Assembly: GCA_010692645.1 (NCBI GenBank)
Contig: JAAHGS010000013.1
Location: forward strand, 18,741 to 82,740
DNA from: Symploca sp. SIO2E9
GTDB lineage: Bacteria; Cyanobacteriota; Cyanobacteriia; Cyanobacteriales; Coleofasciculaceae
DNA: 64,000 nt
Direction: 5' to 3'
Shown here: piece after piece, positions 1 through 64,000 of the stretch
Layout: the number at the start of each line of letters is the position of its first letter
Position numbering within the stretch: position 1 is the stretch's first letter
Notes under the pieces: model-generated
The model's input: only the letters and a program-made list of their open reading frames with translations
Database searches by the model: none
What the model was told of the DNA's origin: nothing
Position numbers and translations under genes: made by a program

Positions 1-2
1 GG

Positions 3-851
3 CGCAGCCCTCAAATTGCTAGTGGTACAAATGTTTGGCTAGGGATTGGACTAGCCATGCTGTGCTGGTTTATTGGGGGATTGCTGTTTGGTTGGTGGGA
101 GCTTTACATCGGTCTTGAACCTGATGTGTCCCCTGCCGACTTATTTTATATCAGTTTCTATATGTTTCTGAGTTGGGGTATGGTTTTAGCAGTTATTCCC
201 CGACGTTTGAATTTAGAGGTTTGGCAGTGGGTAACTGTGGCAGCAATCGCTTTGATGGGGATTGCCTTAGCAATCTGGTTAGTAGTTGCCACATCTAATA
301 TTTCAGAGTCAGTAAACATTGATGCAGAACCTGCTGCTACTCAATTATCAGAATCTGGTAATACTGGGGAGGAAAAATCTACTCCCTCACTAAGACTTGT
401 GGAGCAACAGAGTACTTCGACAACAATGGTGACGACTTCAATAGAACCAGTAACAAAGCTAGTATCACTCGAAACTGCCCAAAAGCAGCCACCTGATTGG
501 GCAATCTCTCTCGACGAAAATCTTAACAAGTTCTCTGAACCACTGAATTTCTTTTTAATTATCGGCGATGTCTTCCTCCTGATTATTGCCTCAGCTTTGT
601 TATTAGCTTTTTGGGGTGGACGTTTCTCCCAATCCTGGCGTATGATAGCTGCTGCTACTTTTTCCCTGTACATTGGGGATATGTGGTTTAAATATGCTGA
701 TGCTAGAGCTGTAGAATACGAAAGCGGGGGTTTACTAGAAGTGTCTTTTGTTTTTAGTGGAGTGCTCTTTGCCATAGGAGCTGCCCTCGAGTATGAAGTA
801 TCGAGTCGCTCTCGCCGTGGTTCACGCAGACGGGCCAAAGAATTAGCATGA
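3..851 (+). CDS. Membrane protein, 5'-truncated by window edge
   Basis: The frame stays open from base 3 through the first ATG at 57, so the real start probably lies outside the window. Hydrophobic segments are visible near the start (LCWFIGGLLFGWW), at ISFYMFLSWGMVLAVI, at VTVAAIALMGIALAIWLVVA, and three more after a Ser/Thr/Glu-rich hydrophilic loop of about 90 residues. The protein ends in an Arg-rich tail (SRSRRGSRRRAKELA). I do not recognise the family. The stop overlaps the start of the next gene by four bases (ATGA), so the two are probably co-translated. An integral membrane protein with a large soluble loop is all that can be said. Confidence 0.7.
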   Translation, partial: RSPQIASGTNVWLGIGLAMLCWFIGGLLFGWWELYIGLEPDVSPADLFYISFYMFLSWGMVLAVIPRRLNLEVWQWVTVAAIALMGIALAIWLVVATSNISESVNIDAEPAATQLSESGNTGEEKSTPSLRLVEQQSTSTTMVTTSIEPVTKLVSLETAQKQPPDWAISLDENLNKFSEPLNFFLIIGDVFLLIIASALLLAFWGGRFSQSWRMIAAATFSLYIGDMWFKYADARAVEYESGGLLEVSFVFSGVLFAIGAALEYEVSSRSRRGSRRRAKELA

Positions 852-1795
852 GTCCCAGAAAACTTTCTGATACCGACAAAAGCGAAATCCTAGAGTTGTA
901 TCGACAGCAGTCAGAGACAACTTCAACTTTGGCTACGCGTTATGGTGTCAGTAATTCAACAATTAGTCGCATTCTCAAAAGCAGCCTTGTGGAGTCAGAA
1001 TACGAAGCGCTTATTCAGCAAAAGCGTTTGGGTCGTACTTCAAGTAGTAGCACCCATTCTAGCGAAAATCCTCCGCCGCCGACGGATTCAGAAGCAGAGC
1101 CATCCCTGCCTATTGAAATTGCTCAACCAGCAGTAGAATCTGAAAAATCTGAGACTGAATTAGCCTATAATGCCAAGGATGGACGGCGGCGGCGTAGGCG
1201 TTCTTCGGTTCCCTCTCAGCCAGTTTATGAGGAACATGCCATACAAACTGAGTTGCAACTTGACATTACTGTCGAGCCACAAGAGGATGAGGAACCAGAG
1301 GATGAAGTTTTTGATGAGATTGAGTTTGGTGCAACCACAAACCTAGAGGGGCTGCTCGATGACGATTTGATCGATTTAGATGAAGATGATGACGATTTAG
1401 ATGAAGATGATGACGATTGGGAGGAAGATGATGAGGATTCCCCAACTCAGCATAAAATCTCAACCTCTTTTTCTCAAACTGGTGTCAGCATTGAAGTTAT
1501 ACCCTTATCGGAAGCTTCCCTGCCTAAAGTTTGTTATCTAGTAGTAGATAGATCGGCAGAGTTGATTGCTAGACCACTCAAAGAGTTTAGTGACTTGGGA
1601 CGAATTCCTAATCAGGAATTTTATCAGAAGACACTGCCAATATTTGACAATCACAGAGTGGCAAGACGTTTTTCTAACCGCTCCCAGCGAGTGATAAAAG
1701 TTCCTGATGGTCAAATGCTTCAGAAAACGGCTGATCATCTGCAAGCTAAAGGTATCACTAGACTACTGATTGATGGTCAGATTTATTCTCTATGA
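848..1795 (+). CDS. HTH protein with acidic linker
   Basis: The first 50 residues form a helix-turn-helix of the type found in transposases and resolvases (KSEILELYRQQSETTSTLATRYGVSNSTISRILK). A low-complexity linker follows: Ser/Pro-rich, then an Arg run (RRRRRR), then a long Asp/Glu tract around residues 140-200. The C-terminal ~100 residues are globular (from VIPLSEASLPKVCYLVVDRS to the end) and of unknown fold. No DDE catalytic domain is present, so it is more likely a DNA-binding regulator than an active transposase. It overlaps the upstream membrane protein gene by four bases. The acidic tract is encoded by direct repeats and may vary in length between strains. Confidence 0.72.
   Translation: MSPRKLSDTDKSEILELYRQQSETTSTLATRYGVSNSTISRILKSSLVESEYEALIQQKRLGRTSSSSTHSSENPPPPTDSEAEPSLPIEIAQPAVESEKSETELAYNAKDGRRRRRRSSVPSQPVYEEHAIQTELQLDITVEPQEDEEPEDEVFDEIEFGATTNLEGLLDDDLIDLDEDDDDLDEDDDDWEEDDEDSPTQHKISTSFSQTGVSIEVIPLSEASLPKVCYLVVDRSAELIARPLKEFSDLGRIPNQEFYQKTLPIFDNHRVARRFSNRSQRVIKVPDGQMLQKTADHLQAKGITRLLIDGQIYSL
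1375..1416 (+). repeat. Two perfect 21-bp tandem repeats in the acidic tract
   Basis: A 21-base unit starting TTTAGATGAAGATGATG is repeated twice exactly, in frame, and encodes part of the Asp/Glu-rich linker of the HTH protein. The flanking bases continue the GATGAC pattern imperfectly. This is a candidate for in-frame expansion or contraction. Confidence 0.85.
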
Positions 1796-1840
1796 CCAAG
1801 TAAGCAGCTGATTTAACTACAACTATTTTATTTATAAGTA

Positions 1841-2179
1841 ATGGCTCAAAATACTGCCCTAGCTGGTTACGGTATAGTACTGGTAACCGTTCCCTCTCAG
1901 CAAGAGGGAGAAATGATTGCGCAAGCTTTGGTGGAAACTCAAATGGCTGCTTGCGTCAATTTGATGCCAGTACATTCTATCTACATCTGGGAAGGTGAGA
2001 TTAATAAAGATAAAGAATGGCAGATGGTGATTAAAACAGAATTATCTCTATTTCCCAGTTTGGAAGAGAAGATTTACCAATTGCACTCTTACGAAGTGCC
2101 AGAAATTATTGCGCTGCCAATTGTGGCAGGTTCTGAAGAATATTTGCAGTGGATTGCAGACAATACTGAGGTTCCATAG
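1841..2179 (+). CDS. cutA: Divalent-cation tolerance protein CutA
   Basis: At 112 residues this has the length and motif order of CutA1. It has the N-terminal strand GIVLVTVPSQQEGEMIAQALVETQMAACVN, the motif IYIWEGEINKDKEWQMVIKT, and the C-terminal region HSYEVPEIIALPIVAGSEEYLQWI. CutA forms trimers with a ferredoxin-like fold and is linked to copper and other divalent-metal tolerance, although its biochemical role is unsettled. The gene stands alone, 45 bp after the HTH gene. Confidence 0.93.
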   Translation: MAQNTALAGYGIVLVTVPSQQEGEMIAQALVETQMAACVNLMPVHSIYIWEGEINKDKEWQMVIKTELSLFPSLEEKIYQLHSYEVPEIIALPIVAGSEEYLQWIADNTEVP

Positions 2180-2353
2180 TTTTCTGTGTTGATGGTTCTT
2201 CTTAGTGCTAAGCTCTTGTGCATCTGGTATTGCATTTTCGACTGTTTGAGGAAAACTCACTCTCAGAAAGGCTCCAAGGCAGAAGGTTGATCACAATCAT
2301 CTCCCCCTCTCCCCCTCTCTTGCCCTCGATACTAAAGATGGAAGTTAAATGTC

Positions 2354-2506
2354 CTAACCTTGGCTTCGCTTTTTATTATTCAATTTCAACAGTAAGTAGA
2401 TGACTGCGACAACACTAGTAACTGCTAACACCAAGGGAGACTCTGCCAGAGCTATGAAGAGGACAATAATTTCTAGAAATGTTTTCAGTTCTTCCAAGCT
2501 TGCCAT
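2354..2506 (-). CDS. Possible 50-residue membrane peptide
   Basis: A short open frame on the minus strand begins MASLEELKTFLEII, continues with about 30 hydrophobic residues (VLFIALAES then VLAVTSVVAVIYLLL) and ends in a basic tail (KLNNKKRSQG). This is the composition expected of a one- or two-pass small membrane protein, and it lies in an otherwise gene-free gap. No convincing Shine-Dalgarno sequence precedes the ATG and I do not recognise a family, so it may be a chance frame. Confidence 0.3.
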   Translation of the reverse strand: MASLEELKTFLEIIVLFIALAESPLVLAVTSVVAVIYLLLKLNNKKRSQG

Positions 2507-2578
2507 CAGGTTGGGTTTAAACTCGACAATTCCATCAAACCATGGTGATGACTGACATCTGGACTAAGATAATCGTTG

Positions 2579-2663
2579 GATATGCTAAATTGTGACTGAC
2601 CTTTGCATAACTTACACAGTGCAAGGAATTGCTATAGCTTAACAAAGCTTCCTATAATTTAGT
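2579..2663 (+). promoter_or_regulatory. Promoter of first HTH-AAA module, likely leaderless
   Basis: About 85 bp immediately before the ATG at 2664 are nearly identical to the 85 bp before the paralogous gene at 6860. A TTGCTA -35-like box, an 18-bp spacer and a perfect TATAAT (2653-2658) place the expected transcription start at or within a base or two of the ATG. No Shine-Dalgarno sequence lies between. Conservation of this block in both copies supports a real shared promoter. Confidence 0.6.
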
Positions 2664-3923
2664 ATGTCGCGATCGCTAAAAGTTTCCCCAGAGAACATAC
2701 AAGAAGTTAAGTCGGCTTTTAGTAGAAGTCCTTTTACCAGCCAGCAAGCCCTTGCCACAGAGTTAGGACTTGCAAGAGATACCATTCGCAAATTCTTGAG
2801 TGGTATACCCATTGATCGTCTAAATTTTCAAGAAATTTGCGATAAATTGGGTCTGGACTGGCAAAGTATCCTCCCTAGGACTGATGATACTTCAGAGTCT
2901 AGCATTCCACCAGATTTTTATGTGCAGCGTCCTCCCATTGAATCTGACTGTTGTCAGGCTATTGTACAATCGGGAGCCTTGTTGCGGATTAAAGCGCCTC
3001 AGCAAATGGGCAAAACCTGTTTAATGCGTAAAGTTCTCCAACATGCTAGAAAACAGGGTTATAAAACGGTAGTTTTAGATATTCAGCAAGCCAGTAGTGA
3101 TAACTTTTCTGACTTGCGTAAATTCTTAAGGTGGTTCTGTACCACTGTCGGTGATGAACTGAATTTACCTGGGCAGTTGGAGAATTATTGGCATGGTTCC
3201 TCGCCCAACTACAACACCACAAAGTACTTTAAGAATTATCTGTTGGGAAATATTACTAGTAATCTGGTTCTAGCCCTCGATAATGTAGATTTGGTTTTCG
3301 AGAAGGCTCAACTTGCTCCAGATTTTTGTGGACTATTACGCAGTTTGAATCAGAAAGCAGAGAGCGGTGATGTGGTCTTTCAAAAACTACGTTTGGTAAT
3401 AGTACATTCTACAGACGTTTATAGCTCTATTAATATAACTCAATCACCACTTGCCAATGTCGGAGTGACAGTTGAACTGAAACCCTTTAACTGGCAGCAA
3501 GTATGCGATTTAGCAAAGCTATATCAATTATCTTGGGATAATACACAGCTTCGTGAATTAATAAACATGGTGGGAGGACATCCCTATCTAGTGAAAGAAG
3601 CTTTTGATAAGATTGCTCGGCAGAGGTTAACGTTCGATGAACTATTACAAACAGCTTATACAGAAGCTGGAATTTATGGCGATTATCTGCGTGGCTACTT
3701 GTTAAAGTTAAATCATAATGCAGAGCTTAGGGAAGCAATGAAAAAAGTAGTTGCTGTCAATAGCCCAGTGCGTTTAGAAGTAACTCACAGGTTTCAATTA
3801 CACAGAATGGGGCTGGTGCATCTGCAAGGGAATGATGTGAAGATAAGTTGCAATTTGTACAGGAAGTATTTCTGTGATTGCCTAGAAGTCACTGACTGTG
3901 ATTGCTTTGGAGTGAGTCAATGA
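2664..3923 (+). CDS. HTH-AAA ATPase, module copy 1
   Basis: Residues 1-70 form an N-terminal helix-turn-helix-like domain (SQQALATELGLARDTIRKFLSG, then LNFQEICDKLGLDW), as seen in many cyanobacterial AAA/STAND proteins. A P-loop ATPase domain of the AAA_35-like type follows. It has an unusual Walker A (APQQMGKT, near residue 112, with Ala replacing the usual first Gly) and a Walker B LVLALDNVD near residue 200. The C-terminal part (MVGGHPYLVKEAF ...) resembles the sensor/winged region of such ATPases. No membrane segment is visible, so it should be cytoplasmic. The stop overlaps the ATG of the next gene (ATGA), implying coupled translation and a stoichiometric partnership. It is a clear paralogue of the gene at 6860. 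Function unknown; signal-responsive regulation is an inference. Confidence 0.85.
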   Translation: MSRSLKVSPENIQEVKSAFSRSPFTSQQALATELGLARDTIRKFLSGIPIDRLNFQEICDKLGLDWQSILPRTDDTSESSIPPDFYVQRPPIESDCCQAIVQSGALLRIKAPQQMGKTCLMRKVLQHARKQGYKTVVLDIQQASSDNFSDLRKFLRWFCTTVGDELNLPGQLENYWHGSSPNYNTTKYFKNYLLGNITSNLVLALDNVDLVFEKAQLAPDFCGLLRSLNQKAESGDVVFQKLRLVIVHSTDVYSSINITQSPLANVGVTVELKPFNWQQVCDLAKLYQLSWDNTQLRELINMVGGHPYLVKEAFDKIARQRLTFDELLQTAYTEAGIYGDYLRGYLLKLNHNAELREAMKKVVAVNSPVRLEVTHRFQLHRMGLVHLQGNDVKISCNLYRKYFCDCLEVTDCDCFGVSQ

Positions 3924-6661
3924 GTCTAGCTTCAAACTCAAATTATGAATATAAGGTTGGGGGAATAGTACCGCTTAACAACCAGACTTATGTAAAGCGA
4001 CAGGCTGATGATGACCTCTATTATTGGTTAAAGTCAGGTGATTTTTGCTATGTGTTGAATTCGCGGCAGATGGGCAAGTCTAGCTTGCTACTGCGAACGA
4101 TGCGTAAGCTAGAAAATGACGATTTTGCTTGTGTCAAGATCGATGTGTCTGGGGACATTGGAACTACCATTGAGCAGCCAAACCAGTGGTATGACGTTTT
4201 AGTTGAAATTATCGCTGATAGCTTTGGTTTAGATTTTATAACCTGGAGGGATAATTACCAGTCGCTTTCTCTCCTCAAGCGATTGAGTAAATTTATTGAG
4301 AATTTTCTGTTAGCAGAAATTAATCACAAAATCGTAATTTTTGTGGACGAAATTGATAGCGTTCTCGGTCTTAAATTCAAAATTGATGACTTTTTTACTT
4401 TTGTCCGCTATTGCTATAACCAACGCGCTTACAATCCAGAATATAATCGCCTTACCTTTGCACTGTTCGGCGTTGCTAGACTATCAGATTTAATTGAGGA
4501 TAAACAGCGCACACCATTTAATATTGGTAGAGAAATTGCACTCGATGGTTTTCAGTTGCGCGAAGTCGAACCGTTAGCTAAGGGATTGGAAGATAAGGTA
4601 GATAATCCACAGACAGTTCTCAAAGAGATATTGGCATGGACAGGTGGACAACCCTTTCTCACTCAAAAACTTTGCAAATTGGTTCTGAGAGCAAAATCAC
4701 CTATTAATTCTGGTAATGAAGTAATCTCGATTGAGCAGTTAGTGCAATTAAATATCGTCGATAATTGGGAATCTCAAGATGAGCCGGAGCATCTGAGAAC
4801 CATACGCGATCGCATTTTTAAGAATGAAAAAAGTATGGGGCGTCTTTTGGGACTATATCAGCAAATTTTACAACAGGGAGAAATTACTGCTGATGATAGT
4901 CCTGAACAGATGGAATTGCGTTTGTCAGGGTTGGTGGTGAAGTGCAGCGATAAAAGCAAACCTCCCTGCTTAAAGGTTTATAACCATATTTATCAAGATA
5001 TTTTTAACCAGGATTGGATTAAGAAGGAGCTGGAGAATCTTCGCCCTTACGGCGAATACTTCACAAATTGGTTGGATTCAAATTGTAATGAACAATGGCT
5101 TTTAAGAGGAGATACACTCCAGGAAAGTTTGGAATGGAAAGAAGGTAAAAACTTAAGTTATCATGATTATCAATTCCTCAGTGCCAGTCAAGAACTAGAG
5201 AAGCGAGAAACTCAAATCGCTTTCGAGCAAGAAAGACAAGCTAATCGATGGAAACTAGCTACTGCTTTAAGTTTCGCTTTGGGAATTACTACCCTATTTG
5301 GTGGAGGATTGCTGTGGCAACAGTTCATATATTGTCCAGCAGGTGAAGAGAGAGTAAACGGTACCTGCTTTAAATTTGAGGCTAGCAGTGGAGAGATAAG
5401 ACTATTTGTTTCCAATCAAAACTCAGCTCTGATAAAAGGGATTAAGTATTTCAATTTAGGAGATTATCCAAAGGCAATTAATTTCTTTAGACAAGCTGTA
5501 GATAGTGCCCCAAATAACCCAGTACCTCAGATTTACCTCAACAATGCCCAAGCCCGTCAGCAGGGCAATCCTTTTAAACTAGCAGTAGTGGTGCCAGTGG
5601 AAAACGAAGAAAGAGTCGCTCAAGAAACATTACGAGGTGCTGCTGATGCACAAACCAAATTTAACAAAGCCAATGGCTTAAATAGTCGTTTATTAGAGAT
5701 AGTGATTGTCAACGACGCCAACAAACCAGATATCGCCAGCAAAGTTGCTCAATTGCTAGTTAAAAAATATCCAGGAGTTTTGGGAGTAATTGGACACAAC
5801 TCCAGCGATGTCAGCAAAGCCGCACTCGCCGAATACGAAAAAGTTAGTTTGGCTATGGTTTCTCCCAGCAGCGCCAGTACCTATTTAAAAAGCCCTGTTT
5901 TTTTTAGGACGGTTCCTTCTAATTATGCAGCTGCTGAGAAGCTAGCTAAGTATGCAAAAAACACTTTGGGCATAGACAAAGTAGTGATTTTCTATAATCC
6001 TAATAGCATTTACAGTGATGACCTGAAAAAATTATTTGAGAAAGAGTTCACTGATTTAGGAGGGAGCATTGTCCAGAATTTTGACATGACAAATTCTGCT
6101 CTAGATGCTGAGGCACAAATCAAGCGAATTGTGAATCAGGATCAAGCAAAAGCTCTGGTTTTGATTCCTAGTGTAGAAATAACTTCTGTAGCTATCTTGA
6201 TTACTAAGATCAATGCCCAATTGCCACAGCAACAAAGGTTGCAGTTGTTGGGAGGTGCTACATTATATAGCTCTAAAACCTTAAGAGAGGGAGGCTCTGC
6301 TGTCGATGGCTTAACCTTAGTTGTACCTTGGTATGACCAAAACTCTGCCTATGCTAAAGCAGCAAAGGAGCGATGGAAAGAAACAATTGGCTGGCGCACA
6401 GCCGCCAGTTATGATGCAACCTGGGCTTTTATTAAAGCGCTATCTATAAATGCCTCAAAGAATACAGTAATTGAAAATCTGGAGTCTTTAGAGCTTTCAT
6501 GCAGTGATACATCAGGTGAGAAACTCAAGTTTTGGGCAGATGGCAACCCTGATAGGGAATCCCGCCTAGTTCAAGTTGATAGAAATGCACCTGCTCCCCA
6601 TGATTCCGGGTTTGGTTTTAAGCCAATTGAAGATAGCAATAGCAATCAAAGTGAATGTTAA
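3920..6661 (+). CDS. AAA ATPase-TM-TPR-periplasmic binding domain fusion, copy 1
   Basis: The start is taken as the ATG that overlaps the upstream stop, preceded by GGAGTGAG; an upstream TTG would add six residues. Residues ~1-430 are a cytoplasmic AAA_35-like ATPase with Walker [10 protein letters not shown] (about 48-55) and Walker B KIVIFVDEID (about 137-146). A hydrophobic helix at ~443-465 leads to a segment with two cysteines (CPAGEERVNGTC), which could form a disulfide outside the membrane. One TPR-like repeat follows (ALIKGIKYFNLGDYPKAINFFRQAV). Residues ~550-900 resemble the type I periplasmic binding fold of Leu/Ile/Val-type receptors ([40 protein letters not shown]). The layout suggests a one-piece transmembrane sensor with an external ligand domain and an internal ATPase. 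No transporter permease is nearby. Ligand and output are unknown. Confidence 0.85.
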   Translation: MSLASNSNYEYKVGGIVPLNNQTYVKRQADDDLYYWLKSGDFCYVLNSRQMGKSSLLLRTMRKLENDDFACVKIDVSGDIGTTIEQPNQWYDVLVEIIADSFGLDFITWRDNYQSLSLLKRLSKFIENFLLAEINHKIVIFVDEIDSVLGLKFKIDDFFTFVRYCYNQRAYNPEYNRLTFALFGVARLSDLIEDKQRTPFNIGREIALDGFQLREVEPLAKGLEDKVDNPQTVLKEILAWTGGQPFLTQKLCKLVLRAKSPINSGNEVISIEQLVQLNIVDNWESQDEPEHLRTIRDRIFKNEKSMGRLLGLYQQILQQGEITADDSPEQMELRLSGLVVKCSDKSKPPCLKVYNHIYQDIFNQDWIKKELENLRPYGEYFTNWLDSNCNEQWLLRGDTLQESLEWKEGKNLSYHDYQFLSASQELEKRETQIAFEQERQANRWKLATALSFALGITTLFGGGLLWQQFIYCPAGEERVNGTCFKFEASSGEIRLFVSNQNSALIKGIKYFNLGDYPKAINFFRQAVDSAPNNPVPQIYLNNAQARQQGNPFKLAVVVPVENEERVAQETLRGAADAQTKFNKANGLNSRLLEIVIVNDANKPDIASKVAQLLVKKYPGVLGVIGHNSSDVSKAALAEYEKVSLAMVSPSSASTYLKSPVFFRTVPSNYAAAEKLAKYAKNTLGIDKVVIFYNPNSIYSDDLKKLFEKEFTDLGGSIVQNFDMTNSALDAEAQIKRIVNQDQAKALVLIPSVEITSVAILITKINAQLPQQQRLQLLGGATLYSSKTLREGGSAVDGLTLVVPWYDQNSAYAKAAKERWKETIGWRTAASYDATWAFIKALSINASKNTVIENLESLELSCSDTSGEKLKFWADGNPDRESRLVQVDRNAPAPHDSGFGFKPIEDSNSNQSEC

Positions 6662-6775
6662 CAGCAAAGCAGGAGGCAGAGGGCAGAAGGTTGTTTATGC
6701 CCAATTATTCAGTGATGTACCTCAATTCCGTCAAATCCTAGTCACGACTTTGATCTAGGCTCAAATAATCTTTGG

Positions 6776-6859
6776 GTATGCTAAATTGTGATTGACTTTT
6801 GCCTAATTTACACAGTGCAAGAGACTGCTATTGCTTAACCAAGCTTCCCATAATTTGGT
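6776..6859 (+). promoter_or_regulatory. Promoter of second HTH-AAA module, likely leaderless
   Basis: This block is a near copy of the promoter before position 2664. It shares ATGCTAAATTGTGA, TTTACACAGTGCAA and the run into CATAAT (6849-6854), five bases before the ATG at 6860. The -10 hexamer differs by one base from the first copy. As there, no Shine-Dalgarno sequence fits between promoter and start codon. Confidence 0.55.
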
Positions 6860-8107
6860 ATGCCGCGATCGCTAATAGTTGCCCCAGAGTATAGAGAAGC
6901 AGTTCATTCTGCTTACAAGAGAAGTCCCTTTCCCAGTCAGCAAGCTCTTGCTACAGAATTAGGACTTTCAAGAGATACCGTTCGCAAATTTTTGAGTGGT
7001 AGACCAATTGATCGTCTAAATTTTCAAGAAATTTGTGATAAATTGACTCTGAACTGGCAAAATATTGTGCTGATAAGAGATGATATCTCACCACCTACCC
7101 TACCACCAGATTTTTATGTAAAGCGCCCTCCCATTGAATCTGACTGTTGTGAGGCTATTGTGCAACCGGGAGCCTTACTGCGAATCAAAGCGCCTCAGCA
7201 GATGGGCAAAACTTGGTTAATGCATAAAGTTCTCCAGCATGCTAGAGAGCAGGGTTATACCACAGTTACTTTAAGCTTTGATCTCGCTGATAGTAAGGTT
7301 TTCACTAACCTAGAGAACTTCTCCAAATGGTTCTGTATTGCTGTCAGTCAGAAGTTAGAATTGCCCAATCATTTGAATAATTATTGGGAAGATCTTTTGG
7401 GATGTAACTATAACAACACAGTTTACTTTCAAAACTATTTATTGCCAAAGGTAACTTCTCCTTTAGTTCTAGCCTTGGATAAGATGGATATAGTTTTTGA
7501 ACACCCAGAGATTGCCCTTGATTTTTGTAAACTACTACGGAATTGGCATGATCAAGCCAGAAGGGGCGATCGCACTAGTAGTATTTGGCAAAAACTTCGC
7601 CTGATAATTGTACACTCTACAGAAATTTATCGTTCACTCGATATAAATTCCTCACCCCTTAATGGCGTGGGAGTAGTGGTTGATTTACCCGATTTTAACT
7701 CTCAACAAGTAGAGCAGTTAGCCAGGCAATATCGACTGATTTGGAACACTAACCAAATCAACCAACTAATGGAACTAATTTCAGGACATCCCTACTTAGT
7801 ACAGCTGGCTTTTAATCACATTAATTACAAGGGGATAACACTTGACCAAGTATTGGCAGAAGCTGCCACAGAAGCGGGACTTTATGGCGATCATCTACGA
7901 AGACATTTGAGAAATCTTGAACAAGATCCAGATTTAACTAGAGCTTTCTGTGAGGTTTTATATGCAGAAGGAAATAAACCAGTTCAACTAAAGCCAATGC
8001 CAGCCAAATATTTAGAACGTTTGGGGCTAGTGAAGCTTCAAGGTAATTTTGCGGTGTTACGCTGTCAATTGTACTGTGATTATTTCCGTCATCGCCTCAG
8101 CTGCTAG
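6860..8107 (+). CDS. HTH-AAA ATPase, module copy 2
   Basis: This is a paralogue of the protein encoded at 2664, with the same order. The N-terminal HTH-like domain reads SQQALATELGLSRDTVRKFLSGRPIDRLNFQEICDKL. The ATPase has the same Ala-type Walker A (APQQMGKTWLMHKVLQHA) and a Walker B-like LVLALDKMD. The HTH and the Walker A region are much better conserved between the copies than the middle and C-terminal parts, so selection seems to act mainly on the DNA- or partner-binding end and the nucleotide pocket. The next gene begins 31 bp downstream, in contrast to the overlap seen in copy 1. Confidence 0.85.
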   Translation: MPRSLIVAPEYREAVHSAYKRSPFPSQQALATELGLSRDTVRKFLSGRPIDRLNFQEICDKLTLNWQNIVLIRDDISPPTLPPDFYVKRPPIESDCCEAIVQPGALLRIKAPQQMGKTWLMHKVLQHAREQGYTTVTLSFDLADSKVFTNLENFSKWFCIAVSQKLELPNHLNNYWEDLLGCNYNNTVYFQNYLLPKVTSPLVLALDKMDIVFEHPEIALDFCKLLRNWHDQARRGDRTSSIWQKLRLIIVHSTEIYRSLDINSSPLNGVGVVVDLPDFNSQQVEQLARQYRLIWNTNQINQLMELISGHPYLVQLAFNHINYKGITLDQVLAEAATEAGLYGDHLRRHLRNLEQDPDLTRAFCEVLYAEGNKPVQLKPMPAKYLERLGLVKLQGNFAVLRCQLYCDYFRHRLSC

Positions 8108-8138
8108 TCGTTAGTCATCACTAAATAAGTAACCAGAA

Positions 8139-10913
8139 ATGGTAGATTACCAGTATCAAGTTGGAGCTACTTTACCGCCTGATGCTCCTAGCTATGTTAA
8201 ACGAAAAGCTGACGAAGACCTCTATGAGGGGCTGAAAGCTGGGGAGTATTGTTATATACTCAACTCCCGACAAATGGGTAAATCTAGCTTGGAGGTAAGA
8301 GCCAGGAAAAGGCTGGAAACAGAGGGTTATGCTTGTGCTTTAATCGACCTATCCCAAATTGGTACAAAAGAAGTTAGCCCAACTCAATGGTATGCAACCA
8401 TAATTCAAAATTTGGCTGACTCTTTTGAGTTAAATTTTAAGGTATCACATTGGTGGCGAAACACCAAATTAATATCACCTTTACAGCGATTGAATGAGTT
8501 TATTGAAAAAATTCTGCTGGTAGAAGTTAGGCAAAAGATTGTAATTGTTATTGACGAAATCGATAATATTCTAAGTCTAGATTTTCCAGCAGATGACTTT
8601 TTACTATTTATTCGAGCTTGCTATAACCAGCGAGTTAATAATCCAGAATATAAACGTCTTATTTTTGCCATCATTGGTGTAGCAACACCATCAGATTTGA
8701 TTAAGGACAAAAAGCGCACACCTTTTAATATTGGTCGCGCTATTGAGTTAACTGGCTTTAAGTTAGAGGAAGCTCAGTTAGCCTTAACTTATGGGCTAGC
8801 ACAGAAGGCAGATCATCCGGAACTGGTTTTAAAAGAAATCCTAAAATGGACAGGAGGGCAACCCTTTCTCACTCAAAAGCTTTGTCAACTAGTTCTGAGA
8901 TCGAAATTACCTATTACTTGCGGTAACGAAGTAAACTCCATTGAGCAGTTAGTGCAATCAAATATTATCGATAATTGGAAATTTCAAGATGAACCGCAGC
9001 ATCTGAGAACCATAACCGATCGCATTTTTAACGATGAGCAAAGTGCTGGGCGTCTTTTGGGATTGTATCAGCAAATTTTACAAAAAGGAGAGATTACTGC
9101 TGATGAGAGTCCTGAACAGATAAAGTTGCGGCTATCTGGGTTGGTAGTCAAGCGTAGCAATAATAGAATTAGCCCATTTTTAATAATTTATAACCCTATT
9201 TATAAGCAGGTCTTTAACCAGGATTGGTTAAATCTGGAACTAAGTAATCTTCGCCCTTACGCCGAATACTTCACAAATTGGTTGGATTCAAATTATGATG
9301 AACAATGGCTTGTGAGAGGAGAAATACTCCAGAATAGTTTGAAATGGAAAGAGGGGAAAAACTTAAGTGAGTTAGATGAGCAGTTCCTTCGTACCAGTCA
9401 AAACTTAGCCAGAAGAGAAACTTCCGCTCGAATTGCCCTAGAGAAAGAAAGACAACATAATCGCTCTAATCGCTGGAAAATGACTGCTGCTTTCAGTATT
9501 ACTTTTAGTATGACTGCACTACTTGGAGTATTTTTATGGCAGCAGTTCATATATTGCCCAAGTGATCAACAAAGATTAAACGGAAGCTGCTTTAAATTTG
9601 AAGCTAGCAGCGGAGAAAAACTACTGTTTCCTTTGTTGCCTTCCGATAATAACAATGACCTAGAAAGTGGGGTTAAAGCTTTCGAGTCAGAAAATTATCA
9701 AAATGCAATTTATTTCTTCACAAAAGCTGTCCAAGCCGCACCGAAGGATCCAATACCAAAAATTTACCTCAATAATGCCAAGGCCCGTAAGGAAGATTCT
9801 CTTTTTAAACTGGCAGTAGTCGTATCAGTAGACAACGAAGAAGATTCTGCTAAAGATATGTTACTAGGTGTTGATATGTTACGAGGTGTTGCTGATGCAC
9901 AAACCAAATTCAACAAAGCCAATGACATCAAGGGTTACTTACTAGAGATAGTTATTGTCAATGATAAAAACAAGCCATATGTAGCACGCAAAGTTGCCCA
10001 ACAATTAGTTAAAATTCCAGAAATTTTGGGAGTCATTGGACACAATTCCAGTGATGTTAGCGAAGCCGTACTAGGCGAATATGAAAAGAGTGGTTTGGCT
10101 CTGCTTTCTTCCAGCAAAACTAGTCCCTATTTAGAAAATCCTGTTTTCTTTCGTACAGTTCCTTCTAATAGTGCAGCTGGCGAAAAACTGGCTGAGTATA
10201 CTAGAGAAATTTTAGATATAAAGGAAGTAGTGGTTTTTTCTAATCCTGATAACAGTGACAATATTAGCCTGCAAGGAGCTTTTCATAGCAAGTTTACTGA
10301 TTTAGGAGGGGAGGTTGTCGATAATTTTAATATGAAAGATTTTGCTCTAGATCCTGAAGAAAAAATCAACCACATTGTGAATCAGGAGCAGGCAAAAGCT
10401 ATTATCTTAATTCCTAGTGTAGAACAAACTTCTTTTGCTCTCTCTATTGCTCATATAAATGCCCGGTTCCCACAGGATAAAAGGTTGCAATTGTTGGGCG
10501 TTGGTTCGCTCTATCGTCCCGAAACATTAAAACATGGAGGATCTGCAGTTGAGGGCTTAATTTTAGTTGTACCTTGGCATCACCAAAACTCTGCCTATGC
10601 CAAAGCAGCAACAGATAGATGGAAAACAACAATTGGCTCGCTCACTGTAACTAGCTATGATGCAGCTCAAGCTTTTATTGAAGCGCTATCTATAAATGCC
10701 TCAAGGAAAAAAGTACTTGAAAATCTGAAGTCTTTAAAGCTTGCATGCCATCAAAAATCTGGGGAGACATTGTGGTTTGACCAAAATGGCGAATCTAATC
10801 GGGAATCACACCTGGTTCAGGTTGATAGAAATGTGGCTGATTCGAGTGATGCCAGATTTGTTTTTAAGCCAATTGAAGATAACAATAGCGATGAACCCAA
10901 CTGCGAATATTAA
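8139..10913 (+). CDS. AAA ATPase-TM-TPR-periplasmic binding domain fusion, copy 2
   Basis: This is a paralogue of the fusion at 3920 with the same domain order. Walker A is NSRQMGKSS and Walker [12 protein letters not shown] membrane helix lies near residues 447-470. The cysteine pair ([12 protein letters not shown]) is conserved just outside the membrane, then come a TPR-like stretch and a type I periplasmic-binding domain from ~556 ([50 protein letters not shown]). Conservation of both cysteines supports an exported, disulfide-bonded segment. Copy 2 carries a small insertion near residues 570-582 ([15 protein letters not shown] against TLRGAADAQ in copy 1). Retention of two full modules suggests different ligands; this is inference. 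Confidence 0.85.
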
Positions 10914-10916
10914 ATA

Positions 10917-12299
10917 TTACCGAACCTGACGATACCAAGCATCAAGTGCTAATTGATGCACCTCCCGCCAAGGCAGATGGTGTTGCCGCGCTATCGAAGC
11001 ACAATCTTCGTATTCTGGTTGCACATTCATAATCTTCTTTTTACCAGCATCATCACCAGTCGCCACCTTAACGCGCACACAACCGTAACCAGTCTCCACT
11101 TCCTGAATTTCCCGTTGTAAAATCACTCTTTGCTGGATACGACGACGAATTCCCAAAGTAGTAGTTTCTCGGAATAAAACTTCCTGACAAGCTGTTAAGT
11201 TATCCGGCAGACAAATAACAGTAAGTAAAATCCCAGGACGAGATTTTTTCATCCCAATTGACTGGGTAAAAACATCCACAGCACCGACACCGAAAAGCAC
11301 CTCAAAAAGATAACCAATGGCTTGAGGATTTAAATCATCAATTTGAGTTTCTAGCACACAAATATCTTCTAAACAAGAATCTGAGGAATGAGAGTGTGAA
11401 TGAGATTCACTCAGAGACTGCTTTAGTTGTTGCTTACTCCCAAAATTAACTTGAGAAGTACTATCCCTATTCCAATTTTCCCCTCTTGCTGCTAATGACT
11501 CACCAATCCAGAGTCGTAGTATATTAGGCAACCGTAACTGACGTGAACCTGCACCATTACCAACTTTCTGGATAGTCATTGCTGGTGGAGTACCAAAACT
11601 AGTAGCAAGGGTGACAGCCAAGGCAGCCCCAGTTGGCGTAACTAATTCCCGCTCAATACCATTACTGTAAATAGGCACCTGACGAGTTTCCCACAATTTC
11701 AGCGTAGCTGGTACAGGTACAGGCAGCCAACCATGTTGTGTCCACACAGTACCACCGCCAGTTGGTAAAGCTGAACAGTATAGTTGATCAATTTCTAGCC
11801 AATCTAGCCCCAAACAGGTGCCGACAATATCTACAATGGCATCAGTAGCGCCTACTTCATGGAAATGAACTTGTTCTGGTGCAATGCCATGTACCGCCCC
11901 TTCCGCTTCTGCTAGTCTACGGAAAACAGCCAGACTCCATTGACATACTCGCTCTGGTAAATCTGCTGCCATAATTAGACGCTCAATTTCTGGCAGATGT
12001 CTGGCGGGAGCATATTCAGCATCATGGTGGTGAACTTCCTGATGTTTGCTATCAGCCTTGAGAGTCGAGGAATGCTTGTGCTTATAGGAGTCAGAACCAA
12101 ACAAATCTACATGGACTTTTGTTGCCAACTGACCATTGCGGTGAACACTTTCTGCCCACAGCCGATATTCTTGCTCAATACCAAGCCCCTTGAGCTTATC
12201 GGTTAAATACTCCAGAGGCACACCTGCTGCTACCAGTGCTCCCAGACACATATCACCAGCAATTCCTGTTTGACAATCCAAATAGGCGAGTTTGATCAT
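10917..12299 (-). CDS. larC: Nickel-pincer cofactor biosynthesis protein LarC
   Basis: The start is set at the ATG giving [17 protein letters not shown], a typical LarC N-terminus. A longer frame to 12383 only reads through a heptanucleotide repeat. A purine-rich GGGAGGAAG lies about 13 bases upstream of the ATG. LarC is the CTP-dependent nickel insertase that finishes the nickel-pincer cofactor used by lactate racemase and related enzymes. Hallmarks are [14 protein letters not shown], the [16 protein letters not shown] motif and the C-terminal region [16 protein letters not shown]. Two His-rich stretches (around HKHSSTLK ... [12 protein letters not shown] and SHSHSHSS) are likely nickel-binding or storage insertions. 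LarB, LarE and LarA are not in the window. Confidence 0.92.
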
Positions 12300-12323
12300 G
12301 CGGTGGCAAATGCTTCCTCCCAG

Positions 12324-12365
12324 TAATAAATAATAAGTAATAAGTAATAAGTAATAAGTAATAAG
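12324..12365. repeat. Heptanucleotide tandem repeat TAATAAG (x6)
   Basis: Six 7-bp units sit directly upstream of larC; the first reads TAATAAA and the other five are TAATAAG. Such short tandemly repeated heptamers are well known in filamentous cyanobacteria. The same unit recurs at 20501-20542 (as CTTATTA) and at the end of the gene at 54555. Confidence 0.9.
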
Positions 12366-12683
12366 TTTAGAGCATTGGCGCAAATGGGTGGCGAAGAAAT
12401 GGCAAAAATACCAAACTGTTGCTAGGGAAAAACTCTTCCTTCAGCGGAGCAGGTAGGGGTAGTCGATTAAGTGTCGCTATTTCTGCTCCAGGAGTACCCT
12501 TGACTCTCAGGCTTTAAGTTGATCAGAATTTATTGGTTGGATTACCAGAACATTGATTAAAAATCATACTTTAGTAGTAGATTGCTAGGATTAGAGAGAG
12601 CTGCGGTTACAACTACATCAGGCTTGGTAAGCGGAATCTGGTAATTTTGATAAGTTGATTGTTCCCAGCGAGAGAAAAATCTA

Positions 12684-13346
12684 ATGGCTATTATTTATAC
12701 TGTCCATCCGGAAACACCGCAAAGGCGTCGAATAGAGAAAATAAGGGACGCCCTGCAAGATGGTGCTGTGATGCTATATCCTACAGACACTGTTTATGCA
12801 ATTGGGTGTGATCTCAATGTCAAGTCAGCAGTACAAAGAGTTAGACGTTTGAAGCAACTATCTAATGATAAGCCTCTGACCTTTCTCTGTTCTTCTCTGT
12901 CAAACATTGCCCAATATGCTAGAGTAGGCAACCAAGCTTACCGAATTATGAAGCACCTAATTCCGGGACCCTACACTTTCTTGCTACCAGCAACAAAGTT
13001 AGTACCAAGGCTAGTGATGAGTCCTAAGCGCAGAACTAGTGGTATCCGTGTTCCGGATCATCAGGTGTGTCAAGAGCTGCTAGAAGCTTTGGGCAATCCA
13101 ATTATTTCTACCTCCGCCCATCTACCAGATGAGGATGGTAAAACCCCAACAGTTGGGCTAGAGAAGGCAAAACTATTTGACTCTCTTGATACTCTGGTGG
13201 ACATAATTGTTGACAACAGCTTAGAACCTGGTCCTAAGGTTTCAACCATCATCGACATGACTGGTGATGAACCTGTAATTGTACGTCAAGGTCTTCAATG
13301 GGAGACAGCCGAGGCTTGGATTCAGCCTGCAATCCAAGGGCGGTAG
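12684..13346 (+). CDS. Sua5/YciO/YrdC-family protein, YciO type
   Basis: At 220 residues, this is a YrdC-fold protein with the dsRNA/ATP-binding-type motifs MLYPTDTVYAIGCD, RVRRLKQLSNDKPLTFLC, IPGPYTFLLPAT and GIRVPDH, followed by NPIISTSAHLPDEDG. YrdC/Sua5 proteins make threonylcarbamoyl-AMP for the t6A modification of tRNA. The opening HPETPQRRRIEKIRDAL and the overall pattern look closer to the YciO subgroup, whose exact role is less clear. It stands alone with its own upstream gap. Confidence 0.85.
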   Translation: MAIIYTVHPETPQRRRIEKIRDALQDGAVMLYPTDTVYAIGCDLNVKSAVQRVRRLKQLSNDKPLTFLCSSLSNIAQYARVGNQAYRIMKHLIPGPYTFLLPATKLVPRLVMSPKRRTSGIRVPDHQVCQELLEALGNPIISTSAHLPDEDGKTPTVGLEKAKLFDSLDTLVDIIVDNSLEPGPKVSTIIDMTGDEPVIVRQGLQWETAEAWIQPAIQGR

Positions 13347-13975
13347 TAAGCTCAGGACAAGGGTTGGCGATCGCCATTTGCTGACCTAGAGTTGGGTTAG
13401 GGGCACTTACCAGTAACTTAGAGCTACTCATCCAACAACTGAAGAAAAAACAATCATAGCATCCTCAATGTATAAGTGTCATCCCCATCTTTTAAAAGCC
13501 AATACACAGCTAGCAAAACTGCTGGCAACACTCTTCAAAACAGCCAGATTTGCTGGAAATGTAGGGTTGGCGATTTACTTTGACCTTGATCTCAGTATCA
13601 CTGTTAACAGGTGGCAGCGGTTGCTACCTCAACTAGGGTGGATTGGCAATTGTTAGCCACTGCCAAGATTGGCCTACTAAAACGCTGCTAGATTGCTCGA
13701 ACAGACAGGGGCAGTGTAAATCCTGAAACTGCTTGTACAGCAAGGGTTTACTAAGATATATCCTGCCTGTCAACAACTGTCGGTAAATATCGTTGGATAG
13801 TAGGCAATTCCCTAACATCAACCCACTACCAACTGGGGTTGGAAGTAGCTGTCTAAATTTAAGTAACAGACAGCAACAGAAACTAAACCCAGTAAATAGC
13901 ACCTACCACAAAAAACCATCAAACCTTCTGTTGGTATCGTCACAACTTATAACTGTCGTCTTTAGGGGCAATACC
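13347..13975. other. Gene-free region upstream of the HetZ-family gene
   Basis: These 629 bp hold a HIP1 site (GCGATCGC near 13367) and several short open frames without recognisable content. An in-frame extension of the next gene reaches back to 13793 but has a low-complexity, untypical sequence. The stretch probably carries the promoter of the HetZ-family gene. No terminator or RNA gene is evident. Confidence 0.4.
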
Positions 13976-15187
13976 ATGCCAGTTAAAACTCCCGAGTCTA
14001 TTCATCAAACTTCCCAGATTAAGTTTCATGCTCCGGAAATTACTACAGAAACTAATGTTGAAGCGCTGACTCAACTGTTGCAATCACAACTGCAAGCGCA
14101 ACTGAACTCGACTTCAAAAAGCGCCTTTTCAGTAGCTCAGCGAATAGCCTTGGAAGTGATGCGAATTTGTTGTAAGAGCTATCGCATCCAAAGCAGTGGT
14201 CAAATCGGCTCCTGGCAATTAAGCTTGGCGCGCCATCGACTGCAAAAGTGTCTGGATTACTATCAACTGGGTTCTAGGCAAGGTCGTGTTGAGTTGCACA
14301 GCAATCTCAGTGTCATGGTTTATCGCCATGTAGCACTGCCTCAATCCCACTTACAGTTTTCTGCTCGTTGTAACTTAATTGAGGACTTTTTGCAAGACTT
14401 TTACGCTGAGTCTCTCAAAGCCTTTCGGCGAGAAAATCAGCTTGAGGGCGGATATAGCCCCCGCACGCAGATCGAATTAGCAGAGTATATGGCATTTACT
14501 GAGCAATATGCTAAGCGGCGCATTAGCCTGCCCAATGGCAATAGCCAACAGCTGATTGTACTCAGAGCCCAAAGCTTTGCCAGACGCCTACCAAGCGAAA
14601 CCTCCCTCGATATTGAACAGGCGGTTGAGTTTGCCAAAAGCGAAGAGGCGCAGGAACAAAGACGCTCACCAGTAATGCAACAGGTACGCTCTCGCCTAAT
14701 TGCTCAAACCGATGATCCCAGCGATGCCGTGTTGCGGGATCGTGTAGTTACAGAGCTGGTAAAATACCTTGAGGAACAGGGTCACTCTGACTGCGCCAAT
14801 TATTTGGTCTTAAAGCTGCAAGATTTAGCCGCACCAGAGATTGACGAAATCCTTGGTTTGACACCACGCCAGCGGGACTATCTGCAACAACGCTTTAAGT
14901 ACCATGTAGAAAAATTTTCTCGCTCAAGTCACTGGAAGCTAGTACACCAATGGCTGGGAGCAGACATTGACCAAAAACTGGGCATGTCATCCCAGCAGTG
15001 GGAAATATTTGTGGCGCAGCTTGATAAACCCACGCAAAAACTGTTATCCCTTAAACAGGCTCACAAGAGTGAGACTGAGATTGCCAAAGTCCTAAAAATT
15101 ACCCCCAACAAGGTAAAAAAGCAGTGGACTCAGCTATTGTCATTGGCTTGGAAGACTCGCAACTCAATACCAGGAAATGACTACTAG
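13976..15187 (+). CDS. HetZ-family protein
   Basis: The ATG at 13976, preceded by AGGGGC, gives 403 residues, close to the ~400 residues of HetZ. HetZ proteins are DNA-binding regulators of early heterocyst differentiation and have relatives in filamentous species without heterocysts. Conserved-looking stretches are GSWQLSLARHRLQKCLDYY, HSNLSVMVYRHVALPQ, FCxLIEDFLQDFYAESLKAFRRENQ-type text and YSPRTQIELAEYMAFTEQYAKRRI. A C-terminal segment (SETEIAKVLKITPNKVKKQWTQLL) looks like a helix-turn-helix. The usual neighbours patU3 and patU5 are absent, so it could be a HetZ paralogue rather than HetZ itself. The assignment rests on memory of the family only. Confidence 0.65.
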   Translation: MPVKTPESIHQTSQIKFHAPEITTETNVEALTQLLQSQLQAQLNSTSKSAFSVAQRIALEVMRICCKSYRIQSSGQIGSWQLSLARHRLQKCLDYYQLGSRQGRVELHSNLSVMVYRHVALPQSHLQFSARCNLIEDFLQDFYAESLKAFRRENQLEGGYSPRTQIELAEYMAFTEQYAKRRISLPNGNSQQLIVLRAQSFARRLPSETSLDIEQAVEFAKSEEAQEQRRSPVMQQVRSRLIAQTDDPSDAVLRDRVVTELVKYLEEQGHSDCANYLVLKLQDLAAPEIDEILGLTPRQRDYLQQRFKYHVEKFSRSSHWKLVHQWLGADIDQKLGMSSQQWEIFVAQLDKPTQKLLSLKQAHKSETEIAKVLKITPNKVKKQWTQLLSLAWKTRNSIPGNDY

Positions 15188-15346
15188 CAACCTAATACTA
15201 GCAAGAGGTTGATTGCCATCTAGTTTTGCTAAGGTGATGTTAACAATTACAAACCTCGACTACATACCTTCCAATTTTGGTATAAAACCTCCTATTCCAA
15301 GGTGGCATCTGTTTACTCACCTGCAAGCAACTGACAACATAAACTT

Positions 15347-16057
15347 ATGGCACTCAATACTACTCAAACTTTGGCTATACCTAAGGTCGCAGCAACCAAT
15401 AAACAGGCTCTGACAGAGGTTTGGAAGAATCTAGAGCCAGATAGCTGCCCTTATTTCTACAACTTCCACATGCACACTACCTGCTCTGATGGTCAACTTC
15501 AGCCAGAAGAATTAATAGAGCAAGCAGTTGCTATTGGTCTCAAAGGGTTTGCAATTACAGATCACCATACCATTAATGGCTATCAGGTAGCTCAAAGCTG
15601 GTTGGAGGATTGGCAGCAACAAATACCATCTACTACCCAAGTTCCACAACTCTGGACTGGTATGGAAATCACAGCTGCCCTCTTGGATTCTGAAGTCCAT
15701 ATCCTCGGCTATGCCTTCGATCCACAACACCCAGCTTTATATCCTTATCTACAAGGCAACGCACCTCAAAATAGCGAGGCTCAGGCGGGAACTGTAATTA
15801 TGGCTATTCAACAAGCAGGTGGCTTGGCAGTTTTAGCTCACCCAGCCCGCTATCGGCGCTCAGCTAAGGAGTTGATCCCCGTAGTAGCTGAGTTAGGTAT
15901 TGATGGTGTTGAAACCTACTACGCCTATGCCAATCCTAAACCCTGGCAACCTAGTCATAAGCAAACTCAACAAGTCAAACAGCTCGGTGCCACTTACAAT
16001 CTGCTTAATACTTGTGGCACTGATACCCACGGCTTAAGTTTGCTCAAACGTCTTTAA
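15347..16057 (+). CDS. PHP-domain metal-dependent phosphoesterase
   Basis: The 236 residues show the PHP metal-binding motifs in order: HMHTTCSDG (near residue 41), ITDHHTINGY, a Glu in GMEITA, HILGY, LAHPARYRR and a C-terminal CGTDTHG. PHP enzymes of this TrpH/YciV type act on 3',5'-nucleotide bisphosphates or as 5'-3' exonucleases on short RNA; substrate cannot be chosen here. The protein ends shortly after the DTH motif, as expected for a full-length member. Confidence 0.88.
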   Translation: MALNTTQTLAIPKVAATNKQALTEVWKNLEPDSCPYFYNFHMHTTCSDGQLQPEELIEQAVAIGLKGFAITDHHTINGYQVAQSWLEDWQQQIPSTTQVPQLWTGMEITAALLDSEVHILGYAFDPQHPALYPYLQGNAPQNSEAQAGTVIMAIQQAGGLAVLAHPARYRRSAKELIPVVAELGIDGVETYYAYANPKPWQPSHKQTQQVKQLGATYNLLNTCGTDTHGLSLLKRL

Positions 16058-16112
16058 AGTAAGAGCATTGTAGATAATAAAAAGGATGCATTATCAAGTT
16101 ACACAATCCTAA

Positions 16113-16143
16113 GCAAAGCCCACGTCTTTGCAGCGTGGGATGA
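16113..16143. other. Small hairpin after PHP gene
   Basis: CCCACG at about 16118 pairs with CGTGGG across a nine-base loop. It resembles the end hairpins of IS200/IS605-type elements and could be a relic, or simply a weak terminator for the PHP gene. There is no T-run directly after it. Confidence 0.35.
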
Positions 16144-16183
16144 CTGTACTCAGGCAATTTTTTAGTTTTGATTAAATATCAAA

Positions 16184-16210
16184 GCGGTTGAGACACCAAC
16201 CGCCCTTTTA
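16184..16210. terminator. Bidirectional terminator between PHP and rhomboid genes
   Basis: A seven-base stem, GCGGTTG/CAACCGC, with a six-base loop lies between two convergent genes. On the plus strand it is followed by CCTTTTAG, and on the minus strand by TTTGATATTT, so it can serve both genes. Confidence 0.65.
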
Positions 16211-16226
16211 GTTATTCCCAAACCTA

Positions 16227-16922
16227 TCAATCAGAATTAAAGAGTCCCAGCAGCGGACCAAGGATTGCCCCGAAAACAAATCCCCCAGCATGAGCCCAGT
16301 AGGCGATGCCACCACTCTCCATACCGACGTCAGTCTGTACAGCTAGACTGGCAAGGCTATTGAAGGCTTGCTGCACAAACCAAAAACCTAGAAAGAAGAC
16401 AGCTGGTACTTCCAAGGTAGTAGCAAAAAAGCCTAAGAAAATTACAGTCCGGATCCTTGCCTTGGGAAACCTAAGAATATAAGCCCCCATTACACCTGCA
16501 ATCGCGCCGCTAGCACCTAGGGAAGGAATATCTGATTCCACTGAGAAAATCCACTGAGCTAAAGCCGCTAAGATGCCACAGGTAATGTAAAAAATTATGT
16601 ACTTTACGTGACCGAGTTTATCTTCAACATTATTGCCAAAAATCCATAAAAACAACATATTGCCAGCAATATGCATGATACCACCATGTAAGAACTGGGA
16701 AGTTACCAAAGTCAGTGGTTCTGGTACTGGCTGATTCACAGGGATACCATTTAAGCTAGCGGTCAACTCCTTGGGAACCACGGCATAAAGATGAAAGAAA
16801 GCTTGCAACTGTTGTGATGCTAAACTCATTTCATGTAAAAACACCACGATGTTGACCGCAATCAGTGCATAGGTTACATATGGTCGAATGCGCGTTGGAT
16901 TGTCATCGCTAATAGGAAACAC
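16227..16922 (-). CDS. Rhomboid-family intramembrane serine protease
   Basis: The 231 residues contain about six membrane helices. Rhomboid signatures are HGGIMHIAGNMLFLWIFGNNVED (the conserved helix-2 HxxxN), the catalytic serine in SLGASGAIAGVMGAY and the catalytic histidine in YWAHAGGFVFGAILG. The opening MFPISDDNPTRIRPYVTYALIAVNIVVF is typical of this bacterial subgroup. Substrates are unknown. It is convergent with the PHP gene and is not in an operon. Confidence 0.92.
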   Translation of the reverse strand: MFPISDDNPTRIRPYVTYALIAVNIVVFLHEMSLASQQLQAFFHLYAVVPKELTASLNGIPVNQPVPEPLTLVTSQFLHGGIMHIAGNMLFLWIFGNNVEDKLGHVKYIIFYITCGILAALAQWIFSVESDIPSLGASGAIAGVMGAYILRFPKARIRTVIFLGFFATTLEVPAVFFLGFWFVQQAFNSLASLAVQTDVGMESGGIAYWAHAGGFVFGAILGPLLGLFNSD

Positions 16923-17136
16923 AGTTTTTGAGACTATCTAATTTAACAAAAGTTCAGAACTTAGAAGTTGCAGAAGCACTCCTACCCTTAAACTCCTTTA
17001 TGACATATCAAACTCAGTCTATACAAAGCTTCCGGATTATTCTCTCTTTGGGCAGTTGTTTTAGGCAACAGTTCTGTTAGTTTATCGTTAGTTTAAACTC
17101 CAGATCAGAAGCAAAAACTCAAAAACATCTTGCTGT

Positions 17137-18612
17137 ATGACCTCTATAGTTGGCAAAACCTTACAGGGCGGGAAATATACTTTAGAGCAAGAACTGGGTA
17201 GAGGCGGTTTTGGCGTTACCTATAAAGCCACCCATCACTACTTGGGTCAAGTTGTAGTAATAAAAACTCTCAATGAATCACTGCACCAACACCCAGAATT
17301 TGAACGGTTCAGGCGTCAGTTTCAGGATGAAGCACGGCGTCTAGCTTTGTGTATCCACCCCAATATTGTCCGGGTTAGTGACTTCTTTGTCGAAGCTGGA
17401 TTGCCCTTCATGGTTATGGACTATATCCCTGGTCATAATTTGCAAGAATTGGTGTTTCCAGAACGACCTTTGAGCGAAAAGAACGCTATTAATTACATTC
17501 AACAAATTGGAGAAGCCTTAAAAGTCGTCCATCAAAAGGGCTTACTGCATCGAGATATCAAACCAGCCAATATCATCCGACGTCAAGGCACCAATGAAGT
17601 GGTATTGATTGACTTTGGCATTGCCCGAGAGTTTACACCAAACTCAACTCAGACTCACACGGGCATGGTTTCTGAAGGGTACGCCCCCATCGAACAGTAT
17701 TTGCCCAAGGAAAAACGCACGCCAGCTACGGATGTTTACGGTCTAGCGGCAACACTCTATGCACTGTTGACTGCCGAAATACCCGTACCTTCAGCACTTC
17801 GCAATCGCCAACCGCTACAAGCTCCCCGGCAATTACAACCTCAGCTAAGTGCAGCGCTTAGCCAAGCCGTGATGAGAGGTATGGCAGTTGAAGCTCATTA
17901 TCGACCTGAAACTGTTGATGAGTGGCTCTCGCTGTTACCTGAACCTCAGTTTGAGCAAACTAATAGTAATCATACTCAATCCAACCAGTCCCCAACTAAA
18001 GCAACTATTCCCCTCAAACCTCAGCAACAGCCTCAAACTCAAAGCAAGTCCAAGCCAGTTGCTATTAACTCCATGCGTCCTTGGTGGGTTGTTCCTAGTT
18101 TACTTTTCGGAGCAGCAGCCCTAGTCAGTGGTATGGTATTTGCCTTGGGTACTATTTTGTTTGACTCTAAGCAACCAGAAGTGCCACCCACCACTGAACC
18201 TACAATACCTCCTTTGCCCCTGCCTGAAGATGAGCCTACTCAAGAGGTGCCAGAGGATGCTCCCCAACCAGTTGAGAAAAGTAATCCCTCTACTCCCAGA
18301 CAAGCTGCACCGCCAATCAAGCCTTTACCATTGCCGAAGCCAACCAATCAATCGCCTTCATCGCCAGCGCAAGAAACTACCCCTGCTTCACCAAAGCCTA
18401 AAGAGACTACCCCAGCACCGACAAATGAATCTAGCTCTCCGGCACCAGAATCTTCCCCTGAGCAATCTCAGCCACCAGCACAAGTACCAACTTCTAAAAA
18501 TTCATCTGAGTCACCTGCACCGACAAATCCAGTCGTTGAGCCAGTTAAACCACAAGGATTCCAACCCCCACCAGAAGGGATAAGACCAAAGAAACAGCTG
18601 GAATCCAATTAG
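17137..18612 (+). CDS. Membrane-anchored Ser/Thr protein kinase
   Basis: Residues 14-275 form a Hanks-type kinase domain with every key motif: glycine loop [14 protein letters not shown]-binding Lys in [15 protein letters not shown] catalytic loop, IDFGIAREF and the activation segment [10 protein letters not shown]. One membrane helix follows at ~310-335 ([23 protein letters not shown]). The outer part is a Pro/Ser/Glu-rich tail of about 150 residues with no recognisable sensor fold and many PxP repeats. The kinase therefore faces the cytoplasm and the proline-rich tail the periplasm. The tail may contact peptidoglycan, by analogy with other bacterial kinases (inference). Confidence 0.93.
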
Positions 18613-18666
18613 GTTGGGATGAGAATAATTAGCTTTCCCCGTCAAATCTCTACCAACAGCCAAACG

Positions 18667-18695
18667 TTTCATTATAATGGGTATATGGGTCTAAT
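18667..18695 (+). promoter_or_regulatory. ssrA promoter
   Basis: A TCTAAT -10 box at 18690-18695 lies six bases before the first tmRNA base. A weak -35-like TTTCAT sits 17 bp upstream. An additional TATAAT at 18673 is too far upstream to start the RNA at its known 5' end. Confidence 0.5.
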
Positions 18696-18701
18696 AAACG
18701 G

Positions 18702-19086
18702 GGGGCCTTAATGGTTTCGACGTGTTGGCGAAAGCTAACCCGTGATTCAGGTCGAGAGTGAGTCTTCTCTCGTAAATACCGGACTCAAAAAAACGTAACT
18801 GCGAACAACATCGTTCCTTTTGCTCGTAAGGCAGCTGCTGTTGCCTAAACACCTCTTACAGGTTCGAGCGTCTATAGTTTGACTCCGTTAAGGACTATAG
18901 ACCAAACCCCAACGGATGCTCTAGTAAGCTGTCTTTGGTAGGCTTATTAGATAAGAACACCACCAAAGCATCCTGTCATCCGGGATAATGGATGGTTCCC
19001 GCCCTGAGGATTAGAGGGGCTAAGCCTGTGAATGAGCGATAAGTTAATACCCAAGGCGGACACGGGTTCGATTCCCGTAGGCTCCA
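18702..19086 (+). ncRNA. ssrA: Transfer-messenger RNA (tmRNA)
   Basis: The 5' end GGGGCCTTAATGGTTTCGACG and the 3' T-arm GGGTTCGATTCCCG followed by AGGCTCCA are unmistakable. GGGGCCT pairs with AGGCTCC, with one G-U pair, to form the acceptor stem. The reading frame for the proteolysis tag gives ANNIVPFARKAAAVA followed by TAA. It is a one-piece tmRNA of about 385 nt and the CCA end is not fully encoded. With SmpB it rescues stalled ribosomes and tags the unfinished protein for degradation. Confidence 0.97.
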
Positions 19087-19115
19087 TTTATCATCTAAAT
19101 TGTGTGCAAATAAAG

Positions 19116-19150
19116 CCATCTCTTGCTTGAGGTAGGAGATGGTTTTGATT
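19116..19150 (+). terminator. ssrA terminator
   Basis: A seven-base stem CCATCTC/GAGATGG with a 13-base loop is followed directly by TTTTGATTTG, thirty bases after the end of tmRNA. This is a good intrinsic terminator. Confidence 0.75.
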
Positions 19151-19283
19151 TGTTTCAATTTAATCTTTTCCTAACCTCTTCACAAGAGAAGTTTGCAAGA
19201 GGTATAATGTATTTTAGTAAATTGATTGAAGTGCATAGACAGGGGAGCATATCAATTAAATTAAGCTAATAAGAGAAAGACAT

Positions 19284-20327
19284 ATGATATTCCAGCCTGA
19301 ATTTGGTAATGCTTTTATTGATTCCCCAAACATAGCAATATCTCCAGAAGGATTGCATTCTCTCCTTAACACGATAGAAGCTGAACTTCAGAGTAGTGAA
19401 GTTTATCGCCGTACAATGGCTGGTTTAGAAAATCTTTTGGAAGAGGCATTTGAAACAGGTCAACTCCTAGTTAAAGCGGTAGGAAGAGAAGCAGCACGGT
19501 TAACCTTACAGGAGTTAAGTACAAGATATAGTTTCATTCCCATAATTTCTGAGGAACTTGATAATAGTGATCAGGAGAATTTAGATGTTCCTGGAATAGC
19601 AGAAAATCACACAGCAACAATAGAATCAAACCCCCGTACTAATGGTAGTGCAAAAGTTAGTAATTCAGTTGAGATTAATTATTTGCCTAGTTCCGGTAGT
19701 AGAACAATAAGTGAAGTTAAAACTAAGAGAAAACTTGCTTACCAACAGGCAGATTCAAGAGTAACCTCAGAAAGGGAGATGATTCTACTTCAAATTGGTC
19801 AACAACTTCGCCAAATCCGCGACAATCGCTCGCTTTCTGTACAAGAACTTCATTGTCAAACCCTAGTGCCTGTTCATCAGATTCGGGCTTTAGAAGCTGG
19901 TAATATAGAACAGTTGCCAGAGGATGTTTATCTTCGTGGTTTTATCTGCAAGCTGGGTAAAGCTTTGGGTATCAATGGTGCTGAATTAGCCGCTTCCTTA
20001 CCAGAAAATGCTCAAGAGACACCTGTAGTTACCTCTTGGCTTCAAAAAACCTTAGCATTAAAATTGCAACTGGGGTCGGTTCATTTATATTTAGGCTATA
20101 CTGCCTTAATTGCAGGAGCTATCGGGGGACTAAGTTGGCTGTCAAATCCTAGGACACAAAATAATTCTGTTGAGCTTAATAATTCTTCTTATTCGTCAGT
20201 TTCTCCTCAAGCTGAACCAGGAGAATCTATCAGTAAGAGTAAGCCTAGCTTAGAATCTAGCAAGTCTGATCTCAACGCGGAAACAGACATTGCTACATCG
20301 GAAGCAATGAGATTTCCTCTCGAATAG
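19284..20327 (+). CDS. RodZ-like HTH membrane protein
   Basis: The 347 residues have an N-terminal acidic/helical region. A Cro/RodZ-type helix-turn-helix lies at ~170-240 (LLQIGQQLRQIRDNRSLSVQELHCQT ... IRALEAGNIEQLPEDVYLRGFICKLGKAL). One membrane helix lies near residues 264-286 and is followed by a short Ser-rich tail. The HTH plus GFIxxLGKALG pattern is characteristic of RodZ-like proteins that link MreB to the envelope. The long N-terminal domain (~170 residues) is not typical of RodZ, so the precise role is open. An AAGAGAAAGA stretch precedes the ATG. Confidence 0.72.
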   Translation: MIFQPEFGNAFIDSPNIAISPEGLHSLLNTIEAELQSSEVYRRTMAGLENLLEEAFETGQLLVKAVGREAARLTLQELSTRYSFIPIISEELDNSDQENLDVPGIAENHTATIESNPRTNGSAKVSNSVEINYLPSSGSRTISEVKTKRKLAYQQADSRVTSEREMILLQIGQQLRQIRDNRSLSVQELHCQTLVPVHQIRALEAGNIEQLPEDVYLRGFICKLGKALGINGAELAASLPENAQETPVVTSWLQKTLALKLQLGSVHLYLGYTALIAGAIGGLSWLSNPRTQNNSVELNNSSYSSVSPQAEPGESISKSKPSLESSKSDLNAETDIATSEAMRFPLE

Positions 20328-20393
20328 AAAAAATAATGCTATAAATAGTCTGACATTAAGTAATAAATGAACATAAGAAACTTCCTTACTTAT

Positions 20394-20500
20394 TATAGCA
20401 ACCGACATGTCGGTTAGGACATCGTATTTTGATTCAAAGGGAACAGGGAACAGGGAACAGGGAACAAGAAAGTGTCCTAACAGCTGTGGCGACTGCTATA
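20394..20500. mobile_element. TATAGCA-type miniature inverted-repeat element
   Basis: The 107-bp element starts TATAGCAACCGACA and ends TGTGGCGACTGCTATA. Both ends run inward to TTAGGACA, making imperfect terminal inverted repeats of about 28 bp. The core contains a GGGAACA tandem repeat. TA at both edges would fit a TA target duplication (inference). Confidence 0.55.
20439..20466. repeat. Heptanucleotide tandem repeat GGGAACA (x4)
   Basis: Four perfect 7-bp copies lie inside the small inverted-repeat element at 20394-20500. The class is the same as the TAATAAG repeats, but the unit differs. Confidence 0.9.
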
Positions 20501-20542
20501 CTTATTACTTATTACTTATTACTTATTACTTATTACTTATTA
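20501..20542. repeat. Heptanucleotide tandem repeat CTTATTA (x6)
   Basis: Six perfect copies directly abut the inverted-repeat element and precede the 3' end of cobJ. The unit is the reverse complement of the TAATAAG repeat found near larC and at 56486-56505. Confidence 0.92.
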
Positions 20543-20575
20543 CATAGAAAACCTTTAAGTAATCGAGATTAATAC

Positions 20576-22519
20576 TCAGCCCAAGTATCCCCGTGGGGTA
20601 ATCATCCAATCAGAATAGATATCAGTACTCTGATTGCCAATTAGTACAGTTGAGAGCATATCAATGGGTAGATTTAGAAATTTGTCAAGAGTCGTGAGAG
20701 TGACTTGTTCCTCCTCTCGATAGGCAGAGCGCACAATTGCCACAGGGGTATCAGGATTACGGTATTTAAGAAATATATTTTGAGCGATCGCAATTTGTTG
20801 GGTACGTTTACGCGATTGCGGATTATATAAAGCTGTGACAAAATCTGCCTGCGCTGCTGCTTCTAGACGTTTTTCTATCACTTGCCAGGGCGTCAATAGA
20901 TCACTTAAACTAATGGCGCAGAAATCGTGCATTAGGGGAGCACCAACGCGAGAAGCAGCAGCTTGCAGAGCGCTGATACCAGGAAACAACTGCACTTCTG
21001 GCTTTTTACCATCCCAACCAAGGTGGCGAAGTTCTTCAAGTACTAACCCTGCCATGCCATAAATACCGCAATCACCGGAGGAGATAACTGCCACAGATAA
21101 CCCCCACTCAGCTAGTTCAATTGCCCTTTGTGCCCTCTGACGTTCCTTAGTAATTGGTAACGCCTCGATAATTTGCCCTGGACGTCCCAAACCTGTGATT
21201 AGATCTATATAGAGGGAATAACCAATTACAGCATCAGCCTTAGTAACAGCAGTTTGGGCTGCTGGAGTCATTTGGTCAAGTCGCCCAGGGCCAGTACCAA
21301 CTAGAAACAATTGCCCACTGCGCCCAGTATATTCTAATTCAGACTGGGCGATCGCTACCGTTACTGCCCCTTGGTAATTGAGGATTTTGTCATTTCCCCC
21401 TTGCTCAGAAGTAGTTGAATTTGGGATTGGCGAGCGGAAAATTTGTTTAGATACCAAAAGAGTCTCAGATGAGGCTGCTACTAGAGCCGCAGCTTCAGCA
21501 ACACTGGGGGTTCCGACTTCTTTAGCAACAATTTGAGAAGGATTAGGTACACTTACAGAAGACAGAACTTCAGCTGGAAAAGTTTGCAAAGGCCAATTGC
21601 GCTCTCTACACAATTCCACCAAACCAACTTCATCAGCTTTCAGCTCAATGGTAGCAATTGCTGCAATGGCTGCGGTTGCTAGTTGATATTGCTGACAAGT
21701 CTGCTCAATCGCTGTTGCTAAGAGTTCTTTCGAGGTTCCACGCTCACATCCAATGCCTACCCATAATACCCTTGGATGCCACTGCACCTCTGGGATGAGC
21801 AATGGATTTTGAATATTATCTTGAAAATCCTTTACCCCTTCCCCTTTCCCCTTTTCTCCCTCCAGAGGGGTTTGGTGGGATTTGAGTTGAGAACTAATCC
21901 AAATTCTGGCTTTAGGGTCTCCAGATGCACTAAAATCAAAAGGATGCCCTTCCCGAAGATGGCTTTGCCACAAAATCGAACCAGCTTCTTGAATCACCTC
22001 TATGGACTCACCACGTGCTGCTGCAGCACTCACCCCTGTCCAATCGCCCTCGCCACGACACCAACCAAAGGGAACACCTAAGACATCAATACCTGGTATC
22101 CCTAAATCAGCAGCAGCTCCTGTTAAAATCGGTACTGCCCCCAATTGGTGAGCAACTAACTGTGCTAGCTGGTTAGCACCTCCTTGATGAGAGCTACACA
22201 AACTAATTACAAAACGCCCCCCCTGCTCTACAACCACTACTGCTGGATCAAAGGATTTATCCTCTAACAGAGGAGCAATTAACCGCACTACTGCCCCAGT
22301 TGCCAGACAGAAAACCAAAGCTCGATTTTGGAGCCACAGTGATGAAATATGGTCTTTCAGGGAACCCTTATAGAACTTAACCTGTTTGAATTTGAGGTTA
22401 TTAAGGGACTCTGGCACCCAAAGTGTTGCACCAGCAGTTTGACACAACGATTGTAGTTTTTGGGCAGCAACGGCAGTGGTAGCGATCGCTGCTATGGGTT
22501 GAAAATCATTGAAAAGCAA
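20576..22519 (-). CDS. cobJ: CbiG-CobJ fusion, cobalamin biosynthesis
   Basis: This fusion protein of 647 residues acts in the corrin pathway. Residues ~1-190 match the CbiG N-terminal domain (VFCLATGAVVRLIAPLL ... LCSSHQGGANQLAQLVAHQLGA), which opens the delta-lactone ring. Residues ~250-345 match the CbiG/CobE C-terminal domain (VGIGCERGTSKELLATAIEQTC). From ~395 the CobJ/CbiH methyltransferase begins (LFLVGTGPGRLDQMTPAAQTAVTKADAVIGYSLYID) with the SAM-binding ISSGDCGIYGMAG; it methylates C-17 and contracts the ring. The first possible start is a TTG, because a TAA lies two codons upstream. Such fusions are common in cyanobacteria. No other cob genes are adjacent. Confidence 0.93.
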   Translation of the reverse strand: MLFNDFQPIAAIATTAVAAQKLQSLCQTAGATLWVPESLNNLKFKQVKFYKGSLKDHISSLWLQNRALVFCLATGAVVRLIAPLLEDKSFDPAVVVVEQGGRFVISLCSSHQGGANQLAQLVAHQLGAVPILTGAAADLGIPGIDVLGVPFGWCRGEGDWTGVSAAAARGESIEVIQEAGSILWQSHLREGHPFDFSASGDPKARIWISSQLKSHQTPLEGEKGKGEGVKDFQDNIQNPLLIPEVQWHPRVLWVGIGCERGTSKELLATAIEQTCQQYQLATAAIAAIATIELKADEVGLVELCRERNWPLQTFPAEVLSSVSVPNPSQIVAKEVGTPSVAEAAALVAASSETLLVSKQIFRSPIPNSTTSEQGGNDKILNYQGAVTVAIAQSELEYTGRSGQLFLVGTGPGRLDQMTPAAQTAVTKADAVIGYSLYIDLITGLGRPGQIIEALPITKERQRAQRAIELAEWGLSVAVISSGDCGIYGMAGLVLEELRHLGWDGKKPEVQLFPGISALQAAASRVGAPLMHDFCAISLSDLLTPWQVIEKRLEAAAQADFVTALYNPQSRKRTQQIAIAQNIFLKYRNPDTPVAIVRSAYREEEQVTLTTLDKFLNLPIDMLSTVLIGNQSTDIYSDWMITPRGYLG

Positions 22520-22729
22520 AGTTCTTTATATCGTCAGGGAATGATTAGTGATGCCCTAGCCTCATAGTACTATTAGTGCTACAAAAAACTTACACAAAAC
22601 TGAACAAAGGTACTTAAACCTGCCGCTTTGACCTTTTGGAATATCCTAAATCAAAGGTTCAGATTTGTTAAGCTATGTTCAGGTTTTGGCAGGTTTTTCG
22701 CTATCTATTAGTAGCTCATAGCGAGTATA

Positions 22730-22960
22730 TCACTCAGATTTAGCCAGTTGCCGCAGAGATTTTTTCCATTCAGCTGCTTGCTGGCTGTTTGGATAAGTTC
22801 CAATCAGATCAATCAACTCCTGCTGAGCCTTGCGCTTCAGTTCAGCTTTAGTACGATTACCTAGCAGGCAAATTACTCTTGATATGCCCTCAGCTGTTCC
22901 TGGAATCTTAGGTGGTAAAGGACCGGTCTCAGAGGCAGATTTTCCTTTGGATTCCATCAC
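22730..22960 (-). CDS. Small protein of unknown function (76 aa)
   Basis: The N-terminal half is flexible (Ser/Gly/Pro-rich) and the C-terminal half helical and charged (ELKRKAQQELIDLIGTYPNSQQAAEWKKSLRQLAKSE), with TPR-like spacing. The start could be either of the two first methionines. I do not recognise the family. It is flanked by gaps of 200 and 300 bp and looks like an independent transcript. Confidence 0.55.
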   Translation of the reverse strand: MMESKGKSASETGPLPPKIPGTAEGISRVICLLGNRTKAELKRKAQQELIDLIGTYPNSQQAAEWKKSLRQLAKSE

Positions 22961-23035
22961 TATTTATCCCTTATCTATCCTATTTCTAGCTATTTAATCT
23001 TGATTTTAATACCAATTAACTACAATTAAATTACA

Positions 23036-23150
23036 CTATAGCACTGCGCGCTGGGAACTCTTAACAGGGAATGGAAAAGCTTATCAAACAAAGGTTTTAG
23101 CAATTGTTCTTTACCTGAATTTGTAAACATACCAGCGCCCACTGCTATAG
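23036..23150. mobile_element. CTATAGCA miniature inverted-repeat element, copy A
   Basis: The ends CTATAGCACTGCGCGCTGG and, reversed, CTATAGCAGTGGGCGCTGG match at 17 of 19 positions. The inner right arm carries TTTGTAAACATACCAGCGC, which is also present in the element at 63358. There is no coding capacity. Confidence 0.6.
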
Positions 23151-23211
23151 GTTACACAGTTGATCCTCTTCGTTGATCATTAATAGCGATGAACAATGAA
23201 CAATGAACAGC

Positions 23212-23243
23212 AAAACCCCACCCTTGGAGTAGGGCAGGGTTTG
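23212..23243 (-). terminator. ndhB terminator
   Basis: Read on the minus strand after ndhB, AAACCCTGCCCT pairs with AGGGTGGGGTTT around a six-base loop and continues into TTGCTGTTC. The stem is GC-rich with G-U pairs. Confidence 0.65.
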
Positions 23244-23258
23244 CTTTTGCGAGGTAAA

Positions 23259-24833
23259 TTAATCCTCTCGATACAAAGATAAATGCTGCTCTCCCACAAC
23301 AGAGCTAACTGTTTGCATCTCTACCAATTGCGATTCCAAGATCTGAGTTTTGGCAACAGAATCATTCGCCAGTGTAAATAGCGGGTTAGACAGAATTCCT
23401 ACCACAGAAGTAGCAAATACTGACAGCACTAAACCCACTTGCAGGGGACGCATACCAGGAAGACTCCAGCTAATTTCTGGATAATTTTTCACGGAGTCAG
23501 ACATTTCCTGGGGTTCTTTAACCACCATCATCTTGACCACGCGGATGTAGTAGTAAATCGAGACCACACTGGTAATTAGACCTAGCAGTACTAAACCATA
23601 CAATCCAGCTTGCCAACCTGCCCAAAACAGGTAAATTTTACCGAAAAACCCTGCCAGAGGTGGAATCCCTCCCAAGGATAGTAAACAAAGACTTAAGCCT
23701 AAAGTCACTAGTGGGTCTTTGTGATATAATCCTGCGTACTCACTAATCTGGTCAGTGCCAGTGCGTAAGGTGAAAAGAATCACGCAGATAAAGCCACCCA
23801 AGTTCATGAATAAATAAACCAGCAAGTAAAAAATCATGCTGGAGTAACCGGCATTAGTACCGGCAATTAGACCAATCATCACGAATCCAGCCTGAGCAAT
23901 GGAAGAATAGGCTAGCAAACGCTTCATGCTGGTTTGGGTGAGGGCAACTACATTCCCTAAGACCATGCTCAACACCGCTAGAGCAGTAAAGATTAAGTGC
24001 CATTCTTGGCTGACTACAGAGAAAACAGTACTTAGTAAGCGAATAGCTAGGGCAAAACCAGCTGCTTTGGAACCAACCGAGAGAAAAGCCACCACGGGAG
24101 TAGGAGAACCCTCGTAGACATCAGGGGTCCATTGGTGGAAGGGAACTGCCGAGATTTTAAAAGCAACGCCAGCGATCGCAAATACTAGAGCAATCAAAAT
24201 TCCTAGAGATTGACCAGATTCTAAATCAGCAATGCCCTGTGCAATCGCGATTAAGTTCGTCTCTCCTCCAGACAAACCGTACAGCAAAGAAACGCCATAC
24301 AGGAAGACTGCAGAACTTGCCGCTCCAATCAGCAAATATTTCAAAGCTGCCTCATTGGAACGGGGATCACGCTTCATATAGCCCGTGATCATATAGGAAG
24401 AAATACTTAAGGTTTCCAGGGAGACAAAAATTGTCACCAACTCCTGGGCCCCAGAAAGAAACATTCCTCCCAAGGTAGCACTCAACAAAATTCCAATAAA
24501 TTCTGTCAATGATGTACCAGACTGCTGCACGTAAGAGATCGACATCATAATCGTTACAGCAGCCGACAGAGCAATGATGCCCCGGAAAGCCACACTCAGG
24601 GTATCACCATTGAATCCTCCAAGAAAGGCAATAGGATTAGCAACATCCCATTGGTAGTACAGGGCAAATATAGAAATTAATAAACCCCCAATTGCGACAT
24701 AAGGAACTACTTTGGCAGCACTCCTGCCAGCAATTAGGTCAATCACTAAAACCAGCAAGAGGGTAATAACAACAATCCCCTCCGGCAAAATCACCCCAGC
24801 ATTCAGCTGGGCAGCAAGACTGGCAAAATCCAT
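23259..24833 (-). CDS. ndhB: NAD(P)H-quinone oxidoreductase subunit 2
   Basis: The 524 residues contain about fourteen membrane helices and the proton-pumping-subunit signature of NuoN/NdhB. Signature stretches are [85 protein letters not shown] and [16 protein letters not shown]. Cyanobacterial NDH-1 is a thylakoid ferredoxin-plastoquinone reductase serving respiration, cyclic electron flow and CO2 uptake. Length is normal for the family. The gene is monocistronic, as is common for ndhB, and followed by a good terminator. Confidence 0.97.
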
Positions 24834-25582
24834 AGTTTTTACGTTTATGGTCTATGGTTATTTGAGATCCTCCCCGTACTAAAAGGCGCGGGGATTCCCA
24901 TCTATATCAAACAGCGACATTGGTTTGAATTAGAGGGTAAGTTGACGCTTCCTTGGATGCTGCTAACTTTTACGATAGTCTTACGCTTCGGAACCGTCCG
25001 TTTAAAGTCTCAGGCTGCCCGCCCGCGACTTTAAGAATTATATACTCGCCCAGAACAGAGCCACCCTTCTAGGGCAGAGCTTGAAACCCATTTTTTGGGG
25101 TTAACTCCGAGATTAACTTTTTTATCATATCGGTGATGGCAACTCCTTGTGTAGCCAATTGCACCTAATTAATTTCCAGTTAAAATTTTCACTCAAGACC
25201 CGATTTCGCCATGACTCTGGCAAAATCGGGAAAAGTTAGACTCACTTGAGCAAATCAGATATAAGGGAAACTAGGAGACTTCATTGATTGGGTAACATAG
25301 GTGAGGCGAAAACTCTAAAACCCTTACTTGGATTTACTTCCAGAAACCTTAACTTGGTTCTTCTCACTGCCAATCTTTGCACAATGTGGGGGAGGTAAAG
25401 TTAGCTTAGTATCAACAAAGGTAGATCCTGCCTTCCCTCACTAAGGAACTCGCCAGGTGAAGTCTACCCCCTAATATTAGGTGTTTGGTAAATTGCCCAT
25501 TGACACTACCGAACTTACTTGAAATCTTGCAAAAGTTACTTGGATTAAACTATCCAGCTTAGCTGCTACTTCTGAAACTCCT
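24834..25582. other. ndhB-topA intergenic region
   Basis: This 749-bp divergent gap holds an IS200/IS605-like relic (24862-25100) and presumably the promoters of ndhB and topA. The remainder shows no convincing gene or structured RNA. Confidence 0.5.
24862..25100 (-). mobile_element. IS200/IS605-like end-to-end relic without genes
   Basis: The left edge carries CCTCCCCG ... CGGGGATTCCC, the imperfect hairpin typical of the right end of cyanobacterial IS200/IS605 elements read on the minus strand. The other edge has GCTTGAAACCCATTTTTT, matching the corresponding edge of the relic at 33513-33890. No transposase or TnpB frame remains between them. Confidence 0.45.
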
Positions 25583-28237
25583 ATGACAACCCTCGTCATC
25601 GTCGAATCTCCCACCAAAGCACGTACCATTCGGAACTACTTGCCCTCTCACTACCGTGTAGAGGCTTCGATGGGACATGTTCGCGATCTACCTCAGTCCG
25701 CCACTGAAATTCCAGCATCCCTAAAAGATGAAAAATGGGCGCAGCTAGGGGTGAATGTGGAGTCGAACTTTGAACCCTTGTACGTAGTTCCCAAAGCGAA
25801 AAAGAAAGTGGTTCAGCAGCTCAAAGAAGCTCTTAAAGAAGCTGATGAGCTAGTTCTCGCCACAGACGAAGACCGCGAAGGGGAAAGCATTAGTTGGCAT
25901 TTATTGCAACTGCTCAAGCCGAAAGTTCCCACCAAGCGGATGGTGTTTCATGAGATTACGAAAGAAGCTATTCAAAAAGCGCTGCGAAACTGCCGTAGTA
26001 TTCACGAGCCACTGGTACAGGCACAGGAAACGCGGCGAATTTTAGACCGACTCGTGGGTTATACGCTTTCCCCCTTGCTGTGGAAAAAAATTGCCTTTGG
26101 CTTATCAGCTGGGCGAGTACAGTCGGTTGCTGTCAGATTGTTGGTTAACAAAGAACGTCAGCGACGAGCTTTCCGCCAGGGTAGCTACTGGGACCTCAAA
26201 GCCCTCTTAGAGCAAGAGAAAAGCCCTTTTGACGCCAAACTAGTTACTTTGGCAGGTACTAAAGTCGCTACAGGCAGCGATTTCGACCCTAACACTGGTC
26301 AAATTATTGAAGGTCGTAATGTCAGGTTACTCAATGAAACTGAAGCTAGAGAACTTAGAGAAAGGCTTCTAGACAAAACTTGGACAGTTACTGAGCTCGA
26401 GGAACGACCAGTTACTCGTAAGCCTTCTGCACCCTTTACAACCTCGACTCTACAACAGGAAGCGAACCGAAAACTGCGCTTGGGTGCTCGGGAGACGATG
26501 CGGATAGCTCAAAACCTTTATGAGCAAGGTTTTATTACCTACATGCGGACAGACTCAGTGCATTTGTCAGAACAAGCAATTGCGGCGGCGCGCAGCTGCG
26601 TTGAGGAAAAATACGGGACCCAATACCTAAGTCCCAAACCCCGCCAGTACAATACTAAAAGCAAGGGTGCTCAAGAGGCCCACGAAGCAATTCGCCCCGC
26701 CGGCAGCACTTTCCGCACGCCTAAGCAGACTGGTTTGGCAGCTCAAGAATTGGCTCTCTATGACTTGATTTGGAAGCGTACTGTTGCCTCACAAATGGCA
26801 GACTCACAGCAAACCATGATCGCTGTTGGGCTGCAAGTGGAAGAGGCTGGTTTTCGCTCTACTGGTAAACGCATTGACTTTCCTGGTTTCTTGCGTGCCT
26901 ATGTCGAAGGTTCTGATGACCCAGATGCAGCTCTAGAAGACCAAGAAGTAATTTTACCCCCCCTGAAGGTAGGGGATCACCCCAACTGCAAAGAACTCGA
27001 AGCAGTGGGGCACGAAACTCAACCCCCAGCACGCTATACGGAAGCCTCTTTGGTCAAAACCCTTGAAAGTGAGGGCATTGGGCGTCCTAGTACCTACGCC
27101 AGCATCATTGGCACAATTATTGATCGAGGCTATGTTCAGCCTAACGGCAATGCTTTGGTTCCCACTTTCACTGCTTTTGCAGTTACAGGTCTTTTGGAGC
27201 AATATTTTCCCAATCTAGTTGATAATAGCTTCACCTCGAAGATGGAGCAAACCCTTGATGAAATTTCTACTGGTGAAGCTAAGTCGCTTCCTTATTTACA
27301 GAAATTTTATCTAGGAGAACAGGGACTAGAGACTCAGGTTAAAGAACAAGAGGGTTTAATTGACCCCAATCAAGCCCGTACTGTTGAACTAGATAACCTG
27401 GATGCTAAGGTTCGTATTGGTCGCTATGGTCCCTACATTGAAACTGAAAATGGCGACGGGCGTGTCTCTGCCTCAATTCCCAAAGACCTAACACCAGCTG
27501 AATTAGATCCAGAGCAAGTAGAAACTTTACTGCGGCAAAAAACTGAAGGACCTGAGAAACTAGGACTTCATCCAGAAACAGGTGAGCCGATTTATATCAT
27601 GGTGGGTAGTTATGGTCCTTATGTGCAGTTAGGTGAGGCCTCAGAGGATAATAAAAAACCCAAACGAGCTTCTCTAACTAAGGGTCTCAATGTAGAGAAT
27701 ATAACTTTGGAGATAGCAGTTGGCTTGTTGTCTCTGCCCCGTGAGCTAGGTCTCCATCCAGCCACAGGCTGTAAGATCCAAGCAGGATTGGGCAGATTTG
27801 GTCCCTATATAGTTCACAACCAAGGTAAGGAAGGGAAAGATTACCGTTCCCTCAAAGCTGGTGACGACGTTTTGACAATTACTCTCGAACGCGCTTTGGA
27901 ACTATTGGCACAACCAAAGAAAACGCGGGGCAGTAGTCGTAGCCAAACCAAGACTCCCTTAAAGGAATTGGGTTCTCATCCTGATAATGAGGAGCCAGTA
28001 AATATCTATGACGGTCCCTATGGTCCCTATGTCAAACACGGCAAAACTAATGCCTCTCTTCCTGAGGGCAAGCAGGTGGAGGATATTACTTTAGAAATAG
28101 CGCTGGAGCTTTTAGCTGCTAAAGAAGCTACGAAGAAATCTAGCTCGAAGTCTAGAAAGTCAACTACTTCGAGTAAGAGTAAAACTTCCTCAACTACTAA
28201 GAAGACAACTGCTAAAAAAAGTACCAAAACCAAATAA
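25583..28237 (+). CDS. topA: DNA topoisomerase I
   Basis: The 884-residue type IA topoisomerase starts with the TOPRIM domain ([35 protein letters not shown]). The catalytic tyrosine lies in [14 protein letters not shown], and the [20 protein letters not shown] and [21 protein letters not shown] motifs are intact. The C-terminal third holds three to four repeats of the TOPRIM-associated type found in cyanobacterial TopA ([45 protein letters not shown]) instead of zinc fingers. A Lys/Ser/Thr-rich tail ends the protein. It relaxes negative supercoils. Confidence 0.97.
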
Positions 28238-28269
28238 GGGTGAACAGAGTTACTCAGTTAGGAGAGGCA

Positions 28270-28292
28270 AGGGGAGAGAGTTTCTCTCCCCT
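28270..28292 (+). terminator. Hairpin after topA
   Basis: A perfect ten-base stem, AGGGGAGAGA/TCTCTCCCCT, with a three-base loop lies 33 bp after the topA stop. It lacks a T-run (AATTGAGG follows), so termination there is uncertain. Confidence 0.45.
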
Positions 28293-28314
28293 AATTGAGG
28301 AACTCCAAGAGATC

Positions 28315-28904
28315 TAGGACTTACGCATTGACAAGTTGATTTAAGTGTGTATTCTTTCTCCCTCAGTCGCGGATTGTTCTCTCAAGAATTGCTACAAGCC
28401 AATCACCGCCTACTCTCACAGTGAGTACCACTACCTTGATCACCTCTCCAGCGGTAAAATTACTCTACGACTAACTAACTCTGGAGCATAAAAGATCAGA
28501 ACCATCCATTGGGGTATTGAATGTTACCACCGAGCAATTAAACAGCTTTGTGGCATCAAACAGTTTGTGGTGAGAACAACTGAAGCGATTGTTACCCATT
28601 TTTGGTGTTCTTTGAGAGCCTTTACTCAATTAGAGTTGATGAGAGCTTCTGAATTAATTGAAAATTGGTATCAACCACAAAGAGAACTCTCGCTGAAAAT
28701 AGCTCGTGATTTTATCTTATTTCATCTTGAGCAAAAGCTGGGATTAGCTGCTAATACTTAATATTTTATTAATTAGTTCTTCCTATTTTTACTTCCTTGA
28801 TGGTCTTTGAAGTTAAGGGCAAGCGCTATGTCGAATAGAGCGGGGTTAAACATCTTCTAACCACCTACGCATATTTTGACTTTTCTGTCAATGCGTAAGT
28901 CCTA
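28315..28904 (+). mobile_element. Deleted insertion sequence with 5-bp target duplication
   Basis: Terminal inverted repeats TAGGACTTACGCATTGACA and TGTCAATGCGTAAGTCCTA are perfect over 19 bp and are flanked by the direct repeat AGATC on both sides. The 590-bp interior is too short for a full transposase and carries stop codons. Its last part encodes the C-terminus of a DDE transposase. It is therefore an internally deleted, non-autonomous copy. Confidence 0.85.
28500..28761 (+). pseudogene. Transposase C-terminal fragment
   Basis: The frame reads WGIECYHRAIKQLCGIKQF, then LRAFTQLELMRASELIENWYQPQRELSLKIARDF. This is the tail of a DDE transposase of IS4/IS701-like type, with the last catalytic Glu in the WGIECYHR motif. 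The N-terminal part with the two catalytic aspartates is missing, so it cannot be active. The intact family cannot be fixed from the tail alone. Confidence 0.7.
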
Positions 28905-29080
28905 AGATCAATTATGTGTACGTTGAGGGACGGTAAGACTACTGATGAAACTGCTAAAGTTGTAAAGTGATTAGCATTGCCCCCAAGTGATGTGATGTAA
29001 ATAGGGGTAGATAATGGGGCAAGATAACCGGACGCTCGATTCAGATGGATTTGGTATGATATCCTGGCATAAGTAAGATT

Positions 29081-29194
29081 ATCGGTTCCAACGAGGAGCA
29101 GCCGTTGGAGGAAAGGGGGAAAGTTCGGTGTAAATCCGGCGCTGTCCCGCAGCTGTGATGAGATGAATGTCTCTGAGTCAGAATGCCCGCCGAT
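29081..29194 (+). promoter_or_regulatory. Cobalamin riboswitch
   Basis: The conserved core is clear: GGAAAGGGGGAAAGTTCGGTG, then TAAATCCGGCGCTGTCCCGC, then AGCTGTGATGAG, and a B12-box region AGTCAGAATGCCCGCC. ATCGG at the 5' edge pairs with CCGAT at the 3' edge, closing the P1 stem. It lies upstream of a TonB-dependent receptor and two further genes and should lower their expression when cobalamin is plentiful. The start codon is still about 590 nt away. Confidence 0.92.
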
Positions 29195-29787
29195 GAAGTT
29201 TATCCATATTTATCTGCGAGGTACAGGTAATGACTAACTGGCTAGTTAAAAAGCTTAAGAGTTTATTATTCTCGGATTATGAAGCTGTTGGTAGAAAGAA
29301 AGACTTGCAACTCAACTCAGATAGCAGGGCTTACCAAGTAGAGTAGTCTGACAAACCACTATAAGTTTATTGATCAGTGATTGTATCAGGTAAATAGTCC
29401 TGGCAGGATTTCATGCTGGGTATCAAACTACTTCCCAACTAAATTTGTGACAACTAAGCAAAATTTTCTGTACTTAGAGCAAGTTTGAGTGCAACTAATT
29501 TCTCTATTTTGCTCAGATGCCAGGTGAGTTGTAACAGTTTTGACCAAGGCTTTTGCCTTGGAAGGCTCCAGGGCTTCCAGGCAGATGGCTTTTATGATTT
29601 CCTTTTCACTTCACCCCTTAAGGTACAAGCCCCGTCAGACAGGAAGGAAGGGGGAATGGAGTTGTCCAAGCTTCAATATTTCCCATAAACATAAAGCTAG
29701 GCGAGCCTTTGATATTCTGCCTTTTTTTGACAATCAATCGCTGGAAATTACTGGTCATAACCATTAACCAGAAGGAAAATAACCTTA
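29195..29787 (+). other. Long leader between riboswitch and TonB-dependent receptor
   Basis: About 590 nt with no recognisable gene. It contains hairpins such as CCAAGGCTTTTGCCTTGG near 29544 followed by GGAAGGCTCCAGGGCTTCC. No strong terminator with a T-run is obvious; GCCTTTTTTTGAC at about 29719 is the best T-tract but has only a weak stem. Short open frames here look accidental. Confidence 0.4.
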
Positions 29788-31899
29788 ATGTATACTAACC
29801 TTGCCGTTATTGCTTGGTTAACTAACTGTATCTGCCTGAGTTTAAGTGGGTTAACAATGATGTTTATGGGGGGCTGTGAAGTTAAGGCTCAAGAACCACT
29901 TTACGCTCAACAATCCTCTCCGAAACCGACAACTAACTCAGAAACCGAAGCTGAAAAAGAACCATTAGTTGAGGAACAAGCAGAAGAAATTGAAATTACG
30001 GTAACCGAGAAGCTATTAACTCAACCGCTCTACACTCCATTTCGTCAGGAAGGCACCCTCAGAGACTCTAGCCGTCCAGCTTATATAATCAACCGGGAAC
30101 AAATTGAAGCTCAAGGTGCCAGTACAGTACAAGAAGCCCTCAAATTCTTACCTGGAATTCTCAGTGATGGTACAGCAGGGGGGCAGTTGGGAGCGCTTAG
30201 TTCTCAATTCATCCGTGGGGGTAATACCGCTCAGACCTTAATTTTGTTAGATGGACGACCGATTAATGATGTTGGCTTTTTTGGTGGCTTCGATCTCTCG
30301 GAATTTACCACCGACGTAGTAGAACAGATTGAGGTAGTTCCCGGTGGTGGCTCAACCCTCTATGGTTCTGATGCTGTTGGTGGAGTGATTAACATCATTA
30401 CCCGTGTTGTGCCTAAACAACAAGAGATTGAAGCCAAACCTACTGTCGGTTTGGGTAGTTTTGGTTTCAATCAACAGGTGGTTCAGACCAATGGTCGCAC
30501 TGGGGATATCGGTTGGTTTTTGAGTTACAATCGCACGGAGTCGGAGAACGACTTCCCTTTCGAGATTGACAGAATTGATTTGGAAGATGAGCGTGACAAC
30601 GCCGATGTTCTGTACAACAATCTCAACTTGAAACTAGAGACAAACTTAGGCGATCGCAACCGTCTCATTTTCAATGCTTTATATCTCACCAAAGATTTCG
30701 GTGTGGCTGGGGGTGTTCCCATTCCTATTGATGGCAGTGCCGGAGAATTTAATAACCTTACCCCTGAGGCGAGGCAGTACACGGAAGAAGTCCTACTAGA
30801 TCTAAGCTGGCAAGCTAAATTGGGACAGGCAGATGATTCTCTGCTAACCAGTAGAATTTACGCCGATTTTCTCGATTACAATTTCACCAACCCTGACCCC
30901 AATACCTTTGGAACAAAAGATGATGTTGAGCGAACCAACCTAGGACTACAGGTGCAACATAACTGGCAATTAGCTGCCAACCAAAACCTGACCTATGGCT
31001 TTGATTATCGTAATGTTAATGCTGAAAATAATACCTTCAGCTTCGCCACTGAAACTAACACCGAGAACTATGAAGGCAATATTAGCCAAGGAGCAATTTT
31101 TGCTCTTTATGATATTGATTTATCTCCTAGTTTTAGCTTCAATTTGGGACTACGCCAAGATTTTAATAGCCTAGAAAATGGTTCATTCACTTCTCCTAGT
31201 TTGGGAGTACGTCTGGCTTTAGGAAAATCTACTACCCTCAGAACTAACTATGCTAAAAGTTTTAGAGCTCCTCAAATACTTAACCTGGAAGGATTGGCGG
31301 CTTTTGACGTAGTCGGCAATCCCGATTTGCAACCTGAACGAGGCAATAGTTTTGATATTGGTGTTGACCAGCAATTGGGAGATATTGGTTTACTGCGTTT
31401 AACACTCTTCGTCAATACCATCTCCGATTTAATAAATTTTGAGTTTGGCTCTCCTAGTACCTACACAAATATTGGCAAAGTGCGGACAACGGGGATTGAG
31501 GCCGAACTAAATGTCCAACTAGCCAACAATATCTATGCCTTCGCTAACTATACTTTGAATGAACCTGAGATTTTGGAAGATAGCAATCCGGTTCTCGAAA
31601 GTAATGAATTGAGTTTCCGTGGAGCTGATAGTCTGAATTTAGGACTAGCATATGAAACCAACCGAGGACTCTATGTTGGATTACTGCTGCATCATCTTAG
31701 TGAGTTTTTTACTAACAATAGTAATACAGAATCTCTGCCGGGATACACTACCTTGGATTTGAAGCTGCGATTGCCTGTAAGTAGTAATCTGGTATTCAAT
31801 GCCAGTTGGGACAATATTTTTGATCAACAGTATGAGGAATTTCCTGGTTTTCCGGGGGTAGGTAGCAGTGTTCGCATTGGTCTCAGTTCAGAATTTTAA
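29788..31899 (+). CDS. TonB-dependent receptor, probably BtuB-like
   Basis: The 703 residues start with an export signal (cleavage plausible after EVKA), then a TonB-box-like EEIEITVTE. The plug domain follows (STVQEALKFLPGILSDGTAGG, LLDGRPINDVGF, IEVVPGGGSTLYGSDAVGGVINIIT), then a beta-barrel ending in the typical terminal Phe (VRIGLSSEF). It belongs to the outer-membrane TonB-dependent transporters. Its position behind a cobalamin riboswitch argues for a corrinoid or cobalt substrate rather than a siderophore, although the sequence alone does not settle this. RBS candidate AGAAGG is about a dozen bases upstream. Confidence 0.9.
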   Translation: MYTNLAVIAWLTNCICLSLSGLTMMFMGGCEVKAQEPLYAQQSSPKPTTNSETEAEKEPLVEEQAEEIEITVTEKLLTQPLYTPFRQEGTLRDSSRPAYIINREQIEAQGASTVQEALKFLPGILSDGTAGGQLGALSSQFIRGGNTAQTLILLDGRPINDVGFFGGFDLSEFTTDVVEQIEVVPGGGSTLYGSDAVGGVINIITRVVPKQQEIEAKPTVGLGSFGFNQQVVQTNGRTGDIGWFLSYNRTESENDFPFEIDRIDLEDERDNADVLYNNLNLKLETNLGDRNRLIFNALYLTKDFGVAGGVPIPIDGSAGEFNNLTPEARQYTEEVLLDLSWQAKLGQADDSLLTSRIYADFLDYNFTNPDPNTFGTKDDVERTNLGLQVQHNWQLAANQNLTYGFDYRNVNAENNTFSFATETNTENYEGNISQGAIFALYDIDLSPSFSFNLGLRQDFNSLENGSFTSPSLGVRLALGKSTTLRTNYAKSFRAPQILNLEGLAAFDVVGNPDLQPERGNSFDIGVDQQLGDIGLLRLTLFVNTISDLINFEFGSPSTYTNIGKVRTTGIEAELNVQLANNIYAFANYTLNEPEILEDSNPVLESNELSFRGADSLNLGLAYETNRGLYVGLLLHHLSEFFTNNSNTESLPGYTTLDLKLRLPVSSNLVFNASWDNIFDQQYEEFPGFPGVGSSVRIGLSSEF

Positions 31900-31911
31900 G
31901 GAGAGTAGCTG

Positions 31912-32808
31912 ATGAGTGCATTTAATCGTTGGGTCACGCCGCTCAACTGCCGGGATACAGAACCTGCCTCCAGAAGCGGTACGATTGAATACGAGGATTT
32001 TTCCCCTCAGATCGATGTACTTGGTCCGATGTTGTACACTCTGTTTCAAGAACGTTGGCAGGAAGTGCAGCTAGGGCATGTGGTTGAGGGTAGCGTGCTG
32101 GAGTTGGAGTTTAGCCAGCCCCCTAAAATTTGCGTGGTTTACGATGGGTATCTCACTGTTGCTACCGAATCCTGGCATCTGCATTTGTGCGTAGAAGAAA
32201 ACCTGGGGGGTCCACATCAGAAAACCCCACCCAATCTACGCCAACAGCGTCTAGTTGGTCGCGCCGCCTTATATCGCGGCCTCAATGAGCGTGGTAAAGC
32301 ACGCAGTTGGGGGATTCAGTTCTGGAATGGGACGGGGGAAAAGATGATGAATCTGTTTTTGCCGAATCCGTTTCTGGGTGAGGAAGAAGACCTACTGCCG
32401 GAAAATAAGCCCTGTCTGGAGAAGCTGGCACTTTACGAAGAACTACGACAAATCTACGTTCAAGGAATCCGTCCGATTCCTTACACCACTAATCCCCTTA
32501 AGCGCCCCTATTTATCCGTCTGTCGTTCTAGTCGCTGCTATCCTTCGCGTAACTGGCAGCCTGTCTGTGAGGCAATGCAGCAGGCAGTGGCAGAAGCGGG
32601 ACTAGAAGTAAATGTAATTAGCTCTGGTTGTCTGGAGGTTTGCAAGTTAGGACCGGTGGTGTACTACTCAGGGGATGATCGCTCTCCCGAACTGCGCCAA
32701 CAAACCTGGTACACGCGAGTTAAACCAGGGGTGGCACGGCAAATTGTACAGGAACATTTGGTTAATGGTCGCAAACTAACAGCCCACCTCTATCCTCCAA
32801 AAAGTTAA
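31912..32808 (+). CDS. Protein with C-terminal 2Fe-2S thioredoxin-like ferredoxin domain
   Basis: The 298 residues lack a signal peptide, so the protein is cytoplasmic. The N-terminal ~190 residues are of unknown fold. The C-terminal ~100 contain the cysteine pattern of thioredoxin-like [2Fe-2S] ferredoxins: VCRSSRCYPSRNWQPVC, then ISSGCLEVCKLGPVVYY. The gene begins 12 bp after the TonB receptor stop, with GGAGAG before the ATG, and is part of the riboswitch operon. A reductase role in corrinoid handling is a reasonable inference but not shown. Confidence 0.8.
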   Translation: MSAFNRWVTPLNCRDTEPASRSGTIEYEDFSPQIDVLGPMLYTLFQERWQEVQLGHVVEGSVLELEFSQPPKICVVYDGYLTVATESWHLHLCVEENLGGPHQKTPPNLRQQRLVGRAALYRGLNERGKARSWGIQFWNGTGEKMMNLFLPNPFLGEEEDLLPENKPCLEKLALYEELRQIYVQGIRPIPYTTNPLKRPYLSVCRSSRCYPSRNWQPVCEAMQQAVAEAGLEVNVISSGCLEVCKLGPVVYYSGDDRSPELRQQTWYTRVKPGVARQIVQEHLVNGRKLTAHLYPPKS

Positions 32809-32834
32809 GTTTTTCTAGAAAAGGAGTTTTCTCT

Positions 32835-33440
32835 ATGCATTACAGCAAAATTGCTAGCCATTCACCGTTACTTAGGCTATCAGCTCGTTGGGAGGTAGCT
32901 TACCGTTCTGTGTCCCGGAGTAAATTCTGGTTCCTCTTGCTTACCGCCCTAGGCAGTCTCAGTAATGTTGTTTATACCTGCACAGTTCCTCTGGTGGGTT
33001 TTGGTGTGATCGCTGGAGCGACTCTTCCCCGTCACCGTGCTATTGCAACTATGATGACGATGTGGTTTGTAAACCAACTTTTGGGGTTCACCATTCACAG
33101 CTATCCCCAGACTCTCAACACCTTTACCTGGGGATTGGTACTAGGATTAGGGACGCTGTTGGTCGCGCTCCTAGCATCTATCAAACCTAGCTTCGGTCGT
33201 TCTCCTATGGGAAGTCATTATCTATGGTTGGCTGTCGCTTTAATAGGAGGATATGTTCTGTATGAGTGTGTCATTTGGCTGGCGGGATTTGCCTTGGGAG
33301 GTGTTGAAGGATTTACCCTGCCAATTTTGTGGGGCGTTTTTGCGGGAAATGCGGTGTGGGCGATCGCTCTTGGTTGTCTTCACAGCATTTTGCTCTGGGA
33401 TACCAGCCGTCAATCATCGCACGCTGTTTTGAAGCGTTAA
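32835..33440 (+). CDS. Multi-spanning membrane protein in the B12 operon
   Basis: The 201 residues contain about five hydrophobic segments (FWFLLLTALGSLSNVVYT; LVGFGVIAGATL; TFTWGLVLGLGTLLVALLA; LWLAVALIGGYVLYECVIWLAGFAL; LPILWGVFAGNAVWAIALGCLHSILLW). The size and helix density recall substrate-binding components of vitamin transporters, but I recognise no family motif. GGAG lies just before the ATG and the gap to the previous gene is only 26 bp, so it is co-transcribed under the cobalamin riboswitch. It is the best candidate here for an inner-membrane corrinoid or cobalt permease component (inference). Confidence 0.8.
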   Translation: MHYSKIASHSPLLRLSARWEVAYRSVSRSKFWFLLLTALGSLSNVVYTCTVPLVGFGVIAGATLPRHRAIATMMTMWFVNQLLGFTIHSYPQTLNTFTWGLVLGLGTLLVALLASIKPSFGRSPMGSHYLWLAVALIGGYVLYECVIWLAGFALGGVEGFTLPILWGVFAGNAVWAIALGCLHSILLWDTSRQSSHAVLKR

Positions 33441-33512
33441 CTCAACCAATACGTTAGATACTCAACGATTTCCAGGATAAGAAGATGATTCCAATTCCAC
33501 TAAATTAGTTTG

Positions 33513-33890
33513 TTGACACTCCCCGACCTGAAGGTACGGGGATTCTTGGGCTGATCTTGCCAAACTACTAGCTTCAAAGAACTAGCTTTTGGTCTTACAG
33601 AGCATACTTGAGCCTTTCAACTCACTCTGATAGCTTAAATTCCTGTGTGTCCCACAGTATTGATATATCGAGATTTGTCGAATTCTCGCCTAACGATTCC
33701 CACATTTGTACAAGATCTAGGATTTATACTACCAGGGCTCCGGATCAGGAATAGTCCGCTTGACCTACTTCGTCTTAATGCGTGCGCTTTACCACTAATA
33801 TTATTCTAGCTTTCAATCTCATTATTTATCAAGATTATTCCCCTAAAAAGCCGTCAAGCGAAGAACGGGGCTTGAATCCCATATTTTTGG
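33513..33890 (-). mobile_element. IS200/IS605-like relic without transposase or TnpB
   Basis: On the minus strand the element ends in GGGGAGTGTCAA after a hairpin made of CCCCG and CGGGG arms around ACCTGAAGGTA, a common right-end signature of cyanobacterial IS200/IS605 elements. The opposite edge GGGCTTGAATCCCATATTTTTGG matches the relic at 24862. No open frame survives inside. It could retain the sequence of a TnpB guide RNA (inference). Confidence 0.5.
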
Positions 33891-33919
33891 TCAAATAATC
33901 CAAGTTGAATTACCCTCAG

Positions 33920-34849
33920 CTAGCGTAGCTCCTGCGGGATAGAGTTACGCGCTGCTGCGAGCCCTTGCTCTGCCTTTGTCACCCACTGCCAATTGCCTTG
34001 AGCTTTGTAAAGATCTCTAGCGTATTGCAGCATTTGCTCGGCATCACTAAATCGATTCTGGCGTAGAAATACTAAACCAGCTGCGTAATAAGCATTGGCG
34101 TAGTTAGAGTTGGCAGTTGCAGCTTGCCGGAAAGCATCGAGAGCTGCCTCAAACTCTCCCTGATTGAACCAAATTGAACCTAGGCTGTAGTGTGCTTCTG
34201 AGTATTGGGGGTTGATTTGAATCGCACGCTGTAGCGCCTTTCTTGCTTGTTCTATTTTTCCCTGTTGCAAATAGGTGAGGCCTAGATGATATGCTGGCTC
34301 TGGAGCATTTCTACTCAATTGCGTCGCCCTCTTGAATTCCCTAATTGCTGGTTCTAGTTCTCCTCTCCTGGAGAGTACTAAACCTAGATTGTAATGAGCA
34401 ACTCCAAGATTGGGGTCAAGTTCGATTGCCCGTAACAAATCAGCTCGCGCCTGAATTAGGTTCTCAAGTTCCAAACGTGCTGCTCCCAAGTTAGCAAAAG
34501 CTAGAGCAAAACTGGGGTCAGTCTGTGTCGCTTGGTAAAAAGCCTGTTCTGACTCCCGCACTTGCCCCACCTGGCGCAAGGCTAACCCTAGGTTGTAGTG
34601 GGCAGGTGCTAGCTGTGGGTTAAGTTGAATCGCATTTCTAAAGGCTGCGATTGCTTCTGGTAGCTTGCCCTGTTCAATCCATACCAAACCCTGATTGAGC
34701 TGCTTAAGTGCTGCTGGTTGAGTTGGCTCTATGGTTGGTATGGAAGGCGATGAGGTTTGTGCCGCAAGTGGTAGAGTTACTAGCGTCATACTGCTACCAA
34801 GTAACAGCAAGCTCAACTCTATATATAAAACTATTCTACTACTTTCCAT
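33920..34849 (-). CDS. Exported TPR-repeat protein
   Basis: The 309 residues open with a signal peptide (LYIELSLLLLGSSMTLVTLPLAAQ, cleavage likely after AAQ). At least six TPR units of 34 residues follow (for example GLVWIEQGKLPEAIAAFRNAIQLNPQLAPAHYNLGLALRQVG, written here in two overlapping parts). It presumably acts as a periplasmic or membrane-surface protein-protein scaffold. There is no enzymatic domain and no operon partner, and its partner is unknown. Confidence 0.85.
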   Translation of the reverse strand: MESSRIVLYIELSLLLLGSSMTLVTLPLAAQTSSPSIPTIEPTQPAALKQLNQGLVWIEQGKLPEAIAAFRNAIQLNPQLAPAHYNLGLALRQVGQVRESEQAFYQATQTDPSFALAFANLGAARLELENLIQARADLLRAIELDPNLGVAHYNLGLVLSRRGELEPAIREFKRATQLSRNAPEPAYHLGLTYLQQGKIEQARKALQRAIQINPQYSEAHYSLGSIWFNQGEFEAALDAFRQAATANSNYANAYYAAGLVFLRQNRFSDAEQMLQYARDLYKAQGNWQWVTKAEQGLAAARNSIPQELR

Positions 34850-35392
34850 TGTAGAAAAATGTTACGTTTGCCTCTGCCAATTCATGCTTCTTTTTGAGAA
34901 AAATCGTTACAATTAGTTGTTTAAATTAATAAAAGTCTGATTATATTCATTAAATTAAGTCTAACTTAGATTTAAATGATGTTTGTCTTAAAAGAGATTA
35001 CGATTCTGATTAGGTTGAGAGCACCACGCGTTAAGCTCAGGGTTGAACTATAAATACCAGCTAGACAATTCCAAGTCGATAGTGGTTAGTCGATGGATGC
35101 CTTCATCCAAAACTTGCTCAAACTTTAGAAAGAAGAAACTGTCTCTAGCACTAGATGAGCGCAGATTTAACTCTGTTGCAAGTGCGGCTCACTGGTGACA
35201 GAGACTTAAATACCGCCATTAATTTTGCTCACGCGCGTCGTTGAGCCGTGTTTACCCTAAGGACTGGAGTAGCGCCTTCGCCTTCAGAATCAAGTGGGAA
35301 AAAGCAACTCAGTTATAACTTTTTGCGGGCATTGCTGCAAAACTGAGTACAAGTCTTTACTAGTTGAACATTAATGATTTTGAGGGAAAGTA
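34850..35392. other. Divergent intergenic region
   Basis: These 543 bp between the TPR gene and the EF-G-like gene are AT-rich near the TPR gene. No repeat, RNA or short gene stands out. GAGGGAAAG just before 35393 is the ribosome-binding site of the downstream gene. Confidence 0.4.
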
Positions 35393-37474
35393 ATGAACGA
35401 AAAAGTCGTTTCTGCTACCCGTAATGTGGCAATTGTCGGTCCGTATTTAAGTGGTAAAACCACTTTGTTAGAGAGCTTGTTGTCTGTAACTGGTGCTATT
35501 TCTCGCAAGGGCAATATTAAGGACGGCAATACCGTAGGTGATAGTGCAGCAGAGGCACGCGATCGCCACATGAGCGTAGAGGTAACTGTAGCTACTACAG
35601 AATATCAGGGTATTAGCTTCAACTTTCTAGATTGCCCAGGCTCGATTGAGTTTGCCCAAGAAACCTACAATGTTTTAATTGGCGTCGATGCCGCTGTCGT
35701 TGTTTGTGAACCAGTCGTCGAGCGCGTCCTAACGCTGTCTCCTCTATTTAAATTTCTCGATGATTGGGAAATTCCGCACCTATTATTTATTAACAAAGTA
35801 GACCGATTTAACAGTAATGGTGGTGCTTGGGGCAACTCTTATCGAGAATTGCTAGCCGCGATTAAATCGGTCTCAGCGCGTCCTTTGGTGTTGCACCAGT
35901 ACCCCATTGGAACAGGGGAACAGCTCACTGGATTTATTGATTTAGTCAGTGAACAGGCTTATCAGTACCACCCTGATGCCCCAGCTGATCCGGTACCACT
36001 GCCAGAGTCTTTGAAGGAGCAGGAGCAGGAGGCAAGGGCGCAATTACTCGAAACCTTGGCAGATTTTGATGACCATCTACTAGAAGAACTATTAGAAGAA
36101 ATTGAGCCTGCTCAAGAAGAAATTCTGCAAGACCTGAAAATGGAATTGGGTAGTGACCTAATTGTGCCAGTCTTCATGGGCGTCGCTGAGCGGGATTATG
36201 GTGTCAGGCATCTGATTGATGCCCTCTTGCGGGAAGCACCAACACCTGAGACTACTGCTAAGCGAAGGGAAATTGATGGTAATTCTGAGAAAGTAGTAGC
36301 ACAGGTACTTAAAACCTATTACACTCCCCAAGGTGGTAGGCTCTCATTAGTGCGCCTCTGGCAAGGTCAGCTTACGGAGGGCATGATTGTCAATAATATT
36401 CGTCCCAGTGGCTTGTACCGTCTGCAAGGTCAGCAATCTAAGTCAATATCGGGGGCTTCAGCAGGTGAAATTATTGCCCTAGGACGCCTAGAAGGTATGC
36501 AAACTGGGGCGACCCTAGTTGCTAACGGTGATAACCCAGGAAGGAAATTACCGCAAGCTGAACCACTTAAGCCAGTTTATGCTTTAGCAATTGCCCCAGA
36601 TAAGCGCAAAGACGAAGTCAAGCTTTCTGGGGCATTAACTAAGATGCTGGAAGAAGACCCTTCTCTAGCCTGGGAGCAACATGGTGACACTAATGAAATT
36701 ATCCTCTGGGGGCAGGGAGAGATTCACCTGCAAGTGGCTTTAGACCGACTGCGGCGTAAGTATAACCTACCGATGAGTACAGGTTTACCGCAAGTTCCCT
36801 ACAAAGAAACTATTCGTAAGCCAACCTCTTCCCACGGGCGCTACAAGCATCAAAGTGGTGGTCATGGTCAATTTGGCGATGTCTATCTTGAGATTAAACC
36901 CCAGCACCGTGGTGATGGCTTTGATTTCTCCGACACTATTGTCGGTGGTGTCGTGCCGAAGCAGTATATTCCTGGTGTAGAAACTGGTGTTCGAGAGTAT
37001 TTATCACAAGGACCTCTAGGCTTTCCAGTGGTGGATGTGGCAGTAACACTGACTAATGGCTCTTACCACTCTGTTGATAGCTCCGAACAAGCCTTTAAGC
37101 AGGCAGCACGCTTAGCAATGACCCAAGGAATGCCGAATTGCAAACCAATGCTGCTGGAACCAATTATGGCGATTGAAGTCAAGGCACCGATGGAATTCAC
37201 TTCCAAAGTGCTCCAGTTAGTAAGTGGGCGTCGTGGGCAAATTCTAGGCTATGAAGCTATTCCTGATTGGAAAGGCTGGGACTGTGTTTGTGGCTATCTC
37301 CCTCAAGCCGAGATGCAGGACTTCATTGTGGAGTTGCGATCGCTTACTCTCGGTACTGGTTTCTTCAACTGGGAGTACAATCATCTTCAGGAAGTTCCTG
37401 GCAAACTAGCTACAGGAGTCTTGCAAACTACTGGTCGCAGCAATGGTGATGGTAATGGTAATGGCAAACGCTAA
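35393..37474 (+). CDS. Elongation factor G-like GTPase (EF-G2 type)
   Basis: The 693 residues show all EF-G domains. The P-loop reads GPYLSGKTTLLESLL instead of the canonical AHIDAGKT-type. Switch motif DCPGSIEF replaces the usual DTPGHVDF, and NKVDRF is the NKxD motif. Domain IV (GGHGQFGDVYLEIKPQ; GGVVPKQYIPGVETGVREYLSQGPLGFPVVDVAV) and the C-terminal RRGQILGYEAIPDWKGWDCVCGYLP are present. These deviations fit the EF-G paralogue class common in cyanobacteria and actinobacteria rather than the main translocase. A Gly/Asn-rich tail (NGDGNGNGKR) ends the protein. Confidence 0.9.
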   Translation: MNEKVVSATRNVAIVGPYLSGKTTLLESLLSVTGAISRKGNIKDGNTVGDSAAEARDRHMSVEVTVATTEYQGISFNFLDCPGSIEFAQETYNVLIGVDAAVVVCEPVVERVLTLSPLFKFLDDWEIPHLLFINKVDRFNSNGGAWGNSYRELLAAIKSVSARPLVLHQYPIGTGEQLTGFIDLVSEQAYQYHPDAPADPVPLPESLKEQEQEARAQLLETLADFDDHLLEELLEEIEPAQEEILQDLKMELGSDLIVPVFMGVAERDYGVRHLIDALLREAPTPETTAKRREIDGNSEKVVAQVLKTYYTPQGGRLSLVRLWQGQLTEGMIVNNIRPSGLYRLQGQQSKSISGASAGEIIALGRLEGMQTGATLVANGDNPGRKLPQAEPLKPVYALAIAPDKRKDEVKLSGALTKMLEEDPSLAWEQHGDTNEIILWGQGEIHLQVALDRLRRKYNLPMSTGLPQVPYKETIRKPTSSHGRYKHQSGGHGQFGDVYLEIKPQHRGDGFDFSDTIVGGVVPKQYIPGVETGVREYLSQGPLGFPVVDVAVTLTNGSYHSVDSSEQAFKQAARLAMTQGMPNCKPMLLEPIMAIEVKAPMEFTSKVLQLVSGRRGQILGYEAIPDWKGWDCVCGYLPQAEMQDFIVELRSLTLGTGFFNWEYNHLQEVPGKLATGVLQTTGRSNGDGNGNGKR

Positions 37475-37498
37475 TTCCTAGGGGGTTAACGAAATTTT

Positions 37499-37547
37499 GG
37501 GTGGGATTTCTAGCTAAGAATCCAAAAAATCCCCCCACACCTTTTTT
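37499..37547 (+). terminator. Terminator of EF-G-like gene
   Basis: GGGTGGGATT at 37499 can pair with AATCCCCCCACACC near 37528-37541, and TTTTTTG follows directly. It lies just after the stop of the EF-G-like gene. Confidence 0.6.
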
Positions 37548-37561
37548 GTTTGCCCAATTAG

Positions 37562-37592
37562 AATCCGCGTCTTTTTAAAGCGCGGAGACTTC
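37562..37592 (-). terminator. Hairpin after carboxyl-terminal protease gene
   Basis: TCCGCG and CGCGGA flank TCTTTTTAAAG to make a compact hairpin about 45 bp past the stop of the minus-strand protease gene. It is a likely but weak terminator, since no strong T-run follows. Confidence 0.4.
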
Positions 37593-37635
37593 AATTAGTT
37601 GTCAATTCCTGATAATCTTTGAAAGATTCAGTACT

Positions 37636-38934
37636 CTAGCGACTGCTTGAAACCGCCCCCGAGTCTTCCTGTTGTGCAATCTCTTGCTGAAGGACTTCAA
37701 AAGCTTTGGCATATTGAGGGTCTGCTTTAGTACCGACTTGAGTCCTATCCCGTTGCAATTCCTTGCGCTGCGCTTCTGTCAATTCTACTACCACATCTGG
37801 AGAAATTCCTGCCTTATTAATATCGCGACCACTGGGGGTTAGGTACTTAGCAATGGTCACAGCTAAACCAGACTCATCCCACTGTAGCCCTTTGACCGAC
37901 TGGACTAAACCTTTCCCAAAAGTCTGAGTTCCCACCAAAGTAGCTCGTTGATTATCCTGTAGAGCCCCAGAAAGAATTTCGCTAGCACTAGCAGAACCGC
38001 CATCCACCAACACTACCAGTGGTTTCTCTGTCAAGGGGCGATTATTTGCTGCCTCAGACTTGCTCTTACCCTGTCGGTTTACTGTTGAGACAATCGTACC
38101 ATCATTGAGCCACATGCGGCTAATTTCAATACTTGAGTACAGCAAGCCGCCTGGGTTAGAGCGTAGATCTAAAACATAACCCTTGACCTGCTTCTTCTCT
38201 AAATCTTTGATGGCTTCACGCATTTCCTGGGCAGCAATAGCACTGAAAGTATTGAGACGAATATAACCAATGCCGCCTTCAGGGTTGGGGCGATAACTGT
38301 AGCGTACAGGATGAATTTCGATCCGCGCCCGCGTGATTGTATAATCTACCTCTTCTTCACCTCGCTCAATAGTCAGCGTTACTTGAGTCCCTGGTTTGCC
38401 TCGAATCAGTAGCACAGCGTCATTGACATCCATGCCTTCGGTACTTTGACCATCAATCTTAGTAATTACATCCTTAGCGAGGATACCAGCCTCGAATGCT
38501 GGCGTATCCTCAATTGGAGAAATCACCATTAACTTCTTCGTTTCTTCATCTAAGGCAATTTGGATGCCTACGCCGGTTAATTCCCCAGAAGTATCAATCT
38601 GCATATTCTTGAACTCTTGGGGGTCCATGAACCGAGTGTAAGGATCCTCCAGCGTCTCTAGCATTTCTCGGATGGCTTTATAGGCATCTTCCTTGGAGTT
38701 ATAAGAGCGGTTCTTCACATAGTCAGTGCGAATTGCTTCCCAATCGACTTGATTGAAAGTGGCATCAACATACTCGCGGTCAATAATCTGCCAAACTTCA
38801 TCAACGAGTTCTTTAGGGCTTTCGCGAAAGAAGGCTTGACTTTGAGATAAATGAAGACCAGCACCTGTAACAGCAACAGTGGATAAGACTACTGCTGTCG
38901 CACCAAGAACGAGACCACGTTTTGTAATCACCAT
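37636..38934 (-). CDS. Carboxyl-terminal processing protease (Ctp, S41 family)
   Basis: The start is set at the ATG giving MVITKRGLVLGATAVVLSTVAVTGAG, a proper export signal. A longer frame back to 39060 adds an unlikely basic leader. The PDZ domain (TGVGIQIALDEETKKLMVISPIEDTPAFEAGI) precedes the S41 catalytic core with the nucleophile in GGSASASEILSGAL and the general-base lysine in GTQTFGKGLVQS. Members cleave C-terminal tails; in cyanobacteria CtpA matures the D1 protein of photosystem II, but CtpB and CtpC paralogues exist and cannot be distinguished here. Confidence 0.92.
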   Translation of the reverse strand: MVITKRGLVLGATAVVLSTVAVTGAGLHLSQSQAFFRESPKELVDEVWQIIDREYVDATFNQVDWEAIRTDYVKNRSYNSKEDAYKAIREMLETLEDPYTRFMDPQEFKNMQIDTSGELTGVGIQIALDEETKKLMVISPIEDTPAFEAGILAKDVITKIDGQSTEGMDVNDAVLLIRGKPGTQVTLTIERGEEEVDYTITRARIEIHPVRYSYRPNPEGGIGYIRLNTFSAIAAQEMREAIKDLEKKQVKGYVLDLRSNPGGLLYSSIEISRMWLNDGTIVSTVNRQGKSKSEAANNRPLTEKPLVVLVDGGSASASEILSGALQDNQRATLVGTQTFGKGLVQSVKGLQWDESGLAVTIAKYLTPSGRDINKAGISPDVVVELTEAQRKELQRDRTQVGTKADPQYAKAFEVLQQEIAQQEDSGAVSSSR

Positions 38935-39138
38935 AATCCTTTTTGAGCTGGAGGAAAAATAATGCAAAGGAGTTAAGCTCACTCTAACACAGGCTATAGT
39001 GTGAAGTTTGTGACCTAATCTGACACCAAATCGAAGATTTCTCGTGAGGCTTCTGAGCAACTCCCGGTAACCTGTCGCACACAGTAGCTTATCTCTAACA
39101 CTATTTTAGAAAATTGCTATGAGCATATAAAAGAGATA

Positions 39139-39165
39139 GGGGGAGGGGGAGATGGGGGGAGGGGG
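39139..39165 (+). other. Potential G-quadruplex tract
   Basis: Five G, A, five G, AGAT, six G, A, five G: four runs of at least five guanines with loops of 1, 4 and 1 bases. This is a very strong quadruplex-forming pattern. It lies about 200 bp upstream of the protease start codon, with G-richness on the opposite strand to that gene. Confidence 0.7.
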
Positions 39166-39192
39166 AGAAAGAATTAGCAAGTCCTGCAAGAA

Positions 39193-39228
39193 GCCCCACG
39201 GAAAGTACCCGAAGGGTCAGCATGGGAT
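39193..39228 (+). mobile_element. Decayed IS605-type end hairpin
   Basis: GCCCCACGGAAAGTACCC, GAA, then GGGTCAGCATGGG resembles the perfect CCCCACGCTGNACCC-GAA-GGGTCAGCGTGGGG hairpin found after cyanobacterial tnpB genes. Inner (ACCC/GGGT) and outer (CCCA/TGGG) stem parts survive and the middle is mutated. Only this end is recognisable. Confidence 0.35.
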
Positions 39229-39528
39229 GAATTGCCTGTGTGAGTGGCGCAGCCACATCAATCGTCCTCTGGTATACTTATCTCAAGTAGCAAAGCCTAA
39301 AATGCTGGCTACACGGAGTACCTAGACAACTGAAGATATGGGGTTTTACTTCGGATGTAGTTAATCAACGATGATGCCTCCTGTAAGTAAAATCTTCAAG
39401 GAAAATAGGCGAGTAGTACTAATGCTATTCAAGTGGGGCTAGACGTGTTCCCCACTATAAAACGCCCCCTGTGGGAAAAAAGGAGTACCACGAAGGAAGT
39501 TCACCGAATCCTTGCGGAGCCAGAAGCC

Positions 39529-39557
39529 TACACTTACAAAGAAGAGAAGTGTAGGTA
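39529..39557. other. Hairpin downstream of the putative variable region
   Basis: CCTACACTT pairs perfectly with AAGTGTAGG around an 11-base loop, about 80-110 bp past the TIR-FGE stop codon. Retroelement-diversified genes often carry a hairpin close downstream of the variable region, but this one is further away and longer-looped than the described cases. Confidence 0.4.
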
Positions 39558-39637
39558 CGTCACTATACTTTCCCTCCAAAAATCTAGCGACCGCCTGACG
39601 GCGGACCAAAGGGCAAAAGGGCAAAAAGTGCAAAGGG

Positions 39638-40978
39638 CTACATAGTCCTGGCACCAACACAGACGACACGAAAACCAATAAAGTCGGCGACATCGACGCG
39701 CCCGAAATTGCTGATGTGGCGAGACGCACAACGGCAGAAAACAGGATAGTATAACCATGAACCACCGCGCAGCACTTTGATGTCATTGCTACCAGTGCCT
39801 CCTATCCAAGCGCTGCCATCTGTCGGCGCGCCCTTGTAGTTATTATGCCAATCATCGAAACACCACTCCCACACATTCCCGTGCATATCATATAAGCCAA
39901 AACCATTCGCCGGAAAACTACCTACTGGCGTGGTTTCCCTTCTATATTTTCCTGCTGGCTCCGAAGCATAGGTTCTTATGGCATCATAATTTGCTAACTT
40001 GTCAGTGATAGTTTTACCACAGTGAAATGGGGTTTTCTCTCCGGCACGACAGGCATATTCCCATTGAGCCTCACTGGGTAAACTATAGCTGCGTTCTGCC
40101 TGATTTTGATTGAGCCTTTTACAAAATTCCATCGCCTCATTCCAGGAAACCCTTTCTACAGGCCGTTTATTTCCCTTAAAGCGAGATGGATTTTTACCCA
40201 TCACTTGTTGATACTGTTCCTGGGTGACTTCAAACCTACCCATAAAAAAAGTTGGCACCTTTACATCATGCTGCGGACTTTCATCTTTATATCGACCTTT
40301 CTCCCAGGCTGGAGAACCCATTTTAAAAGAACCACCAGGAATTTCCACCATTTCCAGGCTTATACCATTACCCAAGTCCTCCTTAACAATCTTGGCTTTT
40401 CTGTTAGGCTCGCCTTTAACTACCTCTCCCTTTGCATCCACCCTCACCGTTTCAAACTCAACCGTTGACAGGGGCAATCCTAATGCTTTTTCCTCTCCAC
40501 TGGTTGTAGTGAGGTGGGTAGGGAATTGATACTTAATAGCTCTGAGTAGGTTCTCAAAACCATCCGCTTCCCAATAGTCCAACCACTGGATATCTTGCAG
40601 GGATATCCCATACTCTGCTTGTTGCAAAGCTGGAACTTCACAATCCTCTAGCTTGAGTGGAATTAAATAGATTGTCCCAGGCACCCTTTCGGCATATATA
40701 TTGAGAGCTAGTCTTAACTCTCTGGTGACATATCCTTGCTTCCTTACAGAGTTGTTTGAAAGGCAAGCTATGAAGATCTGACTTTGCTTGATCGCTTTTG
40801 GGATTTCCTCACGCCAATTCTGTCGAGCGATGAGGTCTTTCTTATCCAACCAGGGTTTATAACCTTTGGCTCTGAGCCGTTCATATAGTTTCAGAACTTG
40901 GGGCTTATCCTCACTGGCGTGAGCCAGAAAAATTTGGATGCGATTAGCCCTTCGGGCTAGCGCGGAGTGATCGCTCAT
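39638..40978 (-). CDS. TIR domain fused to formylglycine-generating-enzyme-like (C-type lectin fold) domain
   Basis: The start is the ATG with AAGGAAG seven bases upstream; a TTG one codon earlier is possible. Residues ~12-130 are a TIR domain (IQIFLAHASEDKPQVLKLYERLRAKGYKPWLDKKDL; IFIACLSNNSV; the conserved Glu in YVTRELRLAL is the residue that is catalytic in TIR NADases). Residues ~195-440 are an FGE/SUMF1-type C-type lectin fold (MVEIPGGSFKMGS, RFEVTQEQYQQVMG, LPSEAQWEYACRAG, NGFGLYDMHGNVWEWCFDDW). The last 40 residues, between VLRGGSW and IGFRVVC, look like a diversified region: unusual residues (LYYPVFCRCASRHISNF) stand where such domains often have Asn. It likely senses ligands and signals through TIR (inference). 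Confidence 0.88.
   Translation of the reverse strand: MSDHSALARRANRIQIFLAHASEDKPQVLKLYERLRAKGYKPWLDKKDLIARQNWREEIPKAIKQSQIFIACLSNNSVRKQGYVTRELRLALNIYAERVPGTIYLIPLKLEDCEVPALQQAEYGISLQDIQWLDYWEADGFENLLRAIKYQFPTHLTTTSGEEKALGLPLSTVEFETVRVDAKGEVVKGEPNRKAKIVKEDLGNGISLEMVEIPGGSFKMGSPAWEKGRYKDESPQHDVKVPTFFMGRFEVTQEQYQQVMGKNPSRFKGNKRPVERVSWNEAMEFCKRLNQNQAERSYSLPSEAQWEYACRAGEKTPFHCGKTITDKLANYDAIRTYASEPAGKYRRETTPVGSFPANGFGLYDMHGNVWEWCFDDWHNNYKGAPTDGSAWIGGTGSNDIKVLRGGSWLYYPVFCRCASRHISNFGRVDVADFIGFRVVCVGARTM
39655..39790 (-). other. Putative retroelement-diversified variable region
   Basis: The 3' end of the TIR-FGE gene has the layout of a variable region. Conserved GGSW and IGFRVVC frames bracket codons that nearly all end in C or T and have unpredictable first two bases (TAC, TAT, GTT, TTC, CAC, ATC, AGC, TTC, GTC). 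Those are the codons expected if AAC/AAT in a template were mutagenised at adenines. No template repeat or reverse transcriptase is present in the window, so any retroelement must act from elsewhere. Confidence 0.45.
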
Positions 40979-41188
40979 CAAAACTTCCTTTTCTTCTCAC
41001 CTGCAAGATTATTTCCTCAGCAAAGCCTGTAGTTCTTCTACTTTCGCTTCTGCTGACTCAATGACACATCCGAAGAACATCCTAAATACCGTGCCAAAGC
41101 ACTAACAAGGTTGATTTTATTTCGGTTCAGCAACAGAAATAGTTGGCTCTCCCGTACATGTGGTGATAATAAAATTTTATATATTGTA

Positions 41189-41259
41189 GGGTGGGTTAGG
41201 CGCGGGTCATAATTTGTGAATTCTAGTATTGTTTTCCTATCAGCGCCGTAACCCACCAA
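41189..41259. mobile_element. Short inverted-repeat element (GTGGGTTA type)
   Basis: GGGTGGGTTAGGCGCGG at the left edge pairs with GCGCCGTAACCCACC at the right edge, making an imperfect 15-bp inverted repeat around a 40-bp core. Repeats of this form are scattered through many cyanobacterial genomes. It lies between the TIR gene and the WD40 gene. Confidence 0.5.
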
Positions 41260-41333
41260 AGATAATTTGTAGTCTGATTTACAGTTTTCACCAAGATCTC
41301 TGGAGAGCCAAATAGTTTTGGGCGATGAACTTA

Positions 41334-44300
41334 CTAGGGCTCTGGAAGACTCGAGTTTTGCTCCATGGGAACACACAAATGGCGATCGCTACTCCTAACT
41401 TTTCTGTTGCTTTCTAAATAGTCTTGCAGCCAACTACAGCTTTTGTCTAGGAGATCCTCCAAATCCAAATTCCAAATAATTACCTGATTATCCTGACTAG
41501 CTGAGGCTAAAACTTTACCGTCACTGCTCCAGTTGACACTAGTTACGCGCTCTGAGTGTCCTGCCAAAGTTTTAATCAGAGTGTCATCAAGCCGCCATAG
41601 CTGTATCTTGTTATCCCAACTAGTTGTTGCCAAAATTTCACCATCAGGGCTAAAGCTAACTTTGGCAACACTATCGGTATGTCCTGCCAGGGTTGAGAGA
41701 GGTTCTCCCTGAGTACTCCACAATTTAACTGTATTGTCATAACTGGCTGAGGCTAGTTGCTGGGAGTCAGGCGTAAAACTGACATCTAAAACCCAATTGC
41801 TATGACCTTTCAAGGTTTTCAGCAACTTTCCCTTGGATGTCCACAGCTTGACGGTATTATCGTCACTAGCTGAAGCTAGGAGTTTGCCATCAGGACTAAA
41901 GCTAAGAGCATTCACACGCTGTTGATGTCCTGTGAGAGTCTTGAGTAAATTTCCTTGAAGATCCCACAGTTTGACAGTTTTGTCTCGACTAGCAGAAGCA
42001 ATTAACTGACTATCAACAGAGAAGCTAACATCCAATACCCAATCCCGATGCCCCTTTAAGGTTGCCAGTAAATTACCTTGGCGCTCCCAAAGCTTGAGAG
42101 TTTTATCCCTACTGGCAGAAGCAATCAACTGACCATCGGGAGAGAAACTGATGCTATAGATGCGATCGTTATGCCCTTTTAAGGTTTTGAACAGTTTACT
42201 GCTGCGCTCCCAAAGTTTTATAGTACCGTCATTGCTAGCTGTAGCAATTAGTTCGCCATCTGGGGAAAATTCGACATCCCTAACATCATCCTGATGCCCC
42301 TGCAAAATCAAGCGAGACTGCTCTCTAAAACGCCAAAGTTTAACAGTTTTATCATTACTGGCTGAGGCAAGAGTAGGGACTCTTAAGTGTTCTAATTTGG
42401 GCTTAGGAATTTGGGATTTGGGATGTTTTAAATGTTGCTCAGATGTACTAGTGCCTAATTGTTGAGCAAATTCACCTAATCCAAAATCTAAAATCGGTAA
42501 TCCCCAATTATTATCGGGACTAAAACTCACCGCAGTAGCACTATCGCTATGTCCTTGAAAAGTTTTTAATAAGCTGCCGTTGAGGTCCCAGAGCTTAACC
42601 GCATTTTCAGCACTGGCAGAGGCAATCAACTGACCATCAGCACTAAAAGCAACTCCAAACACCCAACGCTTATGTTTGGGGAAGGTTTTGAGCAGCTTGC
42701 CTTGATCATTCCAAAGTTTGACTGTGCGATCATCACTGGCAGAGGCGATTAGTTGACCATTAGGAGAAAAAGCTACAGAGTTAACCTTACCAGCGTGCCC
42801 TACTAGAGTTTGCTCCAATTTTCCTGCCAGTGTCCACAATTTAATTGTCTGATCTTCTCCAGCAGAAGCAATTATCTGACCATTGGGGCTAAAGCTTACC
42901 CATTTGACCACGCCCTTGTGACCTTGAAAAGTTTTCACTAACTTACCGTTGATTGTCCAAAGTTTGACAGTGCCATCGCCACCAGCAGAAGCCAAAAGCT
43001 GCCCATTTGGACTAAAACTAATGCTATAGATATGACCAACATGACCCCTAAAACTTTGCACTTGAGTGCCATCTCGACGCCAGATTCTGAGGGTACTATC
43101 CCAGCTACCAGAAGCAATCAGCTGACTATCTCGACTAAAAGCTACACTGGTGACACTGGAGAGATGACCCTTAAGGGTAGCAACTAAAGTGCCATCTGGA
43201 TGCCAGAGTTTGACAGTTTTGTCTCGGCTAGCGGAGGCAATTAACTGACCATCGGGAGAAAAACTGACATTGGAGACTATATCGCTGTGCCCTTCGAGGC
43301 GATTACGCTCGGAAGCTCCGTAAACTGCTTGCGAGAGGGCAGTTACCACCTGGAGGCGGACATCTGGTTGCACCTGTACTGAATCAGCCTCTTTTCCTTG
43401 CAAGAATCTTGCGGCTCTGAGTCCCTCAAGCAAGGCATCAAATTTCTTATTAGAAACAAAAAGAGCCTCCGAAGAGGCACTCAAAGCACTTAGGTGAGCA
43501 TTTATCCAGAGTTCATCTGCCTGCTTCCTTAATCTCTCTGCTCGCCATCCCAAGCCAGCAGAGGTAAATGCCATAACTGCCATCGCTGCGCCAACTGCCA
43601 TCGCCCGCAGCCGCTGCCTACGAACCCGCGAAAGTTCACTGGCACTTCCTTCTAGCTTTGCCAACAATTGCGATTGAGACCTCTGCTTGGATTTGAGGCG
43701 AATCGGTTCAACTAGATAATCATGAACTAGCTGATATCTGTCTGGTTGTGAGCGCAATCGGAATACTAAACCAGAACCTATCAAGATCTTCAAAATTAAG
43801 TCAAGTCTTTTGCTACAGCTGGGATGATGGTTGTTTTTGTTCCCGAAATTCCCCCAGGGATTAATCTTGCCGCTGTTAGCTAATCGATTATCTGACAGAT
43901 GAGGCTCAAGGGAAGGAGAACAGGAAATACTACTAGCCAACTCGGCTTGAGTTTTCAAAGGCCTTGTACCTCTCTCATCAGTCAAGGAAAATAAAACTTG
44001 CCAGAGAGTATCTTCGTTTTCAGTTCCACAATCTTTAATTAGGTTGGAGAGGGTACGCTCTACTAAAACAGCGACAGGATAGGCTCCAAGAGCCTGATAT
44101 TGCTTGAGGGTGGTAATTTTTTCTGCTTGTAGCTCAGCACCAACTACTTGCAATTCGATCAGGCGTACTGCCCCTGAATTTCCTGTCAAGTCCTGCACTA
44201 ACCTCTCAATCAGAGAGGCCTCTAATTGGAAGTGGGAGGCTGTTGCCAAAGTATAAATGACGTTTTTAGCGTCTTCTGGGGACAGGTTCCCTAGAGGGTA

Positions 44301-46622
44301 ACGTAGCTTGCAATCGAGAATATTGTTGTTGATAGCCTCGAGATTGCTATAACGTTCACATTCCAATAAATAATGCAGATAATCTTCCCTTAGCGATAAG
44401 ATTAACTTTACGAAGGGCAGATTCAGGCAATTAACCAAGAAATCATAAAATTGACGTCGTTCGACGAGATTCTCACAAACAAAAAAAAACTCTTCAAACT
44501 GGTCGAAAATTAGTACTGTTAGCAAATGTTGCTCACCAGCCTGTCGCAGTTTTAGTAAAATTTTTTGGAGCTTAGAGGCTTGAGTGGTTGGTGAAGACTT
44601 TCCCGAGGGATGATCAATAGAATTCGGCTGTTGCCAAGGTGGGGATTGATGGCTAGCGATGTTGAGAGTTGTCACTTGCTTTTTCGCTAAAGCTTCTGTT
44701 AATAGTGCTTCTAACTCACCAATCCAATCCTTGTAAACTTTTTGTACCACTGGCACTGCTATTCTGGCACCAATAATTCGTCTTTCTAAAGCTGGTACCA
44801 AGCCAGCATTAATTAAAGAACTTTTGCCAACACCGGAACAACCGTGAATTACTGTGAGTTTGTGGTCATTGCGGCTCAGGCGCTCAAGCAAGCGATTGAC
44901 ATCAGGTTGACGCCCAGCTGCTGCTATTTGTACGGGCAATTGTCCTGGGTGAATTTCGGTTGTGAAATCGCCAACTCCTCGGCTATGCCATTGGGGCTGT
45001 AGGGGGGCAGCACCAAGGAATGGAGAAAATCCATACTGTTGCTCAAGTGAGCGTCGCTCTTGCTTGAGTTTAAAGGCTTTTAGGTATTGCTTTTGTTCTA
45101 GGTAGAGCGATCGCAATTCTTCTAAAATATCAATATAAAACTGTGGATACTCTTGTACGGATACTCCACCAGGGGATTTGTTCTTCAGCAAAGGCTCTAG
45201 GTCAATTGCTTCCTCTAGAGCTGTGATTGCTGCCGATGAGAGACCTAAGTTCCTTTGTGCTTTTGCCTTAAGCAGTAGATATAATCCTCGATGCTGAGGC
45301 TCAGGTGATGGGGATTGCCAGAGTTGTTGTAGGGCAGCTGTAGCTAAGTCTCTGGCGTCTTCCCAATTTGATTGCCCCTGAGCAACAGCTGCCATAAAGC
45401 CGTAGACTTGAGCCAATTGAACTCGATTGTTTTGGATTAATGGCAACTCCAGAGATTTGAGAGCCAAAGCCTGTAGCTCTGTCCAGCGTTGCAACTGTTG
45501 GAGTACTTCGCCGAGTACAATTGTCAACTGAGCAACTTGTTCTAAGCAGCCAGCGGCAGCAAATGCCTCAATGCTTTTACTCAAGGCATCCCTCGCTTGC
45601 TCCCACTTGCTGTTACTAGCAAACCTTTGTAATTGGGCTTGGCGGCAATAGCACAAGCTGAGGTGATGCAGTAGTAGTCCCATACGCTTTAAGGAGGAAG
45701 GGCAGTCAGTTTTATCCTTAGGAGTAGAAGTAGAGTGGCTGTTGTGATTGTCCCAGGCAGAATCTGTTTCCTGAACATTGGGATATAGCCCATCTCTGAG
45801 TTGATAGAGGTCTTGGTTTTCAAGCAACTGAAGCTGAATTTCTCCTCTATCCTCCCATTGCTGCTGCCAAAAATCTAAACTATGCTGATATTGCTCTAAA
45901 GCAAGATCAATCTGATTGTTACTAAAAGCATCTCGTCCCAGAATAAATTGCCAGGTGGCGATTAATTCTGGTTCTAAACTAATCCCTCGGGAGTGTAAGT
46001 CTCTCAAGGCTGATTCGATTTCCTGGCGTCGGCGGCAGGCAGGTGCTAAATCTAGAATTTTGTTGGGTATAAACTCTCCTAAATCACTCTTTAAAAGAGT
46101 GGTAAACAGTTCATCTGCTGTTTGCTGCCACAAACTTAGTAAATCTTCGGTAGTAAATTCAAACTTAATCGAAGTGGCTGCCCAACTCTTGAAATCAGGG
46201 GCAAATCTCGCTAATTTCTGTAGTACTTCGTCGGATACCCATAATACTATCGGGAAGTTCAAAGTTTTGCGGAATTCGTCTCTAACCTGATTAGTCGAAA
46301 TTAGCAATTGGTCTAATGCTGCTACTAAATTTAGACCGAAGACAATCAAGGCAGATGTCTGTTGATCGCCTCGTGCATTAAGAATGCTAGAGTATAGGGC
46401 TAATGTTGATTCTTGCAAGACCAACTCACTTAGCGGTACCTTAGTCAGTTCTTGCAGCTGTTGCCGCATTTTCTCTTTGCAAGTCTCATAATTGCAGCGC
46501 ACTAATATAATTGAAAATTGTCCTTGAGACAGAGAAATGGCACGAGATAGCGTTGACAGAGCCTTTTTATTGGCTGTCGCTACTTGTTCTGATCGATATT
46601 GTTGTGGATATTGCTCCCTCAT
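41334..46622 (-). CDS. STAND NTPase with 14 WD40 repeats
   Basis: Of 1762 residues, ~1-200 are an N-terminal domain seen in cyanobacterial STAND proteins (SRAISLSQGQFSIILVRCNY). Next comes a TPR-like helical part (~200-540). An nSTAND NTPase follows at ~570-900, with Walker A HGCSGVGKSSLINAGLVPAL and Walker B LTVLIFDQFEEFF. A hydrophobic helix (VGAAMAVMAFTSAGLGW) and a coiled stretch lead to fourteen WD40 units (GHxxxVxxVSFSPDGQLIASASxDxTVKLW), enough for two seven-bladed propellers. Repeat 7 is interrupted by ~45 in-frame residues of repeat-derived DNA. STAND proteins oligomerise when a ligand meets the sensor repeats; the output partner is unknown, and the downstream TIR gene (same strand) is a candidate. 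Confidence 0.92.
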   Translation of the reverse strand: MREQYPQQYRSEQVATANKKALSTLSRAISLSQGQFSIILVRCNYETCKEKMRQQLQELTKVPLSELVLQESTLALYSSILNARGDQQTSALIVFGLNLVAALDQLLISTNQVRDEFRKTLNFPIVLWVSDEVLQKLARFAPDFKSWAATSIKFEFTTEDLLSLWQQTADELFTTLLKSDLGEFIPNKILDLAPACRRRQEIESALRDLHSRGISLEPELIATWQFILGRDAFSNNQIDLALEQYQHSLDFWQQQWEDRGEIQLQLLENQDLYQLRDGLYPNVQETDSAWDNHNSHSTSTPKDKTDCPSSLKRMGLLLHHLSLCYCRQAQLQRFASNSKWEQARDALSKSIEAFAAAGCLEQVAQLTIVLGEVLQQLQRWTELQALALKSLELPLIQNNRVQLAQVYGFMAAVAQGQSNWEDARDLATAALQQLWQSPSPEPQHRGLYLLLKAKAQRNLGLSSAAITALEEAIDLEPLLKNKSPGGVSVQEYPQFYIDILEELRSLYLEQKQYLKAFKLKQERRSLEQQYGFSPFLGAAPLQPQWHSRGVGDFTTEIHPGQLPVQIAAAGRQPDVNRLLERLSRNDHKLTVIHGCSGVGKSSLINAGLVPALERRIIGARIAVPVVQKVYKDWIGELEALLTEALAKKQVTTLNIASHQSPPWQQPNSIDHPSGKSSPTTQASKLQKILLKLRQAGEQHLLTVLIFDQFEEFFFVCENLVERRQFYDFLVNCLNLPFVKLILSLREDYLHYLLECERYSNLEAINNNILDCKLRYPLGNLSPEDAKNVIYTLATASHFQLEASLIERLVQDLTGNSGAVRLIELQVVGAELQAEKITTLKQYQALGAYPVAVLVERTLSNLIKDCGTENEDTLWQVLFSLTDERGTRPLKTQAELASSISCSPSLEPHLSDNRLANSGKINPWGNFGNKNNHHPSCSKRLDLILKILIGSGLVFRLRSQPDRYQLVHDYLVEPIRLKSKQRSQSQLLAKLEGSASELSRVRRQRLRAMAVGAAMAVMAFTSAGLGWRAERLRKQADELWINAHLSALSASSEALFVSNKKFDALLEGLRAARFLQGKEADSVQVQPDVRLQVVTALSQAVYGASERNRLEGHSDIVSNVSFSPDGQLIASASRDKTVKLWHPDGTLVATLKGHLSSVTSVAFSRDSQLIASGSWDSTLRIWRRDGTQVQSFRGHVGHIYSISFSPNGQLLASAGGDGTVKLWTINGKLVKTFQGHKGVVKWVSFSPNGQIIASAGEDQTIKLWTLAGKLEQTLVGHAGKVNSVAFSPNGQLIASASDDRTVKLWNDQGKLLKTFPKHKRWVFGVAFSADGQLIASASAENAVKLWDLNGSLLKTFQGHSDSATAVSFSPDNNWGLPILDFGLGEFAQQLGTSTSEQHLKHPKSQIPKPKLEHLRVPTLASASNDKTVKLWRFREQSRLILQGHQDDVRDVEFSPDGELIATASNDGTIKLWERSSKLFKTLKGHNDRIYSISFSPDGQLIASASRDKTLKLWERQGNLLATLKGHRDWVLDVSFSVDSQLIASASRDKTVKLWDLQGNLLKTLTGHQQRVNALSFSPDGKLLASASDDNTVKLWTSKGKLLKTLKGHSNWVLDVSFTPDSQQLASASYDNTVKLWSTQGEPLSTLAGHTDSVAKVSFSPDGEILATTSWDNKIQLWRLDDTLIKTLAGHSERVTSVNWSSDGKVLASASQDNQVIIWNLDLEDLLDKSCSWLQDYLESNRKVRSSDRHLCVPMEQNSSLPEP
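42376..42512 (-). repeat. In-frame repeat-derived insertion inside WD repeat 7
   Basis: The WD unit is split after SFSPD. About 45 residues (from NNWGLPILDFGLGEF to KLEHLRVP) intervene before LASASNDKTVKLW resumes. The DNA has the TTTAGATTTTGGATTAGG and CCCAAATCCCAAATTCC character of short dispersed cyanobacterial repeats, unlike the surrounding gene. The frame is preserved. Confidence 0.7.
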
Positions 46623-47328
46623 TCAATCATCAAATTTTTGAGTGTTATTGGTGTTTAATTACCAGTAACCATCTCGTATTTACATATGTAGAGTAGAATA
46701 GATGATTTAGTCTTAACAAGGTTTTGGAAACCTAATTTGATCAATGAGTTGTCTTTAGTCATTACTCAAAACTAATTGCTGAAATTGTCAGCGCTAGGTA
46801 TTAACATCTGTTGGGGATTTGTCTTAGTAAAGCAATTAACTTTCAGTCTTCTGCCCCAATAATATGTTTAGCCGTAGTTTAGAGCAATGGCATAGTCTGT
46901 GACTCTACCTCAAGGCTTAGGCCTTAATATCAGTAAGATCAACAATTTTATGAATAAATCATCCGCATGTAAACAAATGTAACACAAATTATGCCACTCT
47001 TGTTTTGGCAGGCTTAATCTATTGTCAAAGTGCATTTTGATTGTTTTTTTAAGAGAAGGCTTAAAGGGGCAAAAAAAGTTAATTTTGTCCCTTTAACCTT
47101 GATAGCAGTTTCCAATTTAGTGCAATACCTTTAAACCGCCTCCAGATTGAGAACTGGAGTTTTTCTCAGGATGGATAAAAGGCAACAGGCAGCAGAAACC
47201 GGGTGAGCGAAAACTAGAGTGGGGGAACAAGTAAGCAGACGCTCCAGACGCTCCAGACGCGGAGAATTGAAATTCCAACCAAAATGGAGCTCACCCGCAG
47301 AAACCCCTATCGTTGAATCCTGACTTCT
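46623..47328. other. Intergenic region upstream of the WD40 gene
   Basis: About 700 bp, AT-rich, containing the miniature element at 47201-47296 and presumably the promoter of the WD40 gene. No gene or structured RNA is recognisable in the rest. Confidence 0.45.
47201..47296. mobile_element. GGGTGAGC miniature element, copy 1, with 9-bp target duplication
   Basis: The 96-bp element begins GGGTGAGCGAAA and ends GGAGCTCACCC. It is flanked on both sides by the exact 9-mer GCAGAAACC. Internally it carries GACGCTCCA repeats. It is the reverse-complement relative of the element at 48777-48888 and has no coding capacity. Confidence 0.85.
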
Positions 47329-48663
47329 TCAAGACTTACCCATGACTGGAATTTTACCCGTTTCTGCTAAGGCTGGGTTGATACCAAACCAACGGCCTAA
47401 TTCATCTCGATATTCATAGACAAACATACTCCGCAATAAAGTTTGATATTCTTTTTCCCCTTTAACGTGTTGTTGTTGGACAACTTGAGATAGTAACTCC
47501 CATTCCACCTCATCAACTGCCAGAGTGAGGTCATCACGGTAGCCCTTAATCACGCTCTCTAAGCAACTGCGAGAGAAGGGTGGGTCTTCCTGTTGCAAGC
47601 AATTGTATAATAGCCCTAATAAGTTGCGGACATGACCACCACTGATACGGCACATGCGGTCAAGAGTCTCAGGGTGATCAAAAACTTTTTGAATTAATTG
47701 CAGCCGTTGTTGAGGTTTGACCTGAGGAAAAGCCCTTGCCAATACCAACTGCCGCAACAAATCCATACCTTCGGACAATTCACTACCATCTCGTGAGAGT
47801 ATCGGTACCATCGGCAATACCTTGGGAGCAACACCTCCTCCCACCCGATTTTTTAGAGCTTCGTACTCGTTAGAGAACATCAAAGCTAAGGGCAAGGTGT
47901 AGACAACATGACAATTTAAACTACGCAACTGAGAACCACGGTCGATAAAGAGGTATTCTGGTTGCGATCGCTTACCATGTACAGGTCTGGGATCAACCCG
48001 GTCAAGATTATCAATAATTACCACTAAACCTTGTTTGCCGCGCCGCTTTAGTTGCTTAATCCCTTGAGCGAGGACTTCTTCATTAATGGCACTCAAAATG
48101 CTTTGGGTGCGTGGCTCCAGGTGTTGTCTGAGTTGTTCACGCAGCTGAGGGCTGTCTTTAGTTTTGGCAGTTATTTTGCCAATCCCTACAGACAATTCAG
48201 CTTCAGCTGAGAGTTCAATAGGAGTTTGCAGAAAGTTTTTGATGTCGTTGAATAAATTGCTAAAGTACCCTGGTTTCAGGTGAATGCCAATTTCTTCAAG
48301 GCTTTCGCTGACGGATCTGGCAATGCTGAGCAAAATATCGCTGACATCAACATCAGCCATGTCTAAATCTTGAGAGGATTCAAAATAAACTACATGAAAT
48401 TCTTCGAGTTCTAACTGAGCTTTAAGTCGAAACAATTCCGTGGATTTACCACAACCAATATGTCCTGTAAACAGCTGACAGGTAGGTTCATCTGGTGAGA
48501 GGCGGGTGATAGTTCGACCTAAAGCTTCGATAATCTTGCCACCACGTACAGAAGAAAAATCTATATAGTACTGGGAGTCAGATGGATTACCCATAACTAA
48601 GGTTTTAGCAGGGTTACAAGCTTTGAAAAATGTTGGTAGATGCAGTTTCATGGTCATATTCAT
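47329..48663 (-). CDS. P-loop ATPase of unknown function
   Basis: The start is uncertain: GTG at 48684 and ATGs at 48663, 48657 and 48651 are all possible, without a clear ribosome site; 48663 is used. The fold is an AAA/STAND-like NTPase with Walker A TGHIGCGKSTELFRLKAQL and Walker B GLVVIIDNLDRVDP. Later come a YTLPLALMFSNEYEALKNRVGG segment and RISGGHVRNLLGLLYNCLQ, typical of the helical lid. There is no transmembrane helix or repeat sensor. It is bracketed by two copies of the same miniature element in opposite orientation. Cytoplasmic ATP-dependent switch activity is likely; partner unknown. Confidence 0.85.
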   Translation of the reverse strand: MNMTMKLHLPTFFKACNPAKTLVMGNPSDSQYYIDFSSVRGGKIIEALGRTITRLSPDEPTCQLFTGHIGCGKSTELFRLKAQLELEEFHVVYFESSQDLDMADVDVSDILLSIARSVSESLEEIGIHLKPGYFSNLFNDIKNFLQTPIELSAEAELSVGIGKITAKTKDSPQLREQLRQHLEPRTQSILSAINEEVLAQGIKQLKRRGKQGLVVIIDNLDRVDPRPVHGKRSQPEYLFIDRGSQLRSLNCHVVYTLPLALMFSNEYEALKNRVGGGVAPKVLPMVPILSRDGSELSEGMDLLRQLVLARAFPQVKPQQRLQLIQKVFDHPETLDRMCRISGGHVRNLLGLLYNCLQQEDPPFSRSCLESVIKGYRDDLTLAVDEVEWELLSQVVQQQHVKGEKEYQTLLRSMFVYEYRDELGRWFGINPALAETGKIPVMGKS

Positions 48664-48684
48664 GCAGGCGTTGTGAGTATTCAC

Positions 48685-49161
48685 TAATCTTTCGCCAGTC
48701 GCAGGATTTAGCCCTGATTTTTAGCGTCTGCGACTTAGAGTAGACTGTTTGATTGACACTTTAGTATCTTTGCCGAGGGTGAGCGAAATTTTGGTTGGAA
48801 TTTTAATTCTCCGCGTCTGGAGCGTCTGGGCGTCTCCGCGTCTGGAGCGTCTGCTTACTTGTTCCCCCACCCTTTTTTTCGCTCACCCCTTTGCCGAAGG
48901 CAATCGAGTTGGGGAAAAGCAGAGAAACCCCTTCTCAACAAGATACAGCTGATGGTTGTTACCAGAGTCAAGAGAATCAATAGCAGTAGTTGACATAAAT
49001 TACAGCACTATTGAAAAGGAGTGGTTAAATGAGAAAAGTATTGTCGGCTAAGTAGTCAGATGAATACAGTCGCCGGGGTTTCAACCAGCGCCTTTTTACT
49101 CTACCTTTAAGTAAAAACACCATCTTTGAATTTACATCCTTGTTGAACCCGTCGGTAATAG
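48685..49161. other. Divergent region upstream of ftsQ
   Basis: It holds the 112-bp miniature element (48777-48888) and presumably the promoters of ftsQ and of the ATPase. No convincing gene is seen in the rest. Confidence 0.45.
48777..48888. mobile_element. GGGTGAGC miniature element, copy 2, with 9-bp target duplication
   Basis: The 112-bp element has terminal inverted repeats GGGTGAGCGAAA and TTTCGCTCACCC and is flanked by the exact 9-mer CTTTGCCGA on both sides. The interior holds CGTCTGGAGCGTCTG-type repeats. It is present in opposite orientation to copy 1. Confidence 0.88.
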
Positions 49162-50004
49162 ATGGCAAACATTGCATCAGTTTCTCACGCACAAATGGTC
49201 AGCAGGCGCAAAAAGCTACAGCGATCACGCCAGATTAAATCCTGCCAGGCAATTTGGCGCTCTCTACTGGTTGGCGGTATGGCAAGTGGCTTGATTTGGG
49301 CAATTACCTTGCCAGATTGGGTGATTCGCCAGCCGGAACAAATAGTTATAGAGGGCAATAGTCTGCTTTCCAAGCAGGCTATTCGCTCACTACTGCCCTT
49401 GTCCTATCCCCAATCTTTATTGCGAGTTGAACCACAAAATTTAGCTGTTTCCCTAGAGTCTCAAGCTCCCATTGCTGAAGCCACCGTGAGCCGCCAACTG
49501 GTGCCGCCAGGATTGAAGATACGAGTCAAAGAGCGAAGGCCCGTCGCCATTGCTCAACCTAGTGTCACCCAAAGCACTAAAACCACCAATTCTCAAGCTC
49601 AGTTGGGTTTGCTAGATGAAGGTGGTGTCTGGATGCCAGCGAAGAGTTATAGTTCACTTGAAGAAAATCTAGATTTACCCAAACTTAAAATTGTTGGGTC
49701 TTGGAAGCAATATCGCCCTTATTGGAGAGAACTTTACCAAGCCGTCAGTCGTTCTCCAGTCCAAGTTTTCGAGATCGATTGGCAAAATCCAGACAATTTA
49801 ATTCTGAAAACCGATTTAGGAGACGTGCATTTTGGTCCTTACACTTCGCGATTTAGGGAACAACTAGCTATCCTAGACCGTATGCGAGAATTACCGACTC
49901 ATGTGCAACCAAGCCAGATGGCTTATATTGACCTTAACGATCCCGACTTCCCAGCGATTCAAATGACCAAGGGGAATGATCTTGTTGAAACTAGCAATCA
50001 CTAA
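49162..50004 (+). CDS. ftsQ: Cell division protein FtsQ
   Basis: The 280 residues have a basic cytoplasmic N-terminus, one membrane helix (~33-50) and a POTRA domain (PEQIVIEGNSLLSKQAIRSLL, then PIAEATVSRQLVPPGLKIRVKERRPVAIA). The FtsQ beta-domain follows (VFEIDWQNPDNLILKTDLGDVHFGPYTSRFREQLAILDRM). FtsQ/DivIB links early and late divisome proteins in the periplasm. It sits 215 bp before ftsZ, the usual cyanobacterial arrangement. Confidence 0.93.
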   Translation: MANIASVSHAQMVSRRKKLQRSRQIKSCQAIWRSLLVGGMASGLIWAITLPDWVIRQPEQIVIEGNSLLSKQAIRSLLPLSYPQSLLRVEPQNLAVSLESQAPIAEATVSRQLVPPGLKIRVKERRPVAIAQPSVTQSTKTTNSQAQLGLLDEGGVWMPAKSYSSLEENLDLPKLKIVGSWKQYRPYWRELYQAVSRSPVQVFEIDWQNPDNLILKTDLGDVHFGPYTSRFREQLAILDRMRELPTHVQPSQMAYIDLNDPDFPAIQMTKGNDLVETSNH

Positions 50005-50219
50005 TATATATATAGGTCTCCACTCATAACCCTTAGGATACTATAAGTTATTCTGGCTGTGACGACCAGATCTAAAGATTATATTCGGATAATTCCTGCC
50101 AGCTGCTGTTAAAGACGTTGGGTCTGACCTTCGTTGGTTTTTCTATCAACTTACCTTATAGTTAACTCAGATTGTTACCCTTAACTGATAAAGTTAGTTA
50201 ATGACCCTGACCTATTGCA

Positions 50220-51485
50220 ATGACGCTTAATAGTAAACTAAAGCTGGACTATCAAAGCTCTCGTATTAACGGGCAATCCGAACTCTCAGTTGAAGTGGAT
50301 AGTACTCATCCCTTCAATAACTCTGGTCTGCAATTTGGCAAAATGCATGATTCCCAGGGGATACCTAGGGAAGAAACTAGGAGTAACAATATCGTGCCAG
50401 GTAGCGTTGCGAAAATTAAAGTCATTGGTGTCGGTGGGGGTGGCGGTAATGCAGTCAACCGCATGATCGCTAGTGAGGTGGCTGGGGTTGAGTTTTGGTC
50501 GATCAACACAGATGCTCAGGCACTTGCTCAAACAGCTTCCGCCAAACGCTTGCAAATGGGTCAAAAGTTAACACGAGGTTTGGGTGCAGGTGGTAATCCA
50601 GCAATTGGTCAGAAAGCTGCTGAAGAATCTCGAGAGGAAATTGCCCATGCCCTAGAGGGTAGTGATCTAGTGTTCATTACTGCTGGTATGGGAGGGGGCA
50701 CAGGTACAGGGGCAGCACCCATAGTAGCAGAAGTGGCGAAGGAAATGGGTGCCTTAACAGTGGGCGTAGTTACTCGTCCTTTTACCTTTGAGGGGCGTCG
50801 CCGCACCTCTCAGGCAGAAGAAGGGATTGCAGCATTGCAAAGTCGGGTGGACACCTTGATTGTTATTCCTAACAATCAACTTTTGTCGGTTATTCCTGCC
50901 GAGATGCCAGTACAACAAGCATTTACAGTCGCTGATGATATTCTGCGTCAAGGGGTGCAAGGGATCTCTGATATTATTACGATCCCTGGCTTGGTAAACG
51001 TTGACTTTGCTGATGTCAGAGCAGTGATGGCAGATGCCGGTTCAGCTTTAATGGGGATTGGTACTGGTTCCGGTAAGTCCCGCGCTAGAGAAGCAGCCAC
51101 AGCGGCAATAAACTCTCCCCTAATTGAGTCTTCAATAGAAGGAGCTAGAGGGGTTGTTCTCAATATTACTGGCGGTGGTGATCTAACTCTGCATGAAGTC
51201 AACGATGCTGCTGAAACTATCTATGAAGTTGTTGATCCCAATGCCAATATTATTTTTGGAGCAGTTATTGATGATAGGCTCCAAGGTGAGATCGTAATTA
51301 CTGTAATTGCAACTGGTTTCAGTAGTGAGGCTCCCCCTCCACCAGTCAATAAGGAAGCTTCACGTCCAGGAAGGAGATTTTTGGAAACGCCGCCTAGATC
51401 ACCGGCACCGGGGCCAGATCCTAACAATAGAACAACAGGCTTGGATATTCCAGAATTTCTGCAAAGGCGTCGTCCCAAGAGGTAG
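50220..51485 (+). CDS. ftsZ: Cell division protein FtsZ
   Basis: The 421-residue tubulin-like GTPase has the signature [10 protein letters not shown] (in [20 protein letters not shown]), the T7 loop with [11 protein letters not shown] and [16 protein letters not shown] near residue 70. The N-terminal extension of ~60 residues is typical of cyanobacterial FtsZ. The C-terminal tail ends in [14 protein letters not shown], the conserved peptide that binds membrane tethers. It forms the cytokinetic Z-ring. Confidence 0.98.
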
Positions 51486-51665
51486 GGACAACTAAGTCAC
51501 ACTTATAGGGATTTTTGCTATATTTTCTCCTCAAAGCTGAAAGCCGGGGATTTTTTTGGTTATAGGGGGTAAGCAATTTAGTGAAATAAATAGAAATACT
51601 ACCGGTTGCCTCGGAGCCTCAAAACTAGGATTAGTGTAATTTAATAAAATGAAAACTGCTAAGAT

Positions 51666-52484
51666 ATGAGACCCCAAGCTCAATCCAAGGTACCGATTGT
51701 TCTTACAATTGCTGGTTCCGATAGCGGTGGCGGTGCTGGCATTCAGGCAGATTTGAAGACATTTGCCTTTCATTGCGTTCATGGTACTAGTGCTGTGACT
51801 TGTGTAACTTCGCAGAATACTCACAGCGTCACCCGAGTTGATGCTTTACCCAGTGCAGCAGTAGTTTCCCAAATTGAGGCAGTTGTTAGTGATCTTGGCG
51901 TACAAGCGGCGAAAACTGGGATGTTGCTAAACCAAGAAATCATCAACGCGGTGGCATCGATTTGGAAAAGTTTGGGTTTGAATAACCTGGTGGTTGACCC
52001 AGTGATGGTATCACGTAATGGGGATCAACTGATGGATGATTATGCTGTAGCTTGTTTGCGAGATGTAGTGATCCCGATGGCGACGATTGTGACGCCTAAC
52101 CTCTACGAAGCACAACTGCTAAGTGGTTTGGCAATTAATACCCTCGATGATATGCGCATGGCTGCTAAAGGAATTTATCAATTAGGTCCGCAGGCAGTTT
52201 TAGTTAAAGGGGGAGCAATGACTGCTATGGAGCGTGGTGTCGATATCTGGTTTGATGGTAAGGAATTATTGACCCTCGAAACTGAGCTGGTAGAGACATC
52301 TAATACTCATGGTACTGGTTGTACCCTCAGCAGTGCGATCGCTGCAAATCTAGCACTGGGAAAGGAACCACTCACTGCAGTACGATTAGCAAAGGATTAT
52401 GTGACAACTGCTCTGAAGTATGCCCTAGATATAGGTCAAGGCTGTGGACCACTGGGACACTTTTTCCCACTTTTGCAAATTTGA
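51666..52484 (+). CDS. thiD: Hydroxymethylpyrimidine/phosphomethylpyrimidine kinase
   Basis: The 272-residue ribokinase-like enzyme has VLTIAGSDSGGGAGIQADLKTF at the N-terminus, the middle motif KTGML and the C-terminal anion-hole/catalytic motif NTHGTGCTLSSAIAANLALG. It phosphorylates the pyrimidine precursor of thiamine twice. It is 180 bp downstream of ftsZ and probably separately transcribed; the ATG lies at an ATATG following an AT-rich stretch. Confidence 0.95.
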   Translation: MRPQAQSKVPIVLTIAGSDSGGGAGIQADLKTFAFHCVHGTSAVTCVTSQNTHSVTRVDALPSAAVVSQIEAVVSDLGVQAAKTGMLLNQEIINAVASIWKSLGLNNLVVDPVMVSRNGDQLMDDYAVACLRDVVIPMATIVTPNLYEAQLLSGLAINTLDDMRMAAKGIYQLGPQAVLVKGGAMTAMERGVDIWFDGKELLTLETELVETSNTHGTGCTLSSAIAANLALGKEPLTAVRLAKDYVTTALKYALDIGQGCGPLGHFFPLLQI

Positions 52485-52579
52485 AGAAGAAGGAGTCTTC
52501 CAGTCAACAGACAATTTTCGAGATCAAGCTTTGCTAGCTAGGGGTAGTTAAACTATTTTTGCTTGACAGACGTTTTAAT

Positions 52580-53185
52580 ATGCATATGACCTCTCGTTTT
52601 TGGAGCAATACCCCTATGGCAAAACCACTGGCTGAAACTATTAAGCCATCAACAGTAGCTAGTTCCTATCGCCCTTCAGTACCAATTTCAGTCTATCGAG
52701 AATTGGCAGCTGAGTTACACATTGCACAGGCAAGGCTTGAGTCCCTTAACAATCAAAATCAGCATTTAGTCAAACAAAACCAGCAACTGCGCCAGGAAGT
52801 CGAAAAAGTCGTTAAGTCAGCCCAGCATCTACAGCAGGTTGTAGCTTCCTTAGAACCAGTTAGCAAGGAGGGCAAACCTCGTGATGGATCAACTATACCG
52901 TCGCCATCACCGCCAATTGCAACAGCACCTTTGCCTCGAAATGGGGCGGCAACTCCAGAGATTGACTTTTCCAAAGATTCCCGTCAACCGAACACTGTTC
53001 CCTCCCCCTACGGAGAAACATTAGTAATTGAACAGGAAGAAGAACGTTTTCCTCGTTCTAATTCCTCAGAGGGAAGTTCAGATGTCAGCGGCTGGTTGTT
53101 GATTGTAGTTATTATCGTAATTCTCCTGACAGCATTTGGCTCCGGCTTCTTGCTGGTTAAATGGCTCTCTAACAGTAATCGCTAA
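52580..53185 (+). CDS. Coiled-coil protein with C-terminal membrane anchor
   Basis: The ATG at 52580 is preferred over a TTG seven codons upstream. Residues ~40-100 form a coiled coil (LAAELHIAQARLESLNNQNQHLVKQNQQLRQEVEKVV). A Pro/Ser-rich linker follows, and the C-terminus is one membrane helix (WLLIVVIIVILLTAFGSGFLLVKWL). The coiled coil should face the cytoplasm. I recognise no family. The position next to ftsZ/thiD does not prove a link to division. Confidence 0.75.
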   Translation: MHMTSRFWSNTPMAKPLAETIKPSTVASSYRPSVPISVYRELAAELHIAQARLESLNNQNQHLVKQNQQLRQEVEKVVKSAQHLQQVVASLEPVSKEGKPRDGSTIPSPSPPIATAPLPRNGAATPEIDFSKDSRQPNTVPSPYGETLVIEQEEERFPRSNSSEGSSDVSGWLLIVVIIVILLTAFGSGFLLVKWLSNSNR

Positions 53186-53245
53186 TATTCTTAGCGAAGA
53201 AAATTTTAGGCGTTAGTTGTTTGCCAATGATCTCCTCAACAACAA

Positions 53246-53650
53246 TTAGAGATTGGTGGAAATTGCTTGAACTGGACAGGTAGGAATGCACTGCTCGCAG
53301 ACAATGCAACGCGAACGATTAAAGTTAAGCTTAAATGTCTTCTGATCGAGAGTCAGGGCTTGGGTGGGACAGACACCAGTGCATAAGCCGCAATCTACAC
53401 AGGAATCTTCATCAATCACAATCTCACGACCAACCAGGGAAACATTGATTTCAATTGAGCGCATCCACTCAATGGCTGCATCTAACTGATCAATATCGCC
53501 CAAGAGTTCTACCACTAGGGTGCCCATGCGATTGGGTGCAACTTGGGCGCGAATAATATTTGCTGCGACATTGAAATCCTTTGCCAGCCTATAGGTAATC
53601 GGCATCTGAACAGTGTTTTTAGGAAAGATTAGTGTTAACCGTTTTTTCAT
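53246..53650 (-). CDS. NIL-domain 4Fe-4S ferredoxin
   Basis: The 134 residues comprise an N-terminal NIL domain (~1-75: RLTLIFPKNTVQMPITYRLAKDFNVAANI), known from methionine transporter ATPases as a ligand-binding ACT-like fold, followed by two 4Fe-4S binding motifs (CVDCGLCTGVCP and CIVCEQCIPTCP). Such proteins occur widely in cyanobacteria and may serve as electron carriers or sulfur-metabolism accessory proteins. It is monocistronic, divergent from txlA. Confidence 0.92.
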   Translation of the reverse strand: MKKRLTLIFPKNTVQMPITYRLAKDFNVAANIIRAQVAPNRMGTLVVELLGDIDQLDAAIEWMRSIEINVSLVGREIVIDEDSCVDCGLCTGVCPTQALTLDQKTFKLNFNRSRCIVCEQCIPTCPVQAISTNL

Positions 53651-53729
53651 AAATTGTTACAGTAATTTTGGTAGGTACTTTTAGAGCAAGTAGATCAACG
53701 ATATTTAGCACCTGTAAATTTGATTAGCC

Positions 53730-54332
53730 ATGAGAGCGAATTCCTCCGACTTAGAAAACACCTCCCTCCAGAAATCTGAAGCCACCAGTGGCACTAGGAT
53801 CAGAAACTTTCTGATTGCTATGGTAGCGATCGCTCTGAGTGTTACTCTCTTCTTGGGATTGAACACCGAGAATGGTGTAGCTTCCCTTGAAGCCCAAGCG
53901 AAGGAATCGACACCACTGCCAGTAGCACTCAGCAGTAACAAACCAACGTTAATGGAGTTTTACGCTAACTGGTGCACCAGTTGTCAGGCGATGGCGCAGG
54001 ATTTGGGGGAACTGAAACAGCAGTACGCTGACTCAGTAAATTTTGTGATGCTGAATGTAGATAACAGTAAGTGGTTGCCAGAAATCCTTAACTATCGGGT
54101 GGATGGAATTCCCCATTTTGTGTTTTTAGGTGAAGAAGGACAAGTTATCGCCCAGACAATTGGGGAACAGCCCAAAACAATTCTGAAAGCGAATTTAGAT
54201 GCTTTGGTGGCCAGTTTACCACTACCTTATACCCAAGGTGGTGGAGAAGTGTCTGCTTTTGAGGCTCCTGTATCAGCCCAAACAACTAGTCAGGATGATC
54301 CCCGCAGTCATGGTGCTCAAGTTAAGCAGTGA
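53730..54332 (+). CDS. txlA: Thioredoxin-like protein TxlA
   Basis: The 200 residues have an N-terminal membrane anchor (~26-48, FLIAMVAIALSVTLFLGL) and a thioredoxin domain with active site WCTSC in LMEFYANWCTSCQAMAQDL, the cis-Pro in GIPHFVFL and a C-terminal extension. This matches TxlA/HCF164, which delivers reducing equivalents in the thylakoid lumen or periplasm for cytochrome assembly. Confidence 0.88.
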   Translation: MRANSSDLENTSLQKSEATSGTRIRNFLIAMVAIALSVTLFLGLNTENGVASLEAQAKESTPLPVALSSNKPTLMEFYANWCTSCQAMAQDLGELKQQYADSVNFVMLNVDNSKWLPEILNYRVDGIPHFVFLGEEGQVIAQTIGEQPKTILKANLDALVASLPLPYTQGGGEVSAFEAPVSAQTTSQDDPRSHGAQVKQ

Positions 54333-54433
54333 AAGTTATCTTTGAGCCTTAATGCGCGAATGGGTAGGTGTTTTTGAGGATGGGTGGAAATTTGGGGCTG
54401 TGTTCTTTGTTAGGCAAGGGTTTGGGACTCATT

Positions 54434-54554
54434 TTTCAGCGCTATATAATCCCGATCAGGGATTGAAACTCTTGAAAAGAAACAAACTTGATTAGCTGTT
54501 CGTCTATTACCTCAGTGTTTTCAGTGGTATATCATCCCGATCAGGGATTGAAAG
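54434..54554 (+). CRISPR. Degenerate two-repeat CRISPR-like relic
   Basis: Two 36-bp repeats (54434-54469 and 54519-54554) match at 32 of 36 positions. They share ATCCCGATCAGGGATTGAAA, the usual 3' end and palindrome of cyanobacterial CRISPR repeats. The intervening 49 bp would be a long spacer. No cas genes or further repeats are present, and the second repeat ends directly before the ATG at 54555. It may be a relic rather than a working array. Confidence 0.5.
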
Positions 54555-56501
54555 ATGAAAAGTCTAGGGATTTGTCGTTACTCAATAGCAGTTTCTGTAT
54601 TAGCATTGGCAATACTCAGCTGTAGTGATCAAGTCGTCTCTACAACAAAAGCTGTGGAGACAGAACCGACAATCAAAACTTCTACGGCTAAAATAGTTGG
54701 TATTGAACCTGCAACTATTGAGTCTGAGTACAGGAATCAATGGACTCCCGAGTTAGAAGCAGAATTTCAAAATCGCGCCCAAGAGGTAATTAAATACTAC
54801 GCTGGTCAAAACTACGGCAATAATAGTGGGGAAAACGAGAAGCGTTCTTATCCTCGTGCCATGTTTCACTTCCTGGCAGGCAACCGGGAAAAGGCACTAA
54901 AGTTTTTACAATCAGAAGATGCCCAAGCTGGTGATAACAAACATACGGAAGGGATAGATTACTACTATTGCTTTACCCTTAAAGGGCAAATGAGAAAATA
55001 TTTTCTCTGGGGTCAATTCCTCGACCCTGCCTATAAACAGCGGATGTTTGATGGGGCTAAGGTGTGGACCGAAAAAGACCCCAAAGGACGCCCCCATCCT
55101 ATCTACGGCAAGGGCAAAGGGGGCGACGGCTGGGGACCTGATGTGCGCGGTGGTTGGGTAGATGGCCGCAATACTGACAATCTTAGGGCAATGCGAGAGG
55201 TAGCGGTTTATCTGATGGCAGAGGAAACTGGTAACGAAGACACCAAACTTCTCTATAAACAGAAAATTCAACGCTATGTCTGGGCGCTTTACAACATTGG
55301 TATGGGGGAGTGGGACTCAGAGAATTATCTCGGACATACCTTTGCTGCTTACCTGAACCTCTACGATTTTGCCAAAGATCCAGAAGTGAAACAATTGGGC
55401 AAAGCTGCCTTGGATTGGATGTCAGCGGCAGCAGCTGTTAAATATTATCGTGGTGGTATGGGAGGCCCGACTAAGCGCGATTATGGTAGAGCTAATGTAG
55501 TCTATGGTTCCACTGCTGCCCGTCTATTTTGGCTCTATTTTGGTGATACTGCTATTGCTAATCCTAAGCCAGAACCAGATTCAATTCATGTTATTACTAG
55601 TAACTATCGACCCCCGCAAGCAATTGTAGCCTTAGCGCGTAAACAATTTGACAAGCCCATAGAACTCTTTAGTAGTAAACCTGTATATGAAAATTGGAAA
55701 CCAGGGGGAGAGGATAAACCAGGTTATTGGGAAACCACTTTCTTTGGTAATAGTTATCAACTGGGAAGCTTAGCAGGTGCTTTTAGTGATGGTGATGTCG
55801 GCACTTTCAAGTTAATGGCTGATAACTCCGAGCGCGGCGTTGATTATTTTGTTGCCAATACTGGCGGTGAGTGGGTTCAGCCAGGAAAAAAAAGAGGGGA
55901 CCAAATTGGGCAATATCGTAACTTAGTTATCTGGTTAAGACCAAGCTTAGATCAACCCTTTTTCTTCCAATTACCTAAGACGGCAAAAGCAGAGATTGAA
56001 GAGGGCATTTGGTTTTTTGAACTAGAGAAAACTTGGTTGGCTGTACGTCCAATAAATCTTAGTTCCTATACTGAGGTTGCCATCTCTCGAAAGAAGTTTG
56101 CCAGAGAGTATGAACAAGAGCAAACTTTCAAGGCAACAACTAAGGGCAATGGTTATGCTGGTTTTGCTCTAGAAGTAGGTGAGAAGGAATCTCACAGCAG
56201 TTATGGGGATTTTAAACAGGCTGTGAAGACAAAAAGTCAGTTGAATTTAAGTGAAGTTTCTAAGGGGATAGTAGACTTGACTGGTGCCAAAGGTAACAGC
56301 ATTAAATTGACACATAATTCTAAACATGACTTACCAATTATTGTCCGCAATGGTGTCAAACATAACTGGTCACAACATTTTGAACTTTACAAATCTTCTC
56401 AAGGTCAAGCGCCGATTTCTTTAGGTTGGAAAACTGGTGATCTTAGTGTTGAGGCTGGTGGTTTAGTGTTTCAAATATCTGGTCCTATAAGTAATAAGTA
56501 A
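54555..56501 (+). CDS. Large predicted lipoprotein of unknown function
   Basis: The 648 residues open with a lipoprotein signal (YSIAVSVLALAILSC, lipobox at the final Cys), so the protein should be membrane-anchored outside the cytoplasm. The middle is rich in aromatic and Gly motifs (KGKGGDGWGPDVRGGWVDGRNTDNLRAM, WDSENYLGHTFAAYLNLYDFAKD, KYYRGGMGGPTKRDYGRANVVYG) on a helical background. This recalls alpha-toroid polysaccharide lyases, but I cannot identify the family or catalytic residues. The C-terminus is beta-rich. The stop codon and preceding codons are made of TAATAAG repeat units. Confidence 0.75.
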   Translation: MKSLGICRYSIAVSVLALAILSCSDQVVSTTKAVETEPTIKTSTAKIVGIEPATIESEYRNQWTPELEAEFQNRAQEVIKYYAGQNYGNNSGENEKRSYPRAMFHFLAGNREKALKFLQSEDAQAGDNKHTEGIDYYYCFTLKGQMRKYFLWGQFLDPAYKQRMFDGAKVWTEKDPKGRPHPIYGKGKGGDGWGPDVRGGWVDGRNTDNLRAMREVAVYLMAEETGNEDTKLLYKQKIQRYVWALYNIGMGEWDSENYLGHTFAAYLNLYDFAKDPEVKQLGKAALDWMSAAAAVKYYRGGMGGPTKRDYGRANVVYGSTAARLFWLYFGDTAIANPKPEPDSIHVITSNYRPPQAIVALARKQFDKPIELFSSKPVYENWKPGGEDKPGYWETTFFGNSYQLGSLAGAFSDGDVGTFKLMADNSERGVDYFVANTGGEWVQPGKKRGDQIGQYRNLVIWLRPSLDQPFFFQLPKTAKAEIEEGIWFFELEKTWLAVRPINLSSYTEVAISRKKFAREYEQEQTFKATTKGNGYAGFALEVGEKESHSSYGDFKQAVKTKSQLNLSEVSKGIVDLTGAKGNSIKLTHNSKHDLPIIVRNGVKHNWSQHFELYKSSQGQAPISLGWKTGDLSVEAGGLVFQISGPISNK

Positions 56502-56505
56502 TAAG
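56486..56505. repeat. TAATAAG heptamer repeat overlapping a stop codon
   Basis: TATAAG followed by two TAATAAG units forms the last codons of the lipoprotein gene and supplies its TAA stop. It is the same unit as near larC and cobJ. Confidence 0.75.
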
Positions 56506-56616
56506 TGAATTTTATTGTTTAACTTCGGAATGTTTGTATACCTGAGTTCGACGTAGGCTGAAAGATTGATTCTGTCCTAGCCTAAAACCCTTATTTTTCC
56601 GTTGTAAAGTCTCAAA

Positions 56617-56702
56617 TCCCACATTCTGCACCCCCCAGTCTCACCCCCATTTCATCTTGTGTGTTCTGGTGTGTGCTACATTTTGAAGTGCGGAATGTGG
56701 GT
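56617..56702. mobile_element. CCCACATTC inverted-repeat element
   Basis: CCCACATTCTGCAC at the left and GTGCGGAATGTGGG at the right form an inverted repeat matching at 13 of 14 positions around a ~57-bp core. It has no coding capacity and no clear target duplication. It is a probable miniature element. Confidence 0.5.
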
Positions 56703-56844
56703 TGATATACTTGCTCACCTCTACAAAATAAAACCCTCGTATTACGCTGCTTGCAGCGGGGAATCAACCCGTAGCGATTGAAAAATTTGACACAAAAAAA
56801 ATAAAGTGTAATAAGTATATAAAGTTGTCTCATAATTAAATCCC

Positions 56845-56943
56845 ATACAGCCTTTCAATAAAACAGGATATACGGCTCTCTGGAGTGAGGTCTAGAAATA
56901 TCAAGGTTTTCACCGTACCTCATCTAGCTGAGAAAGGCTGTAA
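56845..56943. mobile_element. TACAGCCTTTC inverted-repeat element in the Nif11 leader
   Basis: TACAGCCTTTC (56846-56856) and GAAAGGCTGTA (56932-56942) are perfect 11-bp inverted repeats bounding ~97 bp, with TA at both edges, as expected of a TA-targeting miniature element. It ends about 15 bp before the ATG at 56957, so it must supply most of the leader or promoter of that gene. Confidence 0.55.
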
Positions 56944-56956
56944 TTAATCTTCAACT

Positions 56957-57262
56957 ATGTCTCATCAGGAACTCAAAAATTTTATCGTTGCCGTCAAACA
57001 AGACGAATCGATGCGATCTCGCCTCAAAGAGGCTCAACCAGAGGAAATTCTCCGTATTGCTCAACAAGCGGGATTTAAGTTTTCCGAAGAGGTTCAGGGG
57101 CGTTTTAGGAATCGCTGGGCTGGTGTTTACAGCTGTCCCCAAAGGGAGGATATTAACGATATATGTCCGGCACTTTGTCCGCCAGGTTTTAAATCATTGG
57201 CTGAGTACTCCCAGTCAACATGCTCCCCTTACGATACAAAAGAGAAATCACTCAATAAATGA
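56957..57262 (+). CDS. Nif11-like small protein with Cys-rich tail
   Basis: Residues 1-50 match a Nif11-type leader domain (MSHQELKNFIVAVKQDESM, LRIAQQAGFKFSEEVQ). The rest is a Cys-rich tail (SCPQREDINDICPALCPP ... STCSPYDTKEKSLNK) with four cysteines. Nif11 domains occur as leaders of ribosomally made, modified peptides, but also on proteins with no such role, and no double-Gly cleavage motif or lanthionine/cyclase enzyme is seen here. The stop overlaps the next start by four bases (ATGA), so the pair is translated together. Product and function unknown. Confidence 0.75.
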   Translation: MSHQELKNFIVAVKQDESMRSRLKEAQPEEILRIAQQAGFKFSEEVQGRFRNRWAGVYSCPQREDINDICPALCPPGFKSLAEYSQSTCSPYDTKEKSLNK

Positions 57263-58662
57263 CTGCTTCAGCTTCCCATCAACCGATTGACTCTGTAGAG
57301 GCTGCCATAACCGCTTTGAAGAACAGTGACGATAGCGGAGTACGCTATTATGCCGCTTGGTGGTTGGGCAAAAACCGTATAATTAATGCTACTCCTCTTC
57401 TATGTGAGTGTCTTAAAGACGAGCGAGATCGAACCGCTCTAGGGGGCTATCCCCTTCGCCGTCAGGCAGCTCGTTCATTAAGAATGTTAAAAGAGCCACA
57501 GGCAGTACCAGCATTGATTGAAGCTTTAGAGTGCTCGGATCTCAAAGTTCAAGAAGCTGTGATTCTAGCATTGAAGGATATTGGTGATCGCACTGCAGTC
57601 CCAGCATTACTTAATATCCTTAATTCAAAGAGAAAGAACCTGCCAGCTGAGGCATTAATTGAGACTCTGACAGCGTTCCAAGTCTGGGAAGTTAAGAATC
57701 AGATTGAACCTTTTTTAGAGCACTCGTCTGAACGAGTAAAGTGTGCAGCAGCTCAATATTTCTATGCCCTAACCCTTGAACCTCGTTACCTAGAGATGCT
57801 TTTTCAAACTCTTGGTCATGAGAATCGGTTTTTACGATATGCAGCAGCATTTGATCTTTCAGAACTTGGTCGAGTCGAAACTGCACCGGCGATTGTTGAG
57901 GCTAAAATCTCCAACAATATTAAATTAGCAACTCTCAAGCGCATCTTAGAATTACTCTTACTGGATAAGACAGAAACAGAAGTTAGACGGCAAGAGCAAT
58001 CGAATTTCTTATTCCAAACCATTGATGAGCTTCTGCTGGATGGGATTGAAGGTAACATTAACAGAGCGAATACAGTGGAGGCAAATCAGGAAGTTGAGAA
58101 AATTAAGGCATTGGTGGCTCAACCCAACACAACTTCTCAACAACTGCCTGAAAGCCTGATTTCAGCATTGATCTCAGCGTTGAAATCTCCTTATCCCAAT
58201 GTGAAAGCTGCTGCCATCAAGGGATTAGTCGAATTAGCACCTGCCAGTGTTGATTTCATAATTCAGATATTTGATACTGATGAAGATCAAGACTTGAGGG
58301 CTGGACTAACTCAAGCCTTGATATATATTGGTGATCCACGAACACTGTCGCTGTTGGAAAAGGTGATTGGTTTTGAGATAGCTAATCATTGTCAAGGAAA
58401 GATCCGTCGAGTTGCAGCTCGTGGTTTAGGTAAAATTGGTCGTCAAGCTGGCGAGCCAGAAGTCATCTTACGAGCGATTGAAAAGCTCAAGTGGGCGTTA
58501 TTCCAGCCTGATGATTGGGCGCTTCGCTATAGTGCTGCTGTCTCACTTGAAGAAATCGCCAACAACGATGCGATTCTAACATTAGCGACTGCATCTGAGA
58601 GCGAATCTGATCTAGTCGTACAAACGAGGATTGAACGAGCTTTAGCAGCAATTGCTTGGTAA
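57259..58662 (+). CDS. Fused CpcE/CpcF-type HEAT-repeat protein (bilin lyase-like)
   Basis: The 467 residues are HEAT repeats throughout. The N-terminal half has the CpcE hallmarks SVEAAITALKNSDDSGVRYYAAWWLGK and DRTALGGYPLRRQAARSL. The C-terminal half resembles CpcF, with DDWALRYSAAVSLEEIA. Heterodimers of CpcE and CpcF, or fused relatives, attach or isomerise bilins on phycobiliproteins; some relatives detach them. No phycobiliprotein gene is close. Coupling to a Nif11-like small protein instead is unusual and may mean a different substrate (inference). Length equals the sum of a CpcE and a CpcF. Confidence 0.8.
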   Translation: MTASASHQPIDSVEAAITALKNSDDSGVRYYAAWWLGKNRIINATPLLCECLKDERDRTALGGYPLRRQAARSLRMLKEPQAVPALIEALECSDLKVQEAVILALKDIGDRTAVPALLNILNSKRKNLPAEALIETLTAFQVWEVKNQIEPFLEHSSERVKCAAAQYFYALTLEPRYLEMLFQTLGHENRFLRYAAAFDLSELGRVETAPAIVEAKISNNIKLATLKRILELLLLDKTETEVRRQEQSNFLFQTIDELLLDGIEGNINRANTVEANQEVEKIKALVAQPNTTSQQLPESLISALISALKSPYPNVKAAAIKGLVELAPASVDFIIQIFDTDEDQDLRAGLTQALIYIGDPRTLSLLEKVIGFEIANHCQGKIRRVAARGLGKIGRQAGEPEVILRAIEKLKWALFQPDDWALRYSAAVSLEEIANNDAILTLATASESESDLVVQTRIERALAAIAW

Positions 58663-59157
58663 CTTGATAGAGTCTGTGCGTAAGTCCTGTAATCTTAAAG
58701 AACTAATAAAATTTTCTCTCCCTGTGCTCTATTCTCCAAGCAAGTTTCTCAAAAAATTACCAAGATCAAAAAATTAACCCACCTAGATAAGGCGGGTAAG
58801 GCTGTTTATTTTTGGCAAACTGTTATTGACCCCGATCAACTGCTCAATTTACTGCTTTCTGTAAAGTCTTATTAAGCTTGGTTAGCTGTTCTGTTAGGCA
58901 ACAGCCAGCATAACACTGGAGATAAGACAGTACAAGCAACAGAAACGATCAACACAATTAATAGAACTTGACTTAGTTCAGATGTCATCTTTCTTCCCTC
59001 ACTAATAGTCTCTCTGGCTATTTAAAGCCAAGAAGTTATTCTTCAGTTTCTAACTTCAATCTAAAATACATGAATTCCGGATAACAAAATTTGTATAAAT
59101 GTTAAAATCCGGGATTTCATCGCCGGATTTTCATTAATTTTTTTATGGCTATAGGAA
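58663..59157. other. Gap after the lyase-like gene
   Basis: It contains TGCGTAAGTCCT at ~58677, matching one end of the insertion sequence at 28315, but no partner end. It also contains an ACCCACC/GGCGGGT hairpin near 58779 and the short membrane peptide at 58872-58988. Nothing else is recognised. Confidence 0.45.
58872..58988 (-). CDS. 38-residue single-pass membrane peptide
   Basis: The frame reads MTSELSQVLLIVLIVSVACTV, then LSPVLCWLLPNRTANQA: one hydrophobic helix with a short polar tail. A ribosome-binding site GAGGGAAG sits about eight bases before the ATG. Size and shape match the small subunits of photosynthetic or NDH complexes, but it fits none of the PsbX/PetN/PetM/PsaM sequences I recall. 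Probably a real gene of unknown function. Confidence 0.55.
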   Translation of the reverse strand: MTSELSQVLLIVLIVSVACTVLSPVLCWLLPNRTANQA

Positions 59158-60057
59158 TTAAAGTTTATATTCCTCGACAAAAGTTAAACTTAGCCATTTC
59201 CCTTGATCGCTGTAGGTGCGAATTAGTCGTTGACGCCTGTTGGGTTGCAATAACCAACCTAGTTCTAGAACAAAAACACTACCAGGTTTGATTTCCAAGG
59301 GACATTTGCAAGAGGCCCCATCAGGTAACAGCAACACCTGAGTAGGTAAGGGACTATGCTCAAAGCAGAGAATTGAGCCATCAATCCTAGCAGTAGAGGT
59401 AATAGTACGGGCTGAGGTGCCTGTCCCAAAAGTGAGTTGCTGTACTAAGTGGTTAGTTCCTTGGTATTCTATTTTTAGGCGAGTCGGATAGCTGTAGGGC
59501 GATTCTGCTTCGGAGATGCTTGGTGAGCGTAGATCAGCATAAATTGTTACTGCTTTTCCCTGCCATTCACCCAGAAGCCGTTCAACTCTGAGTTGGGGAC
59601 GTTCCGGAGTATCTGTACCAGCCAGTTTTTCCCTAATTAAAGTTACTATCCTAAGTTGAGAGTCTTGGCTATATTGCTGCACCATCCGCAGGCGGCGATT
59701 ACCTTCTATCAAGCAAAATTCCGCCCCAAATTCCAAATTTTTTCCCCACTGCATTGTGCCTCGGGAGAAAGCGCCATTTTCAAAAAAAAGGAAATTTGGT
59801 TCTAGAGAGCTATATTCATAGACTAGTTCATGTACTGGCTGATTCTCCCGGAAGCGGCGCAGAGTCAAGCGAACTTGTTGCGGATCGTTGAGTTGTTCTA
59901 GAGTAAATATGCTGGGTATATCTTCTAGCTTTTGACCTTGTGGTGAGAGGCGGGTAAATGAACCGTGCCATTCTCCGAGATTTTGCAGGTGAGATTCCCA
60001 TTGCGTACGCATTTGTAAATTCACAGTTTGACTTTTAGTTCTCTTTACATTAGACAT
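59158..60057 (-). CDS. DUF3598-like protein
   Basis: The beta-rich protein has an apparent repeat of a lipocalin-like unit (WESHLQNLGEWHGSFTRLSPQG near the start, RVERLLGEWQGKAVTIYADL in the middle). This resembles the DUF3598 family of cyanobacteria, related in fold to bilin-binding lyases. Start uncertain: GTG at 60129 overlaps the ftsX stop (GTGA) and would imply coupling, while ATGs at 60057 and 60012 are closer to where conserved sequence begins. Function unknown. It lies in the ftsX transcript. Confidence 0.7.
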   Translation of the reverse strand: MSNVKRTKSQTVNLQMRTQWESHLQNLGEWHGSFTRLSPQGQKLEDIPSIFTLEQLNDPQQVRLTLRRFRENQPVHELVYEYSSLEPNFLFFENGAFSRGTMQWGKNLEFGAEFCLIEGNRRLRMVQQYSQDSQLRIVTLIREKLAGTDTPERPQLRVERLLGEWQGKAVTIYADLRSPSISEAESPYSYPTRLKIEYQGTNHLVQQLTFGTGTSARTITSTARIDGSILCFEHSPLPTQVLLLPDGASCKCPLEIKPGSVFVLELGWLLQPNRRQRLIRTYSDQGKWLSLTFVEEYKL

Positions 60058-60125
60058 CTGAAGGAAATTAAAAAGACCACTCTGGTAAACTTCTCCCCGA
60101 AGCACAGAGAGGGTTAAGGATAAAC

Positions 60126-61043
60126 TCACAAATTTTTTCCTAGCCTGAGAGTTTCCCGGTGAACTGCCAAAAAGCTTCCCATAAAGCCTACTAAACCACC
60201 AAGACTCATCAGTAACAGTGGCATGATCAATAACTGTAGAGGTTGTGGTTGCAAGAATGTAGCGATAAATTTAATCAAATCTGGTCCAGTAGCAAGTAAG
60301 TTGGCTAGAAAATGCTCAATGCTGGTAATCAAAACCCAAGCAATGGCGGCACCAATAACGCCAAACATAACCCCTTGCAAAATAAACGGCAGATAAATCC
60401 AGACAGAAGTTGCCCCAACTAACTGCATAATCTCAATTTCACTGCGTCTAGCGATCGCAATCAGGCGAATTGTGAGCGTGATTACTGCCAAACTGGTCAT
60501 GCCTAGAAGTGTAATAATGCTTAAGCTAACCCACACTAAACCCTGATTTATTTCTTGCAGGCGTTGAATAGCCTCATCCATATAGATAACTTCATCGATT
60601 CCCTCTACCTGAGACAGTTGCTGAGCGAGAATTGGCACATCTTGTGATTTTCTAGCTTTTACCTTGAGTTCATCGACTAAGGGATTGCCTTCAAGTTGTT
60701 GAGTCGCAGCTTCAAGATTAGAAAGTTCCAATTCCTCAACTAAAGACGCCCAAGCTTCCTGTTTAGAAATGGTTTTAATTTCGCTGACTTGTGGCAGCTT
60801 CTTAACTACTGGCATCACCATTTCTAGCTGCGCTCCTGGCTCAAGATAGACAGAAACTTGCAGCTGAGTTCCAATTTTGCTGAGCATTCCCTCTAACTGC
60901 CAAGATACCTGTAAACTCATGCCAAATAGAAACAATAAAACAGTGACAGTACTCACTGCTGCCCAGTTCATTGTCCCCCCGCGCTGTATACCTAATAAAG
61001 TTTCGCGCCAGAGGTAGTCAATTTTAGTGAGGAATTGTAACAT
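60126..61043 (-). CDS. ftsX: Cell division protein FtsX
   Basis: The 305 residues have four membrane helices: one near the N-terminus (WAAVSTVTVLLFLFGMSLQV), then a periplasmic domain (LEPGAQLEMVMPVVKKLPQV ... VDELKVKARKSQDVPILAQQL), then three more (LSIITLLGMTSLAVITLTIRLIAIARRSEIEIMQLVGAT; LQGVMFGVIGAAIAWVLI; LLIMPLLLMSLGGLVGFMGSFLAV). It is the permease-like partner of FtsE that activates peptidoglycan hydrolases at the septum; ftsE is not adjacent. It is in the same transcript as the DUF3598-like gene. Confidence 0.93.
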   Translation of the reverse strand: MLQFLTKIDYLWRETLLGIQRGGTMNWAAVSTVTVLLFLFGMSLQVSWQLEGMLSKIGTQLQVSVYLEPGAQLEMVMPVVKKLPQVSEIKTISKQEAWASLVEELELSNLEAATQQLEGNPLVDELKVKARKSQDVPILAQQLSQVEGIDEVIYMDEAIQRLQEINQGLVWVSLSIITLLGMTSLAVITLTIRLIAIARRSEIEIMQLVGATSVWIYLPFILQGVMFGVIGAAIAWVLITSIEHFLANLLATGPDLIKFIATFLQPQPLQLLIMPLLLMSLGGLVGFMGSFLAVHRETLRLGKNL

Positions 61044-61308
61044 TGTCTAGGATTTGAATTTAAGGCAGCTTGGGAATGATTTAAACTGGAGGTGTCACCG
61101 GAATAGAATTTTACAGCTTCAATAATCAATATTTTAAATTTGTGTAATTTAAAGGTAATTAGCCGCTCACGTAGACAGAGAAGATCTCTTTTACTCTTTA
61201 GGCATAAAAACAATAATTCCCTCGATAAAGACCATTTAAGCAAAACTGTTAGTATAAAGATCGATTAAACTTTGGAAAAATGAGTCTCATTCACTAATTC
61301 TCAATCCC

Positions 61309-61872
61309 ATGACCCCTCAAGTAGTTTTCGATAAGCAAAAGTTAAAAAATCCGCCTTTACAAATTCATTACCTTGGTGAGCGCGTTTTGCGCCAGCCTGC
61401 CAAGCGGGTGGCGAAGGTTGACCAAAAAATACGGCAGTTGGCTCAGCAAATGCTGCAAACTATGTACAGTGCTGATGGTATTGGTCTAGCTGCACCTCAG
61501 GTAGGGGTTAATAAGCAAATCATTGTAATTGACTGTGAACCAGATAACCCAGAAAATCTACCTTTGATTCTCATTAATCCAGTGATCAAGAGTTATGGTA
61601 GCAGTATGTGTGATGGTCAAGAAGGCTGCCTGAGCATTCCTGGTGTCTACCTTGATGTCAAACGTCCAGAAGCAATTGAAGTTGCCTACAAAGATGAAAA
61701 CGGACGCCCAAAAACCTTAAAAGCTACAGAGCTATTATCTCGGGTCATTCAGCATGAAATGGATCATCTTAATGGTGTGATGTTTGTTGATCGCGTGCAA
61801 AATGGTTTAGTACTAACAGAGGAACTGCAAAAAAACGGTTTCTCAGTGCAAGCAGTCAAACCAATTAAGTAA
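61309..61872 (+). CDS. def: Peptide deformylase
   Basis: The 187 residues have all three PDF motifs: GIGLAAPQVGV, EGCLSIPG and HEMDHLNGVMFVDRV, with the Cys and two His that bind the catalytic iron. It removes the N-formyl group from new proteins. Length is normal for type 1B enzymes of cyanobacteria. Confidence 0.97.
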   Translation: MTPQVVFDKQKLKNPPLQIHYLGERVLRQPAKRVAKVDQKIRQLAQQMLQTMYSADGIGLAAPQVGVNKQIIVIDCEPDNPENLPLILINPVIKSYGSSMCDGQEGCLSIPGVYLDVKRPEAIEVAYKDENGRPKTLKATELLSRVIQHEMDHLNGVMFVDRVQNGLVLTEELQKNGFSVQAVKPIK

Positions 61873-61882
61873 CGTATCTGCT

Positions 61883-62080
61883 ATGATGACTCCCAAAAGC
61901 GGTCTATTTTTGATGATTTCCTGTGTCGCCGCGATTGCCGCTGTCGGTTCGATTTTTGAACTTTCTTATGGACACCCCCAGTATGGCTCTTTAGTGACTG
62001 GGATTATCCTGGCGGCTAGCATTCCTTTAAGTGGCTTCTTCTTTTGGGCAGCAGTTCGCGATGCTAGGGCTAATCTATAG
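61883..62080 (+). CDS. Small two-helix membrane protein
   Basis: The 65 residues have two hydrophobic segments (GLFLMISCVAAIAAVGSIFEL and LVTGIILAASIPLSGFFFWAAV) joined by a short polar turn (SYGHPQYGS). The start is 10 bp after def, so it is probably in the same transcript. Family unknown to me. Confidence 0.7.
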   Translation: MMTPKSGLFLMISCVAAIAAVGSIFELSYGHPQYGSLVTGIILAASIPLSGFFFWAAVRDARANL

Positions 62081-62247
62081 CAACATCTACTGCTAAGTGC
62101 TAATCAAGGATAAAATAACTCTAATTAACTCCAAGCGCCAAATCTGCCAATTTTCAACATTATGGAGGGCGTGGCATTCCTTCCTGGATAGGGGGGCATA
62201 ATTATGCGCTCCTAAAGTCTTGAAATGGGATTCCCCACCACGAAGAC

Positions 62248-63021
62248 ATGATCAAACGCATAATTTTGACCACTGCAACTCTACTAACTACAACCAGCTT
62301 GAGTGCGATTGCGACTACTGAAAATCTGCAAAATATCCAGCAGCTACTTTCAACTAGAGACTGTCAGCAATGTAACCTCAGAGGAGTTGGTCTGATTATG
62401 GCAGACTTGGCGGGAGCTAATCTTAGGGGAGCAGATTTGAGTCGCGCTAACCTCTCCCGAGCCAATTTAACTGAGGCAGATTTGACTGGTGCTAACCTCA
62501 GTGGAGCCTCTCTCCATGGTGCTAATCTAAGTGGAGCTAACCTCAGCGGTGCTAACCTTAATGGTACTGACCTCAGAGATGCTTTTCTCGTCGATGCCAA
62601 ATTATTCGGCATTAATCTGAGGACTGCTTATGTGCGGGGAGCAATTGGTATTCCCCAGTATGCAGGAACTTCCGAAGATTTTCATGCCTGGGGCGTGGTT
62701 GAAGCCCAAAGAGGTAATTATACAGTGGCGATTGAGAATTTTAACCGAGCTTTAAGCCTTAAGTCCGACTTTGCCAGAGCGATTATGGCTCGCGGAGTTG
62801 CCCGCTACAAGCTCGGAGATGAATCAGGGGCGATCGCAGATGCCGAAATCGCAGGTAAACTTTTTACAGAGCAAGGGGATATAGAGGGATACCAAGTATC
62901 ACAAAATCTGATTCAGCGCATAGAAATTGCTCAGAATATGCCTGAGCCTAAAGGTGGCTCAGGTATAGGTAATGCATTGGTATCAGTTGGTTCGCTGCTG
63001 TTGAGATTATTTACTCCCTAG
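62248..63021 (+). CDS. Exported pentapeptide-repeat protein with TPR
   Basis: The 257 residues start with a signal peptide (TATLLTTTSLSAIAT). Pentapeptide repeats A(D/N)LxG fill ~45-110 (for example GANLRGADLSRANLSRANL) and form a right-handed beta-helix. A TPR-like region follows (~145-220). A short C-terminal hydrophobic stretch may anchor it. It is probably a periplasmic or membrane-associated scaffold; such proteins in cyanobacteria have diverse, mostly unknown roles. Confidence 0.85.
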   Translation: MIKRIILTTATLLTTTSLSAIATTENLQNIQQLLSTRDCQQCNLRGVGLIMADLAGANLRGADLSRANLSRANLTEADLTGANLSGASLHGANLSGANLSGANLNGTDLRDAFLVDAKLFGINLRTAYVRGAIGIPQYAGTSEDFHAWGVVEAQRGNYTVAIENFNRALSLKSDFARAIMARGVARYKLGDESGAIADAEIAGKLFTEQGDIEGYQVSQNLIQRIEIAQNMPEPKGGSGIGNALVSVGSLLLRLFTP

Positions 63022-63037
63022 AGTTAAGGGACTTCTA

Positions 63038-63300
63038 ATTGACATCCTCCCAGCGCGTGTTTCGCGGGATTCCTAAACCTCGCGATGCGAGGTTTGGAGC
63101 TTCTTCCACATCTGCGTACACTACCAACTCACGTTAGTTATGTCCCCGTCTTACGTTATGTCGACAGACTTTCGACCCATTGCAGAGTCCCGATTCCGCA
63201 AGCCCTGCGGTACGGAGTCTTACAAGATTTGATACTTGTTGCTTAGGTTTTTTACCAAGCTAAGCATTCCTAGCCGGAACCCCCTAAACCTAGTTTTTCA
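63038..63300 (-). mobile_element. Possible IS200/IS605-like right-end relic
   Basis: ATTGACATCCTCCCAGCGCG followed by TTTCGCGGGATTCC is the reverse of the GGAATCCCCGCG...CTGGGAGGATGTCAAT end common after cyanobacterial tnpB/iscB genes. AAACCTCGCGATGCGAGGTTT forms a second perfect hairpin. No gene is left inside. The far edge is uncertain. Confidence 0.45.
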
Positions 63301-63357
63301 AGGTGCTAATACCTACTGCGCCGTGTTTTCGCGTCTCGGTATCTCTCAATTGTACAA

Positions 63358-63461
63358 CTATAGCAGTGCGCTCTCGTCTACTTACAGTACAAATGTTCTA
63401 AGCCTTTGCTCATAAAGGCTCGATTTGTGATTTGTAAACACACCAGCGCGCAGCGCTATAT
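63358..63461. mobile_element. CTATAGCA miniature inverted-repeat element, copy B
   Basis: It begins CTATAGCAGTGCGCT and ends with TTTGTAAACACACCAGCGCG followed by CAGCGCTATA. It shares the right arm (TTTGTAAACA, ACCAGCGC) with the element at 23036. Its core contains AGTACAAATGTTCT, which matches the cyanobacterial LexA-box pattern. Confidence 0.6.
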
Positions 63462-63852
63462 GTGGAGGCGCGGCATTCGGCGAGTGCGCGTCGCCTGGGG
63501 AAACCCCAGGCGTTTATGTCGCACGTCTCGTCGCCCTCCTTCGAGAGTCTCCTGCCGCGAAGAAAGTTAAAGACGCGGGGACACGGTGACACGGGGAAGC
63601 GGGGACAAATTGGATGGGGATTTGACCCCAACCAATTTTATGCACCGTATAGACGGTGGGGTATTTAACCCAAATTAATTTCGATAAAAAAATATCCCAT
63701 CGAGGAGACGAGGGGATGGCTCGGGGAGATGATTCTTTACCTCATATTTCCAAGTAAATGGGATAATTTATTTCTTGGAGTTCCCTAATGGCACTGACTG
63801 TTGTCTCTCTCTTGTTAGGATCGAAGTAATTAATACTGATCTTACATTGGGT

Positions 63853-64000
63853 ATGTCATCAGCCTCTACTCCCATTCCAGATGCCCTCGCCAAAATTGTC
63901 GAACGCTTTAAGCGGAGAACCGATCCCAAGCAGCGTTATGCTCAGCTGCTGTCTTATGCTAAAAAGCTCAAACAGATGCCAGAAGAAGATAAAGTCTCAG
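63853..64000 (+). CDS. sufE: Cysteine desulfuration protein SufE (N-terminal part)
   Basis: The first 49 residues (MSSASTPIPDALAKIVERF, then DPKQRYAQLLSYAKKLKQMPEEDKVS) match the SufE start, where RYxxLLxxAKKLxxMPEE is the typical first helix pair. SufE accepts sulfur from SufS for iron-sulfur cluster assembly. The gene runs off the window, so the active Cys is not seen. Confidence 0.85.
   Translation, partial: MSSASTPIPDALAKIVERFKRRTDPKQRYAQLLSYAKKLKQMPEEDKVS

Follow-up and report, generated by a model that had tools for sequence, protein, structure and literature searches.

In the well-studied bacterial NLR-like proteins, effector and sensor are carried on one chain and phage parts are sensed inside the cell. 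Several described systems come close to the locus considered here. In predicted conflict systems, a regulatory protein carries an exchangeable N-terminal domain, which may be a trypsin, caspase, cyclase, nucleoside-phosphorylase, TIR or EAD domain (Kaur et al. 2020, PMC7159879). The EACC1-caspase system (System 4, PMC7159879) is composed of two genes, is membrane-associated and has a variable C-terminus that in some cases comprises a TM segment and an extracellular PBP. In plants, paired NLRs combine a sensor NLR with a helper or executor NLR (PMC9528088, PMC9975940).

We analyzed a stretch of 64,000 nucleotides from Symploca sp. SIO2E9 (the window), in which a two-gene module, gene A followed by gene B, occurs twice in tandem. 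Each copy is probably a pair of NLR-like proteins in which B acts as the sensor, here an extracytoplasmic one, and A provides the output, here through an HTH. This reading builds on the computed domain order and folds, the steady pairing of the two genes, the co-variation of their ATPases and the swapping of both end domains.

Two copies of a two-gene module

The tandem duplicate reported in the preliminary description is real, its coordinates were right and all four ORFs are open there:

2664 to 3923, + strand: gene A1, 419 aa; HTH and type-A AAA_35 (STAND-like) ATPase, AAA_35 405.5 bits
3920 to 6661, + strand: gene B1, 913 aa; AAA_35, TM, Cys pair, TPR and Peripla_BP_6, in that order
6860 to 8107, + strand: gene A2, 415 aa; HTH and type-A AAA_35 (423 bits); model with pLDDT 89.5 and an AAA+/STAND fold
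8139 to 10913, + strand: gene B2, 924 aa; AAA_35, TM, Cys pair, TPR and Peripla_BP_6, in that order

The copies are diverged and lie in register across ~4.2 kb, the aligned blocks being 72-83% identical at the DNA level and the promoter blocks (2527-2826 versus 6723-7022) 83% identical. That both share the same promoter, gene order and domain order was borne out by the DNA alignment and Pfam. The start of B1 is better placed at the ATG at 3920, which overlaps the A1 stop (ATGA), than at the TTG at 3902. The nearest neighbours of the module encode an HTH protein, CutA1, a nickel insertion protein and Sua5, the last three being housekeeping genes. A sister species has a single copy of the module with flanks syntenic with the window; an empty site was not established, the flanking genes never being together in the other relatives checked, within the short stretches compared. 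NCBIfam and PADLOC provided no informative name for the module proteins; no PADLOC model matches, the sole hit being one to PDC-S01 (E 0.012) that covers the P-loop. Searches of the open-access literature yielded no account of paired AAA_35 proteins.

Gene A had been described as an HTH-like domain plus a P-loop ATPase, in agreement with its Pfam matches, which were to AAA_35 (PF14516; 405 bits in A1 and 423 in A2) and, weakly, to HTH families. With a Pfam cut-off of 27 bits, AAA_35 was matched as a full-length domain in A1, A2, B1 and B2.

2664 to 2873, + strand: HTH (Cro/C1-like) domain of A1; weak HTH matches; exchangeable output slot
2910 to 3875, + strand: AAA_35 domain of A1; P-loop APQQMGKT, Walker B LALDNVD, GxP motif GGHP
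6860 to 7069, + strand: HTH domain of A2; weak Pfam HTH matches, helices in the A2 model
7106 to 8089, + strand: AAA_35 domain of A2; Walker B LALDKMD

The fold of the A2 model matches Avs3, CED-4, Dark and plant NLR cores. The features that define STAND proteins (P-loop, Walker B, GxP motif, and an AAA+ fold followed by a winged helix) are present, the evidence for the fold being the A2 model and that for B its motifs. At the position of the second acid of Walker B, A1 has N and A2 has K. The Walker A of gene A had been considered odd, but it conforms to the general consensus for P-loops, [AG]x4GK[ST], and is of the form usual in the family (RIKAPxxMGKT), and as such we rejected it as a mark of novelty; the less usual P-loop is that of gene B. 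When gene A was compared by sequence with solved structures, only local P-loop matches were obtained (RecA fusions, DnaB-type helicases), which were taken as chance.

For gene B, the proposed second ATPase, single membrane helix and binding domain were all recovered: Pfam matched AAA_35 (108 bits in B1 and 120 in B2) and Peripla_BP_6 (116 and 96 bits), and one hydrophobic helix precedes the ectodomain.

3962 to 4990, + strand: type-B AAA_35 domain of B1; P-loop NSRQMGKS, Walker B IVIFVDEID, GGQP
5255 to 5317, + strand: transmembrane helix of B1, LATALSFALGITTLFGGGLLW, with NRWK just before; N-terminus predicted inside by the positive-inside rule
5333 to 5368, + strand: Cys pair CPAGEERVNGTC of B1, just outside the membrane (predicted topology); kept in close relatives only
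5435 to 5518, + strand: TPR-like hairpin of B1; TPR_1 E 2e-4, below cut-off; equivalent B2 region modelled
5618 to 6586, + strand: LivJ-type (type I) solute-binding domain of B1, outward (predicted); Peripla_BP_6 E 3.6e-33
8169 to 9194, + strand: type-B AAA_35 domain of B2; 120 bits
9480 to 9539, + strand: transmembrane helix of B2, from its hydrophobic sequence
9555 to 9590, + strand: Cys pair of B2, from sequence
9864 to 10829, + strand: LivJ-type solute-binding domain of B2, outward (predicted); Peripla_BP_6 E 5e-27; model pLDDT 90.7

At the site of the B1 helix, relatives have Kyte-Doolittle values of 1.5-2.7, and the binding domain of B would face outward. Two features had been stated more broadly than the data allow. 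The conserved Cys pair is found in close relatives and partly in a second ATPase-PBP family but is absent in most other PBP-type B proteins, and was rejected as a general feature given its limitation to a close clade. The TPR-like unit falls below the Pfam cut-off in B1, although in B2 it was confidently modelled as helices.

Exchangeable ends and the pairing of A with B

Both end domains of the module are exchangeable, with an output slot in A and a sensor slot in B. Beside PBP-type B genes, the N-terminus of A was HTH in six cases, CHAT in six, PNP_UDP in three, trypsin-like in two, and TIR and EAD4 in one each, the output being one of the five non-HTH kinds in 13 of 21 pairs. Where checked, the trypsin-triad motifs and most of the CHAT His/Cys motifs were kept. 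The C-terminus of B is also swapped, among PBP, WD40, CHASE2, GAF/PAS, CHAT and GUN4. Because relatives pair the same kind of sensor with CHAT, trypsin-like, TIR, PNP_UDP and EAD4 domains, the comparison points to a putative alarm, cell-death or immune role, and the module resembles a modular system for alarm or immunity more than it does a nutrient transporter. It is important to note that an immune role is extrapolated from these relatives and may be wrong for the window, in which the output domain of A is an HTH and not an enzyme. The housekeeping neighbours, the lack of a matching PADLOC model and the three PBP-type B genes that have no A beside them also count against the overall reading.

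An alternative is a one-ligand transcription switch, in which the HTH of A would bind DNA and regulate genes, its own operon included, when B senses a solute. MalT-like STAND regulators act as ligand-responsive transcription switches in this manner. The HTH-kind N-termini of A form a cluster of 17; the window HTH keeps Cro/C1-type features, and an HTH of this kind is also carried by an NB-ARC protein encoded in the genome. In addition, a candidate operator lies before both A genes:

2612 to 2624, + strand: candidate operator, near-palindrome TTACACAGTGCAA, 52 bp before the A1 start
6808 to 6820, + strand: candidate operator, the same near-palindrome (TTACACAGTGCAA), 52 bp before A2

These are its only two copies genome-wide, and the sister species has a perfect palindrome, TTGCACAGTGCAA, at the same place before its A. 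The evidence for an operator is weak, however, because the promoters are homologous. The palindrome did not precede any other A gene of the HTH type that was checked and was accordingly rejected as a general HTH operator, which, together with the replacement of the HTH by enzymes or EAD4 in the 13 pairs with the same sensor kind, makes the switch unlikely. The ligand-to-gene-expression relay that had been suggested retains its binding fold, ATPase fusion and steady pairing with A; gene expression as the general output does not hold, because of the same 13 of 21 pairs.

The reading of each copy as a sensor paired with an output protein agrees with the arrangement of the two genes in other genomes. 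A lack of A beside B had been named as a possible refutation; of the 24 loci with PBP-type B that were testable, 21 have A next to B, across different genera and with different A N-termini, and in the other three the B gene lacks an adjacent A. The class-wide search scored the two best candidates per genome, and PBP-type B genes are under-counted there. Among all type-B AAA_35 genes of the named-genome set, A was adjacent in 55 of 87, and 11 more were at contig edges. In paired loci, the frames of A and B overlap or nearly so. The ATPase distances of A and B are correlated (r 0.77, 69 pairs; best of 2000 shuffles 0.33), including among nine paralogous pairs of one genome (r 0.59, p 0.008). The one copy in the sister species is mosaic: its A-AAA and the N-terminal part of its B-AAA follow copy 2 together, and its HTH and ectodomain follow copy 1. 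On this reading, A and B would contact each other directly. Ordinary paralogous expansion of AAA_35 proteins, with neighbours duplicated jointly and no specific A-B partnership, would suit this genome, which has ~15 genes of type A and over a dozen of type B, but is very unlikely given the adjacency across genera and varied A N-termini, the close or overlapping frames and the co-variation beyond shuffles.

The predicted solute-binding ectodomain

Failure of the C-terminal region to fold as a binding domain was the other refutation that had been envisaged. The predicted structure and Pfam show a Peripla_BP_6 type fold: the B2 ectodomain model is LivK/LivJ-like, with Z scores of 36.6 to 3td9 and 36.1 to 4mlc. 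The claimed fusion of this fold to a STAND/AAA ATPase was likewise upheld by Pfam and the model, and is not confined to the module, the same TPR-PBP ectodomain being present on Ser/Thr kinases and CHAT domains. In line with the proposed divergence of the external domains, pocket residues differ between the copies: B1 has S, A, Y and A, and B2 has K, T, D and G, at the positions that align with residues 101, 102, 150 and 226 of LivJ.

We take the amino-acid contacts of LivJ to be Ser79, Thr102, Tyr202 and Glu226. Among 27 PBP-type B proteins, Ser79 was present in all 27, Thr102 in 13, and Tyr202 and Glu226 in one each, so that the full set expected of a LivJ-type amino-acid receptor was not found; the window copies have S and A/G at the last two positions. 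With these two residues so rarely kept, and in neither window copy, the sequence makes it doubtful that gene B encodes an amino-acid (LIV) receptor. Least likely of all is a nutrient receptor or ABC importer helper, feeding amino acids to a permease with the ATPases regulating uptake, for which the Leu/Ile/Val-binding-protein fold and the invariant lobe-1 Ser79 contact are outweighed by the lack of a permease gene among the neighbours, the near-absence of Tyr202 and Glu226, and the use of the same ectodomain on kinases and CHAT domains.

Proposed mechanism and comparison with known systems

As a sensor paired with output protein A, B would span the membrane with its type I binding domain and TPR outside the inner membrane, where the ectodomain would bind a solute or other extracytoplasmic molecule. 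The signal would pass through the one membrane helix to the cytoplasmic STAND ATPase (AAA_35) of B, with which the AAA_35 of its partner STAND ATPase, A, would pair; activated A would then oligomerise and deploy its N-terminal domain. Since this is an HTH in the window, the output there would be transcription control or the recruitment of further proteins. The topology in the membrane, the ligand, a direct contact of A with B, the oligomerisation and the biological role, including immunity, are what we infer.

We propose more tentatively, as a possibility somewhat short of probable, that the module belongs to a receptor platform of paired STAND ATPases that is widespread in cyanobacteria and has so far not been described, with a plug-in sensor (including the outward solute-binding domain) on one and a plug-in effector (TIR, CHAT, trypsin-like, PNP_UDP, HTH or EAD4) on the other. 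Such a platform would be the bacterial equivalent of the paired NLRs of plants, but directed at the exterior of the cell; what it detects might be the death of neighbours, or signals of self and non-self within filaments. If so, multicellular cyanobacteria would have surface-type alarm receptors tied to death or signalling enzymes. With both ends swapped in nature, the sensing domain and the acting domain could be told apart by experiment.

The VMAP/iSTAND ternary conflict systems (PMC7159879) resemble gene A in their repertoire of exchangeable N-terminal domains, which gene A displays across loci while the window copies carry HTH; they also include GUN4 among their associated domains and occur mostly in multicellular bacteria. 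They have MoxR, vWA and VMAP/iSTAND components, whereas here there are two AAA_35 proteins and an outward solute-binding sensor, with no MoxR or vWA gene among the neighbours of the module. The EACC1-caspase system (PMC7159879) shares the two genes, the membrane association and the variable C-terminus, including TM and PBP, but its 3' gene, which encodes the PBP protein, has a caspase at the N-terminus, the place taken in B by the AAA_35 STAND ATPase; EACC1, encoded there by the 5' gene, had no match in gene A, which consists of HTH and AAA_35 with no predicted membrane helix. LivJ and LivK share the fold and the Ser79 contact; the domain of gene B is a tethered receptor, and the side-2 ligand residues of LivJ are replaced in nearly all. 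Avs and bacterial NACHT proteins have the STAND fold, an N-terminal effector and a C-terminal sensor in common with the module, and the A model matches Avs3, but these are single proteins that sense phage proteins inside the cell. In contrast to the well-studied bacterial NLR-like proteins, the roles here are divided between two STAND proteins, and one type of sensor is a small-molecule-type receptor predicted to lie outside the membrane. Plant paired NLRs (PMC9528088, PMC9975940) likewise consist of two NLR-like ATPases, with a variable sensor on one and the output on the other; their sensor NLRs are intracellular, and the likeness is one of working alike, common descent as a pair not being claimed.

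Two copies of a two-gene unit

The A–B unit is present twice in the window, head-to-tail, in a 7.7-Mb cyanobacterial genome whose nearest relative found was Symploca sp. SIO3C6:

2664-3923, gene A1
3920-6661, gene B1
6860-8107, gene A2
8139-10913, gene B2

Genes A1 and B1 overlap by ATGA, and A2 and B2 are separated by 31 bp. The copies align in register in blocks of 72-83% DNA identity, among them the promoter block (2527-2826 versus 6723-7022). Gene A encodes an HTH of ~70 residues and then an AAA_35 ATPase, and gene B an AAA_35 ATPase, a single membrane helix, a TPR-like hairpin and a Peripla_BP_6 ectodomain (hereafter PBP-type B). The P-loop, Walker B and GxP motifs are kept in both ATPase types, with N (A1) or K (A2) at the second acidic position of Walker B in gene A. 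The A2 model (pLDDT 89.5) had an AAA+/STAND fold, matching in Foldseek the archaeal ATPase 2qen, apoptosomes, plant NLRs and phage-terminase-bound Avs3 (E 3.7e-8); VIA-align superposed it on CED-4 with Z 15.4 (290 residues, 5.4 Å).

The 33 AAA_35 matches in this genome fall into two types, strong type A (354-524 bits; N-termini HTH, TIR and others) and weaker type B (about 70-123 bits), the latter mostly with PBP, WD40, CHASE2, GAF/PAS, TPR-CHAT or GUN4 at the C-terminus and in one case with N-terminal response-regulator and PAS domains. Seven more A–B neighbours occur in this genome beyond the window copies. Among the loci compared, L119 (5698-18677) has three type-B genes downstream of a type-A gene in which guanylate cyclase and TIR precede AAA_35. 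The HTH of gene A is a module common to several STAND proteins, since it also heads an NB-ARC/NACHT protein on contig C223 of this genome (L184).

Partnership and exchange of the putative output domain

Gene A adjoins a PBP-type B in 21 of 24 testable loci, counting only loci found through B, excluding two cut by contig ends (L059, L089) and treating duplicate records of one genome as one (L056=L100, L057=L133, L095=L110, L080=L109, L090=L092, L091=L093).

N-terminal domain of gene A at the 21 loci
HTH: both window copies, L056, L072, L093, L106
CHAT: L092, L094, L107, L108 (both motifs); L095, L105 (Cys motif)
PNP_UDP_1: L057, L058, L062
Trypsin-like, triad motifs kept: L102, L103
TIR: L101
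EAD4: L096
Truncated A frame: L080, L061

An adjacent A was lacking at L060, L078 and L104. At L060 a stand-alone PNP_UDP_1 gene takes its place; the PBP-type B there (2078-6010) carries an extra N-terminal stretch of ~80 residues, EAD-like by eye, for which there was no Pfam match. The second PBP-type B of L058 (6993-9365) appears to be broken into two frames (212 aa and 577 aa) and is probably a decayed copy. Among the named hosts are Nostoc, Scytonema, Brasilonema, Symploca and Leptolyngbyaceae, most of them filamentous. Directly beside the module, related HTH proteins (MSPRKL...) are encoded at 848-1795 of the window and at L096 (4646-5530); recurring in a genome of another family, this neighbour may mark a preferred site.

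Distances between A and B ATPase domains were correlated across 69 A–B neighbours (r 0.77; maximum of 2000 shuffles 0.33), and because species relatedness inflates this value the correlation was repeated for nine pairs of one genome only (r 0.59, p 0.008). The single syntenic copy in SIO3C6 is a mosaic of the two window copies: informative sites favour copy 1 in A residues 1-100 (15 to 5) and the B ectodomain (601-900; 71 to 20), and copy 2 in the A ATPase domain (113 to 12) and B residues 1-250 (78 to 10). These counts place recombination breakpoints near the HTH–AAA border of A and within or just after the B ATPase, and imply that the ATPase parts of A and B moved together. Between the two species, identity is 82-99% for the flanking proteins, as against 81% for the best A and 68% for the best B, and the module thus evolves faster than most of its surroundings.

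The putative sensor domain and its pocket

The B2 ectodomain model (mean pLDDT 90.7) resembled LivK/LivJ-type proteins (Z 36.6 to 3td9, 36.1 to 4mlc). Pocket positions were mapped onto E. coli LivJ using its ligand-contact residues. Ser79 of lobe 1 is invariant in the 27 PBP-type B proteins, Thr102 is kept in 13, and Tyr202 and Glu226 in one each, position 226 being occupied by ten different residues. The window copies are therefore unlikely to bind a canonical free amino acid. Of the 15 positions compared, five (18, 101, 102, 150 and 226) distinguish B1 from B2, and the two may plausibly bind different ligands.

The same ectodomain was also seen on other proteins. Another ATPase family (AAA_16/nSTAND1-like, HGQRRIGKS) carries it, together with TPR and a membrane helix, at L024 (2213-8519, contig C26 of the same genome) and L063-L069, often as tandem pairs after a small STAND gene. 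The TPR-PBP ectodomain further follows Ser/Thr kinases and CHAT domains (L071, L075, L076; L074, L083, L086), forming single-protein receptors.

Proposed mechanism and known systems

We favour the reading of A–B as a paired sensor/output system, in which B would detect a signal outside the cell and pass it via its ATPase to that of A, which would then deploy its N-terminal domain. For the window copies, the HTH output could be DNA binding, for which a candidate site is the near-palindrome 52 bp ahead of both A1 and A2 and nowhere else in the genome, or recruitment of other proteins.

The domains, the fold and the general logic are already known. The open-access literature searched contained no description of an AAA_35 pair in which one member bears a predicted outward solute-binding domain as sensor and the other is exchangeable. 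The domain roster of conflict systems covers the enzymes and EAD4 that replace the HTH in relatives of gene A, and the EACC1-caspase system includes TM-PBP domains (Kaur et al., PMC7159879). In its logic, the division of A–B into two STAND proteins resembles plant paired NLRs (PMC9528088, PMC9975940), a likeness of the pairs drawn by analogy only.

What the first reader, a model, noticed from the sequence alone, without database searches (positions are those of the whole stretch)
39638..40978. TIR-FGE fusion with a 3' end resembling a retroelement-diversified variable region
The C-terminal FGE (C-type lectin) domain has the frame of known diversity-generating-retroelement targets, VLRGGSW...IGFRVVC. 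The residues between are a non-consensus mix, and most variable codons end in C/T with scattered first two bases, as adenine mutagenesis of AAC/AAT would give. No reverse transcriptase or template is within 64 kb, so this would be a remote target. A diversified sensor fused to a TIR effector would be a variable recognition-signalling receptor.
Basis: partly seen in the sequence, partly recalled or inferred. Interest (0 to 1): 0.75.

Follow-up and report, generated by a model that had tools for sequence, protein, structure and literature searches.

The report
Orphaned hypervariable TIR immune-type receptor
The gene's last 110 bases carry the imprint of a bacterial mutation machine that rewrites binding sites, but that machine cannot be found in this genome or in 21 relatives, so the gene looks like one of 16 receptors left behind by, or only visited by, a diversifying element.

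Summary
ORF 39638-40981 (minus strand) is TIR_2 plus FGE-sulfatase. Its C-terminal RGGSW...GFRVVC segment (39659-39769) has the codon pattern of a variable region (VR) of a diversity-generating retroelement (DGR). It is one of 16 such genes in the genome. In eight ortholog pairs of this gene set (two involving this genome), VRs differ at 37% of codon positions 1+2 but 7% of position 3, against 6% and 13% upstream (pooled Fisher p=4e-29).

"Remote target of a DGR" is only half right. The 98%-complete draft assembly contains no DGR reverse transcriptase, Avd or template repeat. None of 22 family genomes has the reverse transcriptase; five control genomes of the same order do. Four relatives, including the sister species, keep truncated avd genes directly after a VR, so cassettes were lost there. 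Non-template positions among this genome's VRs have drifted about four times more than in active DGRs.

Best reading: a DGR-written receptor whose writer is gone, now probably fixed. TIR-bearing DGR targets are already published; new is a family-wide set of VRs that diverged between species without a resident reverse transcriptase. Main uncertainty: a missed or episodic plasmid-borne DGR.

The parts
39638..40981 (-). TIR-FGE fusion gene (TTG start at 40981, alternative ATG at 40978)
   Evidence: ORF; Pfam TIR_2 and FGE-sulfatase
40547..40933 (-). TIR domain, aa 17-145; E88 is the candidate catalytic glutamate
   Evidence: TIR_2 at E=1e-26; E88 of TREL aligns with the DEL motif of Cat1; enzymatic activity not tested
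39662..40354 (-). FGE-sulfatase domain (C-type-lectin fold), aa 210-440
   Evidence: Pfam E=1e-55; closest solved structures PvdO and T. denticola variable protein 1
39659..39769 (-). DGR-type variable region, RGGSW...GFRVVC
   Evidence: 17 of 18 variable codons end in C/T; mismatches concentrated at adenines of a foreign DGR template; paralog VRs differ at codon positions 1-2
39617..39640 (-). TAGCCCTTTGC motif at and after the stop codon, shared by VR genes; candidate cis element, function unknown
   Evidence: 13 of 16 VR genes here, 11 of 16 in G001, and in active control targets of G030 and G035
39002..41346 (.). Segment absent at the syntenic place in G001, G014, G016 and G019: lineage-specific gain of the gene (or loss elsewhere)
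   Evidence: Breakpoints from blastn against four relatives; no target duplication or terminal repeats seen

Best explanation
The gene encodes a TIR effector fused to a C-type-lectin-fold (FGE) binding domain. Its last about 110 bp were written by adenine-directed mutagenic retrohoming, as in DGR target proteins. The DGR that wrote it (reverse transcriptase, Avd, template) is no longer resident in this lineage, so the VR is now probably a fixed, slowly decaying product. It is one of 16 such receptors dispersed in the genome with TIR, kinase, CHAT-NACHT and AAA partners. Presumed working: the variable face of the lectin fold binds a ligand, and the TIR domain then acts as effector. Shown here: domain architecture, VR codon signature, divergence confined to codon positions 1 and 2 in orthologs of sister genes, absence of the machinery from the assembly, and avd relics in relatives. 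Inferred: ligand binding, TIR activity, and the time of DGR loss.
For: VR signature. Ortholog VRs of sister genes differ at positions 1-2 but not 3. No DGR RT in this genome or 21 relatives, with five positive control genomes. No template here, although the same model finds templates in controls. No Avd here; truncated avd directly after a VR in G001, G010, G011 and G018. Non-template positions drifted about 10% between same-class VRs against about 2% in active DGRs.
Against: The assembly is a draft of 383 contigs. Orthologous VRs in genus g7 differ completely between species although none has the machinery, so a single ancient loss cannot explain the set; loss must be recent and repeated, or the DGR visits. 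Complete DGR cassettes occur on cyanobacterial plasmids. The drift comparison uses non-independent pairs and could reflect several templates. The window gene has no syntenic ortholog in the four relatives checked, so its own VR was not tested between species.
Confidence: 0.62

Rival explanations
1. The DGR is still active. Its cassette sits in an assembly gap or on a plasmid or other mobile element that comes and goes, and rewrites the chromosomal targets in trans.
For: Ortholog VRs changed after species splits in genomes without a resident RT. Five cyanobacterial plasmids carry DGR RTs, with Avd and FGE targets annotated beside them in four. PMC10907252 gives evidence for trans activity of DGRs. 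The assembly is a draft.
Against: None of 22 family genomes, some in 10-20 contigs, holds the RT. Avd is absent or truncated in all. Third-position drift among own VRs exceeds that of active DGRs.
Confidence: 0.22
2. VRs were written long ago; what differs between species now is due to exchange of whole VRs between paralogs or strains (gene conversion, horizontal transfer) and sorting of old alleles.
For: The 3' end after the VR differs between the C78 orthologs of this genome and G001, which looks like an exchange. VR genes are numerous and dispersed.
Against: No two VRs in one genome are more than 68% identical in the core (56% in this genome), so no donor copy is visible.
Confidence: 0.09
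3. An ordinary FGE-like domain under strong positive selection on its surface, with no retroelement history.
For: The RGGSW...GFR frame is part of the FGE family itself.
Against: Positions 1-2 are saturated while third positions stay unchanged (pooled p=4e-29); mismatches fall on adenines of DGR templates; avd relics follow VRs in four relatives.
Confidence: 0.03
4. Another reverse transcriptase of this genome (UG4, UG19 or the CRISPR-associated RT) does the diversification.
For: UG4 and UG19 RTs and a Cas1-linked RT are present here.
Against: The sister species G001 has 16 VR hits but no UG4. No template-like sequence was found near them or elsewhere in the assembly.
Confidence: 0.03

Closest known systems
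[quoted passage not shown] 2020, PMC7517822)
   Same: C-terminal lectin-fold domain with a 3'-terminal VR; N-terminal signalling domains including TIR-like; targets dispersed in the genome; one Nostoc paralog with only remnant TR-VR homology
   Different: There targets were tied to an RT and template in the same genome; here neither is found, in 22 genomes of one family.
DGR-diversified putative antigen sensors of multicellular bacteria (Dore et al. 2024, PMC10907252)
   Same: FGE/CLec sensors with conflict-system effectors, TIR included; trans-acting targets
   Different: That genome has resident DGR RTs and observed diversification.
Treponema denticola variable protein 1, TvpA (PDB 2y3c)
   Same: Same FGE-type lectin fold and VR position
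   Different: No TIR domain; surface lipoprotein with a resident DGR (PMC10907252, background).
TIR-FGE protein of Microcystis viridis FACHB-1342 (L166)
   Same: Match over nearly the full length, aa 11-446, 55% identity
   Different: Different VR residues; whether its genome has a DGR was not tested.

Membership tests
DGR target (variable protein) | VR at the 3' end of a C-type-lectin-fold gene | tested here: met
   VR 39659-39769 ends 18 bp before the stop codon; FGE fold
DGR target (variable protein) | Variation confined to template adenines (codon positions 1-2 of NNY) | tested here: met
   Met against foreign templates and between paralogs; between-species test met for sister genes only
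DGR target (variable protein) | Matching template repeat in the genome | tested here: not met
   VR model finds only the 16 VRs, but templates in controls
DGR target (variable protein) | DGR reverse transcriptase in the genome | tested here: not met
   with positive controls
DGR target (variable protein) | Accessory Avd | tested here: not met
   Absent here; truncated relics in G001, G010, G011, G018
DGR target (variable protein) | Observed diversification within a population | not testable with these tools
   No reads or same-species strains available
Formylglycine-generating enzyme (catalytic) | Both active-site cysteines (human C336, C341) | tested here: not met
   C341 kept; the C336 place holds Tyr411 within the VR in the alignment (cysteine roles from general knowledge)
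TIR effector | TIR fold with the conserved glutamate | tested here: met
   Pfam TIR_2; E88 aligns with Cat1
TIR effector | NAD+ cleavage or signalling activity | not testable with these tools
   Needs an assay

The most novel reading that the evidence does not exclude
A whole cyanobacterial family keeps a large repertoire of adenine-diversified immune-type receptors that went on changing after its species split, although no member has a resident DGR reverse transcriptase. Diversification would then come from a visiting, trans-acting element or from an unrecognised adenine-directed mechanism.
Probability: 0.2. Interest if true: 0.82.

Novelty: new variant of a known kind. Interest (0 to 1): 0.52.

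Why it matters
If the writer is gone, these genomes preserve a frozen record of what DGR diversification produced, and they show that receptors can outlive their mutator. If the writer visits from plasmids, RT-based surveys of DGRs miss many live targets, as the metagenome survey PMC8144416 concedes for remote targets. Either way, whether TIR-lectin proteins are diversified antigen sensors could be tested in genomes without a resident DGR.

Tried and rejected
UG4 RT as driver: absent from the sister species, which has 16 VR hits. A DGR RT hidden among the 16 PF00078 hits: motif and family checks show none. Motif-4 pattern hits in G004, G008, G010 and G015: short frames or unrelated genes, not RTs. 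Assembly break at the VR hiding the cassette: only two own contigs end within 500 bp downstream of a VR (C22, C242), and neither tail carries avd; a gap elsewhere is not excluded. Template on viral contigs: zero exact matches to the class A 3' framework. Insertion of the gene by a recognisable transposon: no target duplication or terminal repeats seen. Structure prediction: VR residues 409-429 below pLDDT 50, so no surface mapping was attempted. Papers: none found on DGR VRs in these genera.

Full report
1. What is there. The ORF at 39638-40981 on the minus strand encodes a 446-447 aa protein. Pfam assigns TIR_2 to aa 17-145 and FGE-sulfatase to aa 210-440. The closest solved structures of the C-terminal domain are PvdO and Treponema denticola variable protein 1, by sequence and by fold of a moderate-quality model. 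The C-terminus reads VLRGGSW LYYPVFCRCASRHISNFGRVDVADFI GFRVVC, with the VR at 39659-39769; 17 of 18 variable codons end in C or T. The TIR glutamate E88 aligns with the DEL motif of Cat1. In the alignment with human FGE, C341 is kept, while the place of C336 (serine in the C336S mutant entry) holds Tyr411 inside the VR, so catalysis as an FGE is unlikely (cysteine roles from general knowledge).

2. It is one of a set. The assembly (G000: 7.75 Mb, 383 contigs, 98.2% complete) has 21 FGE-sulfatase places. Sixteen share the VR frame, and a sequence model of these VRs finds exactly those 16 places. Their N-termini include TIR, kinase, CHAT-NACHT and AAA domains. Within classes, VRs mostly agree at framework and third codon positions and differ at positions 1 and 2.

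3. The signature is adenine-directed. Compared with the template of a DGR on a Nostoc plasmid, this VR is changed at 25 of 33 template adenines and 11 of 72 other bases. Gap placement was optimised, so I give this test less weight. The stronger test is orthologs of sister genes: in eight pairs (two between this genome and G001, six between other relatives), VR codons differ at 37% of positions 1+2 and 7% of position 3, while upstream codons differ at 6% and 13% (pooled p=4e-29). The two pairs involving this genome alone give p=2e-8. The pairs were picked from the list to avoid reusing genes as far as possible; they are not a random sample. Positive selection on an ordinary domain would not leave third positions unchanged. 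Three ortholog sets with frozen VRs serve as internal controls.

4. The writer is missing. PF00078 finds 16 RT places here; none has the DGR motif, and those examined are group II intron, CRISPR, UG4 and UG19 types. A profile of five DGR RTs of the same order finds no DGR RT in any of 22 family genomes (best 4e-33, 341 aa, read as a CRISPR-type RT by its likeness to the Cas1-linked one here). A motif-4 pattern gives seven matches in those five genomes and no RT match in the 22. The VR model finds templates in controls G025 and G030 but none here. Avd is absent here.

5. Relics show loss. In G010, G011 and G018, avd breaks off at about codons 20, 44 and 70 directly after a VR; in G018 the contig ends about 45 bp further on. 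These are decayed cassettes in the canonical order VR-avd-(RT-template). In active control DGRs, VR pairs differ at about 2% of third positions; same-class pairs here differ at about 10%. That fits cessation, although several templates with different third bases, or non-independence of the pairs, could contribute.

6. What does not fit a single ancient loss. In genus g7, with two genomes in 10-20 contigs, orthologous VRs differ completely although no RT, Avd or template was found. Loss must then be recent and repeated, or the DGR visits on mobile elements. DGR RTs do lie on plasmids of Anabaena, Nostoc, Fischerella, Microcystis and Acaryochloris. Exchange of VRs between copies is possible, but no donor copies are visible.

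7. The gene itself is a local gain. In G001, G014, G016 and G019 the neighbouring S41 protease and nSTAND1-WD40 genes are adjacent without it. So no syntenic ortholog exists there to test its own VR.

8. How it most likely works. By analogy with DGR variable proteins, the lectin fold presents the variable residues as a binding face, and the TIR domain is the effector. This is inferred, not shown.

9. Known and new. TIR-bearing lectin-fold DGR targets and remote targets are described in cyanobacteria (PMC7517822) and as putative antigen sensors (PMC10907252). One Nostoc paralog with remnant TR-VR homology away from any RT is noted in PMC7517822. A family-wide set of orphan VRs without any RT was not found in the papers searched (supplements were not readable). 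I therefore file it as a new variant of a known kind and not as a target of an extant DGR, because two defining features (RT and template) were tested and not met.

Noticed in passing
39617-39640 (minus strand); same place in other VR genes: A TAGCCCTTTGCCCTT-like motif directly at and after the stop codon is shared by 13 of 16 VR genes here, 11 of 16 in G001 and active control targets, though it is noncoding; a candidate homing element or a dispersed repeat.
   Followed up: partly
L012:244-1338 (G000:C376) and L014 (G000:C362:134136-135014): An intact UG4-type reverse transcriptase and a second copy with an internal stop; scattered, often broken copies in five other family genomes.
   Followed up: partly
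L013:256-2379 (G000:C268): A UG19-type (DRT-like) reverse transcriptase of about 708 aa.
   Followed up: no
window 41334-46622 (minus strand): nSTAND1-WD40 protein of 1762 aa directly upstream of the TIR-FGE gene; conserved in synteny in four relatives that lack the TIR-FGE gene.
   Followed up: partly
L292, L298, L305, L314; L294, L300; L330, L343, L320: Three ortholog sets whose VRs are frozen between species (84-96% identical) while other VRs in the same genomes are fully changed.
   Followed up: partly
L125/L270 and L266 (G001 C249 and C274): Two avd fragments share about 26 bp at their broken ends (TACTGGATATTCTACGTTATCAGACC), which suggests two avd copies or a rearrangement at that point.
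   Followed up: no

Follow-up and report, generated by a model that had tools for sequence, protein, structure and literature searches.

An unk10 Homolog Paired with a Predicted Isomerizing Bilin Lyase Gene in Symploca sp. SIO2E9

The stretch of DNA analyzed in this study (the window, 64,000 nucleotides of contig JAAHGS010000013.1 from Symploca sp. SIO2E9) contains a gene for a small Nif11-domain protein with a Cys-bearing tail that overlaps a gene for a protein resembling E/F-type bilin lyases. The locus raises the question of what such a small protein does beside a lyase. An earlier note, made from the sequence alone, suggested that the lyase-like protein acts on, or is guided by, the small protein. 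The answer that we consider probable is that the pair is an operon for making the blue-light pigment phycourobilin (PUB), in which the long protein would be a PEB-to-PUB lyase-isomerase of the RpcG type and the small protein, Unk10, its accessory or specificity factor.

Organization of the Gene Pair

The two open reading frames extend from 56957-57262 (101 residues) and 57259-58662 (467 residues). These coordinates, the Nif11 domain, the four Cys of the tail, and the ATGA overlap, all described in the earlier note, were confirmed. The features of the pair, all on the forward strand, are as follows.

56957..57262, +, unk10 ortholog encoding a 101-residue Nif11-domain protein (PF07862, 48.7 bits; identity to Unk10 homologs)
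56957..57091, +, Nif11 domain, residues 1-45 (PF07862 match)
57074..57139, +, most conserved block of Unk10, residues 40-61, FxFSxExxGRFxNRWxGVYxCP (18-sequence alignment)
57134..57223, +, Cys-bearing tail of Unk10, Cys60, Cys70, and Cys89 invariant and Cys74 variable (family alignment)
57259..57262, +, ATGA stop/start overlap, confined to the window genome (other pairs have gaps of 0-96 bp)
57259..58662, +, RpcG-type PecE-PecF fusion, predicted isomerizing bilin lyase of 467 residues (NCBIfam, tree, and AF2 model)
57295..58035, +, E half of the fusion, residues 13-259 (NCBIfam CpcE match)
57346..57372, +, YYAAWWLGK motif in the E half (sequence comparison)
58087..58641, +, F half of the fusion, residues 277-461 (NCBIfam CpcF match)
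58384..58401, +, NHCQGK isomerase motif, residues 376-381 of the fusion (found in PecF, RpcG, and unk10-linked fusions but not in CpcF)

The overlap had been read as translational coupling. It is present in the window but absent from every other pair: the gap between unk10 and the fusion gene is 0 bp in Crocosphaera (TAA ATG) and 46-96 bp in the other relatives. The overlap looks like the product of a small deletion because the window copy of Unk10 has lost the near-invariant C-terminal DFRSG. Just 5' of the pair, window positions 54555-56501 encode a 648-residue protein with a lipoprotein-like start and no convincing match in Pfam or NCBIfam.

The Small Protein Is Related to Unk10

The match of the small protein to the Nif11 family, 48.7 bits against a cut-off of 23.8, is confined to residues 1-45, whereas its relationship to Unk10 extends over nearly the full length. 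Unk10 relatives with about 74-81% identity are present in Moorena SIO3I8, Calothrix rhizosoleniae SC01, and Crocosphaera watsonii WH8501. The marine Synechococcus-type proteins, from 16 small genomes that belong to one family, are about 44-51% identical to it over residues 1-97, and the neighbors of unk10 in those genomes are FciA-like regulators, a DUF2237-type gene, or CpeZ/MpeU-type genes. Unk10 has been described as an orphan of 107-118 residues in type IV chromatic acclimation (CA4) islands, with an N-terminal Nif11 domain and without assigned function, and a Crocosphaera sequence served as the root of the published Unk10 tree (PMC3877281). Judged by this homology, the 101-residue protein is an ortholog of Unk10 from the CA4 islands of marine Synechococcus. 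It shares with the Unk10 of CA4-A and CA4-B islands and of high-PUB strains the Nif11 domain, the tail with three conserved Cys, and a location adjoining a PUB/PEB lyase gene (PMC3877281), but it differs in lacking the DFRSG end and in overlapping an RpcG-type gene, in a host without an fciA homolog.

All four tail Cys (60, 70, 74, and 89) are present in the window protein, but only Cys60, Cys70, and Cys89 are invariant in the alignment of 18 sequences. In the same alignment, 15 of the 22 positions in residues 40-61, which lie mostly past the Nif11 domain, are invariant, and mean conservation is 0.90 in this block as compared with 0.58 in residues 1-39. The C terminus reads DFRSG or DFRAG in 17 of the 17 other Unk10 proteins, whereas the window copy ends in KEKSLNK and may be impaired through the missing DFRSG end. 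No solved relative of Unk10 was found by sequence or by fold, and searches of viral contigs, plasmids, and phages revealed no Unk10. The window genome has a second Nif11 gene (L089 3597-3959, minus strand), which encodes a 120-residue protein with a tail unlike that of Unk10. In genome G546, a 205-residue protein (L147 7541-8158) with two Nif11-like stretches and weak Nif11 similarity is encoded near PEII-like genes and is reminiscent of the Unk7/Unk8 fusion reported for WH7803.

A Nif11 domain is also the mark of leader peptides, and the earlier note had taken the small protein for one. Unk10 would then be a RiPP precursor, cleaved and modified by unnamed enzymes, and the lyase would be unrelated. 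The TIGR03798 model (leader_Nif11) does score the window protein at 46.8 bits, above its cut-off of 32.3, but covers it only up to position 46 of 68. Nif11 RiPP precursors are defined by a Gly-Gly site and a variable core (PMC2887384). No Gly-Gly cleavage motif follows the Nif11 region of Unk10: the window protein has no GG at all, and in its relatives GG occurs only near residue 103, beyond the Cys tail. The part past the Nif11 domain contains the most conserved residues of the protein rather than a hypervariable core, and no modification enzyme or exporter was recognized among the neighbors of the pair. Unk10 thus has the N-terminal domain of the Nif11 leader peptides (N11P, prochlorosins) but not their Gly-Gly site, hypervariable core, LanM, or YcaO. 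A RiPP identity was rejected because the Gly-Gly site and the hypervariable core are absent, and we regard this reading as highly improbable.

The Long Protein Is a PecE-PecF Fusion of the RpcG Type

The 467-residue protein matches the NCBIfam models for CpcE (residues 13-259, 218.7 bits, equivalog cut-off 330) and CpcF (residues 277-461, 86 bits, equivalog cut-off 220). Because both scores are below the cut-offs, it was treated as a protein with E and F halves fused in a single chain and not as canonical CpcE/CpcF. Of 195 genomes of the order, 187 contain some match to it, mostly canonical CpcE at ~45%. The closest matches comprise two groups: (i) fused proteins, at 48-84%, and (ii) separate E and F genes, at about 54% and 51%, which are arranged as in phycoerythrocyanin (pec) operons, together with a linker gene and a second cpcBA-like pair that is divergent. 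The operons of group ii are probably pec operons, judging by how the subunit sequences begin and by the NHCQG motif.

Every PecEF/RpcG-type protein contains the sequence (N/D)HCQG, which none of the CpcEF proteins tested has, and NHCQGN has been reported to be crucial to the isomerase activity of PecF (PMC2246261). The sixth position of the motif is K in all fusions linked to unk10 or to phycoerythrin (PE) genes, N in all cpcBA-linked RpcG and separate PecF proteins, and T or S in the fused proteins of pec operons. In the tree, the window fusion groups with the Moorena, Calothrix, and Crocosphaera fusions and marine RpcG with support of 100/98, which becomes 100/100 for the same clade with more members. 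The AF2 model of the fusion has a pLDDT of 88.8, and its best solved matches are MpeQ (Z 24.9) and CpcE (Z 24.3). The earlier assignment to the E/F lyases therefore stands, but motif and tree place the protein with the isomerizing PecE-PecF/RpcG type and not, as had been proposed, with a CpcE-CpcF fusion. Its lyase chemistry is well supported by these relationships. In comparisons of intact copies, dN/dS is roughly 0.08-0.27 in both genes of the pair, and both are under purifying selection.

RpcG is reported to be a PEB lyase-isomerase that acts on RpcA-Cys84 (PMC5318389). RpcG of marine Synechococcus is likewise a single-chain PecE-PecF fusion with the HCQG motif, in a common clade (100/100) with the window protein, but it lies beside cpcBA and has NHCQGN, whereas the window fusion has HCQGK and lies beside unk10. 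No cpcBA is present in the window, and the relatives of the window fusion have phycoerythrin genes nearby and adjoin cpeBA. PecE/PecF, the PCB-to-PVB lyase-isomerase of phycoerythrocyanin, is homologous in both halves (about 54% and 51%) and shares YYAAWWLGK and NHCQG, but it is usually encoded by two genes in pec-type operons, and no pec-type operon was seen here. The single-chain E/F lyase-isomerases MpeQ and MpeZ catalyze the same type of reaction, and MpeQ is the top structural match; however, they belong to the CpeY/MpeY branch with 21% identity over the structural alignment, and their mechanism is reported to involve Tyr318/Val319 (PMC9705338) and not an NHCQG motif.

Conservation of the Pairing

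In addition to the window, unk10 is located directly upstream of the fusion gene and on the same strand in Calothrix (L105), Crocosphaera (L106), and the picocyanobacterial genomes G546 (L147) and G593 (L148), so that the five genomes represent distant lineages. The pairing is thus beyond chance, because four other genomes have the two homologs side by side in the same orientation, and the co-occurrence check proposed in the earlier note bears out a real association. The gene order in G593 is fciA, a second fciA-like gene (in the fciB position), an MpeW-like gene, unk10, the fusion gene, and MpeU-like and cpeBA genes, so that this pair looks like part of a CA4-B island. The 151 picocyanobacterial genomes searched include 15 with unk10 and 6 with an RpcG-type gene, and none of the 6 lacks unk10 (hypergeometric probability 3.4e-7, with the genomes treated as unrelated and no correction for kinship). 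Because the remaining 9 of the 15 unk10 genomes have no RpcG-type gene, Unk10 is not an obligate subunit of the RpcG-type enzyme. G546 carries two RpcG-type fusions (L147 5090-6469 and 15097-16506); PEII-like genes adjoin one of them, and unk10 the other.

The earlier note held that a lyase-like gene occurring elsewhere without the small gene would speak against the association. This was found in part in Moorena, where the fusion is adjoined only by a decayed fragment of the unk10 tail (L073 12512-12634, minus strand, upstream of the fusion), yet an intact unk10 is present elsewhere, by a PE cluster. The fragment lacks the Nif11 domain and is unlikely to be a functional mini-Unk10 since the invariant Cys60 has been lost and dN/dS, about 0.14-0.27 over only 41 codons, is somewhat higher. 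No such fusion was found in a related species of the genus of the window at E 1e-60, and the distribution of the pair is therefore patchy; lateral transfer is possible.

Possible Roles of Unk10

In the proposed mechanism, the fusion would be a single-chain E/F-type lyase-isomerase. Its E half would bind the bilin and the acceptor and form the thioether bond to a conserved α-subunit cysteine, and its F half, through the His-Cys pair of NHCQGK, would shift a double bond to convert PEB to bound PUB (or PCB to phycoviolobilin). Unk10, made from the same message, would most likely assist the lyase or its acceptor as a small accessory protein, serving as a docking, specificity, or folding factor, with the Nif11 helices and the GRFxNRWxGVYxCP block as the predicted contact surface. 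The functional link between the lyase and the small Cys protein that the earlier note envisaged is supported by the conserved pairing. Because three kinds of E/F lyase (MpeZ, MpeW, and RpcG type) accompany Unk10, a general factor of the PUB/PEB lyase-acceptor step appears a better description than a fixed subunit.

The same change of partners would suit a regulator of pigment genes, acting on transcription or as a sensor of light quality or redox state through its Cys, with co-location reflecting a shared regulon; in CA4 islands, unk10 also accompanies the regulators fciA and fciB (PMC3877281). However, no DNA-binding fold was recognized in Unk10, and unk10 is kept in the window, Crocosphaera, Calothrix, and Moorena genomes, in which no FciA homolog was found at E 1e-5; at that threshold the window genome lacks the AraC-type regulators fciA/fciB of a CA4 island. 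FciA-dependent regulation was rejected because the search at E 1e-5 revealed no FciA homolog in these four non-picocyanobacterial genomes, and a regulatory role in general seems to us rather unlikely. The strongly conserved tail with its three invariant Cys and the conserved adjacency to lyase genes invite a different view, in which Unk10 itself carries PUB placed by the lyase on an invariant Cys, as a mini-antenna, a linker-like subunit, or a bilin carrier; Cys is, moreover, the residue that E/F lyases modify. These lyases act, however, on folded globin-like phycobiliprotein subunits, and Unk10 has no match to that fold. It also accompanies CA4 lyases of the MpeZ/MpeW type with a published phycoerythrin acceptor (PMC3877281), and its best-conserved block, GRFxNRWxGVY, has only one Cys. 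We consider a bilin-carrying Unk10 quite unlikely and retain the accessory or specificity factor as the preferred role.

Named relatives exist for both parts of the pair; the papers found in a limited search describe neither a direct unk10-lyase operon shared across lineages nor the HCQGK type. A broader proposal, which we offer tentatively and hold to be possible but doubtful, is that Unk10 serves E/F-type PUB lyase-isomerases as a dedicated subunit or specificity factor and that the HCQGK fusions form a distinct phycoerythrin-directed PUB class of oceanic and reef cyanobacteria. If this were true, the unk10-lyase operon would predate the CA4 island, which would have been assembled around it later. 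Unk10, the orphan of the CA4 islands, gains a concrete partner in the RpcG-type operon of Crocosphaera, Calothrix, Symploca, and picocyanobacteria, and the predicted phycoerythrin-directed branch of the RpcG family could be assayed in E. coli.

Acceptor of the Predicted Lyase-Isomerase

The earlier note had remarked that no phycobiliprotein is encoded nearby. This holds for the window, but cpcBA and three pairs of cpeBA lie elsewhere in the genome, which also has pebA/pebB-like genes, and the acceptor would thus lie in trans. The cpeBA pairs comprise two tandem copies of a second type and one standard pair (L070 13663-16320, L072 2688-3817); the β subunits of the second type have Cys60-Cys61, as in the PEII-like β subunit of G546. 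The pair in Crocosphaera and Calothrix is surrounded by cpeBA and CpeY-like genes, a broken fusion in G066 has two cpeBA pairs next to it, and one fusion in G546 is beside a PEII-like pair whose α subunit has Cys75/83/140. In Crocosphaera and Moorena, canonical CpcE is encoded directly 3' of cpcBA, so CpcA is already served there. Because of the PE genes near the pair or fusion, this placement of CpcE, and the K in the motif, a phycoerythrin subunit is predicted to be a likelier acceptor than phycocyanin. The likeliest would be the α subunit of a host phycoerythrin (Cys-80/82 site), and the second choice phycocyanin α-Cys84.

That second choice corresponds to a fusion acting exactly like RpcG, its nearest characterized relative, with the phycoerythrin neighborhood incidental. 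It would gain from the finding that no canonical CpcE was detected in Calothrix or in the window genome as assembled. The cpcBA contig of the window genome, however, ends about 330 bases after cpcA, where cpcE is expected, so that a gap is an equally likely reason for the missing host CpcE, and its absence was set aside as proof that the fusion serves CpcA. Other findings argue against phycocyanin: in Crocosphaera and Moorena a canonical CpcE accompanies cpcBA, every unk10-linked or PE-linked fusion has HCQGK instead of HCQGN, and G546 has two such fusions, one of them beside PEII-like genes. We regard phycocyanin as a possible acceptor but hardly the expected one.

In the PE cluster of the second type, two short ankyrin-repeat-like genes are located between cpeBA and the CpeY-like gene in the window genome, Moorena, and Calothrix (L070 (G000:C21) 12675-13518, L104 9696-10490, and L105 10995-11783). 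A 194-residue protein of the phycobilisome globin family (PF00502; L071 6686-7270) is encoded beside a 298-residue HEAT protein and is not an obvious antenna subunit.
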